Source: Akkermansia muciniphila (lineage in GTDB: Bacteria; Verrucomicrobiota; Verrucomicrobiia; Verrucomicrobiales; Akkermansiaceae). From it: a DNA stretch of 49,299 bases. Location of the stretch: positions 1 through 49,299 of the forward strand of contig CAMDAD010000023.1 in the NCBI GenBank assembly GCA_945888515.1, in the 5' to 3' direction. Below the pieces are notes generated by a model. That model did no database searches, had not been told where the DNA came from, and saw only the letters and a list, made by a program, of their open reading frames with translations. Shown here one piece after another: positions 1 through 49,299 of this stretch (positions are counted from its first letter, which is position 1; each line of letters opens with the position of its first letter). The translations under genes were made by a program, and so were the position numbers.

Positions 1-91
1 CACCCGGTCCCATTCCGAACCCGGAAGTGAAACGCTTCAGCGCCAATGGTAGTGAGACGATAGGTCTTGTGAGAGTAGGTCGTCGCCAGGT
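1..91 (+). rRNA. rrf: 5S ribosomal RNA, 3' part (5' end outside window)
   Basis: The first ~91 bases match the conserved inner and 3' parts of bacterial 5S rRNA: the CCCGGTCCCATTCCGAACCC segment of the loop B/helix III region, GAAACGCTTCAGCGCC, GGTAGT, and the closing GAGAGTAGGTCGTCGCCAGG. The 5' strand of helix I is missing, so the gene starts before the window. An rRNA operon therefore ends here, transcribed left to right. The 3' end is estimated from where helix I sequence stops, within a few bases. Confidence 0.93.
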
Positions 92-95
92 ATAT

Positions 96-132
96 GCCCC
101 GCATTCAGCAATGAATGCGGGGCTCTTTTTTT
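96..132 (+). terminator. Rho-independent terminator of the rRNA operon
   Basis: A perfect 11-bp stem (GCCCCGCATTC at 96-106 with GAATGCGGGGC at 113-123) closes a 6-base loop and is followed by TCTTTTTTTG. It starts about five bases after the 5S end, the usual place for termination of an rRNA operon. The 130 bases between it and the end of lspA hold nothing I can recognise. Confidence 0.92.
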
Positions 133-261
133 GTGCGTGTGGGACACACCCAGGTCTACCTGTTCAAGAGAAAAAAGAATAGTCCTAGACTTGCCCGCAG
201 GATCGCTCTCAAACACGCTCAATGCGTAGAGAAAAAGTCAACAAACGGTAGGGGCGCTTCG

Positions 262-855
262 CTACTCACGACGACTCGTGTGCTCCCCGCTTTTCTGCTC
301 CTCAAAAAATCCCGAGACGAAGAGTAGTGAGGCGGCGATGCAGATGCAGGAATCAGCGACATTAAATGTAGGCCACCAACCGCCGCTCGAGGGCATGATT
401 TTTTCAAAGCCAGGGAGCCAGATGCTGATGAAGTCCACTACGTAACCCTCTGAGAGGCGTTTCCAAAAACTTTCTCCGGCATATTGCTGCAACTGGAAAC
501 CCTGGAAAAGCCGGTCGGTGAAATTACCGAAGATGCCGGCCAGCAACAAGCTCACAGCGATGCGCGACGGCGTGTTCGAGAATACACCTTTTTTCCAAAA
601 ATGTCGGATGCCGAACAGTGCTAGCATGGGAACAAAGAAAAACACGATGGGTGCCCAGGATGTGCCATTTCCCATTCCGAAAGCGACGCCTTGGTTGTGA
701 ACGCGTATGATAAAAAACCACGGAGTTAGTTCGACCACGCGGACTCCATAGCCAGGTTCGGGAAAGCTGCATACGATCCACCACTTACTGATTTGATCGA
801 GCACGTAAAGGGGAAGCGTGATCCAACAGCAGAGCTGGCGAAAAGTGAGGTTCAT
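262..855 (-). CDS. lspA: Lipoprotein signal peptidase (signal peptidase II)
   Basis: Inner-membrane aspartyl protease that removes the signal peptide of diacylglyceryl-modified prolipoproteins at the lipobox cysteine. The 197 residues carry the family motifs: an early Asp in YVLDQISK (D20), NQGVAFG (54-60), GNFTDR with catalytic D114, a conserved VVD (D141) and FNVADS with catalytic D168. Four hydrophobic segments fit the usual topology. It is somewhat longer than the common 160-170 residues, mostly in the loop before the second Asp and the charged tail. It follows ileS by 13 bases, the common ileS-lspA operon order. Its likely substrates in this window include three CxxCH lipoproteins. Confidence 0.95.
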   Translation of the reverse strand: MNLTFRQLCCWITLPLYVLDQISKWWIVCSFPEPGYGVRVVELTPWFFIIRVHNQGVAFGMGNGTSWAPIVFFFVPMLALFGIRHFWKKGVFSNTPSRIAVSLLLAGIFGNFTDRLFQGFQLQQYAGESFWKRLSEGYVVDFISIWLPGFEKIMPSSGGWWPTFNVADSCICIAASLLFVSGFFEEQKSGEHTSRRE

Positions 856-868
856 GATCTACTGACAG

Positions 869-3583
869 TTAAGAAACGACATCGTCACAACGGTGGCATA
901 GGCCGCTCTCGAGGAGAGGCTCGTGCCGGCGGCAGCGGGGGCAAAGCGGAAGGTCGGTTTTGCGGGCGGCAGCGGATGCCGTCTCGCCAGTGTTCACTTC
1001 GAGCTTCGCGATGATAAAAAATTCCTTCATGGCCTCGATGTCTTGCAAGGCACTGAGGGCTGGGTCATTTTCCGGCACAGTCAGCACAATGGCAGCTTCG
1101 TTGTTGCGAGAAAACTCTTTCGCCTGGATGCAGGGCTCAATGGAGGTCTGGATCAGATAACGCAGCTCGAACAAGCGATCCATCACCGGCGTGGCGGTGC
1201 TGCTAGCATAGCGGGCATCGGGCTCGGGGAAATCCTGTTCGTGAATGCTGCCAGTGGTAAACGTGGCATGTTCCCATGCTTCATCTGCGGTGTAGGCGAG
1301 GATGGGTGCTAGCAGTCGACTGATGGCACTGAAGAGCTCATACATTGCGGTTTGACTGGCACGACGACGCAGCGAATCCGGCGCATCGCAATACATCCTG
1401 TCCTTGGTGACATCGATGTAAACGGCACTGAGGTCAGCGGTGCAGAATTGGTTAAGCGCGTTGAAGACCTTGCGGAATTCGAAGTTTTCGTAGGCCTTGC
1501 GACATTCGCCGACCACGGCGTGGAGGCGCTCCATGATCCAGCGATCAAAGAGCGGCATCTCTTCTGCGGAAACGGCATCTTTTTCTGGATCAAAGCCGTC
1601 GAGGTTGCCTAACAGAATGCGCAAGGTGTTGCGGAGACGGCGATAGGGCTCGGCGACTTGTTTGAACAATTCCTCGCCGAAAGGCACCTCGCTCTGCCAG
1701 TCTACAGAGCTCACCCAAAGGCGAACGATATCGGCACCATACTTGTTGTAGTAGTGGGCGGCATCGATGGGCTTGCCAGCTTTTTCGGCTTCGGATTTCG
1801 AGAGTTTTTTCTTGTCCTTATCGACCACGAATCCGTGGGTGAGCACGGCTTTGTATGGCGCGGCGTTGCGATAGGCGACGCTGAGCATCAGCGAGCTCTG
1901 GAACCAGCCGCGGTGCTGGTCGGTGGCTTCGAGATAAAGGTCGGCAGGACCATGCAGTGCGGGATTGCGATCGAGAACGGCGGCGTGCGAGCAACCGCTA
2001 TCGATCCAAACGTCGAGCGTGTCGCGGCATTTTTTCACGCCGGCGGGCAGGCCTAACAACTCAGCGAGTTCGGCGTCGGATTTTTCAAACCAGACATTAG
2101 TGCCTTCGGTTTCGACTAGGTCGGCGACCTTGCGGGCGAGCGCGGCATCGAGGATGACCGCGCCGTCTTCCTGGTAAAACACTGGCAGGGGAACACCCCA
2201 GGTGCGTTGGCGGGAAATGCACCAGTCGGGTCGGGATTCGACTGTGCCATAGATGCGATTGCGTCCCCACGCGGGCAGCCATTGCACTTCATCGATAGCC
2301 TGCAGCGCGCGTTCGCGAATGCCATCAAGCGAAATGAAAAATTGCTCCACAGCGCGGAAGATGATGGGAGTTTTCGAGCGCCAGCAATGAGGATAGCTGT
2401 GGCGATAAATTTCACGACCTAGCAGAACGCCATTGGCGGCGAGCATCTCGATGATCGGTTCGTTTGAGGCGAAAACGTGTTTTCCTAACAAATCTGGCAT
2501 CTCCGCTTCCTCGGTGAAGTGGCCGTTGTCATCGACGGGCGAGAGTAGACCGAGTTTGTTCTGCATGCCGGCGACGTAGTCGTCCGCACCGTGACCGGGA
2601 GCGATGTGGACCGCGCCCGTGCCGGTATCGGTCGTGACAAAGGTCGCGAGGATGACACGCGACGTGCGATCGATGAGCGGGTGCTTTGCTTCCAGTCCTT
2701 CGAGTTCGCGGCCTTTGCATTCGCGCACGATTTCTTGAAGAACGTAGCCGGTTTTTTGTTGGAACGTTTCCACCAATTCGCGGACGATCACTAATGTCTC
2801 GTTAGCGTCATCCTTGGCATAACGTGCGACCACATAGGTGAAATCCGGATGCACCGCGATGCCGAGGTTGGCGGGCAGAGTCCAAGGTGTCGTGGTCCAG
2901 ATCACCATCGATTCGCCAGAGCCATTAGTGAGCGGGAACTTGACGAAGATCGCCGGGCTTTCCTTGTCCATGTATTCCACTTCCGCTTCGGCGAGGGCGG
3001 TGTGCGCGCCATACGACCACTGCACCGGCTTGCGGCTTTGGTAAATGCGGCCGTCCTCCACCATTTTCGCGAAGACGCGCAGGATGTCGGCTTCATAGCT
3101 CGGTGCCATCGTGAGGTAGGGATTTTGCCAATCGCCGAAAACACCAAGGCGGCGGAACGATGCTCGCTGGATGTCGATGAATTTCAGGGCGAACTCCGTG
3201 CAGCGGCGGCGGATTTCACCGGCCTCCAGACCGGCGGCTTGTTTCACGACTTTGAACTCGATGGGCAGACCGTGGCAGTCCCAACCCGGTACAAACGGCA
3301 CGGCAAAGCCGGCCATGGTTTTGGATTTCACCACTAGGTCCTTGAGCACTTTGTTCAGCGCCGTGCCCATGTGGACGTCGCCATTCGCAAACGGCGGGCC
3401 GTCGTGCAGGATGAACGTGGGTGCCTTCTGGGCGATGCGGCGGTCGAGGATGGTGCGATACAAATCACGAGCCTCCCAAGCGGCAAGACGCTTGGGTTCG
3501 TTTTCCACCAGGTCTGCGCGCATGGGGAAATGCGTTTGCGGCAGGGTGATGGTATCCTTGTAATTCTTCGATTCCGCGCTCAT
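869..3583 (-). CDS. ileS: Isoleucyl-tRNA synthetase
   Basis: Class I aminoacyl-tRNA synthetase that charges tRNA-Ile with isoleucine in the cytoplasm and edits misactivated valine. The 904-residue protein has the HIGH-type signature as HMGT (71-74) within DGPPFANGDVHMGT, the KMSKS loop as KKLSKS near residue 592, an internal editing domain, an anticodon-binding domain, and a C-terminal zinc knuckle with CPRC and CHRC near 880-900. Length is normal for a bacterial enzyme. The ATG at 3583 gives an N-terminus like other IleS proteins. It is the first gene of a two-gene minus-strand operon with lspA. No T-box-like leader is visible in the 84 bases upstream. Confidence 0.97.
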   Translation of the reverse strand: MSAESKNYKDTITLPQTHFPMRADLVENEPKRLAAWEARDLYRTILDRRIAQKAPTFILHDGPPFANGDVHMGTALNKVLKDLVVKSKTMAGFAVPFVPGWDCHGLPIEFKVVKQAAGLEAGEIRRRCTEFALKFIDIQRASFRRLGVFGDWQNPYLTMAPSYEADILRVFAKMVEDGRIYQSRKPVQWSYGAHTALAEAEVEYMDKESPAIFVKFPLTNGSGESMVIWTTTPWTLPANLGIAVHPDFTYVVARYAKDDANETLVIVRELVETFQQKTGYVLQEIVRECKGRELEGLEAKHPLIDRTSRVILATFVTTDTGTGAVHIAPGHGADDYVAGMQNKLGLLSPVDDNGHFTEEAEMPDLLGKHVFASNEPIIEMLAANGVLLGREIYRHSYPHCWRSKTPIIFRAVEQFFISLDGIRERALQAIDEVQWLPAWGRNRIYGTVESRPDWCISRQRTWGVPLPVFYQEDGAVILDAALARKVADLVETEGTNVWFEKSDAELAELLGLPAGVKKCRDTLDVWIDSGCSHAAVLDRNPALHGPADLYLEATDQHRGWFQSSLMLSVAYRNAAPYKAVLTHGFVVDKDKKKLSKSEAEKAGKPIDAAHYYNKYGADIVRLWVSSVDWQSEVPFGEELFKQVAEPYRRLRNTLRILLGNLDGFDPEKDAVSAEEMPLFDRWIMERLHAVVGECRKAYENFEFRKVFNALNQFCTADLSAVYIDVTKDRMYCDAPDSLRRRASQTAMYELFSAISRLLAPILAYTADEAWEHATFTTGSIHEQDFPEPDARYASSTATPVMDRLFELRYLIQTSIEPCIQAKEFSRNNEAAIVLTVPENDPALSALQDIEAMKEFFIIAKLEVNTGETASAAARKTDLPLCPRCRRHEPLLESGLCHRCDDVVS

Positions 3584-3667
3584 GATGGGACGGCGAGACT
3601 ACACAGAACGGGCGACAGGTCAAGAATGGCTGGGGATTTTTCGACGATTGGCGCCGGTGAGGGCTGA

Positions 3668-6157
3668 CTATTTTTTCAATGTCAGCAAGTAGGCGATCAA
3701 ATGCTCCAGATCCTGGGCGGGAATGACGCCCTGAAACGAGGGCATCGAGGGCGGGTAGCCCGGGGCGATGGTTGCGGCGGGTTCGAGGATGGATTGGCGC
3801 AGCGTGGCGGTATTGTGACGCGTGGCGACATCCTGCAGCGGTGGTCCGGTGAGTTTTTCGCCCGCAAGAGAGTGGCAGCCGTTGCAGGCGTAGCGGGTGA
3901 AAATCGCCTTACCCGTGATGGCATCGCCGGGCGTCAGCGCGGCAGCGGATTTTTCTAACACAAGTTGCAAATCCTGGGCATCCGCCGGCGGCAGGTGATG
4001 CGGGCGGCTGTAGAGATGGAGGGGAAACGTTTGCGACGGTGAGGTGAAGTTCAACTGCAAATCCATGACATTCGATCGACGCAGCAACGGATACTCGATG
4101 CGCAAGGTGCGGCGGTCCGCTGACAGCGCGAATGATTTTGGCGGGAACTGATGCTCGCCGGGTTTCTTATTCCACAAAAAATGCCCGGATCCATAGCTGC
4201 GCGTGCGCTGGATATCGAACAAACGCAGGCTGGCGGGGGTGAGGCTTTCATCCGCGTGCAGCGCGCGATGAAACTGTACGACGATGGCATGTTGACTCAC
4301 CTCCAACGACACGGGCGCGGGAAAGGTCGTGGCGGTCTCGATCGATGCCAGGCCCATGGTTTGTGGCGTGGTGGGAACGTAGCCGGAAATGCCGATGCCG
4401 GTGACGTAGAGCCTGCCGGATTGCGGATGCGTGGCGGCCTTGAGCGAGGGGAAATCCAATTGCAAGGGGAGCATCCACGAGAATGCCTGGCCACTCTTTG
4501 GTGTCAGAATGGGGAAGAGTCTGCCGTTCCACGAGACTTGCACGAAGAGCTCGCCCAGCTCGGGAAACGCCTTCGCCGAGGTGGTCGCAAAGCCCGCTGC
4601 GGAGCGATTGCTTTGATACGGGTAATACAGCAGCGGCTCGGTGATGCGTGGGATTTTGTCGAAATTGGTGGGCGAAAATCCAAGGTGCGGTTTCCCCGTG
4701 AGAATCCGATGGATCGGCGTGCTGGGGATTTCATTTCCCTGCTGATCCGAGGCGAAAACGGCGCCGTCCTGACGCAGCCCCACGAAGGGCATGCGCAGAC
4801 CCTGTGCGATGGATGTGATGCTGCGGCCATCCGGCGAAATGCGCAGAATCGCCCCGCGATGCGTGGACTGCTCGATGAAACCCTTGCCGCCTTCTTTGTC
4901 GATGCCGCCCTTGGCGATGAGGAAGGAACCGTCTGCCTCGATCGCCATCGAGGTGGAGAAATCCCGCGTGTGCAAGGTTTGAAAAAACGCATCGGAAGCG
5001 CAGCGGAAGAGATCGATGTGATGATCGCCATTGCTGTCGATCAGCTCGGTGATTTGATCGCGGCCCAGCGCAAACAAACGCTGCTTGGCATCGATGGCCA
5101 CGGCCATGGGTTCATACAAACCCGTGGCGATTCGTCGCCAGGTTGACTCCGCGGCATCGAGCCCGGAAATTTTCCAAATGTCGCCATCGAGCGTGCTGAG
5201 AATGGCATCGCCATTGGCGAAAAACGCGATGTCCACCGGGCGGATCGCGCGTTTCGTCGCGGGGAAGCCGAAATCACGCAGGGCAAACGGTGCCACAACT
5301 CTCGCCGTCGGATTCTTCAACGTCAGTGCCTTGGGGAACACCGGCGTGGCGGGAGCGGCTGCGGGGATAGCCAGTGCGGGCTTCGGCTCTTGCGCGGCTG
5401 TGAAAAGCAGATACTCAAGCGGTTGGGTGGCGGTCGCGATTTCCACCACGTTGCCGCGAATGACCGCACCGCTGCTGCGTGTGCGAAAACGATCGCTCCC
5501 CAGGGCAAAACGCAGCGACTGGTTGTGCGCGCCGATACGAAGAGCGCGCTGGATGTTTCCCTGCGCATCGGCACGGAGAGATTCCTCGATGCTGGTGTCG
5601 CCGATCTGATAGATGACAACCGCCTGGCTGCCGCGCAGCGCGATGCCGTGAAAACGTCCCACCGCGACGGGCAGGGGACCGATGCGCGTTTTGCCATCGG
5701 TGAGCACATGCGTGCGCGGGTCGGCTGCCGGATTTTCCCCTAACGCAACTCCCATGATTTCCGCTGTCTCGTGCCCTACTTTTCCGCGCAGCATCGGTGG
5801 TTTTTCCGCCTTGGCTTTGGCATCGGGGTAACAAATGGCGGCCATCGAGTCATAGCTCAGCGGCGCCTGCCCGGACTCCGCGCGCCAGATCGCCGCCCAG
5901 CGCAGCAGGTCGGGATCGAAGCAGGCCCAGTAGTCGTGCCCCAGAGGTATGATCGCTGCCCGCCGTACCCGATTCGCTTGTTTCGCCTCGCCGATCACCA
6001 GCGCACTGCGCAAAAACGGTGTTTCCTTTTCGAGAAACGTAGTGTTCGAAAGCGGCGGCTGCCCCCACGCTGTCGAGGTGCCGAGCGCGAGCACGGCGGT
6101 GAATGTTAGAAAAAAATGCGAGCGTTGCATGCGATGAACGCCGACAATCTGCCTCAT
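3668..6157 (-). CDS. Secreted beta-propeller protein with C-terminal cytochrome c domain (PVC type)
   Basis: Predicted exported protein of about 829 residues. A hydrophobic signal sequence (FFLTFTAVLALG, cleavage near AWG) is followed by a central region with repeated blades of the sugar-dehydrogenase/NHL propeller kind (VDIAFFANGDAILSTLDGDI, then FALGRDQITELIDSNGD), and a C-terminal haem c site CNGCH with the downstream GPPL common in these domains. Such propeller-plus-haem proteins are abundant in Planctomycetes and Verrucomicrobia and are thought to oxidise carbohydrates or related compounds in the periplasm; the substrate here is unknown. Start choice: the frame is open to 6220, but the ATG at 6157 is preceded by a G-run, and the ATG at 6130 also leaves a full signal peptide. 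It is transcribed alone. Confidence 0.82.
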   Translation of the reverse strand: MRQIVGVHRMQRSHFFLTFTAVLALGTSTAWGQPPLSNTTFLEKETPFLRSALVIGEAKQANRVRRAAIIPLGHDYWACFDPDLLRWAAIWRAESGQAPLSYDSMAAICYPDAKAKAEKPPMLRGKVGHETAEIMGVALGENPAADPRTHVLTDGKTRIGPLPVAVGRFHGIALRGSQAVVIYQIGDTSIEESLRADAQGNIQRALRIGAHNQSLRFALGSDRFRTRSSGAVIRGNVVEIATATQPLEYLLFTAAQEPKPALAIPAAAPATPVFPKALTLKNPTARVVAPFALRDFGFPATKRAIRPVDIAFFANGDAILSTLDGDIWKISGLDAAESTWRRIATGLYEPMAVAIDAKQRLFALGRDQITELIDSNGDHHIDLFRCASDAFFQTLHTRDFSTSMAIEADGSFLIAKGGIDKEGGKGFIEQSTHRGAILRISPDGRSITSIAQGLRMPFVGLRQDGAVFASDQQGNEIPSTPIHRILTGKPHLGFSPTNFDKIPRITEPLLYYPYQSNRSAAGFATTSAKAFPELGELFVQVSWNGRLFPILTPKSGQAFSWMLPLQLDFPSLKAATHPQSGRLYVTGIGISGYVPTTPQTMGLASIETATTFPAPVSLEVSQHAIVVQFHRALHADESLTPASLRLFDIQRTRSYGSGHFLWNKKPGEHQFPPKSFALSADRRTLRIEYPLLRRSNVMDLQLNFTSPSQTFPLHLYSRPHHLPPADAQDLQLVLEKSAAALTPGDAITGKAIFTRYACNGCHSLAGEKLTGPPLQDVATRHNTATLRQSILEPAATIAPGYPPSMPSFQGVIPAQDLEHLIAYLLTLKK

Positions 6158-6220
6158 GTCCCCCCCAAATACCAGCGACATTTGTGACCCCTCCACAGTC
6201 GCTCGTTTCCCCGGGCGCAA

Positions 6221-6741
6221 CTCGTGGCAACGTACGATGCCCGCTACCGAGAGAGACCCTCCGATTCTAGTTGAGGTTTGTCGCCACCTTTCGATTTCGC
6301 AATGCTTTCAGAAGAAGCATAACAATAAGCGAGTAGTGCGCAACAGCTGGGACGCAGTGTTTTTGTTTGCCGAGGGTGTCTGTTTGTTCTATCTCTTCGT
6401 TGTGTGCCCGCTACCTTTTAGCTGTGCCAAACCTCATTGTTAGCGTAAGAAATGGAATTCTCCCTACATGCCAATATGTGCGATCAGATGACAAGGAATT
6501 CAGGGCATACTTTCTTACATCTTCCGCTGAACTTGGATACCGGATCAACCCCAAAAAAGAAGAACGCTAAAAAGACGCTTCATCCAACGGCGGGTAGCAC
6601 AGCTCCGACATTATTTCTGCTCGACACTTCTGGGTCGTTGCTGTAGCAAATCATCTGTTAGGAGCGAGCGATAACCGGTCGTCTGAAGTTGGTAACTTAG
6701 ACCAGTAAAAAGCAGAACCACCGTATTTTTCTACTAATCAT
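6221..6741. other. Intergenic stretch without recognisable gene
   Basis: About 520 bases between the divergent haem protein and the gene at 6742. It is AT-richer than its neighbours. Short open frames exist on the plus strand (for example 6367-6646 in pieces), but none has protein-like composition or a family resemblance. I see no tRNA, terminator or clear promoter. Promoters for both divergent genes should lie here. Confidence 0.5.
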
Positions 6742-7773
6742 ATGCACACACAATATCTCATTCTGCTCATGAGCTCCTTGATGTTATTCGGGGACCAGGC
6801 AGTGAAGGTGCCTATGGAGAAACTGGGGACGGAATATGAGCTGATTGGCAAGCTACACGCGCCTCTGGGTAAGCTCATCACAGTAGTTGGGGTGGTCGTG
6901 GAGGGCCCATTCAAGGGATACGAGGGAGGCCCGAATCTGCGAGTCCAGCAGATACAGGGCAAATATTACCAAAAAGACATCCAAATCTGCCTCTCGCCCT
7001 ATTTTACTGATTGGGGTGAAAGTGCCGCAGTTCCCAAATTAAAGAACGGTGAGACATACGAGATGGAAGGATATGAGACCGGTGGATTCGTAGGCGTTCC
7101 GGATGAGGCTTACAGCAAAGCAGGGCTTATGATTCAGACAAGCGGTCACTATTTTCGCCATAGATTTGTTGCCATAAAGGCCAAATTAACAAAGCCGATT
7201 TCGTGCGCGCCGTGGATGTTTTCTGGCGAAAAGGCCTTGCTGTCGGGAGTGGCGAAGTCGCTGGCTGGTGACGCAGCTTTGGTGGGCGATGGCTGGTCGG
7301 TCATAGTAAAGCGCGGAGAAAAGTGGAACGATCATGTCGAGGGTAAAAAGATCGAATCGTATGGACTCTACAACCCTGACCCGACAGGGAAAGAGGATCC
7401 AAATCGAGCGAACAAGACATTTGATCTGGTTGATGGTTGGTGGCGATTGGTTGCATTAGAGGATCAAGTGGGGCGCATGGTCGCTTTGCGAGGAACTGCG
7501 AGAAGTATGAATGGTGTGTGGTGGTTTCACTACCGCGGTACGGATTTATACGTTGACGGCATGGAGTCTCTGCCCGGGTGGTCACATACGAATCATTGGC
7601 AAGCAATGCAGATCGAAGGCAGGCTGGAAAAAGCTAAGCTCCCGAGCTTAGAGCAAATCAGTCTGAAAACAGATCGCGATCTTGTGGAATATTACATAGT
7701 GCGTGATCCCAAATGGAAGTCTTTGCCTGAGTTGCTCGCGCCCGAAACAGGTCTTCCGCCATCAGCTGAATAG
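6742..7773 (+). CDS. Hypothetical secreted or membrane-anchored protein
   Basis: A 343-residue protein I do not recognise. The N-terminus (YLILLMSSLMLFG) is hydrophobic and could be a signal peptide. The rest is rich in beta-forming residues and seems to hold two stretches of similar layout: LGKLITVVGVVVEGPFKGY (about 45-63) and VGRMVALRGTARSMNGVWW (about 246-264). Both resemble the first strands of an OB-like barrel, and both are followed by polar segments. The last 60 residues (RDLVEYYIVRDPKWKSLPE) are helical. Codon use is AT-richer than in flanking genes, with TTA leucines in several contexts, so recent acquisition is possible. It is a single gene, convergent with the small gene at 7802. 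The frame is long and protein-like, so coding is likely; function is unknown. Confidence 0.7.
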   Translation: MHTQYLILLMSSLMLFGDQAVKVPMEKLGTEYELIGKLHAPLGKLITVVGVVVEGPFKGYEGGPNLRVQQIQGKYYQKDIQICLSPYFTDWGESAAVPKLKNGETYEMEGYETGGFVGVPDEAYSKAGLMIQTSGHYFRHRFVAIKAKLTKPISCAPWMFSGEKALLSGVAKSLAGDAALVGDGWSVIVKRGEKWNDHVEGKKIESYGLYNPDPTGKEDPNRANKTFDLVDGWWRLVALEDQVGRMVALRGTARSMNGVWWFHYRGTDLYVDGMESLPGWSHTNHWQAMQIEGRLEKAKLPSLEQISLKTDRDLVEYYIVRDPKWKSLPELLAPETGLPPSAE

Positions 7774-7801
7774 CAAAAGGAAATGGCTTGCTGCAATGGC
7801 T

Positions 7802-8014
7802 CTACGGAGACGCGATCTTTGCATGCAATTTCGGGAAAAATCGCAGGGTTGCTCGGGAGCAGTGTTCGGTGATCGCTTCCAGTGTTTCTCCGCATTCGGC
7901 GGCGGTGTGGCGGACGAAGGATGGCTTGGTTCGCTGGTCGCGGAAAGGGACGAGAACGAGGTAGGGCGCTTCGGTATCTAACAGAAATTTTTCATCGGGC
8001 AGTTTTGTAAACAT
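7802..8014 (-). CDS. Small conserved-looking hypothetical protein, coupled to the nuclease gene
   Basis: A 70-residue frame whose ATG lies three bases after the stop of the upstream nuclease gene (TGATAAATG), so it is probably translated by coupling. Its codon choice matches the native genes around it (GCC, CTC, CTG, and a TTA before G), which argues for real coding. The sequence is soluble, with a central segment YLVLVPFRDQRTKPSFVRHT and a C-terminal basic stretch; there is no signal peptide or known motif. I cannot name a family. It ends 28 bases before the end of the convergent gene at 6742. Confidence 0.6.
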   Translation of the reverse strand: MFTKLPDEKFLLDTEAPYLVLVPFRDQRTKPSFVRHTAAECGETLEAITEHCSRATLRFFPKLHAKIASP

Positions 8015-8017
8015 TTA

Positions 8018-8884
8018 TCACTCGAACACGATAAATTCCTGAAATTTTTCCAGCGTCTTGGGGCCGATTCCTGACACCTTGAGAAGGTCTTGTGATTTTT
8101 TAAATGGACGGGAACTGATGATATTCTTTGCCGTCGCCTCGCCGATCCCTGGCAGGCTCATCAGTTCGGCCTGAGTGGCGGTGTTTGGGTTGATTTTTTT
8201 GCCGATGATGTTTTTGGGGTTATCGATACCAATGAGATCTTTGGCGGCTTCTTCTCGTTCGTTTTTGCGTTCGGCGGGGAGATCGTTCCAGTTGGTTTTT
8301 GACCAGACGCCTCGTTTATTGGTGGCGGCTTGTAGTTCGAGATCGCCCAGTGCGGCCCCGTATTCTTTCGCCGTTTGCGGCGGTGAGTGATACGTCACAC
8401 GGGTAACGCCGAACGCTCGAGCCAGACCGTTTTTCACCAATTCTTGCGATAGGTCTTTACCGTCGGCAGTGACAATGAACGCATAAACGCGCGAGAAATT
8501 GGCATCGCCTCGCGCATCGGCCTTGGCGGTATGGACGGTGAACGGTTGTCGCAGGGCTTGCTCGACAAATTGGGCTGCTTTTTCGCCATAGGATTTCGCA
8601 ATGGCGGCGGCTTGTTGTGGATCGGGATCGATGTGAGTAATGCCGAAATAACTGCGCTGAGCGCGAAGACGGCGGCTGTCCGTTGCGTCGTTCACATGCC
8701 ATTCGATGCAGTCGCATCCGTAAAGTCGGACGCTGATGGACTCACCGTTTGCTAGCTTGACGAGAAAGCTATCGCCATCCGCCCATTCGGTTTTTGAAAA
8801 GCTGCAGAGCTTGTATGTTTCTAGGGGCTTTTGTGCGAACACCGGGAGGGTGAGGGCGATGAGGCAGATGATGAGTTTTTTCAT
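8018..8884 (-). CDS. Secreted thermonuclease (SNase) fused to a ComEA-like helix-hairpin-helix domain
   Basis: A 288-residue exported protein. Residues 1-17 form a signal peptide (MKKLIICLIALTLPVFA). Residues ~25-205 are a staphylococcal-nuclease domain with WADGDSFLVKL (metal-binding Asp), VRLYGCDCIE (first catalytic Arg, R53, in the RLxGxDxPE-like motif, with Pro replaced by Ile), and a later SRVYAFI carrying the second Arg. Residues ~229-288 are a ComEA-type double helix-hairpin-helix domain: INPNTATQAELMSLPGIGEA, then a second VSGIGPKTLEKF hairpin. SNase domains cleave DNA and RNA near a Ca2+ ion; ComEA modules bind double-stranded DNA non-specifically. The fusion suggests a periplasmic or extracellular nuclease tethered to DNA. 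It lies between a gene of unknown function (8895) and a coupled 70-residue gene. Confidence 0.88.
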   Translation of the reverse strand: MKKLIICLIALTLPVFAQKPLETYKLCSFSKTEWADGDSFLVKLANGESISVRLYGCDCIEWHVNDATDSRRLRAQRSYFGITHIDPDPQQAAAIAKSYGEKAAQFVEQALRQPFTVHTAKADARGDANFSRVYAFIVTADGKDLSQELVKNGLARAFGVTRVTYHSPPQTAKEYGAALGDLELQAATNKRGVWSKTNWNDLPAERKNEREEAAKDLIGIDNPKNIIGKKINPNTATQAELMSLPGIGEATAKNIISSRPFKKSQDLLKVSGIGPKTLEKFQEFIVFE

Positions 8885-8894
8885 GGCGATTTAG

Positions 8895-9359
8895 TTATCC
8901 TTGTCCCAGAGGGTGGATCACGCGTAGGTGATCGACTCCGTGTTTTTCGAGTTCGATCCAATAGCGTTTTTCCTGTTCGGCGGTTTGTGCGCGGCGCTGT
9001 TCTTCGGTGAGATTGTTCCAAGCATCGAAACCGATGCGCTGGGCGAGGTCGCGGTCGGCGAGGCGGATCACCAGTTCCTCCCAAAAACTTTCCTGACGAA
9101 ATTCATCGTAGCATTGCATGAAAAATGAGTTTTTTTCAAAATCATCGGTGACTTGGTGGCGCTGCTCGATTTCATTAAATTCCACCACCTTGGTGTATCC
9201 GGCATGCAGTAAGTGTTCGAAAATTTTATCTTCGAGACTATTGATGGCGGCCATTTTTTGTTGGAATGACGGGTTTTGATTCCACTCGGAAACTAAGGTG
9301 GCGAGCGAGAGTAGCTCGACGAGAGTCAGGATTTCGGAATCGGTGAAGCGGAAGTTCAT
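8895..9359 (-). CDS. Hypothetical cytoplasmic protein
   Basis: About 154 residues from the ATG at 9359 (MNFRFTDSEILTLVELLSLA). The frame is open to 9410, but the extra 17 residues are unlikely. The protein is mostly helical and acidic, with no signal peptide or membrane segment. It has aromatic-rich stretches (SFFMQCYDEFRQESFWEEL) and the C-terminal RYWIELEKHGVDHLRVIHPL. I do not recognise a family. It sits 10 bases before the secreted nuclease gene and about 55 bases after coaC, in one minus-strand run from gmk. Codon usage is native in style, so it is probably a real gene. Confidence 0.72.
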   Translation of the reverse strand: MNFRFTDSEILTLVELLSLATLVSEWNQNPSFQQKMAAINSLEDKIFEHLLHAGYTKVVEFNEIEQRHQVTDDFEKNSFFMQCYDEFRQESFWEELVIRLADRDLAQRIGFDAWNNLTEEQRRAQTAEQEKRYWIELEKHGVDHLRVIHPLGQG

Positions 9360-9414
9360 GGTAAGTGAGAGAAAAAACTTTCGGACATGAGACATCACAT
9401 TCGAATTCATGCAT

Positions 9415-9948
9415 CTACTGGATCGATTGGATCGCGGTCAGGATGGTATCCACGGATGCGAGGCGGCCTATGCCTTGGTAACCGCAGGCGAGGTCGCCCG
9501 ATTCTGGATCGATGAACGTCACGCCATCGGCGCGGAGGGTGGCGACGTTGCGCTGGGTGGCAGGGTGGAGCCACATTTTTCCATTCATGGCGGGGGCAAT
9601 CAGGACGGGCGTGGTGCGCGGCAGGGCGAGATAGGTGGAAGTCAGGGGATCAGGGGCCAATCCCTGCGCGAGCTCGGCAATGAGTGAGGCGGTGGCGGGG
9701 GCGACGAGAAAAAGGTCAGCATTGTCAGCGAGCTCGATGTGGCCCGGTTTCCATGATTGTTTTTCATCTTCGAGACTAACGAGGACCGGCTGGCGGGTGA
9801 TGGTTTGCAATGTCAGCGGGGTGATGAATTCACAAGCACTGCGCGTCATGAGGCAATGCACCTGGTGACCTGCCTTGACCAACTGGGAAGCGAGATCGGC
9901 GGCTTTGTAAGCGGCAATGGAGCCGGAAATTCCGAGGACGATGTTCAT
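9415..9948 (-). CDS. coaC: Phosphopantothenoylcysteine decarboxylase (standalone CoaC domain)
   Basis: FMN-dependent decarboxylation of 4'-phosphopantothenoylcysteine to 4'-phosphopantetheine, a step in coenzyme A synthesis. The 177 residues cover one flavoprotein domain: the start IVLGISGSIAAYKA (FMN phosphate binding), a conserved His in KPGHIELA (about residue 70), the substrate-recognition clamp APAMNGKMW and the loop GDLACGYQGIGRL. In most bacteria this domain is fused to the CTP-dependent synthetase CoaB; here the gene stops after CoaC and no CoaB is in the window. Its ATG overlaps the stop of gmk by four bases (ATGA), so the two are translationally coupled. Confidence 0.9.
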   Translation of the reverse strand: MNIVLGISGSIAAYKAADLASQLVKAGHQVHCLMTRSACEFITPLTLQTITRQPVLVSLEDEKQSWKPGHIELADNADLFLVAPATASLIAELAQGLAPDPLTSTYLALPRTTPVLIAPAMNGKMWLHPATQRNVATLRADGVTFIDPESGDLACGYQGIGRLASVDTILTAIQSIQ

Positions 9949-10574
9949 GAATGGGTGAGAGGTTCGGTTGAAGAATCGTGAACGAGGCGAGCGCTGCGGA
10001 GTCTTTCGGCGATGAGCAGTGACCGGAAGCGGCTGTAGTCTTCTTCTCGCGAAGCAGAGATAAGGCGATACTGATACTCACGCCAATGTGCCATTTCCTC
10101 GATGGCGTTCTTGAGTCGAAGCGCGATGACTTCCGGGCTATCGGTCTTGCGACCTGTGAGACGGGCGGCGAGTTCCTCATCGGTGGCAGGCATGACGAAG
10201 AGATCGACAAGAGCATTGCGAATCTGTGAATCCGTACAGGCGCGAACTTGAGCGGCACCTTGGACGTCGATGTCCATCACCACATCGATGCCGCGATCAA
10301 TATACTGGAGCACCTCAGATTTCAGTGTGCCGTATGAATTATCGTGGACGGTGGCGTGTTCGAGAAAGTCACCAGCGGCGATTTTGGCATCGAACGCCTC
10401 GCGGCTGAGGAAAAAATAATCGTGCCCATCGATCTCGCCCGGGCGAGCGATTCGAGTGGTGCAGGAAGTGGAGTAGTGTGCTTCCTGTTCATCGGCAAGG
10501 CGGCGGCAGAGCGTGGTTTTTCCTGATCCTGAGGGACCAGAGACGAGAAGCAGAATGCCAGTGCGTGAGGGCAT
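9945..10574 (-). CDS. gmk: Guanylate kinase
   Basis: Phosphorylates GMP to GDP with ATP in purine nucleotide metabolism. Of 209 residues, GPSGSGKTTL (13-22) is the P-loop; TRIARPGEIDGHDYFF supplies the GMP-binding residues (the usual TR-PR-GE-G-Y pattern, with the Pro pair altered to ARPGE); VVMDIDVQGA is the Walker B-like strand, and LTGRKTDSPEVIALRL is the lid region. Length is normal. It leads a minus-strand run, gmk-coaC-unknown-nuclease. The 78 bases up to the divergent gene at 10653 should hold its promoter, but I could not define one. Confidence 0.95.
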   Translation of the reverse strand: MPSRTGILLLVSGPSGSGKTTLCRRLADEQEAHYSTSCTTRIARPGEIDGHDYFFLSREAFDAKIAAGDFLEHATVHDNSYGTLKSEVLQYIDRGIDVVMDIDVQGAAQVRACTDSQIRNALVDLFVMPATDEELAARLTGRKTDSPEVIALRLKNAIEEMAHWREYQYRLISASREEDYSRFRSLLIAERLRSARLVHDSSTEPLTHS

Positions 10575-10652
10575 GCGGTGATTGTGTACGAAGTCGACAT
10601 CCGATGGCAGAAAAAAATGGGCAAAGCGCGGAGAATGTAGTAATTCTTACAC

Positions 10653-11336
10653 ATGACACAACAGATCTCACAGGAAAATGGTTCAAAAAAAGGATTATCA
10701 GGCTGGGCTTGGGCCGGTATTGGCTGCGGTTCCGTGCTGCTGATCGGGGTTGTGGTCGTCGCTTTACTGATCGGCTGGTGTAAGAGGACGGTGACCGATT
10801 TCACCAATGACATGAATGCCAATCCAGAGAGGAAGTCCGCGGAGATGATCATTGGTTTTCATCCGGATTACTCGGTGGTGAGCTCGAATGATGAAACCAA
10901 GCAGATGACGATCAAAGAAGACAAGACGGGCAAAGAGATGACTTTTTCCTACCGGGACATTGCCGATGGAAAATTCGCGGTAAGGTCCAGCGATGGCTCG
11001 GCGGTATCCTTTGGTGCCGTGGATCTCAAAAAACTTCCGGCTTGGGTGGTGTTGCCGCCCGATGCCAAATCGACGGGTGGTTTCCTCAATGTGGTGGACG
11101 GCAAGAATGCCGGGGTCGTGGTGTTCACCACCGCGGGGACGGCCGAGGAGGTGAAGGAGTTTTTCAATACGTCATGGGAGTCGTGGTCGAATGCTAGTGG
11201 TAGCAGCAGTTCGATGACTCTCAATGGCGTGGAAACGGTCACGTTGGAGAAAAAATCGGCTACCCAGGAAATCTCGGTGATGGTGCAAGCGAGCGGTGGC
11301 AAGACCACTGGCACCGTGACTTATAGCGAGAAGTGA
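10653..11336 (+). CDS. Hypothetical membrane-anchored protein
   Basis: A 227-residue protein with a short polar N-terminus, one transmembrane helix at about residues 22-42 (IGCGSVLLIGVVVVALLIGW) and an extracytoplasmic region rich in Ser, Thr and charged residues. The outer part has short beta-rich segments (FHPDYSVVSSNDETKQMTI; AGVVVFTTAGTAEEVKEFF). The second resembles the small domain that follows lipid-anchor segments in many Verrucomicrobia and Planctomycete proteins of unknown role. No enzymatic motif is visible. The ABC exporter gene starts 44 bases downstream on the same strand, so they may be cotranscribed. Confidence 0.72.
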   Translation: MTQQISQENGSKKGLSGWAWAGIGCGSVLLIGVVVVALLIGWCKRTVTDFTNDMNANPERKSAEMIIGFHPDYSVVSSNDETKQMTIKEDKTGKEMTFSYRDIADGKFAVRSSDGSAVSFGAVDLKKLPAWVVLPPDAKSTGGFLNVVDGKNAGVVVFTTAGTAEEVKEFFNTSWESWSNASGSSSSMTLNGVETVTLEKKSATQEISVMVQASGGKTTGTVTYSEK

Positions 11337-11380
11337 TCTTGTAGGCTTGACCATCTAGGGTCGGGCGTTTTCACTGCGGC

Positions 11381-13135
11381 ATGGCGAGTGCGAAAAGTGA
11401 GGGATTTATTTGGTTGTGGCACTATTTATCGCGCCACAAGAGAATCTTTCTGCCCTCACTCGTCGCGTTGTTATTCACTGCGGCGCTATCGTTGGCTTTT
11501 CCGTGGTTTCTGAAGGACCTGATCGGCGATCCGAGTGATGATCTGAGGCGTGGTGTGGACGCGCAGCAAGTCGTGCAAAAAATCGACTCCGTGATTGTTC
11601 TGATGATGAGTGCGCTGGCTTTGCAAGCGTTCATCGGTTTTTGGCGGGTGCAAGGATTCATCCGCTCGGGTGAGGCGGCCTTGAACGACATGCGTAAGGA
11701 TCTGTTTGATCATCTTACTATGTTGCCTGTGTCGTTTTTTCAAGAGCAACGCACGGGGGCGCTGAGCAATCGTATTTCGTCGGACCTAGCCGTGGTGCGT
11801 GAGACACTCATCACCACGGTGCCGCAGGCGGCCAGGCAGATGGTGATCTTGATTGGTGGGCTGGTGGTCGTGTTTTATTCCTCTTGGAAACTCGCGCTGA
11901 TGATGCTGGCCTGCATTCCTCTTGTGGTGCTTGCGGTGGCTTTGATCGGACGCCGCGTCAAGGCGCATTCCAAGGCCTCTCAGGATGCTTTGTCGGAATC
12001 GAGCACGGTGGTGGAAGAAGTTTGTCAGGCCATTGCCGATGTCAAATCCTTCGGCAATGAGAGTTTCGAACAGCATCGCTATGGAAAGAGCCTGAAGCAC
12101 TTTTATGAAATCACATTGCGTGGGGCGAGAACGAGAGGCTTTTTCCTCTCGTTCATCATCTTTGTGATGTTTGGTACGATTGCCGCGGTGGTGTGGATGG
12201 GCGCTCGGATGCTGGCCAACGATCAAATCACCCAACTCCAGTTCACATCTTTCATCTTGTTCAGTATTTTTGTCGGTGCCTCGCTGGGGGCGTTTCCGGA
12301 AATCATGGCGCAAATCTCGGCGATGAATGGAGCAAGCGAGCGTCTGCGTGAAATCATGGCGCTGTCACCGGAGCGACAAGGAGGCTCCGTGCTGAAGGAA
12401 TTCCGCGGCGAGCTCAGCATGGATGGCGTGACTTTCCGCTACCCTTCGCGACCCGAGCGTGAGATTTTGCGAGGTGTCTCGTTCCAGGTGCATCCGGGAC
12501 AGAGAGTGGCTTTGGTGGGATCATCCGGCGGCGGAAAGAGTACGATTTTTTCATTGCTGTTAGGGTTTCATGAGGCGGAATCGGGTCGTATCTGTTTCGA
12601 TGGTCACGAAATCTCCGGATTGGACATGCTAAAGTTGCGCAAACAGATGGCGGTTGTTCCGCAGGAGGTGATGTTGTTTGGAGGAAGTATCGCGGAAAAC
12701 ATCGCTTATGGCAAACCAGGGGCTACGCAGGGTGAAATTGAAGCGGCGGCGCAGGTTGCGAATGCTCATGAGTTCATCAGCGCCATGCCAGAAGGGTATC
12801 TAACGACAGTTGGAACGCGCGGGGTGAAGCTTTCCGGCGGTCAACGCCAGCGCATTGCCATCGCGCGTGCGGTCCTCGCTAATCCGCGGATTTTGTTGTT
12901 AGATGAGGCGACAAGTGCGCTCGATGCTGAGAGCGAGCGCCTGGTCAACGAGGCTCTGGATCGTTTGATGAAAGGGCGCACCGCCTTGGTGATCGCTCAT
13001 CGTTTGTCCACGGTGCGCAATGCCGATAACATTCTGGTGGTTCATCAAGGACAAATCGTCGAGAGCGGCACGCACGATGAATTGATGACCATGGCTGGCA
13101 CCTATCGATTGTTGGTAGAGACACAATTGGTTTGA
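11381..13135 (+). CDS. ABC transporter, fused permease and ATPase (MsbA-like exporter)
   Basis: A 584-residue half-transporter. The N-terminal ~330 residues form the six-helix ABC exporter membrane domain, with the usual PVSFFQEQRTGALSNRISSD region. The nucleotide-binding domain has Walker A GSSGGGKST near residue 380, the signature LSGGQRQRIAIARA near 485, Walker B ILLLDEATSALD near 505 and the H-loop AHRLST. Such homodimers flip lipids, lipid A precursors, peptides or drugs out of the inner membrane; MsbA-type lipid export is plausible, but the substrate cannot be read from sequence. All catalytic motifs are intact. It lies 44 bases after the membrane-anchored unknown gene. Confidence 0.9.
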   Translation: MASAKSEGFIWLWHYLSRHKRIFLPSLVALLFTAALSLAFPWFLKDLIGDPSDDLRRGVDAQQVVQKIDSVIVLMMSALALQAFIGFWRVQGFIRSGEAALNDMRKDLFDHLTMLPVSFFQEQRTGALSNRISSDLAVVRETLITTVPQAARQMVILIGGLVVVFYSSWKLALMMLACIPLVVLAVALIGRRVKAHSKASQDALSESSTVVEEVCQAIADVKSFGNESFEQHRYGKSLKHFYEITLRGARTRGFFLSFIIFVMFGTIAAVVWMGARMLANDQITQLQFTSFILFSIFVGASLGAFPEIMAQISAMNGASERLREIMALSPERQGGSVLKEFRGELSMDGVTFRYPSRPEREILRGVSFQVHPGQRVALVGSSGGGKSTIFSLLLGFHEAESGRICFDGHEISGLDMLKLRKQMAVVPQEVMLFGGSIAENIAYGKPGATQGEIEAAAQVANAHEFISAMPEGYLTTVGTRGVKLSGGQRQRIAIARAVLANPRILLLDEATSALDAESERLVNEALDRLMKGRTALVIAHRLSTVRNADNILVVHQGQIVESGTHDELMTMAGTYRLLVETQLV

Positions 13136-13208
13136 TAGAAAATTTAGGCGACTGCAGAAGAAAAAATTCTTTCACCTTCCTCCTCATCATGCCTATCCTT
13201 TGCCCGTG

Positions 13209-14225
13209 ATGGATCATACCAGTATCACCACCCAACGAGCCAGCACAACGTATATACGTGCCATGTATTCTGCGATGATCCAGGCTCGCATCATGGAGAA
13301 CAAATTATCGAGTCTTTACAAAGCTGGGAAAATTGTGGGTGGCGTCTATCTGGGTAAAGGCCAAGAGGCGGTGAGCGCAGCACTGGGATCGGCGCTGATT
13401 CCGGGCAAGGACATTTTTGCGCCGCTGATTCGCGATCAGGCGGGCCGCAGGGCTTTTGGTGAGCCATTCATCGACTGCGCGCGCGCCTACCTCGGATCCG
13501 CGTTAGGGCCGATGCGTGGTCGCGATGGAAACATCCACCGCGGTCGCCCGCGCGAAGGCATGCTGGCAATGATCAGCCACCTCGGTTCTGCGGTTTCGGT
13601 AGTGGCGGGCTGCTTGTTAGCCAAGCGCTTGCAGGGACAGATGCTGGGAACGGTGGGTGCTACCTGTGTGGGCGATGGTGCGACATCTACCGGCGCATTT
13701 CACGAGGGTCTCAACCTCGCCGCCGTGGAAAAACTGCCGCTGGTCGTGATCGTGGCAAACAATCAATTTGCCTATTCCACACCTACGTCTCGACAATATG
13801 CGTGCGAAGATCTGGTGGACCGCGCGAAGGGCTACGGCGTCAACGGTCACAGTGTCGACGGGACTGATTTTCTCGCTTGTGCCGATGTCATTGGAAATGC
13901 CGTAGCATTGGCCCGTGCAGGCGGTGGTCCGCAACTGGTAGTGGCGCGCTTGCTGCGTTTAAGCGGGCATGGCGAGCATGACGACGGATCCTATGTACCG
14001 GACTCCGTAAAAGCGGGGAGCTTCGGGCGCGATTGCATCGACGTAGCAGAGCAGCAATTGTTAGAACGTAACATCATGAGCCAAGAAGAAATCGCGGAGA
14101 TTCGTGAGACAGCTACCATCGAGGTGCAAGCGGCAGTCGCTCAGGCGCAACAAGAACCCGTACCTGATCCCTATTTGGAGGACTGGCGCGCCTATCATTC
14201 CCCATTTGATCAGTCCCAATCGTAA
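13209..14225 (+). CDS. 2-oxoacid dehydrogenase E1 component, alpha subunit
   Basis: Thiamine-diphosphate-dependent decarboxylase subunit of a pyruvate, branched-chain or acetoin dehydrogenase complex. The TPP motif begins GDGATSTGAFHEGLN and ends 27 residues later in VANNQFAYS. The substrate-side loop HGEHDDGSYVP carries the usual phosphorylation-loop histidine. I chose the ATG at 13209; the frame is open from a TTG at 13200. The length of 338 residues is standard for the two-gene E1. The next gene, E1 beta, starts five bases after its stop, and E2 follows. Substrate is uncertain, as the alpha subunit alone does not separate pyruvate from branched-chain 2-oxoacids. Confidence 0.92.
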   Translation: MDHTSITTQRASTTYIRAMYSAMIQARIMENKLSSLYKAGKIVGGVYLGKGQEAVSAALGSALIPGKDIFAPLIRDQAGRRAFGEPFIDCARAYLGSALGPMRGRDGNIHRGRPREGMLAMISHLGSAVSVVAGCLLAKRLQGQMLGTVGATCVGDGATSTGAFHEGLNLAAVEKLPLVVIVANNQFAYSTPTSRQYACEDLVDRAKGYGVNGHSVDGTDFLACADVIGNAVALARAGGGPQLVVARLLRLSGHGEHDDGSYVPDSVKAGSFGRDCIDVAEQQLLERNIMSQEEIAEIRETATIEVQAAVAQAQQEPVPDPYLEDWRAYHSPFDQSQS

Positions 14226-14230
14226 ACCGC

Positions 14231-15199
14231 ATGAGCGTGACATACATAGATGCCATCCGTGAAGCTCAGGAAACCTTGCTGCGTGAAGATCCGCGCGTGT
14301 TTTTATACGGCCAAGACATCGCGGCATTCGGCGGCGCATTTAAGGCGACAAAAGGACTGGCTGAGATGTTTCCGGATCGCGTGCTGGATGCCCCGATCAG
14401 CGAGGACGCGATGGCTGGTTTGGCGATCGGTGCCGCCTTGCAGGGAATGAGGCCTATCATTGAAATGCAGTTTGCGGATTTTTCTTCGATCGCGTTCAAT
14501 CAGATCGTCAATCACGCGGCAACTCATTTTTACCGCACGGGCATGCCAGTGCCCATCACAGTGCGTTTGCCCTCGGGCGGAACGGCGGGTTCGGGGCCAT
14601 TTCATAGCCAGAGCATGGAGGCGATCTACGCGCATTACCCCGGCGTAGTGGTGGTTACTCCTGCAACCGTGGCAGATGCTTACTCGATGCTCATCGAGTC
14701 GGTGAAACTCGAGGATCCGGTCATTTTTTGTGAGCACAAATTTCTTTATCGCTGGCTGAAAGCGAAGTCGTTTCAAGGCGATGGACTTCCGATTGGAAAA
14801 GCACGCATCACGCGTATGGGCCGTCATGCGACTGTGGTCACCTACAGTGCGATGGTTCACGAAGCGGTGCGTGCGGCGGAGCGTTTGCAAAAAGAGTCCG
14901 GCTGGGAGATCGAGGTAGTTGATCTGCGCAGCGTGAAGCCGCTCGATATCGATACCGTGCTCGCCAGCGTGGCGCGCACCGGGCGTTTGCTGGCACTCGG
15001 CGAGGCGTTTCCTTGGGGTGGGGTGACTGCGGAGGTGGTCTCTCGTGTGGTGGCGGATGGGTTTCATTTGTTAGAAGCGCCACCCATGCGTTTGAATTCG
15101 AGGGATACTCCCGTTCCGTATCATCCGAAGCTATGGGCCGCGCATCGCCCGACCCCTGAATCGATTTGTGATTCCCTGCGTAAACTTTTATCCTATTAA
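14231..15199 (+). CDS. 2-oxoacid dehydrogenase E1 component, beta subunit
   Basis: Transketolase-like partner of the upstream alpha subunit, forming the alpha2beta2 E1 that decarboxylates the 2-oxoacid and reductively acylates the E2 lipoyl group. The 322 residues include the start AIREAQETLLREDPRVFLYG, the TPP-contact segment DAPISEDAMAGLAIGAALQG, the conserved HSQSMEAIYAHYPGVVVV and the C-terminal transketolase domain with EVVDLRSVKPLDIDTV. Gene order alpha-beta-E2 with gaps of 5 and 6 bases implies one transcript. Confidence 0.94.
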   Translation: MSVTYIDAIREAQETLLREDPRVFLYGQDIAAFGGAFKATKGLAEMFPDRVLDAPISEDAMAGLAIGAALQGMRPIIEMQFADFSSIAFNQIVNHAATHFYRTGMPVPITVRLPSGGTAGSGPFHSQSMEAIYAHYPGVVVVTPATVADAYSMLIESVKLEDPVIFCEHKFLYRWLKAKSFQGDGLPIGKARITRMGRHATVVTYSAMVHEAVRAAERLQKESGWEIEVVDLRSVKPLDIDTVLASVARTGRLLALGEAFPWGGVTAEVVSRVVADGFHLLEAPPMRLNSRDTPVPYHPKLWAAHRPTPESICDSLRKLLSY

Positions 15200-15205
15200 C
15201 ACACC

Positions 15206-16450
15206 ATGCCCAGAGTTGCGATAGTCATGCCCCAGTTGGGGGAGTCCATAGCGGAAGCCACGGTAGTGCGCTTGTTGGTTGGCGTCGGCAGTGCCGTGAC
15301 CACCGATCAGGAGGTGATGGAAGTGGAGACGAACAAGGCCACCATGGGCGTGACGGCTTTGTGCTCCGGCGTGGTGGAGGAATTGCGTGTGGAAGAGGGT
15401 GTCAGCTATGCCGTGGGCACGATCCTCGGGATACTCGAGGTAACGGAAGAGGAAGTGACCCGAACAGGAGTGGATACGTTGGAATCGTTAGAAAAAAAAC
15501 GCCAGCAAGGAGGATCCGAGGAGGATCCGGTCAAAGGCGAGCAAAACTTGCATTTCGCCGTCGAGGGAGACGGATACGAGGAATCCGTGCCGCCGGAAAT
15601 TGTTCCTAGCATCCGCGGACTGTCAGTTCCTACAGGAACCATGGGCGCTCATTACATTTCGCCACGGATGCGAGCACGCATGGATGAAATGGGTCTGCGT
15701 GAGGCGGATCTATCGGCCATTGTCGGCAGTGGCGCAGGAGGACGTGTGACGGTGGATGATCTGGAGCGTTTTCTCAATTACATTCAAACTTGGCCCAGTA
15801 GCCAGGCATCGCCCATGCGACTCGCCGTGGCCGACGCCATGCGCCGGAGTTGGACGCGGCCTTTGGCGACGGTGGGGACTTCGCTGGGACTCGACAAGGT
15901 CCTTTCCCATCGCCGTGATCAAACGCAGAAGGCTGGCCCGACTCTCTATTTGTTGCGTGCTTTCGCCCTCGCGCTCAAGGAGCAACCTGAAGTAGCTGGA
16001 TTTTTGATTGGTTCAAAAGTCGTGCATCCACGTTCGTTCGACATTGGTGTGGCGGTTGCTGTGGAGGACGGTGTTCTCGTGCCGGTGATCCGCCGGGTAG
16101 ATCAGAAATCCCTTGTCGATTTGGTGCAGGAATACGATGACCTCGTTGATCGCGCTCGGCGCAGACGATTGACGGAGGCAGATACCAAAGGTGGTATCGC
16201 TACGGTCACCAACTTCGGCACCTTCGGTCTAACGTGGGGAACTCCGATCCCTTTGCCTAACGAAACTCTGATACTCGGTATCGGTGCAGGAGTGAAAAAG
16301 CCCGTCTGGAGCGAGCATCTCAGTGCTTTTGTGCCTGCGACAGAGGCCGATTTGGAAATGACCTTCGATCATCGCGTGGTTGATGGCGGTGGTGCAGGTT
16401 TGCTGTTGCGTCGCATTGTGGGGCTATTGCAGGAACCGCAGGCGCTTTGA
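15206..16450 (+). CDS. Dihydrolipoamide acyltransferase, E2 component of the 2-oxoacid dehydrogenase
   Basis: Core of the complex; transfers the acyl group from lipoyl-lysine to CoA. Domains in order: one lipoyl domain (1-79) with the lipoylated Lys at K44 in ETNKATMG, an acidic linker (about 80-140), a peripheral-subunit-binding domain (HYISPRMRARMDEMGLREAD to VDDLERFL, about 148-190), and the acyltransferase domain ending in FDHRVVDGGGAG, which contains the catalytic His and Asp. At 414 residues it is a compact single-lipoyl E2. The usual E3 (lipoamide dehydrogenase) gene is not next to it and must be encoded elsewhere. Confidence 0.94.
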   Translation: MPRVAIVMPQLGESIAEATVVRLLVGVGSAVTTDQEVMEVETNKATMGVTALCSGVVEELRVEEGVSYAVGTILGILEVTEEEVTRTGVDTLESLEKKRQQGGSEEDPVKGEQNLHFAVEGDGYEESVPPEIVPSIRGLSVPTGTMGAHYISPRMRARMDEMGLREADLSAIVGSGAGGRVTVDDLERFLNYIQTWPSSQASPMRLAVADAMRRSWTRPLATVGTSLGLDKVLSHRRDQTQKAGPTLYLLRAFALALKEQPEVAGFLIGSKVVHPRSFDIGVAVAVEDGVLVPVIRRVDQKSLVDLVQEYDDLVDRARRRRLTEADTKGGIATVTNFGTFGLTWGTPIPLPNETLILGIGAGVKKPVWSEHLSAFVPATEADLEMTFDHRVVDGGGAGLLLRRIVGLLQEPQAL

Positions 16451-16493
16451 CTTGTCGGTTCAGTCGCATGACGGGGCTACGCTGCAAGATTTC

Positions 16494-16528
16494 TAGTATT
16501 TTGCCGTATTTATGGTAGTATTTTTGCC
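16494..16528 (+). repeat. Pair of 12-13 base direct repeats before the PSCyt operon
   Basis: TAGTATTTTGCC (16494-16505) and TAGTATTTTTGCC (16516-16528) start 22 bases apart, about two helical turns, directly ahead of the ATG at 16535. The stretch is AT-rich in an otherwise GC-richer gap of 84 bases. This could be a binding site for a regulator or part of the promoter; there is no direct evidence of function. Confidence 0.35.
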
Positions 16529-16534
16529 AGTTCC

Positions 16535-19387
16535 ATGACGCGTCCGTTTTTACTCTGCTTTCTGCTATCTTTGCCTGCCACAGCGGGGGAAATTCTTTTC
16601 AATCGCGACATTCGTACGATTTTCACGAAGCACTGCACTGCTTGCCATGGTGGTGTCAAGGAAGCGGGAAACATTTCTTTAATTTATCGTGAGCGTGCCC
16701 TGGGCGAGGGGAAGTCGGGAGAAAAGGCCATCGTCCCTGGAAAGCCAGATGAGTCCGAATTGATGCGGCGCATCATGTCGCAAGATCCGGATGAAGTCAT
16801 GCCGAAGCCGAAGCATGGTCCGCCACTGCCGGAAAAAGAAATCGCCACCATTCGCCAGTGGATTCAGGAGGGGGCAGAATGGGAGGAACTTTGGTCGTTC
16901 ATCCCGCCGCGCGAAGAATCGCCGCCTGCCCTAAAACAGAAAGATTGGCCGAGAATGCCGATGGACGCGTGGGTCCTAGCGAAACTGGAAAACCAAGGCC
17001 TGACACCATCGCCGGAAGCTGGCAAGGCCGAGTGGTTGAGGCGGGTCTCTCTGGATCTGATCGGCTTGCCTCCCACGCTGGAAGAGTGGACGGCCTTCCG
17101 CGATGACAACTCTCCGATCGCCCACGAAAAAGTCGTCGATCGCCTGCTCGCATCAGCCCATTTTGGCGAGCGCTGGGCAGTGATGTGGATGGACTTGGCG
17201 CGCTACTCGGACACCATGGGCTTTGAAAAAGATCCCGCGCGCACCGTGTGGCCGTATCGTGATTGGCTCATCCGCGCTTTTGATAGCGACATGCCCTTTG
17301 ACCAGTTCACCATCAAACAGCTGGCGGGTGACCTGATGCCCTCACCAGCGCCGGATGATTTCGTCGCCACGGTTTTTCATCGCAATACCATGAACAATAC
17401 GGAGGGCGGCACCGATGACGAGGAATACCGTATCGCCGCTGTGATGGATCGTACTAATACCACATGGACGACCTGGCAGGCCACCACTTTTTCCTGTGTG
17501 CAATGTCACTCCCATCCCTACGATCCGTATCCGCATGAAGACTACTATCGCTTCATGGCATTTTTTGATAACACCGAGGATGCTGACCTGAATAATGATT
17601 ATCCCAGCACCAAGGTGGCTAACGATCCCACACGACAACTCGATGTGACGCGTTTGGAAAAAGAAATCGATGTCCTGCGCGATCAGATCAATCAGGAGGG
17701 ACTGGCTGTCGCTAAAACCATCACCGACTTTCAAGTGTGGAAAATCACCGCCGCCAAAGCTTCTGCCGCTACGGGAGGCATCGCGCAACAACCCGACGGC
17801 TTATTTCTCTCTTCCGGTACTAATCCCACTAATTCCTCGTATACTCTCACTTTTCCCGCACAGTCATTTGCGGCGATTCGATTGGATATACTGCCCTTGT
17901 CTGATGACCCGAAAACGTGGTCAGGACTCGCGGCAGTGTGCGGTGACTTTCACGCTTGGCTCGTATTAGCCGATGGAACGCGCCAACGTATCAATTTGAA
18001 GGAAGTCATCGCCGATGCCATCGTCGGTCCCTTTGATCCGAACGAGGCAATTCGCGGTGGTGGCCCTGGGTTCGGCGACTATCCGGCGCAGCGCGGACCG
18101 CGCTGGTGCTGGTTCGTGCCAGAGCAACCAGTGCTCGCGCCCGAGGGATCGCAATTGGAAATTTCCCTATACCATGCCATTTCCTGCAACGCGGACAATC
18201 AGCCATCGATCCTGAAACGATTTAGATTGTCGTTCTCCAACAATCCGGCGCTCCAAGCCTTCATCGCATCTCCCGAGCGAGCTCAGCGCTGGGCGCAGCA
18301 CAGTGCACTGAAAGGACAATACAACGCCCTACCTGGTACCATGATTCCGGTGATGAAAGAACGCAGCGCCGCCGGCACGCGCGACACCCGCGTTTACATT
18401 CGCGGCAATCGCTCGACCTGGGATGAGTCGGTGCAGCCTGGCATTCCTGAAATCGTGCGACCACCGAAAAAAGAAGGTCGTCTCTCGCGCATCGACATGG
18501 CGCAATGGTTGATGAGCGAGAGCAACCCGCTGACTGCCCGCGTGCTGGCGAATCGCCTGTGGGCGGAGTTGTTTGGGTTGGGCATCGTCGAGACGCAGGA
18601 AGACTTCGGCACCTCCGGCACACCGCCATCCAACCCACAACTGCTTGATCACCTCGCTGTGCGTTTACAGAAACAGCACAAATGGCAAATCAAGCCTTTC
18701 CTCCGTGAGTTAGTGCTCTCCGCTACCTACCGCCAGCAATCAAAAGCCACGCCGACATTGATCGAAAAAGATCCGCGCAATCAAAACCTCACTCGCGGCC
18801 CGCGGCAGCGCCTTACGGCCGAAATGGTGCGCGATCAGTCACTCTTGATTTCCGGATTGCTATCGCGCAAGCAGTTCGGCCCCCCGGTCTTTCCACCTCA
18901 GCCGGAGGGCATTTGGAAATCGGTATACAGTGGTGCGAAATGGACCACCTCCCAGGGAGAAGATCGCTACCGCCGTGGCGTCTATACCTATAGCAAACGC
19001 ACCAGTGGCTATCCGGCGTTTTTAACGTTTGATGCTCCCAGTCGCGATGTTTGTTCGCCACGTCGTCTCGGCTCTAACACGCCTCTCCAAGCGCTCGTCA
19101 CTCTGAATGATCCCGCCTTTATCGAGATGGCGCAGGCCTTCGCCAAGCGCATGAGTGCCGTAGGTTCTGAGCTGCCCGCGCAGATCATGCAAGGCTACCA
19201 ATGGCTGACCCTGCAGGAAGCACCGACTGCTGTCACTGATGCTTTGTTGCGCCTGCACGCCGATGCCGTAGCTGAATACGCCAAACAACCAGTGGAGATG
19301 AAAAAACTCGGATCGTCTCCCGAAGAGGCTGCGCTCGTGCTGGTGGCCAATACGATGTTCAATCTTGATAGTGCTCTCAATCGATAA
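16535..19387 (+). CDS. PSCyt1-DUF1549-DUF1553 secreted cytochrome-domain protein
   Basis: A 950-residue exported protein of the family very common in Planctomycetes and Verrucomicrobia. A signal peptide (FLLCFLLSLPATAG) leads into a cytochrome-like PSCyt1 domain with the haem site CTACHGG near residue 35. DUF1549 follows (PRMPMDAWVLAKLE, then FGERWAVMWMDLARYSDT), then a long insert, then DUF1553 (LTARVLANRLWAELFGLGIV to SNTPLQALVTLNDP near the C-terminus). A second haem-like motif, CVQCHSHPYDPYP near residue 323, is typical of the family. Biochemical function is unproven; roles in polysaccharide degradation or electron transfer are proposed. It is paired with the DUF1501 gene 20 bases downstream, the standard arrangement. 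Confidence 0.93.
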   Translation: MTRPFLLCFLLSLPATAGEILFNRDIRTIFTKHCTACHGGVKEAGNISLIYRERALGEGKSGEKAIVPGKPDESELMRRIMSQDPDEVMPKPKHGPPLPEKEIATIRQWIQEGAEWEELWSFIPPREESPPALKQKDWPRMPMDAWVLAKLENQGLTPSPEAGKAEWLRRVSLDLIGLPPTLEEWTAFRDDNSPIAHEKVVDRLLASAHFGERWAVMWMDLARYSDTMGFEKDPARTVWPYRDWLIRAFDSDMPFDQFTIKQLAGDLMPSPAPDDFVATVFHRNTMNNTEGGTDDEEYRIAAVMDRTNTTWTTWQATTFSCVQCHSHPYDPYPHEDYYRFMAFFDNTEDADLNNDYPSTKVANDPTRQLDVTRLEKEIDVLRDQINQEGLAVAKTITDFQVWKITAAKASAATGGIAQQPDGLFLSSGTNPTNSSYTLTFPAQSFAAIRLDILPLSDDPKTWSGLAAVCGDFHAWLVLADGTRQRINLKEVIADAIVGPFDPNEAIRGGGPGFGDYPAQRGPRWCWFVPEQPVLAPEGSQLEISLYHAISCNADNQPSILKRFRLSFSNNPALQAFIASPERAQRWAQHSALKGQYNALPGTMIPVMKERSAAGTRDTRVYIRGNRSTWDESVQPGIPEIVRPPKKEGRLSRIDMAQWLMSESNPLTARVLANRLWAELFGLGIVETQEDFGTSGTPPSNPQLLDHLAVRLQKQHKWQIKPFLRELVLSATYRQQSKATPTLIEKDPRNQNLTRGPRQRLTAEMVRDQSLLISGLLSRKQFGPPVFPPQPEGIWKSVYSGAKWTTSQGEDRYRRGVYTYSKRTSGYPAFLTFDAPSRDVCSPRRLGSNTPLQALVTLNDPAFIEMAQAFAKRMSAVGSELPAQIMQGYQWLTLQEAPTAVTDALLRLHADAVAEYAKQPVEMKKLGSSPEEAALVLVANTMFNLDSALNR

Positions 19388-19407
19388 TCTCTTTTCCTCA
19401 TCCTGCT

Positions 19408-20874
19408 ATGTTTCCACATTTACAACTCGAACATCTCACTCGCCGGCATTTCCTCAGCAACTGTTCGATGGGTCTGGGAAGCATGTGGCTCGCATCGCAG
19501 GGGCTGAGCTGGGGGGCTTCCCCTGCCATCAGGAAAGATCCGACACAGCCGCTGCTGCCGGATCTACCTCACTTCGCTCCCAAGGCGAAACGCGTGATCT
19601 ACATGCACATGGCTGGCTCACCCAGCCAGTTGGAATTGTTCGATCACAAGCCAGAATTGCTCAAGCTCGATGGCAAGGAGTGCCCGCAAGAGTTTCTCGC
19701 AGGTAAACAATTTGCATTCATCCAAGGAGTGCCGCGCATGCTCAGTTCGCGCTTTCCGTTTCATCAAGCCGGAGAAAGCGGGCACTGGATCTCGGATCGC
19801 TTGCCGCACCTCGAGTCGGTCATCGATGAGCTGTGCATCGTGAAGTCGATGTATACCGATCAGTTCAACCACGCACCCGCGCAGTTGCTCGTTCACACCG
19901 GATCACCGCAACTTGGTTGGCCCTCGGCGGGGTCGTGGGCCACATATGGCCTCGGCTCGGAAAACCAGAACCTGCCTGGATTCATCGTGATGACGTCGGG
20001 TGGGGTGAATCCCGATGCCGGAAAATCGGTTTGGGGCTCCGGATTTCTGCCGTCTGTCTACCAAGGTGTGCAGTGCCGCTCGCAAGGCGAACCAGTATTG
20101 TTTTTGCAAAATCCCGAGGGCGTCTCGCAGTCGCTAAGGCGTCGCACTCTCGATGCTTTGTCCGATATCAATGCGAAAATCGCTCAGGAAGTCGGCGACC
20201 CAGAAACGGTCACGCGCATCGCACAGTATGAGATGGCCTATCGCATGCAAATTCATGCATCAGATGCTTTTAACATCATGCAGGAACCGGAGTCCGTTCA
20301 TAAAGCCTACAACACGCAGCCGGGCAAGGAGTCGTTTGCTAACAACTGCCTGCTCGCTCGTCGGCTTGCTGAGCGTGGCGTGCGTTACATTCAGCTTTTC
20401 GATTGGGGTTGGGACTCGCACGGCACTGGTCCTCAGACTGACTTGCGACAAGGTTTCGTTGATAAATGCAAGGAGATCGATCAGCCCATCGCAGCTCTGC
20501 TCAAAGATCTGCGCCAGCGAGGATTGCTCGATGAGACGCTGGTGATTTGGTCGGGCGAGTTCGGTCGTACTCCCATGCGTGAGAACCGCGGCGGCGTGGA
20601 AATGAGACATGTTGGTCGCGATCACAATCCCGGTGCCTACACGCTGTGGATGGCAGGCGGCGGCGTGAAAGCCGGGCATGCCCATGGCGAGACGGACCCC
20701 ATTGGCTACGAGGCAATGATTGATAAAGTGTCCGCGCATGACCTTCACGCAACCATGCTGCACTTGCTCGGCTTTGATCATGAAAAGTTCACCTACCCGC
20801 ACCAAGGTGCCATGCATCGGCTGAGTAACATCACCAAAGGCGGCACCAAAGTGGTGAAATCATTGATCTCTTGA
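19408..20874 (+). CDS. DUF1501 protein with Tat-like signal
   Basis: A 488-residue sulfatase-fold protein of the DUF1501 family. The N-terminus LTRRHFLSNCSMGLGSMWLA carries a twin-arginine motif (RR at 12-13), so folded export is likely. Family landmarks include VIYMHMAGSPSQLELFDHKP near 65, FNHAPAQLL, IQLFDWGWDSHG, VIWSGEFGRTPM and GRDHNPGAYTLWMAGGGVK; the Asp/His residues in these resemble the alkaline-phosphatase superfamily metal site. These proteins almost always accompany DUF1549/DUF1553 proteins such as the gene just upstream, and the two probably act together in the periplasm; the reaction is unknown. The ECF sigma factor gene follows after 67 bases. Confidence 0.93.
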   Translation: MFPHLQLEHLTRRHFLSNCSMGLGSMWLASQGLSWGASPAIRKDPTQPLLPDLPHFAPKAKRVIYMHMAGSPSQLELFDHKPELLKLDGKECPQEFLAGKQFAFIQGVPRMLSSRFPFHQAGESGHWISDRLPHLESVIDELCIVKSMYTDQFNHAPAQLLVHTGSPQLGWPSAGSWATYGLGSENQNLPGFIVMTSGGVNPDAGKSVWGSGFLPSVYQGVQCRSQGEPVLFLQNPEGVSQSLRRRTLDALSDINAKIAQEVGDPETVTRIAQYEMAYRMQIHASDAFNIMQEPESVHKAYNTQPGKESFANNCLLARRLAERGVRYIQLFDWGWDSHGTGPQTDLRQGFVDKCKEIDQPIAALLKDLRQRGLLDETLVIWSGEFGRTPMRENRGGVEMRHVGRDHNPGAYTLWMAGGGVKAGHAHGETDPIGYEAMIDKVSAHDLHATMLHLLGFDHEKFTYPHQGAMHRLSNITKGGTKVVKSLIS

Positions 20875-20941
20875 GGGCACGACGACCTTCAGGGGAGGGA
20901 CGCGTCACTCGCGGGAAAAGATTTTTTTATTTTTTGTAGGA

Positions 20942-21538
20942 ATGTTCAAAGAAAAAACCGACTCAAGCGTTTCATCAGAGACGAACATGACATCCGGTTC
21001 GCCTCCCGACATGGTGCAGACTCAGGAACAATTCATCGAATGGGCGCTCAAAGAGTATGAGCGGCCTTTGATCGGATACGCTCAAGGCTTCGTGCACGAC
21101 TGGGAACGCGCCCGCGATGTGGTGCAGGATACGTTCATCCGTCTTTGTCAACAGGATGTGGCCAAAGTGCGCGACGGCGTCAAAACGTGGCTGTTCACCG
21201 TTTGTCGCAACCGCGCCCTCGATATTCTGCGCAAGGATTCACGTCTGGTGGCAATGGATGAAAAAAAACTCCTAAAAATCCCAGGCAACACAGTCACTAC
21301 CGCCACATTGCTCGAGAAGGAAGAGGTGCACAATCGGCTCGATGCCTACCTGCAACGGCTCACGCCAAATCAGCGTGAGGTGATCGTTTTGAAATTTCAG
21401 CAAGGATTGAGTTACGAGGAAATCAGTCGGGTCACTGGGCTGACTCCGGGCAATGTGGGATTTCTCCTCCATCACGCTCTCAAACGACTCCGCGAATGGA
21501 TCCCGCGCGAATGGGCGAACCAACAAGATGAATCATGA
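20942..21538 (+). CDS. RNA polymerase ECF-type sigma factor
   Basis: A 198-residue sigma-70-family factor. Region 2 spans about 35-100 (ERPLIGYAQGFVHDWERARD, DVVQDTFIRLC, KTWLFTVCRNRALDILRKDS), and region 4 about 130-190 with the helix-turn-helix LSYEEISRVTGLTPGNVGFL. The first 25 residues are polar and variable. It overlaps the next gene by four bases (ATGA), and that gene encodes an anti-sigma-like membrane protein, so this is a sigma/anti-sigma pair. Placement right after the PSCyt/DUF1501 pair suggests, but does not prove, control of that locus. Confidence 0.93.
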   Translation: MFKEKTDSSVSSETNMTSGSPPDMVQTQEQFIEWALKEYERPLIGYAQGFVHDWERARDVVQDTFIRLCQQDVAKVRDGVKTWLFTVCRNRALDILRKDSRLVAMDEKKLLKIPGNTVTTATLLEKEEVHNRLDAYLQRLTPNQREVIVLKFQQGLSYEEISRVTGLTPGNVGFLLHHALKRLREWIPREWANQQDES

Positions 21539-22824
21539 AAATAACAGTCGATAGTCCTGAATTCACCGCATGGCTGCTGGGCGAGCTTCCTCGTGAGCAA
21601 GCAGCGGCTGTGGAGCTTGCGATAGCGGCCGACCCCGCTCTGCAGGTGGCAGCGCGGGAGCAACAACAGTTTTTGCAGCAAATGAGTGGACTACTCGGTG
21701 GCTCGCCGCAAGCGCTCGATGGACGGCAACGCGAAAAAATCCTCAACGCTGCGCGCAGTCGCGATGCGGTGGATCAGGTAGTGGTGCCGATTTCCCGAAG
21801 CACGCGCAGTTGGGCATGGGTTTCTCTCGCCACCGCAGCGCTCGCGGTCATGGGTGTCTGGGTGGGTTGGCAAAATCCGCTCAAGGCCGGGAAGGGGACT
21901 TTGTCATTGCAAGAGGTCACGCGTGAAATCGCACTGCTTCCTGCGGACGCAGCTGGTTTTCCGCAGGAATCCTCTGGCTCGTCCAGTGGCACGACGACTG
22001 CTGTGGGTGGCGGAAACTCGGCCGCGCAGCGTGATGCGTTGTGGAACCGTGAGCCGAATGAATACCTCCGCGTCATGGCGAAGCGCATCGCTGCTGATCC
22101 CTTGCCCACCGCAGCCGAGTTGCCCGTGTTGCGCGACCGCGGTTTTGTGGAGGCCTCGCAGCATCCCGTAGCGCCCCTGCCCCTGCGCATCGGCACTTCC
22201 TCTTGGTCTTGGATCAAACGCAGTGTGCTGGAACAGCAAAAGCTCCCGCATCCCTCGATGGTGCGCGTGGAGGAGGTTATTAATGCCTTTTCGTTGCCCT
22301 CAGGAACGGAAGAAACCGTGGCTGGTTACACCGCGCGTGCTTTGCTGATCGATCCTTCATCTACCTCTAGCACCAAGCGGGTCTTACTGAATTTGTATCA
22401 TGCCGACCAGAGTTCGCAAGCGATCGAGTGGTCCTTCGTCGCTCCGACAGGATCGCGCTACCGTCTCGTGGGATTTGGTGCTGGCAATTCCCAAGCAGCT
22501 ACCGCGGTTTCCCTTCCTCAGGGTGCCAGCGTGCTGGTAATGCTAGAAGTGCAACAGGTAGCGTCCGACGTGACATGGGGTGAAGTGCGCTGGCGCGTCG
22601 CGGGACAGGAGGGCGTCTTGCCGATTCAGTCTGGCGCGGGTGATGATGTGGATGCTTCGTTTTTCTCTCTGCTTGTCGATTATTGTTCCTGGCTGCGTCA
22701 GCCGTCTGAGCCACAGCAAAGTTTGAGAGAAACACTGGATCAGCTCGAAACAAAATCTCTGACTTCGGAGCAAAGGACTGCTGTGAGTCTGATGAAAAAA
22801 TCTTTTTCTCTCGGAAATGAGTGA
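21535..22824 (+). CDS. Anti-sigma-like membrane protein with YfbK-type flanks but no VWA domain
   Basis: A 429-residue protein coupled to the ECF sigma gene. Residues 1-60 resemble the anti-sigma N-terminus of this group (FTAWLLGELPREQAAAVELA, then ADPAL). A transmembrane helix lies at 93-111, then a low-complexity linker (145-165). Residues ~170-255 resemble the N-terminal domain of YfbK-type von Willebrand proteins (SSWSWIKRSVLEQQKLPHPS, then VRVEEVINAFS). Residues ~297-395 resemble the domain that normally follows the VWA (FVAPTGSRYRLVGFG, LPQGASVLVMLEV, DASFFSLLVDYCSWLR). Only about 30 residues join the two, so the ~170-residue VWA with its DxSxS metal site is absent. It probably senses or binds at the envelope and holds the sigma factor; this is inference. 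The domain assignment is from memory of the family pattern. Confidence 0.75.
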   Translation: MKITVDSPEFTAWLLGELPREQAAAVELAIAADPALQVAAREQQQFLQQMSGLLGGSPQALDGRQREKILNAARSRDAVDQVVVPISRSTRSWAWVSLATAALAVMGVWVGWQNPLKAGKGTLSLQEVTREIALLPADAAGFPQESSGSSSGTTTAVGGGNSAAQRDALWNREPNEYLRVMAKRIAADPLPTAAELPVLRDRGFVEASQHPVAPLPLRIGTSSWSWIKRSVLEQQKLPHPSMVRVEEVINAFSLPSGTEETVAGYTARALLIDPSSTSSTKRVLLNLYHADQSSQAIEWSFVAPTGSRYRLVGFGAGNSQAATAVSLPQGASVLVMLEVQQVASDVTWGEVRWRVAGQEGVLPIQSGAGDDVDASFFSLLVDYCSWLRQPSEPQQSLRETLDQLETKSLTSEQRTAVSLMKKSFSLGNE

Positions 22825-23034
22825 TCGATAGGATCGCAAGTAGGCTATTTGCCAAGCGATCATCGTGTTTTTCGACTCATTTTTTGAATTTAGTGTTGCG
22901 TTAGAAAGCGTAATTTGTTAGAAATTGTGCGGCGTGCAAAAGCAACAGCTTTCGAGTTGTGGAATTTGCCGCTAATTACCTAATCGCCATCTCTCGGTGT
23001 CGTCTGATTCATCAGGCGCTCCACACTCCCCGAC

Positions 23035-23420
23035 ATGCATCAATTTCGCAGCAATAATCCCATTATCTGGATCCGAATCAGCGCCATCAGTTTTTTTCTC
23101 TGGCACGCCTCCGCTTTGGCGTTGGTGGGATTAAGCGGTTATGCCTTGTGGCATGCCAGTCACGCAATGATGCTGATGGTGCTTTGTGGGATCGGTGTGT
23201 TCATCCTCACTTGGCTGTTGCACGTCATGGCATCAAATGTCCCTTATGCCGTAGCGCGCCGATGTCATCCAAGCGCTGTGTCCGCCACCGCAATGCACGA
23301 CGATTTCTCGGTAGCTACCGCATGCGCGTGGCGCTCGCCGTTCTTTTCACCAACCAATTCCGTTGCCCCTACTGCGGCGAACCCACCCGCTGTAAGGTGA
23401 AAAGCCGCAATCAGGAGTGA
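23035..23420 (+). pseudogene. Small membrane/zinc-ribbon protein gene with apparent frameshift near 23220
   Basis: The frame starting at 23035 encodes two transmembrane segments (IRISAISFFLWHASALALVG and MMLMVLCGIGVFILTWLL) and then loses protein character. In the next frame, from about 23220, a typical zinc-ribbon C-terminus appears: GIKCPLCRSAPM, then RRFLGSYRMRVALAVLF, then FRCPYCGEPT, ending at 23420. The pair of CPxC knuckles is split across two frames from the membrane part. Restoring one base after the TTG at 23218-23220 gives a continuous product of about 128 residues with TWLLARHGIKCPLC at the junction. It could be a true mutation, an assembly error or programmed shifting; I cannot tell which. 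Confidence 0.65.
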
Positions 23421-23454
23421 GTTGTTGTTGGGAAATCGTATGGTGTGAGATGGT

Positions 23455-25695
<2,241 letters not shown>

Positions 25696-25712
25696 CTAGG
25701 CTGAGTCCGCGC

Positions 25713-27503
25713 ATGAATCGTCGATGGGTAACTGGTAAGCACATGATTCGCGGGGCGATGGTGCTTTTGAGCGGACTCGCCCTGAGCACGGCGTATCCGG
25801 GACTTGGATTCGGCATCGTGGCGTGGTTCGCACTGATGCCCTTATTGAATGTGCTGTGGACGACTGGCGAGCGTTGGCGTAAGCGTGTGGGATTTTTCTG
25901 GGGCTATGTCTTTGGGGCTGCATTCTTTCTGTGCAATGTTTCCTGGCTATCGACGGTGAGCGGTTTGGGCGTTGTGGTGCTAGGATCTTATCTGGCGCTG
26001 TATCCGGCGCTGTGGGGCATGGCTGTCTGCCGCTGGATGAACCCATGGGCGAGGCCTGCAGCGAAGGGGCGCTGGGGTGATACCTTGCGCTCGCTAGGTT
26101 ACGCGTTTTCTCATGGAACGCTCTGGGCAGCGCTGGAATTGTTGCGAGGATGGGTCTTCACGGGGTTTGGTTGGAATGGGCTAGGCGTGGCGATGCACGA
26201 TCAGCCAGTGTTGGCGCAGAGCGCTGATCTTTTCGGTGTGGCGGGTCTATCGGCTTTGATGGTGTTTGTGCAATCGGTGCTGCTGCAAGTGCTCCGACGC
26301 ATGATCGTGGAGGCGCGGATGGGTCGGCGTCGTGCGCACCCCGATTTCGGCATCGCTGGCTTGTTATTGGCCTCGGCCTTCGCCTACGGAGTGTGGCAGC
26401 TTTCAGCGCAGGCGAAAAAGGAGACGTTTCCGCTGCGTGTCTGTTTGGTGCAGGTCAATGTGCCGCAGGTGGCGGCGCGGCAATTGTGGACGGCGGAGGA
26501 GGTGCATTTGGCCTATGAGGAAGAGGTGGAGCGTGCGATGCAGCAGGTGGAGATCGCGAACCAGCAGGCCTTGGAGAAATCGGCGGAACGCGGGGAAGAA
26601 GTCGATTTATTTTACCCTGACTGGTTGGTCCTGCCCGAGGTGGCGCTCACCGGGCGACTGATGAGTGCGCCGACGGGAGAGTTTGCCATGTGGCGGGAAA
26701 ACGAATGGAGCCTCGAGTCCTTCCGTAAGCAGGGGAGCTATGATATTTTGTTAGGCATGGGCGAGCTGGAGGCGAAGGTGGAGGGTGAAATGCTGGCCAT
26801 CCCCGAGAATCCCAAGGCCTGGAATTCGCTAGTGCTACTGCCGCAGGATGCGCCGCTTCAGCGTTTTCAGAAAAAACATCTCGTGATGTTTGGAGAATTT
26901 ATTCCCTTGGTCGATCAACTACCGTGGCTGAAACGGATCTACGAACAACAAGCGGGCACTACCTTTGAGGGTTCGTTTTCGCGCGGTATGATGGTGGATC
27001 CCATACCGATGGCCTGTCGTGGTCAGAAATTCTCAGTGATTCCCTCGATTTGTTTTGAGGACACCGTCGCGCGCGAGTCGCGGAGCTTTGTGCGCGAGGA
27101 AGCTCAGGTGATCGTGAACGTCACCAACGATGGCTGGTTTGCGCAAAGCGCGGCGGCGGCCCAGCATTTTGCCAATGCCAAATTCCGTTCGATCGAACTG
27201 CGGCGTCCCATGGTGCGCTGTGCGAATACGGGTGTCAGCGCGGTGATTTCCCCCACTGGACACGCGCAGAAACTGACGAATGAACAAGGCAGCCATTTTA
27301 CCCGCGGATTTCTGTTAGCCACGGCCAAAGTTCCCTTGCAGCCCACGGCCACACTCTACCAACGCTGGGGTGATTGGCCCGTGTTGCTGGGTGCTCTGAT
27401 TTCGTGGATCATCTGTGTTTTCGTGACACGATCGACCGAAACTCGCCCCGTCGACCCTCGCACTGAATCGTGGCAATCCAGCGAGAGTCACGCCTCGTGC
27501 TGA
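25713..27503 (+). CDS. lnt: Apolipoprotein N-acyltransferase
   Basis: Last step of lipoprotein maturation: N-acylation of the diacylglyceryl-cysteine in the inner membrane. The product is about 596 residues from the ATG at 25713; the open frame starts at 25614 but lacks a sensible N-terminus there. About six hydrophobic helices occupy the first ~230 residues (IRGAMVLLSGLALSTAYPGL onwards). A nitrilase-like periplasmic domain follows with the catalytic triad in LVLPEVALTG (Glu), FQKKHLVMFGEFIP (Lys) and IPSICFEDTV (Cys). A C-terminal helix (LLGALISWIICVFV) completes the topology. It is slightly longer than the ~510 residues of E. coli because of an acidic insert in the nitrilase domain. It fits with lspA and the CxxCH lipoproteins elsewhere in the window. 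Confidence 0.94.
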   Translation: MNRRWVTGKHMIRGAMVLLSGLALSTAYPGLGFGIVAWFALMPLLNVLWTTGERWRKRVGFFWGYVFGAAFFLCNVSWLSTVSGLGVVVLGSYLALYPALWGMAVCRWMNPWARPAAKGRWGDTLRSLGYAFSHGTLWAALELLRGWVFTGFGWNGLGVAMHDQPVLAQSADLFGVAGLSALMVFVQSVLLQVLRRMIVEARMGRRRAHPDFGIAGLLLASAFAYGVWQLSAQAKKETFPLRVCLVQVNVPQVAARQLWTAEEVHLAYEEEVERAMQQVEIANQQALEKSAERGEEVDLFYPDWLVLPEVALTGRLMSAPTGEFAMWRENEWSLESFRKQGSYDILLGMGELEAKVEGEMLAIPENPKAWNSLVLLPQDAPLQRFQKKHLVMFGEFIPLVDQLPWLKRIYEQQAGTTFEGSFSRGMMVDPIPMACRGQKFSVIPSICFEDTVARESRSFVREEAQVIVNVTNDGWFAQSAAAAQHFANAKFRSIELRRPMVRCANTGVSAVISPTGHAQKLTNEQGSHFTRGFLLATAKVPLQPTATLYQRWGDWPVLLGALISWIICVFVTRSTETRPVDPRTESWQSSESHASC

Positions 27504-27630
27504 AATGTCATTCAGTCGTTGGGTTAAGTAATGGAGTGATGATGGGCGATTGTTTCCATTGGAAAAACTTTCCTGCATGGCGTCGAGTTGTTTTGACAAG
27601 TGGCCTCGCACTCAGTAGTTAAGCATCTTC

Positions 27631-27942
27631 ATGAACCCAACCCGTGAACCCAACTGGAGTGCCATCGCGGCGATGCCCGAGTTTCAGGCCTTGCTGCGCG
27701 CGAAGCGTCGTTTTGTCATTCCTTGCTGCGTTTTTTTTACCCTCTACTATCTCGCCTTTTTGATTTTGGTCGGATGGCACGCGGATTTACTTAGTAAGCC
27801 GGTGCTAGGCAAAGTCAACGGCGCCTATCTTTTCGCACTGTCGCAGTTTTTCATGACTTGGATCATGGCGTATTTGTATATGTATAAGGCAAATCAATTC
27901 GATAAAGCCGCGGCGGACCTGCTGCGCAAAGCCGGTCTGTAA
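27631..27942 (+). CDS. DUF485 small membrane protein
   Basis: A 103-residue inner-membrane protein with two helices (FVIPCCVFFTLYYLAFLILV and LFALSQFFMTWIMAYLYMY) and short polar ends (MPEFQALLRAKRRF before the first). This is the DUF485 (YjcH) pattern. DUF485 genes nearly always precede an acetate symporter, as here: the actP-like gene begins 28 bases downstream. The protein is thought to help assembly or regulation of the symporter, but its role is not established. Confidence 0.92.
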   Translation: MNPTREPNWSAIAAMPEFQALLRAKRRFVIPCCVFFTLYYLAFLILVGWHADLLSKPVLGKVNGAYLFALSQFFMTWIMAYLYMYKANQFDKAAADLLRKAGL

Positions 27943-27970
27943 TTTTTTCTAACGTTTTTCTTATCCTCTT

Positions 27971-29536
27971 ATGGCAATTACCATGTTTCTTCTGTTTGTG
28001 GTGGCGACGCTCGCGATCACTTTTGTAAGCGCACGAAAAAATACCGGCTCCAGCGCCTACTTTGCGGCGGGCCGTTCCATCACCGCCTGGCAAAACGGGC
28101 TGGCGGTGGCGGGCGACTACATGTCGGCGGCTTCCTTCCTCGGTATCGCGGGCATGATCGCTTGTTTCGGCTTCGATGGCTTCATGTATAGCGTTGGATT
28201 TCTCGTAGCGTATCTGACGGTGCTGTATGTAGTGGCGGAACCCTTACGGAATTCGGGGAAATACACGATGGCGGATGTTCTGGCCTATCGACTCAATCCT
28301 CGTCCGGTACGTGCGATGGCGAGTCTCAACACTCTCTGTGTTTCGCTGTTTTACATGATCGCGCAGATGGTAGGGGCAGGCGTGCTGATCCAGAAGCTGA
28401 TGCACGATATTCCTTTCATGCAGGAAACGATGGGCTATAATCTCTCGGTCTGCGGCGTGGGTGTGATGATGATCATCTACGTAGTCTTCGGCGGCATGCT
28501 CGCGACCACTTGGGTGCAGATCATCAAAGCGATTTTGCTGATTTCGGGGAGCTTGTTCTTGAGTGTGTTGGTGCTACGCCAGTTCGGTTATAGCTTTGCA
28601 CAGTTCTTCGATGCCATCACGCAGATCAAGATGACAGCGGCGGATGGGCAGCAGGTAGTGAAAAATTTCCTCGATCCCGGCATGAAGTTCAAGAACCCGT
28701 GGGAGTCTGTTTCGTTAGGCGCGGCCTTGCTCTTCGGCACTGCGGGACTACCACACATCCTGATTCGCTTTTACACCGTGCCGGATGCCAAAACCGCTCG
28801 TTCCAGTGTGGTCTGGGCGATGTGGATTATCGGCGGATTTTACATCATGACAACCTTCTTCGGATTCGGTGCGGCGGCCTTGATCGGCCCCGATATCACC
28901 AATCCTAACCCTAATATGAGCGCACCGATGCTAGCGCAGTTGTTAGGTGGTGAGTTCTTCTTTGCTTTCATCTGTGCAGTGGCATTTGCGACGATTCTCG
29001 CCGTAGTGGCTGGCCTGACCATCAGCGCCAGCACGTCGTTTGCGCATGATTTTTACAGCAACGTCATCCATCACGGCAAGGAACCACGTCCGGGCATGGA
29101 AGTGAAAGTAGCGCGCATTACGGCGTTCTCCATTGGCGCACTATCCATCGTATTGGCTATCCTGCTAGGACCCAAAGTAAACGTGGCGTTTCTCGTCGGA
29201 CTGGCCTTCGCTGTGGCTGCCTCTGCGAATTTGCCAGCGATCATTTTTTCGGTGTTCTGGAAACGATTCAATACGATGGGCGCTTTGTTTGGACTGGGTG
29301 GTGGATTGGTTTCCTCGCTTGGCCTGATTCTCGTCAGTCCCGTGGGAATGTTTGGCAAGGAGGGGGCTTGGTTCCCGCTGGAGAATCCGGGGATTGTCAG
29401 TATTCCCCTAGGTTTCCTGTTTGCCATCATCGGCACCATGATCGGAGGTCGCGAAGCCAATGCGGAAGCGAAGTTCGATGAACTCTCGGTCCGCTCGCAC
29501 ACCGGACTAGGCGCGGAGAAAGCGAGTAGTCATTGA
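27971..29536 (+). CDS. actP: Cation/acetate symporter, ActP-like (solute:sodium symporter family)
   Basis: A 521-residue, ~13-helix transporter that uses a cation gradient to take up acetate or a related monocarboxylate. Family marks include the first-helix loop GSSAYFAAGRSITAWQNGLA, the unwound helix DYMSAASFLGIAGMI, the polytopic centre FGTAGLPHILIRFYTVPDA and SASTSFAHDFYSNVI. The tail is short and polar. The start ATG lies 28 bases after the DUF485 gene, giving the usual yjcH-actP pair. Substrate is taken from family and partner; other short carboxylates are possible. Confidence 0.9.
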   Translation: MAITMFLLFVVATLAITFVSARKNTGSSAYFAAGRSITAWQNGLAVAGDYMSAASFLGIAGMIACFGFDGFMYSVGFLVAYLTVLYVVAEPLRNSGKYTMADVLAYRLNPRPVRAMASLNTLCVSLFYMIAQMVGAGVLIQKLMHDIPFMQETMGYNLSVCGVGVMMIIYVVFGGMLATTWVQIIKAILLISGSLFLSVLVLRQFGYSFAQFFDAITQIKMTAADGQQVVKNFLDPGMKFKNPWESVSLGAALLFGTAGLPHILIRFYTVPDAKTARSSVVWAMWIIGGFYIMTTFFGFGAAALIGPDITNPNPNMSAPMLAQLLGGEFFFAFICAVAFATILAVVAGLTISASTSFAHDFYSNVIHHGKEPRPGMEVKVARITAFSIGALSIVLAILLGPKVNVAFLVGLAFAVAASANLPAIIFSVFWKRFNTMGALFGLGGGLVSSLGLILVSPVGMFGKEGAWFPLENPGIVSIPLGFLFAIIGTMIGGREANAEAKFDELSVRSHTGLGAEKASSH

Positions 29537-29744
29537 TGGCACTGAGCGCCCCAACGATCTAAAACCACTGGATGAAACGAATGCCTCGGAGCTACCTTCG
29601 GAGTCAACGGCTGAATCCAATTCCTTTTCACGCGCGCTCTTTGCGACCCTCGTCGAAGACTTGAGCGATCTAAATGAAGCAAGATTGGGTGGCAGCGAGA
29701 ACGCTACGGAGTTTTGGTATTCGATAGGATTGCAGCAGTGGTAG
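29532..29744 (+). other. Protein-like reading frame without an ATG, overlapping the end of actP
   Basis: A frame open from 29511 to the TAG at 29742-29744 reads like a real polypeptide from about 29532 on, with ETNASELPSESTAESNSFSR, then LFATLVEDLSDLNEARLGGS and ENATEFWYSIGLQQW. There is no ATG, GTG or TTG in phase before the body of it; an ATT at 29532 overlaps the actP stop. An ATG at 29536 in another frame (TGATG, overlapping the actP stop) runs only eight codons. This may be a small gene with an unusual start or one damaged by a frameshift near 29540. I do not recognise it. Confidence 0.3.
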
Positions 29745-29835
29745 GATTTGTTACTGAGCTGGACTCGTGATGTTTTCTTGCATTGCTCTTTTGCTATGGC
29801 ATGGTTCTCGTGCAAAGGAAAATACGATTCAAACG

Positions 29836-31065
29836 ATGATGTGGACGGAATATTGGCAGGAAATGGTAATTTTGATAACAGCGGTGGTATTGTCTTTCGC
29901 GTGGCAGGGATGGTCGTCTCGCCGGTTAAACCGTGAGGATGGTGGCGCGATGGCGACGATGGTGCGCTCCATCATGGAGACGGAGTTTCGTGAGAGTCGT
30001 CGCGAACTTCAAGAAGGCCTGCGCGTGAATCGAGAGGAAATGGCGCAGTCCTTACGCGATTTTCGTGGCGAACTGAATGAGATCCAGCGGCAAAAATTTA
30101 ACGAACTGGTGCAGAAGCAGGACGAACTGATCAAAGCGACGGAAGCGAGGTTGGAAAAAATGCGCGAGACTGTGGATGAAAAACTGCACAAGACTCTCGA
30201 GGAGCGCTTAGGGCAATCGTTCCAGCTGGTCAGCGAACGCTTGGAGGCTGTGCAAAAGGGATTGGGAGAAATGCAAACTCTGGCACTAGGAGTCGGTGAC
30301 TTAAAAAAAGTTCTGACAAATGTCAAAACGCGCGGAGTGCTGGGAGAGATTGCGTTAGGAAACATTCTCGAGCAGTTGTTAGCGCCTGAGCAATATGATG
30401 CCAATGTGAAAACCAAAATTGGATCGAATGATCATGTCGAATTCGCGGTGCGTTTACCGGGATTAGAGACAGGTGATCACTCACCGGTTTATTTGCCTAT
30501 CGACGCCAAGTTTCCCCAGGAGGATTACTTGCGTTTGCAGCAGGCGTATGATGAGGGCGATGCCGCCACCGTCGAGACCGCGGGGAAAGCGCTGGCGCAG
30601 TCGGTGAAAAAATTCGCCAAAGACATACGGGACAAATACATTGACCCGCCCCATACTACGGATTTTGGTATCATGTTTTTGCCCATGGAGGGCTTATTTG
30701 CAGAAGTCGTGAGGCAGCCTGAGTTGGTGGCTCAGTTGCAGCGCGAGTATCAGATTATTGTTACGGGGCCAACCACTCTCGCGGCGATGCTCAACAGCCT
30801 GCAAATGGGATTTCGAACGCTTGCGATCCAGAAACGCAGTTCGGACGTGTGGCGCATACTCGGTGCTGTCAAAAGTGAATTCGGTAAGTTTGGAGGGGTT
30901 CTCGCGAAGGCTCAGAAAAAACTGAATGAGGCGAATCGAGAGATCGATGACTTAGTCGGCACCCGAACCAAAATCATGCTCAGAAAGCTGAAAAATGTCG
31001 AAACCATCGGTGGTGCGGAAGAACTAAATGAACTGGATTTCAGTGATGAGCCCGAGGAGTCTTAG
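29836..31065 (+). CDS. rmuC: RmuC-family DNA recombination protein
   Basis: A protein of about 409 residues. One N-terminal transmembrane helix (MVILITAVVLSFAWQGW) precedes a long coiled coil (about 30-160, rich in E, R, Q and L). A C-terminal endonuclease-like RmuC domain follows: GVLGEIALGNILEQLLAPEQ, LPIDAKFPQEDYLRL, DIRDKYIDPPHTTDFGIMF and GPTTLAAMLNSLQMGFRTLA. RmuC proteins limit inversion at short inverted repeats and are suspected nucleases; the mechanism is unclear. The frame opens at a GTG at 29767, but the ATG at 29836 puts the helix at the N-terminus as in relatives. Its last 26 bases overlap the convergent LysR gene. Confidence 0.9.
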   Translation: MMWTEYWQEMVILITAVVLSFAWQGWSSRRLNREDGGAMATMVRSIMETEFRESRRELQEGLRVNREEMAQSLRDFRGELNEIQRQKFNELVQKQDELIKATEARLEKMRETVDEKLHKTLEERLGQSFQLVSERLEAVQKGLGEMQTLALGVGDLKKVLTNVKTRGVLGEIALGNILEQLLAPEQYDANVKTKIGSNDHVEFAVRLPGLETGDHSPVYLPIDAKFPQEDYLRLQQAYDEGDAATVETAGKALAQSVKKFAKDIRDKYIDPPHTTDFGIMFLPMEGLFAEVVRQPELVAQLQREYQIIVTGPTTLAAMLNSLQMGFRTLAIQKRSSDVWRILGAVKSEFGKFGGVLAKAQKKLNEANREIDDLVGTRTKIMLRKLKNVETIGGAEELNELDFSDEPEES

Positions 31066-31993
31066 CTGTGCGATCTCCCTGAATCGGTTTTTTTCTCTCC
31101 CTTTTCATGCCCTTGGCTTTCATTGCTTCGATGAGTTCTCCGACCAGTGGATTGGGAAATCTTCTGCTCGGTGTCACCGCGTGAAAGGTTTCGCGTATTT
31201 CGGGAATTTCATGCGTCACCACGAGAGAACCGTTCGCAATTTCATCGCGAACCACCACGGGCGGCACCAAGGCGAGGCCGCCTCCCTGTCTTGCGAGCAA
31301 TCGTAACATGGCCATGTCATCGACCTCTGCCATGATCAAAGGTCGCACGCCTGCGGAGGCGAGGAGACGGTCAAATCCCGCGCGCGCGCTGTTCTCATGT
31401 CCCGGCAAAACGAGAGGCACATCAGCGAAATCACGAGGGAAGCGCAGACGCTTTTTTTTCCATTCCGGTTTACCCACCAGTGCGACGGACTGATCGGCGA
31501 GGCGATGATTGTGCCATGGTGTTTGTGCGTCACGATGCACGGCCACATTCGACAACACCAAATCTACTTCGTGCGCCTGCATGGCTAGCAATAATTCCGA
31601 TAGAGATCCTGAGCGCAGCACCAATTCCACCTCAGGACGATTCAGCACGGGAGAAACGAATTGCAGAAGGAAATTTCTTGATAGTGTTGCGACCGCTCCC
31701 ATGCGCAGTATTTGGCGACGAGCGCCTACGCGGTGACTCATGACATCCATCAATTCTTCTCCCGCGCGCCCGATCACATCGGCATAGTCCAAAGCCATGC
31801 GCCCGGCTTCGGTCAATTCCAATCCTCCGTGATGCCGATCGAACAATGCATGTCCGAGACTCTCCTCGAGTTGTTTCAACTGCACGCTCAGGGCGGGAGG
31901 AGAAAGGCTCAGCTTGCGCGCTGCGCGTGTCAGGTTGAGCTCGGTGGCAATGACGCGGAAGTAGCGCAGATGATGATAGTTGAGAAAATTCAT
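31040..31993 (-). CDS. LysR-family transcriptional regulator (NhaR-like), next to the DAB operon
   Basis: A 317-residue regulator. The winged helix-turn-helix is at residues 1-62 (LNYHHLRYFRVIATELNLTR, then ALSVQLKQLEESLGHALFDR), followed by a linker helix and a periplasmic-binding-like effector domain (about 95-300). The FLNYHHLRYF start resembles NhaR and related LysR proteins. It is divergent from dabB, 84 bases apart, so by LysR habit it probably controls both itself and dabBA. A candidate operator lies in the gap (32004-32020). The effector is unknown. Its 3' end overlaps rmuC by 26 bases, tail to tail. The last ~20 residues are basic and polar and may be non-essential. Confidence 0.92.
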   Translation of the reverse strand: MNFLNYHHLRYFRVIATELNLTRAARKLSLSPPALSVQLKQLEESLGHALFDRHHGGLELTEAGRMALDYADVIGRAGEELMDVMSHRVGARRQILRMGAVATLSRNFLLQFVSPVLNRPEVELVLRSGSLSELLLAMQAHEVDLVLSNVAVHRDAQTPWHNHRLADQSVALVGKPEWKKKRLRFPRDFADVPLVLPGHENSARAGFDRLLASAGVRPLIMAEVDDMAMLRLLARQGGGLALVPPVVVRDEIANGSLVVTHEIPEIRETFHAVTPSRRFPNPLVGELIEAMKAKGMKRERKKPIQGDRTAKTPRAHH

Positions 31994-32003
31994 GATTTTT
32001 TAT

Positions 32004-32020
32004 GTTAAGGTAAAGTTAAC
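32004..32020. promoter_or_regulatory. Candidate LysR operator between the regulator and dabB
   Basis: GTTAA-N7-TTAAC is a near-palindrome in the 84-base divergent gap, and it contains the T-N11-A pattern of LysR boxes. It lies 10 bases upstream of the regulator's ATG and about 58 before dabB, a position suited to autoregulation and divergent control. Based on pattern and position only. Confidence 0.45.
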
Positions 32021-32077
32021 GCAAAAATAAAAAACATGTCATTCCCTAAAACGCAAGAAATATTATGATGAGCAGCG

Positions 32078-33565
32078 ATGACAATCACTGACCTACTACT
32101 GCCGCTGTTGATTCCCTTGCCCACGCTTCTCTCTGGTTTTGTCGTACGTCTCCTGCCTAATCGGGCGCATGCGATTGCGCCCACCGCTGGCGCGATGACA
32201 TGTGGGATGGCGCTTTTGCTAACGATTTTGCCGCATCATGGAGATCCTGGGCTGTTTCGTTTCGATACTCTTTCGACTGTCATGGTGTTGTTAGTGTCTT
32301 TTCTTGGAGCTATCGTGTTGCGATTCTCTGCACGTTACCTCGCGGGTGACCGTGCTCTTCCTCGGTTCCTCTCATGGATGTGCCTGACTTTGTCATCCGT
32401 GGTGATCCTGGTGATTTCAAATCATTTGCTGCTGATGCTAGGCGCATGGGTGGCTACTAGTTTGTGTCTGAATCAGTTATTGTTGCATAATCCACATCGT
32501 GCGGGAGCGGTGTTTGCCGCGCGTAAAAAATTCGTTTTTAGCCGCATCGCGGAGATGTCCATGCTGGTTGCGATTCTTTTGCTGCACGCAGGACATCAGA
32601 CATGGCGAATCGATGAACTCGTTGCTTCTATCGCGACAGGCAATCATCAGGGCTTGGCTGTAGCCGCGCTGTTATTGGCCTTCTGTGCGATGCTTAAGTC
32701 CGCACAGTTTCCTTTTCACAGCTGGTTGCCTGATACCATGGATACGCCGACGCCAGTGTCTGCGTTCATGCACGCTGGTATCATCAATGGTGGTGGCTTC
32801 TTGGTGCTGAGACTTTCGCCGATCTTTGTGGCGGTTACTATTTCTCTGCACGCGCTGGTGATCGTAGGTTCCATCACGGCAGCTTTCGGAGCGATTGTCA
32901 TGCTGGCGCAGCCTGGGGTGAAGCGATCGCTCGCCTTCTCCACCATCGCCCAGATGGGCTTTATGATGATTCAGTGCGGTCTCGGAGCCTGGGGACTGGC
33001 GTTGTTGCATTTGGTGGCGCACTCGCTCTACAAAGCTCATGCGTTTCTGCATGCGGGCTCAACCATCGGAGCCATGCCCAGAGCCGCGGTGCCGCTGGCA
33101 ACTTCGGCGTTGGCACTGGGAGTGATGTCGGGGACAATTCTCGTATTTCTGGCAGTGACGACACTCCACTGGCTCGCGCCATCGGCAGCCATGATACCAA
33201 TGGCATTTCATCTCATACTGGCTCTCGCCATCGCTTACGGTATCGGGCGGGCGTGGTCTGGGCATCGGGCGAGCCTGACGCGCGCGCTAGTAGTCGCAAG
33301 CGGCATTGTTCTGTCATCGATGCTATTACACACGGCCGCAGGATTCCTTGTCACGGGCATGACAGAGCACAAGGCCCCGGCTTGGTTGATTGTCTGGGTC
33401 AGTTTTGTTTTCGCCATGCTCTTCCTCTTCCAATCGATGCTATGGCGCGCTTCTTCTCACCCGCTCGGCAGGAAATTATACGTCCACGCCCTCAACGGAT
33501 TTTACGTCGGCACTTTGGCCAATCGTCTTCTCGGAAGACTCTGGCCCTCACGCAACCATTCTTAA
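32078..33565 (+). CDS. dabB: DabB: proton-channel-like membrane subunit of the DAB inorganic-carbon uptake complex
   Basis: A 495-residue polytopic protein of the NuoL/MrpA antiporter family. The core motif FHSWLPDTMDTPTPVSAFMH, followed by AGIINGGGFLVLRLSPIF, and the downstream STIAQMGFMMIQCGLGAWGL are standard for proton-conducting subunits. Alone it could be called NADH dehydrogenase subunit 5, but no other nuo or mrp genes are present and dabA follows after 20 bases. In DAB complexes DabB couples cation (probably H+) flow to CO2 hydration by DabA, trapping bicarbonate in the cell. Length is normal for DabB. Expression is probably under the divergent LysR gene. Confidence 0.92.
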   Translation: MTITDLLLPLLIPLPTLLSGFVVRLLPNRAHAIAPTAGAMTCGMALLLTILPHHGDPGLFRFDTLSTVMVLLVSFLGAIVLRFSARYLAGDRALPRFLSWMCLTLSSVVILVISNHLLLMLGAWVATSLCLNQLLLHNPHRAGAVFAARKKFVFSRIAEMSMLVAILLLHAGHQTWRIDELVASIATGNHQGLAVAALLLAFCAMLKSAQFPFHSWLPDTMDTPTPVSAFMHAGIINGGGFLVLRLSPIFVAVTISLHALVIVGSITAAFGAIVMLAQPGVKRSLAFSTIAQMGFMMIQCGLGAWGLALLHLVAHSLYKAHAFLHAGSTIGAMPRAAVPLATSALALGVMSGTILVFLAVTTLHWLAPSAAMIPMAFHLILALAIAYGIGRAWSGHRASLTRALVVASGIVLSSMLLHTAAGFLVTGMTEHKAPAWLIVWVSFVFAMLFLFQSMLWRASSHPLGRKLYVHALNGFYVGTLANRLLGRLWPSRNHS

Positions 33566-33585
33566 AAATTGATCTACAGTAGCAT

Positions 33586-35931
33586 ATGAATACGATTGAA
33601 AATAAAATCACCATGGATTCCTTCGCTGATCTCAATTTTGCGATGAATGAGGCACTCGAACGCATTCCGCCTTTATGGCCGCTGGAGCATTTTGTGGCGG
33701 TGAATCCTTATATGGGATTGGCGAAGCGATCCTTTGCGGACGCCTGTGCGATACTGAGTCACACGGTGGGTAGGGCGCCGGTGCAGCAGCCATCCGAGTA
33801 TCTTTCGGCTTGGCATGAGGGACGAATCACCGCAGAGGATCTCGCTCTGGTTACGGATGAGATGTGGTCGAGGGAACGTTTGTTAGAAAGCATTAGCCAC
33901 ACGCAGCAGCAGACACCTGTACAACCGGTGGCGACCTTTGCTGATCTGTTAGACGATACGCTGCCGCACGCACACTGGAGCAACTTCATTTCTGAGGAAA
34001 TCGCGAAATGGTGTGCGGTGCAGTTTGATCGAAACCAGACGACATGGCTTTCTCCTTGGCGAGACCTAGGTCTTTTTGCGGCATGGAAAGCGGCGGCGGC
34101 AGAAGATCGTAAACCGGAAATTTTCGGAATGCCCGGATTTCGCGCGTTTGTCAGTAATCTGCCCGACGATCCCGAAAAAGTGATTTCGATTTGCCTCGCG
34201 CAGCTCGATCCTCAGAACGTGGATCTAGCGGATTTCTTGCATCGACAACTTTGCCGAATTTCTGGATGGGCGGGGCATGTGCGTTACCTTGTGCGTGAAG
34301 ACCAGATGCGCGGAAAGGACAATCCTATGCTAATCGAACTCCTCGCGATCTGTCTTACCTACGATGCGGCATTACACCAGGCATTTGGCAGTGATCCGAA
34401 AATCGCTTCAGCATGGAAACGTCGGACCGTGAAATGGGAGCAGGATTCACGCCATGATGCGATGGCCTACTGGCAGCGCGCGTATGAAGCAGGCTACCAG
34501 AGAAAACTCGCTGCAGAACTCGCAGCACAGCCATCGATGACGAGTCCGGAACGTCCGCGCGTGCAAGCGGTGTTTTGTATCGATGTCCGCTCGGAGATCG
34601 TGCGTCGTCATCTGGAAGCGGCTCTTCCCGGCATCAAAACATTGGGTTTTGCCGGCTTCTTCGGTTTTCCGGTGTCGCACCAACCGTCCCATGCGTGCAA
34701 ATCAGCATCGCGCTGCCCGGTGTTGTTGGTGCCGCCCGTGAATAGTTCTGAGCCTCGACCGGAAAACGCTGCTCGGATTCGATCTGAGCGCGGAGCGTGG
34801 AAAGCATTTCAAAATTCTGCGACTTCCTGCTTCACATTCGTCGAATCGTTAGGGCTTGCATTTTCGGGAGGGCTCCTGAAACGGCAGCAACATTCCGATC
34901 CGGGCATCGCGCCTGCGCCAGAGATCGTAGGACTCTCTGCGCGAGAAGTGGCTGCGATCGCTGAGGGAGCTTTGCGAGGCATGAGCTTGACCGGAAATTT
35001 TGCGCGCTTGGTGATGATCACTGGCCATGGCAGCCACAGTGCCAACAATCCTTACGCATCGTCATTGGACTGCGGTGCTTGCGGTGGGCATGGTGGTGAG
35101 GTGAATGCCCGTTTAGCAGTGCAAGCGCTCAATGATCACGAGGTCCGCAAGGTGTTGGCAGAAAGCGGAATTTTCATTCCCGAAGACACCCACTTCCTCG
35201 CTGCCCGTCATGATACATTGAACGATGATTTCCTGCTTTATGATCTCGAGGCTTTTCCCGTATCCCATCATGGCGAGCTTGCAGAACTGGAAGCGGCTTT
35301 GCGCAAAGCGAGCGCGGCGACTCAGCGCGAGCGTGCGGGGCGACTGGGATTAGGGGATTTGGACGATGAGTCCTTGGACATCGCCGTGCGCGCGCGCGGC
35401 ACAGACATCGCGCAGATTCGTCCCGAGTGGGGACTGGCAAACAATGCGGCCCTGATCGCCGCACCACGGGCCCGCAGTGCCGCGCTGAAACTTGATGGAC
35501 GCGTTTTCCTTCACGAGTATGATCCGTCATTGGATCCCGCATCCAAGATCCTCACTGTGATTCTCACGGCACCGGTGGTGGTGGCGAGCTGGATCAACCT
35601 ACAGTATTATGCATCGCGCATCGACCCCGAAAATTTTGCGGCAGGGGATAAAACCATTCATCAAGTCGTTGCGGGCGTGGGAGTCATTGAGGGCAATGCG
35701 GGAGACCTGCGCAGCGGCTTGCCTCTGCAGTCCATCCACGATGGTCAGAAATTCGTGCATGAACCAAGACGACTGACCGTTTACATTGAGAGTGAAACGG
35801 AGCGGATCGATGCCGTGCTCGACGCACATCCTCAGGTAAAACAACTATTCGATCATCAGTGGATTCATTTGATCGCGCTGATGGGAGAAACGGCTCAGAT
35901 GCGAGATCGCGGGAAATGGCGCAAGATTTGA
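33586..35931 (+). CDS. dabA: DabA: vectorial carbonic-anhydrase-like subunit of the DAB complex (DUF2309)
   Basis: A 781-residue peripheral membrane protein. The four predicted zinc or active-site ligands are all present with the spacing of characterised DabA2: Cys331 and Asp333 in VFCIDVRSE, His481 in MITGHGSHSANNP and Cys496 in SLDCGACGGHG (the Cys-Asp pair 2 apart, His to Cys 15 apart). The N-terminus PPLWPLEHFVAVNPYMGL is the conserved UPF0753 start. DabA hydrates CO2 to bicarbonate in one direction, driven by DabB. The C-terminus is membrane-associated in character (ILTVILTAPVVVASWINLQY). It is encoded with dabB in a two-gene operon. All key residues are intact, so it is probably functional. 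Confidence 0.94.
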   Translation: MNTIENKITMDSFADLNFAMNEALERIPPLWPLEHFVAVNPYMGLAKRSFADACAILSHTVGRAPVQQPSEYLSAWHEGRITAEDLALVTDEMWSRERLLESISHTQQQTPVQPVATFADLLDDTLPHAHWSNFISEEIAKWCAVQFDRNQTTWLSPWRDLGLFAAWKAAAAEDRKPEIFGMPGFRAFVSNLPDDPEKVISICLAQLDPQNVDLADFLHRQLCRISGWAGHVRYLVREDQMRGKDNPMLIELLAICLTYDAALHQAFGSDPKIASAWKRRTVKWEQDSRHDAMAYWQRAYEAGYQRKLAAELAAQPSMTSPERPRVQAVFCIDVRSEIVRRHLEAALPGIKTLGFAGFFGFPVSHQPSHACKSASRCPVLLVPPVNSSEPRPENAARIRSERGAWKAFQNSATSCFTFVESLGLAFSGGLLKRQQHSDPGIAPAPEIVGLSAREVAAIAEGALRGMSLTGNFARLVMITGHGSHSANNPYASSLDCGACGGHGGEVNARLAVQALNDHEVRKVLAESGIFIPEDTHFLAARHDTLNDDFLLYDLEAFPVSHHGELAELEAALRKASAATQRERAGRLGLGDLDDESLDIAVRARGTDIAQIRPEWGLANNAALIAAPRARSAALKLDGRVFLHEYDPSLDPASKILTVILTAPVVVASWINLQYYASRIDPENFAAGDKTIHQVVAGVGVIEGNAGDLRSGLPLQSIHDGQKFVHEPRRLTVYIESETERIDAVLDAHPQVKQLFDHQWIHLIALMGETAQMRDRGKWRKI

Positions 35932-36003
35932 CACAGCGGACGCAGGCCGTGATCTGTTGATTTTTTTCTTGTCCCCAAGCGTCTGCTTAGCCTTGCTTGG
36001 CAT

Positions 36004-36681
36004 ATGGAAATACAACCGATCGGGGTGATGCGCAGTTGCTTTGGGGAAAAGTTCGCCACGCCGCGCCAACCGGGCCTCTGCCCGAGTTCCTGGGGGCACA
36101 TCTCTTTTCACGAGCCATTTCGCGGTGAGGATTTTTTGCGAGGAATCGAGGGTTTTTCCCATGTTTGGGTGATTTTTGGCTTTCATGAAACGCATGACAA
36201 AGGGTGGTCGCCGACCGTGCGACCTCCGCGACTGGGAGGCAACCAGAGAGTGGGTGTCTGGGCAAGCCGTAGCACATTTCGCCCGAACGGGCTGGGGCTG
36301 TCGCTTTGCCGTATCGAGGGCGTCCATCCATCCGCGGATGGTCCCGTGCTGTTGTTAGGTGGTGTGGATTGCATCGACGGCACCCCCATCTATGACCTCA
36401 AGCCGTATTTGTCTTACGCCGAATCCGTGCCCGAAGCGCGTTGCGGATATGCGTTAGACGCGCCATTGGCCTTGACTGTAACCGTATCTAAGGCTGCGGA
36501 GGAGGCGTTCCGAAAATTGCCGGCGCGCGATCAGGCGATCCTACGTGAGTCTCTATCGCAGGACCCACGACCAGCTGTGCACGATGATAAAGCACGCGTC
36601 TACGGAGCGCGCCTGTGCGGAGTGAACGTGCGCTTTTCTGTGGATGACCAAGTGACAATTCTGGAAATCGAATCCCAGTAG
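36004..36681 (+). CDS. trmO: tRNA (N6-threonylcarbamoyladenosine-37) methyltransferase, TrmO (TsaA) family
   Basis: SAM-dependent N6-methylation of t6A37 in tRNA-Thr, which improves decoding of ACY codons. The 225 residues have the TrmO barrel signature: PIGVMRSCFGEKFATPRQPG at the start, IEGFSHVWVIFGFHE, then RPPRLGGNQRVGVWASRSTF and RPNGLGLS, DGTPIYDLKPYLSYAES and the C-terminal half GARLCGVNVRFSVDD. Length matches E. coli TrmO (~235). It is preceded by 72 bases after dabA and appears independently transcribed. Confidence 0.93.
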   Translation: MEIQPIGVMRSCFGEKFATPRQPGLCPSSWGHISFHEPFRGEDFLRGIEGFSHVWVIFGFHETHDKGWSPTVRPPRLGGNQRVGVWASRSTFRPNGLGLSLCRIEGVHPSADGPVLLLGGVDCIDGTPIYDLKPYLSYAESVPEARCGYALDAPLALTVTVSKAAEEAFRKLPARDQAILRESLSQDPRPAVHDDKARVYGARLCGVNVRFSVDDQVTILEIESQ

Positions 36682-36753
36682 CGAGCGGAAAGTTTCGAAG
36701 ACAGGGGATTTCGCGTTGCTATTGCCAGGGATTTGTGTTGCACTTCTCCTGTT

Positions 36754-37071
36754 ATGGCATCTCCTACAAACGTTCTCGCACAAGGCATCGAAATCATCGG
36801 ATCCGTTCGGTTCTCGAATGACATGATCATTGATGGCAAAATTGAGGGTCAGATCATGTCCGACAAAGGACGCGTTACGATTGGGGAAAATGCTTGTATC
36901 AAGGGTGACATCACAGCTGGCGAGGTCAAAGTTTTTGGCAAAGTCGAAGGAAAAATCGTTTCCGAGCGTTGTGAACTGAAAGCGAAGTCGCGTCTCGATG
37001 GAGATATCAAAGCGAAAATGTTCGCTATGGAAGAAGGCGCGCAGTTGGCGGGTCGCACGGAAATCGGCTAA
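36754..37071 (+). CDS. Bactofilin
   Basis: A 105-residue bactofilin (DUF583) from the ATG at 36754; the frame is open from 36733. The beta-helix repeats of this family are clear: GIEIIGSVRFSNDMIIDGKI, EGQIMSDKGRVTIGENACIK, GDITAGEVKVFGKVEGKIVS and LDGDIKAKMFAMEEGAQLAG. Bactofilins polymerise without nucleotides at the membrane and organise cell shape, stalks or envelope growth. The very short tails on both sides make it one of the minimal forms. It is convergent with the LysE gene, which ends 11 bases away. Confidence 0.92.
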   Translation: MASPTNVLAQGIEIIGSVRFSNDMIIDGKIEGQIMSDKGRVTIGENACIKGDITAGEVKVFGKVEGKIVSERCELKAKSRLDGDIKAKMFAMEEGAQLAGRTEIG

Positions 37072-37082
37072 CCCGCACGCTC

Positions 37083-37685
37083 TCAGCGCAGCCACATCAT
37101 GGCAGCTAAGAGCAGCAACATGGCGGAAAAGCAGCGATTGATCCACTTTCGACTTCGGGCGTAGCCATCACGCAGAGCCTTGGTTTGGAGCAAATACGCC
37201 CACAGGATCCATAAAACAGCGCCCTGGACGACGATGATCGTTCCCATGGTCAAGGGGCGTGCCATCCCAGAAGAATCCTGCAAAAAAGGCGCGCAGATGC
37301 TCGTGAGAACCAATGCGGCTTTCGGATTGAGAAGGTTGCAGAAGAGACCGCGCAAATAATGACGGTGATGAGCGGTTTCGTCTGTCTGTTTTTCCGTTAG
37401 ATCGCTGCGAAACACCTGCCACGCGAGATAGACCAAATAGAGCGATGCGATCCATTTTACATATAGTGAAAAAGTCGATTCACTCGTAAAAATATAGCCA
37501 CCTCCTACCAGTGCCAAAAACGCATGAAATGCGAGACCTGTGGCAATACCGCAAGCCATAATCGCACCGGCGCGTCCGCCATGACGCAGTGAGGTGCTAG
37601 TCAGTAAAATCATGTCGGGACCGGGGCTGAACTGCGCCACTGCCATGATGCATGCGAATAAAAATAGCTCGGCAATGGGGTCCAC
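37083..37685 (-). CDS. LysE/RhtB-family amino-acid exporter
   Basis: A 200-residue, six-helix inner-membrane exporter. The family marks are the first-helix motif FSPGPDMILLTSTSLRHG, GIATGLAFHAFLALVG and the central RGLFCNLLNPKAALVLTS. It uses a GTG start at 37685 that overlaps the TAG of the upstream cytochrome lipoprotein (TAGTG), so it is translationally coupled to it. RhtB-type proteins export homoserine, threonine or similar amino acids; the substrate here is unknown. It is the last gene of a four-gene operon with three haem lipoproteins, an unusual partner set. Confidence 0.9.
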   Translation of the reverse strand: MDPIAELFLFACIMAVAQFSPGPDMILLTSTSLRHGGRAGAIMACGIATGLAFHAFLALVGGGYIFTSESTFSLYVKWIASLYLVYLAWQVFRSDLTEKQTDETAHHRHYLRGLFCNLLNPKAALVLTSICAPFLQDSSGMARPLTMGTIIVVQGAVLWILWAYLLQTKALRDGYARSRKWINRCFSAMLLLLAAMMWLR

Positions 37686-37996
37686 TATTTCGACTTGGCA
37701 GCGATGAGATACTGGCGGATGGCGATTTCATCCTGCTTGCTTAGACTTGCGTTCCAGGCCATGCCCGGCACGACGATATGCCAATCTTCATCGCTGACTG
37801 AATCGGGTAATTGGTATTCGTGACAACGCCCACAGTGAGCGATGTAAGCGGCTCGACCGAGTTGTAGGTTTCGCTCAGAGACCTTACTGTTCGCGGCCAT
37901 CGCTGGACTGACAGGCGGTGCCATTTGTTCCAAAGTGGGCGAGCACGCGGTGATGGCGAGTAGCCCCAGCGATAATTGGTAGACCCAGCGTTTCAT
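37685..37996 (-). CDS. Monohaem cytochrome c lipoprotein, third of three paralogues
   Basis: A 103-residue lipid-anchored cytochrome. The signal peptide has lipobox LAITAC with lipidated Cys18. The haem site is CGRCH (55-59), and a conserved Met in VPGM (M79) lies exactly 24 residues after the first haem Cys and is a likely axial ligand. The C-terminal helix ends EIAIRQYLIAAK. Two upstream genes encode the same layout, so it belongs to a tandem triplet. It probably carries electrons at the outer face of a membrane; no redox partner is encoded in the operon. Its stop overlaps the LysE start. Confidence 0.86.
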   Translation of the reverse strand: MKRWVYQLSLGLLAITACSPTLEQMAPPVSPAMAANSKVSERNLQLGRAAYIAHCGRCHEYQLPDSVSDEDWHIVVPGMAWNASLSKQDEIAIRQYLIAAKSK

Positions 37997-38005
37997 GTGA
38001 AGCTG

Positions 38006-38359
38006 TTACAATTTTTTAACGGCTAGAATATAAGCAAGCACTGCGGATCCTTCTTCGGTCTCAAGGCCTGCGTGTTTCACCATTTTGGGAACGGTTTCGG
38101 TGAACTCCGCGTCATCGAGATCCTCTGGTAGGGGGTAGGCGTGGCATTGTGCGCAATTCAGCATATATACGGCGTGCCCTCGCTGCAGTTTGTCGAGAGA
38201 GGTGCTGCTTTTTTTTGCCATCTCAGGCGATGGGTTGGGAACCTCTGAAATGCCGCCCTGCTCAGGCTCGCTACCTTGCTCAATATCACCCGTGGGCACA
38301 CTGGCGCAACCGATGAGGAAAAAAGCTAGGCTGGTGATGAGAAAAATGGGTTTCATCAA
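38006..38359 (-). CDS. Monohaem cytochrome c lipoprotein, second of three paralogues
   Basis: A 117-residue protein with lipobox LIGC (Cys18), a longer acidic linker (TGDIEQGSEPEQGGISEVPN) than its relatives, haem site CAQCH (69-73) and VPKM with M93, again 24 residues after the first haem Cys. The tail SAVLAYILAVKKL matches the end helix of its neighbours. The next gene begins nine bases after its stop. Linker length is the main difference among the three copies, as expected for a domain held at different distances from the membrane. Confidence 0.87.
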   Translation of the reverse strand: MMKPIFLITSLAFFLIGCASVPTGDIEQGSEPEQGGISEVPNPSPEMAKKSSTSLDKLQRGHAVYMLNCAQCHAYPLPEDLDDAEFTETVPKMVKHAGLETEEGSAVLAYILAVKKL

Positions 38360-38371
38360 TAATGCGTCGTG

Positions 38372-38704
38372 TTAGTGTTGCTGATCAAGTTGATAGACGG
38401 TTCCGTGCGCGGCAATGAGATAGGTTTGCAAATCTCTCAGCTGCGACTGCGACAGTTTGGCATTTTTGCTCATGTGTGGCAAGATTTCCCTCCAATACTC
38501 CGGATCGATTTTTGCCGGCGCTACGCGGGCGTGACATTCATTGCAGTGAGCCATGTAGAGGTCACGACCGTGTTGGAGTTGCGATGGAGCGACGCCCATG
38601 CCGAACGCCATTTGGTCAGTGACTTGAGGAATGGCCTCCCTGTCAGGTCCGCATCCGATGGCGCAGAGATGCAGAAACATCAATCCTAGTAAGCACTGCC
38701 GCAT
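38372..38704 (-). CDS. Monohaem cytochrome c lipoprotein, first of three paralogues
   Basis: About 110 residues from the ATG at 38704; the frame opens at 38743. Lipobox CAIGC gives lipidated Cys18, and the haem site is CNECH (54-58) with LPHM (M78) 24 residues later. The segment GRDLYMAHCNECHARVAP, with a Trp in YWREILPHM, aligns with the other two copies. Expected roles are electron transfer in the periplasm or attachment to the outer membrane. It is the first gene of the operon; the 178 bases to the divergent ACT-domain gene should contain both promoters. Confidence 0.86.
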   Translation of the reverse strand: MRQCLLGLMFLHLCAIGCGPDREAIPQVTDQMAFGMGVAPSQLQHGRDLYMAHCNECHARVAPAKIDPEYWREILPHMSKNAKLSQSQLRDLQTYLIAAHGTVYQLDQQH

Positions 38705-38882
38705 GAATCTAGGGAAGCAGAAACAGGATCCATTGTCGATCACAATCCCTGCGCGGCAGGCGCTCGATCTGTAGTACGACGCCTCCGTCTTATGGCCGAT
38801 GGCTTTTTCTCTGCTTCATTGACGGGAAAAAAGACAAATATTTCGTGACCAATGCGATGATTGTCTGGCACAGTGCGGTCGC

Positions 38883-39389
38883 ATGAAAGAAACATTGATC
38901 ATGACTGTTCTGGGAGCTGACCGCACTGGTTTGGTTCGGTCCATCGCGGCCATCGTGGCCGCGCATCAGGCCAGTTGGCAGGAGAGTCGTATGGCGAGAT
39001 TGGCGGGACAATTCGCGGGCATCCTCCGCGTGGATTGCCCCAAGGATCAAGTCGCCGCGCTGGCGATGGCGTTGCAACAACTGGCGGTGGAAGGAATCCA
39101 GATCCATTTGATTCAGGAGCCGACGCCCTCCGCAGAGGATCGGCGTGTATGGCACATCGATGTCGTGGGCAATGATCGCGCCGGCATCGTTCATGAGCTG
39201 ACGCAGGCCATCGCTCAGTGCGGTGGTAACGTCGAGGAGTTAGTGACGGGCTTGGAAAGTGCGGCCATGTCGGGGCATCCCTTGTTTCGTGCGTCAGGAA
39301 AAGTGAGCTTGTGTGGCACCAGTGATGAGTTGCCGTTGCGGACGGCGATTGAAAATCTCAGCGATGATCTTTCGGTAGAAATTCACTGA
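38883..39389 (+). CDS. GcvR-like protein with two ACT domains
   Basis: A 168-residue protein consisting of two ACT domains: residues ~3-80 (ETLIMTVLGADRTGLVRSIA) and ~88-165 (VWHIDVVGNDRAGIVHELTQ). GDRTGL/NDRAGI loops like these bind small molecules, often glycine or other amino acids. This layout matches GcvR, the repressor partner of the glycine-cleavage regulator, but no GcvA or gcv genes are nearby, so the exact role is open. It precedes an adenylate kinase and fmt on the same strand with a 47-base gap. Confidence 0.85.
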   Translation: MKETLIMTVLGADRTGLVRSIAAIVAAHQASWQESRMARLAGQFAGILRVDCPKDQVAALAMALQQLAVEGIQIHLIQEPTPSAEDRRVWHIDVVGNDRAGIVHELTQAIAQCGGNVEELVTGLESAAMSGHPLFRASGKVSLCGTSDELPLRTAIENLSDDLSVEIH

Positions 39390-39436
39390 TTCGCTCCTTG
39401 CCAATTGGGCTGTTTCCTCATACAGCTGCCGCAGCT

Positions 39437-40069
39437 ATGTCAAAAGTTTTCGAAACCAAGCGTCCCGCTATCATTCTCTTGGGAGCACCCGGCTCGGGCA
39501 AGGGCACGCAGGGAAAAATCCTCGGCAAGATTCCCCGGTTTTTCCATTGCGAGTGCGGCAATGTTTTCCGCTCCCTTGACACCCGCACACCGCTTGGCCA
39601 GAAGTTTGTGGAATACTCAAGTCGCGGCGAATTGGTGCCGGATGAATTGACGGTAGAGCTCTGGAAAACCCAGGTAGCCAATTGGAGTGACATGCATTTG
39701 TATAAGGCGGACATCGATTATCTCGTGCTTGACGGCATCCCGCGCAACGTCGCCCAAGCCCAATACATGGGAAACTTCGTGCAAATTGAGCAAGTCTTCC
39801 ATTTGTCTTGCCCGAACCGCGCCGAACTGGCTCGTCGCATGCGCAAACGGGCACTCAAAGACAATCGCATTGATGACGCAAACGAGGTGGTGATTCAGCG
39901 CCGGATCGCCACGTATGAAGAGGAAACGAAGCCGATTCTGGATTTTTTTCCGAGCGAGATTATTTGTGAAATCGATGCCACCAAACCGCCCGTTCAAGTG
40001 ATCAATCAGATCACTTCCGTGATCCTGCAGCTGCCCAGCTACAAGGAGTCCGAGGGCAGAATCATCTGA
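39437..40069 (+). CDS. Adenylate kinase / nucleoside monophosphate kinase
   Basis: Transfers phosphate between ATP and a nucleoside monophosphate, usually AMP. About 210 residues from the ATG at 39437; the frame opens at a TTG at 39398. The P-loop is GAPGSGKGTQGK near residue 17. The NMP-binding part has CGNVFR where most enzymes have TGD-x-R, so a conserved Asp is Asn here. DGIPRNVAQAQ corresponds to DGFPR; RIDDANEVVIQRRIATYEEE is the C-terminal Arg-rich segment, and the lid is short. The divergence suggests a group-specific or paralogous kinase, so I give no gene symbol. Its stop is two bases before fmt. Confidence 0.85.
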   Translation: MSKVFETKRPAIILLGAPGSGKGTQGKILGKIPRFFHCECGNVFRSLDTRTPLGQKFVEYSSRGELVPDELTVELWKTQVANWSDMHLYKADIDYLVLDGIPRNVAQAQYMGNFVQIEQVFHLSCPNRAELARRMRKRALKDNRIDDANEVVIQRRIATYEEETKPILDFFPSEIICEIDATKPPVQVINQITSVILQLPSYKESEGRII

Positions 40070-40071
40070 TC

Positions 40072-41001
40072 ATGAGGGTCGTTTTTGTCGCAACAGGGGA
40101 CATTGCTTTGCCGACGTGGGACTGGTTGGCGCAATCTTCCTGCCAGATTGTGGCACTTGTGACGCAGCCAGACAAACCCGCAGGCCGGAAGATGCAACTC
40201 ACGCCACCGACCATCAAATTGCGCGCGATCGCAGCGGGCATTCCGGTATTGCAGCCAGAAAGTTTGCGAAAAAAATCAGCGATCGATGCCGTGGTGGCGC
40301 TCTCGCCCGACTTGATTGTGGTCATGGCCTATGGGCAAATTCTCACCGAGCGCTTTTTGGCGATTCCGCCTCTCGGGTGCATCAATCTTCATGCATCGCT
40401 TTTGCCGAAATACCGTGGCGCGGCTTGCATTCAGGCTGCGATCGATGAGGGCAATGAATGCACCGGGGTCACTGTCATGCATATGGTGCGTGAGTTGGAT
40501 GCGGGTGACATCATTTTGCAAAAAACAGTTCCCATTCGTGAGCAAGAGACGGGCGGATCGCTGCATGATGCGCTCGCCGCACTCGCGCCTGCGGCCATCG
40601 CTGAGGCGTTGGAAATATTCGCCGCAGGGCGGTCTCCACGCCAAGCACAGGATGCTGTGCTTGTCAGTTATGTGGGCAAATTGACGCGCGAGGATGGTCG
40701 ACTTTCTTGGAATTCCAGTGCCTGTGCTGTGGAACGTCGCGTTCGCGCATACGATCCCTGGCCGGGGACTTACACCACCATGATGCAAGGGCTGCGGGTA
40801 AAAGTATTTCCTCCCGTCAAAGTGGTCGAGGGCATCGAGATCGATGCGGGCACTACAGAAATTCATGATCATCAATTGCTCGTAGGCTGTGCAGAAGGCG
40901 CCCTAGCTCTATCGGATATTCAGATCGAGGGCGGCAAGCGCATGCGGGCCATGGACTTCGCTCGTGGCCACCGCGGCGGCATTCGTTTTCTTCCGCAATG
41001 A
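40072..41001 (+). CDS. fmt: Methionyl-tRNA formyltransferase
   Basis: Formylates the methionine on initiator tRNA with 10-formyl-THF. The 309 residues hold an N-terminal formyltransferase domain with the catalytic triad: INLHASLLPKYRGAACIQAA gives the Asn and His, and LDAGDII the Asp. FVATGDIALPTWDWL is the usual start. A C-terminal tRNA-binding domain follows (RLSWNSSACAVERRVRAYDPWPGT onwards). Length is normal (~315). It is usually next to def; here the upstream partners are the adenylate kinase and the ACT-domain protein. Confidence 0.95.
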   Translation: MRVVFVATGDIALPTWDWLAQSSCQIVALVTQPDKPAGRKMQLTPPTIKLRAIAAGIPVLQPESLRKKSAIDAVVALSPDLIVVMAYGQILTERFLAIPPLGCINLHASLLPKYRGAACIQAAIDEGNECTGVTVMHMVRELDAGDIILQKTVPIREQETGGSLHDALAALAPAAIAEALEIFAAGRSPRQAQDAVLVSYVGKLTREDGRLSWNSSACAVERRVRAYDPWPGTYTTMMQGLRVKVFPPVKVVEGIEIDAGTTEIHDHQLLVGCAEGALALSDIQIEGGKRMRAMDFARGHRGGIRFLPQ

Positions 41002-41046
41002 TGGGCTTTTTCTCAACATGCTTCCACAATGGCGTGTCAGCGAACG

Positions 41047-41685
41047 TCAAACTCCACTGTGTCCGATCACGGCCAGACGTTTATCAACCGATTTCCCCGG
41101 AGCATCTGGCAGGGGACGTGAGGCATGATGCGGGAGATCGAGCAAAATGACAGCATCTAACTCACGCAAACAGGCAAGGGCCAGTTCGTGTTCCCTATCG
41201 AAATAGGAAGTGATCATCAGAAGCCCACTCGGCTTCAGTCGCGCCATCGCGTTCCGATAGATCCTGTCCCAGGTGGCGGGGTCATCCCAGAAATTCTGAT
41301 GGCGCACGAAGATGATATCCTTGTCCGCCGCTTCTGCCCAGTGCTGTGTCAGCGAGGCATCGGCCACACGGAACTCTACCCTCCCATGCGGCAGCCAGCC
41401 ATGTTTCCATCGTCGTGTGGCCTCCTGGATTTCCGCGACCCGCAGATCCATGCCGACATAGGATCCTCCGTGCTCGGGTAGGCACAGTGTTTCGATTAAC
41501 ACACCAGTCTCATCTGCCCGACCGCAGGCGAGGTTGAGGATGGAGGGCTCTACCAGCCGAGGACGTTGTAGCAAGCGTATGGCCTCCGCCAGCAATCGTC
41601 GCAGGCGGGCCACATCTTCGGCGATTCCTGGATAGGAGAATGCGATGGCCGGATGAACGGACGGCATGCGCGAAAATACCCACAT
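41047..41685 (-). CDS. SAM-dependent methyltransferase, class I
   Basis: A Rossmann-fold methyltransferase of about 212 residues. The SAM-binding glycine-rich motif is SILNLACGRADETG, followed by YVGMDLRVAEIQEATRRW (acidic residue binding the ribose), FRVADASLT and DIIFVRHQNFWDDPATWDRI, then the post-motif MARLKPSGLLMITSYFDREH. The substrate is unknown. The start could be the ATG at 41685 or 41667; the frame opens at a TTG at 41706. It is convergent with fmt and divergent from dnaN, so it stands alone. Confidence 0.82.
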   Translation of the reverse strand: MWVFSRMPSVHPAIAFSYPGIAEDVARLRRLLAEAIRLLQRPRLVEPSILNLACGRADETGVLIETLCLPEHGGSYVGMDLRVAEIQEATRRWKHGWLPHGRVEFRVADASLTQHWAEAADKDIIFVRHQNFWDDPATWDRIYRNAMARLKPSGLLMITSYFDREHELALACLRELDAVILLDLPHHASRPLPDAPGKSVDKRLAVIGHSGV

Positions 41686-41812
41686 TTCCCTGCGGAAAAA
41701 GCCCAAATGACAAGAATTTTCCGAGATTCCTCGAAATAATGAATTGTGAGCTTGTCAATCGGGCAAGAAAGATAGAAAACTCAGCTCACCAAAACATCAG
41801 CTACCACGAACC

Positions 41813-42910
41813 ATGAAGTTTCGAATCTCCAAAGAAGCGCTCCTCGAAGGGCTGCAAAAAGTTCAACACGTCGTCAGCAGTCGCACGACGCTTCCGATCT
41901 TGTCCAACGTGCTGATCGTGGCCAAGGGAGATCGTTTGCAGTTTACCACGACGGATTTGGACGTGGGCATTACGGGATCGGTGCTTTGCAATGTGGACAA
42001 AGAGGGAGCCACGACCTTACCAGCGAAAAAAATCGTCAATATCGTTCGCGAGTTGCCGTCCAGCGAGGTCGAGGTGACGGTCGATAGCAAACACGTCGCC
42101 ACCATCGTCAGCGGTGCCGCCCATTTCAAAGTGAACGGCCTCAGCGATGCCGAGTTTCCTCCTTTTCCCGATTTCCAAGGTGCAAAAGAATTCCGCATTC
42201 AGCAGAATGATTTGCGCGATGGGTTGAAAAAAACTTCGTATGCGATCAGCTCGGATGAGACGCGTTATGTTCTCAATGGCATCTTTACTTCTTTCCGCGA
42301 TGGTAAAATGACCTTGGTCGCCACCGATGGTCGTCGTCTCGCCATGGCGGAGAGCGACCTCGAGTTTCCCGCCTCGCATGAGACAGACGTGATCATACCG
42401 ACCAAAGCCGTGCAGGAATTGCAGCGTCTGCTCGGCACAGAAGGCGAACTCACCCTGCGCCTCAGCGACAACCAAGTCTCCATCTCGATTGGTGATACCC
42501 TACTGATTAGCAAGCTGATCGATGGCAATTATCCAAACTACCGCCAAGTAATTCCCAGCGAAGCTAACGAGCGCGTCGAACTTCCACGCGAAGCTCTGCT
42601 CGACACCGTGCGACGTGTTTCCTTGCTTTCCTCCGATAAATCCAGCTCGGTCAAGTTATTGTTCGCTGATAACAAGGTGGACATCTCGGCAAATACGCCA
42701 GACGTCGGTGAGGCGCGCGAGGAAATGCTCGTCAAGTATGAGGCGAAGCCCATTCAGGTCGCATTTAATCCCGAATTCATGATGGCGCCCTTGCGCAATC
42801 TGGAGACGGAGACGGTTTATTTGGACCTGATTGACGAAATGAGCCCAGGCGTGATTCGCATCGATGGTTCCTTCCTCTACGTGCTGATGCCGATGCGTGT
42901 GACTTCCTGA
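41813..42910 (+). CDS. dnaN: DNA polymerase III sliding clamp (beta subunit)
   Basis: Ring-shaped processivity factor for the replicative polymerase. The 365 residues comprise three repeated clamp domains: MKFRISKEALLEGLQKVQHV at the start, TTLPILSNVLIVAKGDRLQF, the second domain from about 125 (QNDLRDGLKKTSYAISSDET) and the third from about 245. The C-terminus LYVLMPMRVTS matches the conserved MPMR end. No dnaA, recF or gyrB flanks it, so this is not the classic dnaA-dnaN origin neighbourhood. It is followed at once by a strong terminator. Confidence 0.96.
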   Translation: MKFRISKEALLEGLQKVQHVVSSRTTLPILSNVLIVAKGDRLQFTTTDLDVGITGSVLCNVDKEGATTLPAKKIVNIVRELPSSEVEVTVDSKHVATIVSGAAHFKVNGLSDAEFPPFPDFQGAKEFRIQQNDLRDGLKKTSYAISSDETRYVLNGIFTSFRDGKMTLVATDGRRLAMAESDLEFPASHETDVIIPTKAVQELQRLLGTEGELTLRLSDNQVSISIGDTLLISKLIDGNYPNYRQVIPSEANERVELPREALLDTVRRVSLLSSDKSSSVKLLFADNKVDISANTPDVGEAREEMLVKYEAKPIQVAFNPEFMMAPLRNLETETVYLDLIDEMSPGVIRIDGSFLYVLMPMRVTS

Positions 42911-42931
42911 TCGAAGCATCTCTCGATTTCG

Positions 42932-42965
42932 AACGCGCATCTCTCTGGGGATGCGCGTTTTTTTA
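42932..42965 (+). terminator. Rho-independent terminator of dnaN
   Basis: The 10-bp stem AACGCGCATC (42932-42941) pairs with GATGCGCGTT (42950-42959) around an eight-base loop, followed by seven T residues. It starts 21 bases after the dnaN stop. Confidence 0.9.
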
Positions 42966-43024
42966 ATGTCGCGACTTCCCGATGATGTCGGCTTTTTTGG
43001 TTGTCAGACAGATCGCGATACGGC

Positions 43025-44395
43025 ATGAATGCCCCCATGACAAATTCCGAGAAACAGGGAAATTGGTGGAGCGCCTTGAATGGGTATCAGAAGTTGGTTT
43101 TCGCCGTGGCGACGATGGCATGGATGTTCGACTGTCTCGATCAGCAACTCTTTAATCTGGCACGCACCCCAGCACTCAATCAACTCATTGGAACGGGCGA
43201 TCCTGCTTTGGTGAAAAAAATGGCAGGTTACATGACCTCAGTTTTTGTATTGGGATGGGCGACAGGTGGTATGATTTTTGGCTCTCTTGGCGATCGTTAT
43301 GGTCGTGCCAAAATGCTCGGAGTCACGGTGATGCTGTATTCCATTGCGACTGGTCTCTCCGCGCTATCGAAGGGGCTGATCGATTTTGGTATCTATCGTT
43401 TTTTGACCGGTTTGGGTGTGGGTGGTGTGTTTGGCCTCGCAGTCGCGCTTGTTTCGGATACTCTCTCCCATGAGGCTCGTCCGCGTGCCTTGGGCGTTCT
43501 GCAGTCGTTTTCGGCTGTGGGTAATGTTCTGGCTGGATTCATTGGCTTGGGCGTCTGGGCCATGCAGGCGGGTCCCGGACATTGGAAGTGGTTGTTCTGT
43601 ATCGGTGCGCTGCCAGCACTACTCACCGCCACAATCCAGATGCGTGTTAAGGAACCGGAAGCATGGGTAAAGGCGCGAGACAAAGCCAAGTCCCAAGGAC
43701 GAAAAGCTGGCTCTTACAAAGATTTATTCGGTCATCCGACATGGAGAAAACACGCACTTCTTGGCATGCTCTTGTCTTGTGCGGGTGTGATCGGCCTCTG
43801 GGGTATCGGTGTTTTTTCGACGGACATGGTGGGAGATATTATCGCCAACAATCTTAAGGTATCCGGCATGGATGCTGCGGGTATCGCATCGGGCAAACAG
43901 AAGTGGATGTCGATCAATCTACTTTGCTTCAATGTGGGTGCCTTTCTTGGTATGTTGGCTTTCACACGCGTGGCTGTGCGAATCGGGCGCCGTATTGCCT
44001 TCGCGATATTCTTCACTTGCGCTGCGATTGTGACTGTTTTTGTATTCCAGAAGTTGAACTCAACGACTGACGTTCTGTGGATGGCACCTCTGATGGGGTT
44101 CTTTCAGCTCTCGGTGTTTGCCGGCTTTTCGATCTATCTGGCCGAGCTTTTCCCCACCAGTCTTCGCTCTACGGGAGTGTCCTTCTGTTATAATGTCGGT
44201 CGCTACCTCGCTGCCGCTGGTCCGCTGACATTGGGCGCGCTATCCGCAAAGATGGCGGAAAAAGCACCGACAGTTGAGGCAAAGATCGATGCCTTTCGCG
44301 ATGCGGCTTCGTGGATGTGTTTGATTTTCCTCCTAGGCGTGATCGTGCTGCCTTTCCTACCCGAAACCAAGGGCAAGCCCTTGCCACAGGATTGA
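43025..44395 (+). CDS. Major facilitator superfamily transporter
   Basis: About 456 residues from the ATG at 43025 (the frame opens with a TTG at 43001), with 12 predicted helices. Motif A between helices 2 and 3 reads GSLGDRYGRAKMLG; the helix 4 segment RFLTGLGVGGVFGLAVALVS and AELFPTSLRSTGVSFCYNVG near helix 10 fit the sugar/organic-acid porter branch. The first helix DCLDQQLFNLARTPAL lies where relatives keep a conserved Asp. The substrate is unknown; aromatic acids, sugars or organic acids are possible. The ArsC/Spx-like gene starts 18 bases downstream. Confidence 0.9.
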   Translation: MNAPMTNSEKQGNWWSALNGYQKLVFAVATMAWMFDCLDQQLFNLARTPALNQLIGTGDPALVKKMAGYMTSVFVLGWATGGMIFGSLGDRYGRAKMLGVTVMLYSIATGLSALSKGLIDFGIYRFLTGLGVGGVFGLAVALVSDTLSHEARPRALGVLQSFSAVGNVLAGFIGLGVWAMQAGPGHWKWLFCIGALPALLTATIQMRVKEPEAWVKARDKAKSQGRKAGSYKDLFGHPTWRKHALLGMLLSCAGVIGLWGIGVFSTDMVGDIIANNLKVSGMDAAGIASGKQKWMSINLLCFNVGAFLGMLAFTRVAVRIGRRIAFAIFFTCAAIVTVFVFQKLNSTTDVLWMAPLMGFFQLSVFAGFSIYLAELFPTSLRSTGVSFCYNVGRYLAAAGPLTLGALSAKMAEKAPTVEAKIDAFRDAASWMCLIFLLGVIVLPFLPETKGKPLPQD

Positions 44396-44413
44396 TGCTT
44401 CCGTTTTGCTCCG

Positions 44414-44773
44414 ATGATCTACTACGGATATCGTAAATGCTCCACCTGCCGGGACGCCTTGAAGTGGCTGGAACAGCGGGGCATCGCGGTGGAGATCCGC
44501 GAAATCCGCGAAACGCCGCCCTCGCCCGGCGAGCTCGCCACCGCGCTGCGCTTGCTCGGCGGTGACCGGAAAAAATTGCTCAACACCGCCGGTGCGGAAT
44601 ACCGCAGCATGGGCTTGAAGGACAAGATCGACACCTTGTCCGATGAAGCCCTCTTTGCCCTGATCCAACAAAACGGCAACCTGTGCAAACGCCCCTTTTT
44701 GCTAGACGAAGCATCCGCCATCGCCCTCACCGGCTTCCAGGCAGACTCATGGCAGCAGGCGCTGGCTCGCTGA
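44414..44773 (+). CDS. ArsC/Spx-family protein (YffB-like)
   Basis: A 119-residue thioredoxin-fold protein. It has the redox Cys pair in YGYRKCSTCRDALKWL (CSTC, near residues 9-12), the family Arg in LCKRPFLLDE and the helical middle. The ArsC/Spx/YffB family includes arsenate reductases, transcription factors that contact RNA polymerase, and proteins of unknown role. No ars genes are nearby and the CxxC is Spx-like, so I leave the function open. Codon use is more C-ending than in most genes to its left, like hsdR. No gene follows for 850 bases. Confidence 0.88.
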   Translation: MIYYGYRKCSTCRDALKWLEQRGIAVEIREIRETPPSPGELATALRLLGGDRKKLLNTAGAEYRSMGLKDKIDTLSDEALFALIQQNGNLCKRPFLLDEASAIALTGFQADSWQQALAR

Positions 44774-45626
44774 GTTTTTTTGTAGGAAGAAGGAATCCAT
44801 GGTGATAGTTAGGCAGTCGCCAAGGGCTGACCACCGCTGAAAATCTGTCCGCCCAACGGGACAAAGAAAGGTAGCCGATGGTACTAGTTACCGGAATCTT
44901 CATCCAGATCACGAGATGCGCTCCGGAGGTGCGCGAGAGACGTCATCCTCACCAAAATCATCTCCTTTCTCGTTCTCTGTACCCTGACCCGTATCCTGTC
45001 ATTTTTTAAGGATTACAGGACGGATTAATTCCTTATCCTAAGAGGCCAAAGACCTTACACATCCCTCTCTAGGGCACGCGTATCTGTGAATCGCATCCAG
45101 AGAAAATGATGGAGATGAAATCCTTTGCGTAATGTGTTACCTTATGGGGAAAGGTGGGGCAACTGGCGTGAGTCGGAGCTTGCAATAATATTGTTAGATT
45201 TTTTTATATTTTTGCTCGACAGATCATCTGTAAATACATAATCAGTTGACTTTCACTACGATAGTCTTGTGGCTCATTTCCTGTCATTTTACGCTCAAAA
45301 ATGGACCCATCGCTCGCATGGCGCTGGAAAACTACTGTTCGGCATCTTAGGTGAGCGCCATGACCTTTGCCAGCGCGCCACAAGTGTCGAATCTGACACC
45401 AAGGCTCGGCACGTCATGTTAAGTCACCGAGGCCCTCGCCAACGATGCCGCCTCCCGCACCATCGCCCGGAGCCTGATTCCACAACCACTCCTGCGCGCC
45501 GAGTTTTCATCTTCGATTGCAGCCATCATAAAGAGCTTGCAAGTCGCGTGCGAATCCACACGATTCCCACGTCACAGTCGCTAGATCCATCACGATAGCT
45601 TTCGCCGACCTTCTTGAATCCGCAGT
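44774..45626. other. Long gene-free stretch before hsdR, with a possible relic
   Basis: About 850 bases with no convincing gene. The left part is AT-rich with many stops. A plus-strand frame from about 45430 to 45596 reads TEALANDAASRTIARSLIP with C-ending codons like those of hsdR, and may be the relic of a gene. An alternative frame (45269-45598) lacks coding character. Where a type I system would usually hold hsdM and hsdS upstream of hsdR, nothing of either is visible. I find no tRNA or terminal inverted repeats. Confidence 0.4.
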
Positions 45627-48600
45627 ATGTCTCCTGACACCTTCAGCTACCAAAATCAGCCAGACGGCCCCAGCTCCGTCGTGCGGGAGGAACACATCGA
45701 ATCCGGCTTTATCGGCACGCTCCAAAAACTCAAATACGAATACCGCCCGGATATTCGCGACCGCGCCGCGCTGGAAGCCAACTTTCGCGAGAAATTCGAG
45801 GCACTGAACCACGTCCATCTCACGGATTCCGAATTCGCCCGACTACTGGATGAAATCATCACCCCGGACGTCTTCGCGGCTTCCAAGACCCTCCGCAGCA
45901 TCAATAGTTTCTCTCGCGATGACGGCACGCCGCTGAACTACACCCTCGTCAATCTCAAGGACTGGTGCAAAAACAACTTTGAGGTCATCAATCAGCTGCG
46001 CATCAATACCGACAACAGCCACCACCGCTTCGATGTCATCCTGCTCATCAATGGCGTGCCTTGCGTGCAGATCGAGTTAAAAACCCTCGGCATCAGCCCG
46101 CGCCGAGCGATGGAGCAGATCGTCGAATACAAAAACGATCCCGGCAACGGCTATACCAAGACCTTGCTCTGCTTCATGCAGCTCTTCATCGTCAGCAATC
46201 GCGACCGCACCCATTACTTCGCGAACAACAACACCCGCCACTTCGCCTTCAATGCCGATGAGCGCTTCCTGCCCATCTATGAGTTCGCGGACGAGGACAA
46301 CCGCAAGATCACTCACCTCGACGAGTTCGCCGCCACCTTCCTGAAAAAGTGCGACCTTGGCCGCACCATCAGCCGCTACATGGTCCTGCTAGCGGGCGAG
46401 CAGAAGCTGATGATCATGCGTCCTTATCAGGTCTATCAGGTAAAGAACATCGTGCAGTGCATCGAGGATGACTCCGGCAATGGTTTCATCTGGAGCACCA
46501 CCGGCAGCGGCAAGACGCTCACTTCCTTCAAGGCATCCACCCTGCTCAAAGAAAACGACCACATTCACAAATGCGTCTTCGTGGTGGACCGCAAGGACCT
46601 AGACCGCCAAACGCGCGAGGAGTTCAACAAGTTTCAGGAAGGTTGCGTCGAGGAAAACACCAACACCGCCGCCCTCGTGCGACGCCTGCTGTCCGAGGAC
46701 TACGCCGACAAGGTCATCGTCACCACCATCCAGAAGCTCGGCCTCGCGCTGGATGAAACGAGCAAGCGCAACAAACAGCGGAAAAAGAACGACCAGCCCA
46801 CCTACAAGGAGATGCTGGCCCCGCTGAGCGACAAACGCATCGTCTTCATCTTCGACGAGTGCCACCGCTCCCAGTTCGGCGAGAACCACAAAGCGATCAA
46901 AGAGTTCTTCCCCAAGGCCCAGCTCTTCGGCTTCACCGGCACGCCCATCTTTGAGGCCAATGCTTCCCTCCAGAAGATCACGGACGAGCAGGCTTCCATG
47001 CGCACCACGGCGGACCTCTTCCAGAAGCAGCTCCACGCCTACACCATCACCCACGCCATCGAGGACGGGAACGTCCTGCGCTTTCACATTGATTACTTCA
47101 AGCCCGAGGGCAAAAACCCGCCGAAGCCCGGCGAGGCCATCGCCAAGAAAGCTGTCATCGAATCCATCCTGGCGAAACACGACCAATCCACCGCCGACCG
47201 TCGCTTCAATGCCATCCTGGCCACCGCATCCATCAATGACGCCATTGAATACCACGCGCTGTTTGCCGCGATGCAAAAGGACAAGGCGGAGGCTGATCCC
47301 GAGTTCCAGCCGCTCAACATCGCCTGCGTCTTCTCCCCGCCTGCCGAGGGCGATCCCGATGTGAAGCAGATTCAGGAAGACCTGCCGCAGGAGCAGGCGG
47401 ACAACGAGGAAGACCCCGAGGGCAAGAAAGCCGCGCTCAAGGCCATCCTCGTCGATTACAATGCCCGCTACGGCACCAATCACCGCCTCAGCGAGTTCGA
47501 TCTCTACTACCAGGATGTGCAGAAGCGCATCAAAGACCAGCAGTGGCCGAATGCCGATTACCCCGCCGCGCAGAAGATCGACATCACCATCGTCGTGGAC
47601 ATGCTGCTCACCGGCTTCGATTCCAAGTTCCTGAACACGCTCTACGTGGACAAGAACCTCAAGCACCACGGCCTGATCCAGGCCTTCTCCCGCACCAACC
47701 GCGTGCTCAACGGCACCAAGCCCTATGGCAACATCCTCGACTTCCGCCAGCAGCAGGACGCCGTGGATACTGCCATCGCCCTTTTCTCCGGGGAGAAGAC
47801 CGGCGAGCAGGCGCGGGAAATCTGGCTCGTGGACAAGGCCCCCGTCGTCATTGAGAAGCTGGAGACCGCCGTGCAGAAGCTCGATAGCTTCATGAAGTCC
47901 CAGGGCCTCGACTGCACGCCCTCCTCCGTGGCGAATCTGAAGGGCGATGCCGCCAAGACCGCCTTCATCACCCACTTCAAGGAAGTCCAGCGGCTCAAGA
48001 CTCAGCTCGACCAATACACCGACCTCACCGAGGAAAACAAAGCCAGCATTGAGCAGGTGCTGCCGGACGAAAACCTGCGCGGCTTCAAAGGCCAGTATCT
48101 GGAGACGGCGAAGAAGCTCAAAGACCAGCAGGGCAAGGCCGGGAACGCCGACGTCCCCGTCGGCTCTTCACCCGTGGATCAGATCGACTTCGAGTTCGTC
48201 CTCTTCGCCTCCGCCGTCATTGATTACGACTACATCATGGGCCTCATCGCCAAGTTCGCGAATCAGCCGACGGGCAAAGTCAAAATGAGCCGGGATGAAC
48301 TCGTCGGACTCATTCGCGGGCACTCCAACCTCATGGACCAAAGCGACGACATCGTAGAATATGTGGACTCGCTAAAAGAGGTGAAAGGCGTCACCGATAC
48401 TGCCATCCGCGAGGGCTACACCCGCTTCAAGGCGGAGAAGAACGCCAAGGAACTCGCCGCCATCGCCGCGCGGAACGGTCTCGCCACCACGGCCCTGCAA
48501 ACCTTCGTGGACGGCATCCTCGACCGCATGATCTTCGATGGCGAGCATCTCAGCGACCTCATGGCCCCGCTCGACCTCGGCTGGAAAGCCCGCACCCAGG

Positions 48601-48692
48601 CCGAACTCGCCCTCATGGCCGACCTGCACCCCCTCCTCACCAAACGCGCCGGTGGACGCGACATCTCAGGACTCAGCGCGTATGAGCAGTAA
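45627..48692 (+). CDS. hsdR: Type I restriction enzyme, R subunit
   Basis: A 1021-residue restriction/translocase subunit. N-terminal nuclease domain: the PD-(D/E)xK core appears as RFDVILLINGVPCVQIELKT near 133-152. Helicase motor: Walker A STTGSGKT near 293, DEAD-type box FIFDECHRSQFG, SF2 motif FGFTGTPIFE, and VVDMLLTGFDSKFLNTLYVD with QAFSRTNRVLN as the later motifs. The C-terminal half is the helical domain that binds the HsdM/HsdS core. In an active enzyme it translocates DNA and cuts far from the recognition site. No hsdM or hsdS lies in this window; they could be downstream. Codons are strongly C-ending, unlike the left 44 kb, consistent with acquisition. Its end overlaps the first of a chain of small frames. 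Confidence 0.94.
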   Translation: MSPDTFSYQNQPDGPSSVVREEHIESGFIGTLQKLKYEYRPDIRDRAALEANFREKFEALNHVHLTDSEFARLLDEIITPDVFAASKTLRSINSFSRDDGTPLNYTLVNLKDWCKNNFEVINQLRINTDNSHHRFDVILLINGVPCVQIELKTLGISPRRAMEQIVEYKNDPGNGYTKTLLCFMQLFIVSNRDRTHYFANNNTRHFAFNADERFLPIYEFADEDNRKITHLDEFAATFLKKCDLGRTISRYMVLLAGEQKLMIMRPYQVYQVKNIVQCIEDDSGNGFIWSTTGSGKTLTSFKASTLLKENDHIHKCVFVVDRKDLDRQTREEFNKFQEGCVEENTNTAALVRRLLSEDYADKVIVTTIQKLGLALDETSKRNKQRKKNDQPTYKEMLAPLSDKRIVFIFDECHRSQFGENHKAIKEFFPKAQLFGFTGTPIFEANASLQKITDEQASMRTTADLFQKQLHAYTITHAIEDGNVLRFHIDYFKPEGKNPPKPGEAIAKKAVIESILAKHDQSTADRRFNAILATASINDAIEYHALFAAMQKDKAEADPEFQPLNIACVFSPPAEGDPDVKQIQEDLPQEQADNEEDPEGKKAALKAILVDYNARYGTNHRLSEFDLYYQDVQKRIKDQQWPNADYPAAQKIDITIVVDMLLTGFDSKFLNTLYVDKNLKHHGLIQAFSRTNRVLNGTKPYGNILDFRQQQDAVDTAIALFSGEKTGEQAREIWLVDKAPVVIEKLETAVQKLDSFMKSQGLDCTPSSVANLKGDAAKTAFITHFKEVQRLKTQLDQYTDLTEENKASIEQVLPDENLRGFKGQYLETAKKLKDQQGKAGNADVPVGSSPVDQIDFEFVLFASAVIDYDYIMGLIAKFANQPTGKVKMSRDELVGLIRGHSNLMDQSDDIVEYVDSLKEVKGVTDTAIREGYTRFKAEKNAKELAAIAARNGLATTALQTFVDGILDRMIFDGEHLSDLMAPLDLGWKARTQAELALMADLHPLLTKRAGGRDISGLSAYEQ

Positions 48693-48933
48693 GACGAAGA
48701 CAATCCACCCGAAGCGCCAACGGCGAGACCTCATACCAGCCTGGGGCAACGCCCCAGGTATCGGCAACCCAACAAACCGAGGGCTGAAAGCCCGACCTAT
48801 CCTCGCCGTGCATGGATCGGGCCTTCAGCCCTCGAATATAATTCGCGTGCCTGACCTAGGGCGGTGCCCTAGGCTGGTATGGCATCGGGCCTTTGGCCCT
48901 GTTCCGAAACAATCCGCCCTCCATCACCCATGA
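48682..48933 (+). CDS. Small frame A of a repeat-encoded chain, overlapping the end of hsdR
   Basis: The ATG at 48682 lies inside the last codons of hsdR (overlap 11 bases, ATGAGCAGTAA) and opens an 83-residue frame: MSSKTKTIHPKRQRR, then sequence translated through palindromes (LGRCPRLVWHRAFGPV) to a TGA that overlaps the next ATG. The basic start resembles those of the two following frames. It may be only a by-product of the repeats or a coupling device; protein function is doubtful. Confidence 0.25.
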   Translation: MSSKTKTIHPKRQRRDLIPAWGNAPGIGNPTNRGLKARPILAVHGSGLQPSNIIRVPDLGRCPRLVWHRAFGPVPKQSALHHP

Positions 48934-49145
48934 AGGCCAAAACGAAAACCACCGCCACGAAGGAAGATGCAATGCCCGCGCTGTTGCCTGTCCTAGGGCG
49001 TTGCCCCAGGCTGGTATGGCATCGGGCCGTTGGCCCTGTCTTCAGCCCCAACGGGGCGGCACATACCAGCCCAGGGCAACGCCCTGGGTCAACGGCCCCC
49101 ACATCAATCAGCCCTGAAGGGGCGACCCATCTTGCCCACGCATGA
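48930..49145 (+). CDS. Small frame B of the repeat-encoded chain
   Basis: A 71-residue frame whose ATG overlaps the stop of frame A (ATGA). It starts MKAKTKTTATKEDAMPALLP, passes through three palindrome types (LGRCPRLVWHRAVGPV, then FSPNGAAHTSPGQRPG) and ends in a TGA overlapping the next ATG. The start is nearly identical to that of frame C. The meaning is uncertain. Confidence 0.25.
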   Translation: MKAKTKTTATKEDAMPALLPVLGRCPRLVWHRAVGPVFSPNGAAHTSPGQRPGSTAPTSISPEGATHLAHA

Positions 49146-49299
49146 GCCGCAAAACGAAAACCACCGCCACGAAGGAAGAGGCAACACCCGCGCTGGTGCC
49201 TGTCCTGGGGCGTTGCCCCAGGCTGGTATGTTATGCTCCGCTGGAGCAAATTTCTTCAGCCCCAACGGGGCGGCAACATACCAGCCCAGGGCACCGCCC
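49142..49299 (+). CDS. Small frame C of the repeat-encoded chain, open at the window end
   Basis: The ATG at 49142 overlaps the stop of frame B (ATGA). It begins MSRKTKTTATKEEATPALVP and continues LGRCPRLVCYAPLEQIS through the last hairpins without a stop, so it is partial. It could be the true start of the next operon gene or a third copy of the same repeat unit. Confidence 0.3.
   Translation, partial: MSRKTKTTATKEEATPALVPVLGRCPRLVCYAPLEQISSAPTGRQHTSPGHR

Follow-up and report, generated by a model that had tools for sequence, protein, structure and literature searches.

A predicted YfbK-like anti-sigma protein without a VWA domain, coupled to an ECF sigma factor in Akkermansia muciniphila

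Introduction

Several protein families carry a beta-sandwich domain that is split by an inserted VWA domain, and the available sections of two papers name integrin-like ITIH proteins, Sec23/24, ArnB and predicted YfbK as examples (PMC12852372; PMC7170535). The sandwich of ArnB is described there as split by the VWA and predicted YfbK is counted among the proteins of ArnB architecture (PMC12852372, sections available), and the VWA of ITIH1 is described as inserted in a loop of the hybrid domain (PMC7170535, sections available). YfbK-type proteins, such as E. coli YfbK, consist of an N-flank (PF12450), a VWA with its metal site (MIDAS) and a C-flank (PF12034, YfbK_C). To our knowledge, the role of a host sandwich domain without its VWA is mostly unclear.

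The window analysed here, a stretch of 49,299 nucleotides from Akkermansia muciniphila, encodes a protein that can be compared both with these families and with the familiar pairing of an ECF sigma factor and a membrane anti-sigma protein. Homologues of both YfbK flanks are present in the same order; however, the VWA and its metal site are absent, a predicted anti-sigma domain and a predicted membrane helix precede the flanks, and the gene is coupled to that of an ECF sigma factor, a coupling that also exists among VWA-bearing relatives. Gene order, gene overlap, sigma domains, a helical N-terminal domain and a promoter-like site are shared with ECF sigma/membrane anti-sigma systems, whereas the predicted periplasmic part consists of a YfbK unit that lacks the VWA.

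In the open-licence literature searched, no co-mention of “YfbK” and “anti-sigma” and no description of a VWA-less YfbK-type anti-sigma protein were found, and the available sections of PMC12826043, PMC12204202, PMC7406223 (in which VWA is unmentioned), PMC8103513 and PMC3861447 do not describe such a protein. The YfbK architecture is already known; the sigma-coupled, repeatedly VWA-less form appears to be new. Deletion of the VWA has apparently been repeated by nature, VWA-bearing relatives provide the controls, and both forms are linked to an ECF sigma factor with a promoter-like site of its own, a likely transcriptional read-out, so that the separate roles of the core and the VWA become directly testable.

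The sigma factor and its partner gene

The predicted VWA-less YfbK-like anti-sigma protein is a 429-aa ORF at 21535..22824 on the + strand, assigned from Pfam, a structure model and profile alignment. Its ATG overlaps the stop codon of the sigma gene as ATGA, which confirms the coupling that had been reported in an earlier note on this DNA. The sigma factor (20987..21538, +) matches PF04542 (45.7 bits) and PF08281 (57.3 bits), corresponding to regions 2 and 4, both above the Pfam cut-off; among the nine Pfam families listed at E up to 10 there is none for region 3. Although the longest sigma ORF runs from 20942, it would then contain the promoter-like site CAAAGAA-N14-CGTTTC at 20947..20973 (+), and a start codon follows 13 bases behind this site. 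The true start is therefore probably 20987, giving a protein of 183 aa.

Residues 1-80 of the partner protein (21535..21774, +) form a predicted anti-sigma domain with four predicted helices, matching NCBIfam NF052375 with an E of 2.9e-9 at 37.3 bits, below the curated cut-off of 100. A membrane helix is predicted at residues 94-113 (21814..21873, +), where the model helix has a pLDDT of only 55-72 and the hydropathy maximum of the protein falls, the best 19-residue windows beginning at residues 92-94. The closest named relative, annotated as “Verrucomicrobiae bacterium” (L034), has a protein 81% identical to that of the window. A scan of the genome contigs for relatives found just one.

Retention of the YfbK flanks and absence of the VWA

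The earlier note had proposed that the whole VWA was lost and that both of its flanks were kept, and profile comparisons of the two flanks bear this out. The N-flank is recognized directly in the window protein, with PF12450 at residues 200-254 (22132..22296, +) scoring 27.7 bits, above the cut-off of 25. Pfam finds no VWA family in this protein even at E up to 10. PF12034 gives no Pfam match in the window protein itself and is reached through its relatives. Among 61 VWA-less homologues, PF12450 was found in 59 and PF12034 in 30, and no VWA family was found in any of them at E up to 0.001; six of the 67 VWA-less proteins (L072, L091, L094, L095, L096 and L105) were left out of this alignment, being short or without the anti-sigma domain. 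VWA-less proteins from outside the host family retain the C-flank nearly entire, PF12034 covering 1-184, 3-182, 2-184 and 4-184 of its 184 positions in L131, L137, L138 and L141, and PF12450 running from position 3, 5, 24 and 14, respectively, to its end. These four proteins have no VWA, and when they are aligned with VWA-bearing relatives the pre-VWA strand continues straight into the post-VWA strand. The flanks of L135 and L136 were not found by the flank models built here, and these two were excluded from the counts.

Profile-profile comparison connects the C-flank of the window protein to the region behind the VWA. A 7-row C-flank profile from the window's genus matched the post-VWA region of VWA-bearing proteins with an E of 1.8e-7, and the family-wide C-flank (14 rows) matched VWA-bearing C-flanks with an E of 7e-17, whereas controls with the VWA domain itself as template gave E of 0.27 and 0.12. 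In the whole-protein alignment (hhalign, E 1.1e-81), approximately 190 template residues are missing between residues 291 and 292, which places the excision point, the site of the VWA in relatives, at 22405..22410 (+). Eight of the 22 template rows in this alignment are VWA-less, and the C-flank comparison was for this reason repeated with VWA-bearing rows only. Judged by the profile gap at 291/292 and by a C-flank that matches its counterpart and not the VWA template, nothing stands in for the VWA and the excision is clean. The earlier suggestion that the VWA was replaced by about 30 residues does not hold, as in the alignment the presumed replacement residues are accounted for by the strands that flank the VWA in relatives. 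By the features that define a YfbK-type protein, the window protein has the N-flank and, by profile comparison, the C-flank, and lacks the VWA with its MIDAS.

Two other explanations of the missing domain were considered. A VWA gene split off by a frameshift, which the earlier note had named as an observation that would refute its proposal, was rejected, as the VWA model matched no ORF of at least 70 aa in the window. A new element in place of the VWA was ruled out, as the profile alignment contains flanking strands only.

Predicted structure and structural relatives

The window protein, modelled with a mean pLDDT of 84 and a pTM of 0.70, begins with four helices between residues 8 and 75, a helix at 94-113 and further helices between 125 and 187. 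Strands are predicted at 258-262, 265-272, 280-289, 296-302, 308-311, 332-340, 347-355 and 358-365. Together they form a predicted beta-sandwich of pre-VWA and post-VWA strands (residues 258-365; 22306..22629, +; pLDDT 77-97 per block of ten residues), with the same strand order as in a VWA-bearing model. Predicted C-terminal helices at 371-388, 395-405 and 411-428 (residues 371-428; 22645..22818, +) correspond, by model and profile match, to the end of YfbK_C, the helical bundle.

The VWA-bearing relative used for comparison (L127, mean pLDDT 76.6) was modelled from a 22-row alignment in which 8 rows are VWA-less. Its model has strands at 277-285 and 293-301, then the VWA from approximately 313 to 489, post-VWA strands at 493-504, 511-514, 542-550, 582-591 and 599-607 with a short one at 536-538, and helices at 618-633, 644-654 and 662-677. 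These elements correspond to those of the window protein from residue 265 on, by order and place rather than by superposition, and a six-residue turn (290-295) in the window model takes the position of the VWA.

Most rows listed in the fold search with the L127 model match the VWA alone, and three solved structures align over the whole module: ITIH1 (6fpy, Z 19.1, 325 residues, rmsd 6.1), ArnB (8s05, Z 18.2, 316 residues, rmsd 7.3) and 4fx5 (Z 17.6, 344 residues, rmsd 6.8). Across its three domains the VWA-bearing relative is thus alignable with two representatives of the arrangement known from ArnB, the Sec23-24 core and the ITIH1 heavy chain, in which a VWA splits the beta-sandwich and helices follow, while the predicted sandwich of the window protein is continuous and without a VWA. 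The window model itself gave a general Ig-like match only, to the gamma-adaptin ear (Z 8.8, 104 residues, 9% identity), which may reflect a common arrangement, and a sequence search of solved structures with the window protein gave a best E of 0.47. On the models, the periplasmic part is predicted to be the ArnB/Sec23-24/ITIH1 arrangement minus the VWA, that is, one sandwich followed by a helical bundle. The sandwich and bundle of that blueprint are found in the prediction, and its inserted VWA is not.

Distribution of the VWA-less form

In the host family, 120 of 195 genomes, belonging to 11 of 16 genera, match the window protein at E up to 0.001, many of them partially. Of the ten congeners listed, two (G010 and G023) have no match to the window protein and give weak matches to the alignment. 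Besides the window, loci were collected from 61 of the remaining 119 genomes with a match, and all 62 are VWA-less by the models built here, a result that is partly by construction as the 61 were picked for similarity to the VWA-less protein. A complete sigma gene adjoins upstream and codirectionally at 58 of these loci, leaving four without one, and the 4-base overlap is present at 23 of 62. The contig of L072 ends before the C-flank. At L105 the gene is broken into two ORFs between the anti-sigma domain and the N-flank.

Further sigma-coupled VWA-less versions, a search for which the earlier note had suggested, occur within the host family and in other families as well. Outside the host family they were found at L126, L131, L137, L138, L141, L146-L150 and L176-L178; the order-level proteins L146-L150 have a clear C-flank and an N-flank that is weak or not found. 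At class level, 153 of 384 genomes had a match at E up to 1e-10, and among the matches listed the alignment is contiguous across both flanks in G322, G302, G423, G272, G758 and G735 and partial across the junction in G488 and G556. The survey covers the host family, order and class, all within a single phylum. One locus of this set holds both kinds of protein side by side: a single 928-aa ORF (L126:2669-5452) comprises sigma, anti-sigma domain, membrane helix, both flanks and VWA, and directly downstream (L126:5515-7364) lies a separate sigma gene with a VWA-less partner.

Apparent repeated loss of the VWA

On combined trees the VWA appears to have been lost more than once. A tree of sigma and both flanks (48 rows, 28 of them VWA-less) requires 5 changes, at least 4 of which are forced by well-supported branches; none of 200 bootstrap trees (0%) has a single change, and placing the VWA-less rows in one clade is rejected (AU p 1.05e-5). 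A 47-row tree (24 VWA-less, 22 VWA-bearing and 1 degenerate row), with long branches at L176, L177 and L180, requires 7 changes, 3 of them forced. These combined trees include 18 (48-row) and 11 (47-row) VWA-less rows of the host family, omit L155 and L156, which are divergent, and have weak or missing C-flank columns in part of the family rows. A single loss is rejected by the AU result, although a sigma-only tree of 90 rows, with 6 changes, has just 1 forced by well-supported branches. All trees exclude the partial sigmas (L094, L096 and L158) and proteins lacking a sigma.

The direction of these changes is best read as loss because the VWA-bearing form is found also in relatives with no adjoining sigma gene (L139 and L142, whose loci include upstream DNA) and, according to the available sections of two papers, in E. 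coli and Archaea (PMC12852372; PMC7170535). Where the VWA is retained, DxSGSM and [TS]DG are each kept in 33 of 33 VWA-bearing relatives and the threonine-loop pattern, which is crude, is found in 25 of 33. A possible stage of VWA decay is L180, a 710-aa ORF on the - strand with approximately 190 residues between the flanks, only a weak VWA trace (11.8 bits) and no DxSGSM.

Promoter-like site ahead of the sigma gene

The site ahead of the window's sigma gene is predicted to be a sigma-specific autoregulatory promoter on the basis of dyad statistics, its exact place being set by pattern. The dyad AAGA-N15-CGT occurs ahead of sigma in 42 of 58 family regions, compared with a maximum of 9 for any dyad in 20 shuffles made within 20-base blocks; the upstream regions of relatives are not independent of each other. 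In a wider grouping the dyad is present in 42 of 60 family regions, in 3 of 8 other VWA-less regions and in 14 of 29 regions of the VWA-bearing group, which is labelled by locus and takes in L126 (both kinds) and L135. Order-level VWA-less regions do not have it (0 of 5), and their best sites are variants scoring 6.9-19.9 on a matrix that was scored partly on its own training regions.

Proposed mechanism and alternative explanations

A reading that is judged probable, though well short of certain, is that the pair is an autoregulated ECF sigma factor with a membrane anti-sigma protein, in which the sandwich and helical unit works without metal-dependent adhesion. The N-terminal cytoplasmic domain would hold the sigma factor at the membrane, and the periplasmic part would be a YfbK/ArnB hybrid beta-sandwich with a helical bundle, from which the VWA has been precisely removed and in which a short turn closes the sandwich. 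The input may be contact of a protein or peptide with the sandwich or the helical bundle rather than metal-dependent adhesion, and sigma could be released by a change of shape or by proteolysis. Several observations weigh against this reading: the anti-sigma family match falls short of its cut-off, Pfam does not recognize the C-flank in the window protein, well-supported branches of the sigma-only tree force a single change, four family loci have no complete sigma, and the sandwich is under the weakest constraint of all parts in the comparison with L066. The earlier proposal that the flanks form a unit independent of the metal site is strengthened by the predicted single sandwich with its helices, by purifying selection and by the several losses of the VWA. 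The same proposal cast the unit as perhaps the sensor of the sigma pair; it could instead be an effector, as it outlives the complete sigma in two lineages and no second recurring promoter-type site was found among the inspected matches to a strict pattern in six congeneric genomes.

The chief rival to the sigma/anti-sigma reading is rather unlikely: the unit would be the effector and sigma would set only its dose, so that the loop is closed and chiefly makes the membrane-anchored protein of sandwich and helices itself. A strict pattern search gave 4 matches in the window's genome, the same number as with the reversed pattern, and 6-8 matches against 2-5 reversed in the other five congeneric genomes. 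The sigma's own site is present in all six, and among the 30 of 42 pattern matches inspected in these genomes no second site recurred outside a long ORF: those at L188 and L209 are followed by a common sequence but fall within a longer ORF, and those at L187, L200, L204 and L207, although outside long ORFs, do not recur. Against this, the strict pattern may miss targets and single-genome candidates exist, e.g. the match at L197, which in the window's genome lies 68 bases upstream of an ORF of 477 aa. Two lineages with a missing or reduced sigma speak for this rival. In L091:4507-5661 and L095:4445-5596, where neither sigma nor anti-sigma domain was found, the protein still has its membrane helix, sandwich and C-terminal helices (dN/dS 0.21), the unit beginning a few bases past the stop of the preceding E2-like gene. 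L094:4285-5832 and L096:4294-5847 retain just a remnant of sigma region 2, whose reading frame runs on into the last part of the anti-sigma domain, the membrane helix and the periplasmic unit (dN/dS 0.27, a rough value since dS is near 1). The periplasmic unit is therefore still constrained without a complete sigma, if less tightly than in an intact control pair (dN/dS 0.086). This greater relaxation of the sigma-less copies, together with the complete sigma kept at 58 of the 62 family loci, argues against the effector reading.

Two further explanations concern the missing domain itself. A VWA supplied in trans by a paralogue is improbable; contig C4 of the window's genome does encode a VWA-bearing paralogue, but an ECF-like sigma gene lies just upstream of it, so that this paralogue has its own sigma, and no VWA was found near the pair. 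One locus in the collection, L123, has a separate 338-aa VWA-bearing ORF that adjoins a VWA-less pair and is encoded on the opposite strand. Least credible of all, and very improbable, is that the protein is a decayed, functionless relic of a YfbK-type protein. The degenerate VWA of L180 and the two congeners without a match to the window protein would fit such decay, whereas at least partial matches persist in the 120 family genomes, residues E17, E247, N250 and R310 are invariant across the 61 homologues, the promoter-like site is conserved, and the window protein is under purifying selection in comparison with its closest relative, L066 (dN/dS 0.15 overall, with a minimum of 0.05-0.06 in the linker and N-flank and a maximum of 0.27 in the sandwich).

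A broader proposal, offered tentatively as a possibility, is that the VWA is a removable plug-in and the split sandwich with its helical bundle the working core. The VWA would have been removed repeatedly from sigma-coupled copies in Verrucomicrobiota, and in some lineages a self-regulated sigma loop would have the core itself as its output, the core persisting after sigma is lost.

Gene neighbourhood

Upstream of the pair, the window encodes E1 alpha-like, E1 beta-like and E2 genes of a 2-oxoacid dehydrogenase (13200..16450, +), recognized by Pfam and synteny. Among the 62 family loci, 38 have a codirectional Rex-like gene (PF06971 and PF02629) upstream, and the number rises to 45 when dehydrogenase E1/E2 genes are counted as well. 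None were found at the 33 VWA-bearing loci or at the 14 further VWA-less ones, for which the upstream coverage was often shorter. This association hints at a link to redox or carbon state, no more than that, and it may be mere shared gene order. In the window, no Rex-like gene lies between the E1/E2 genes and sigma; a PSD1/PSCyt and DUF1501 gene pair (16535-20874) sits there, in the place that the Rex-like gene has in many relatives.
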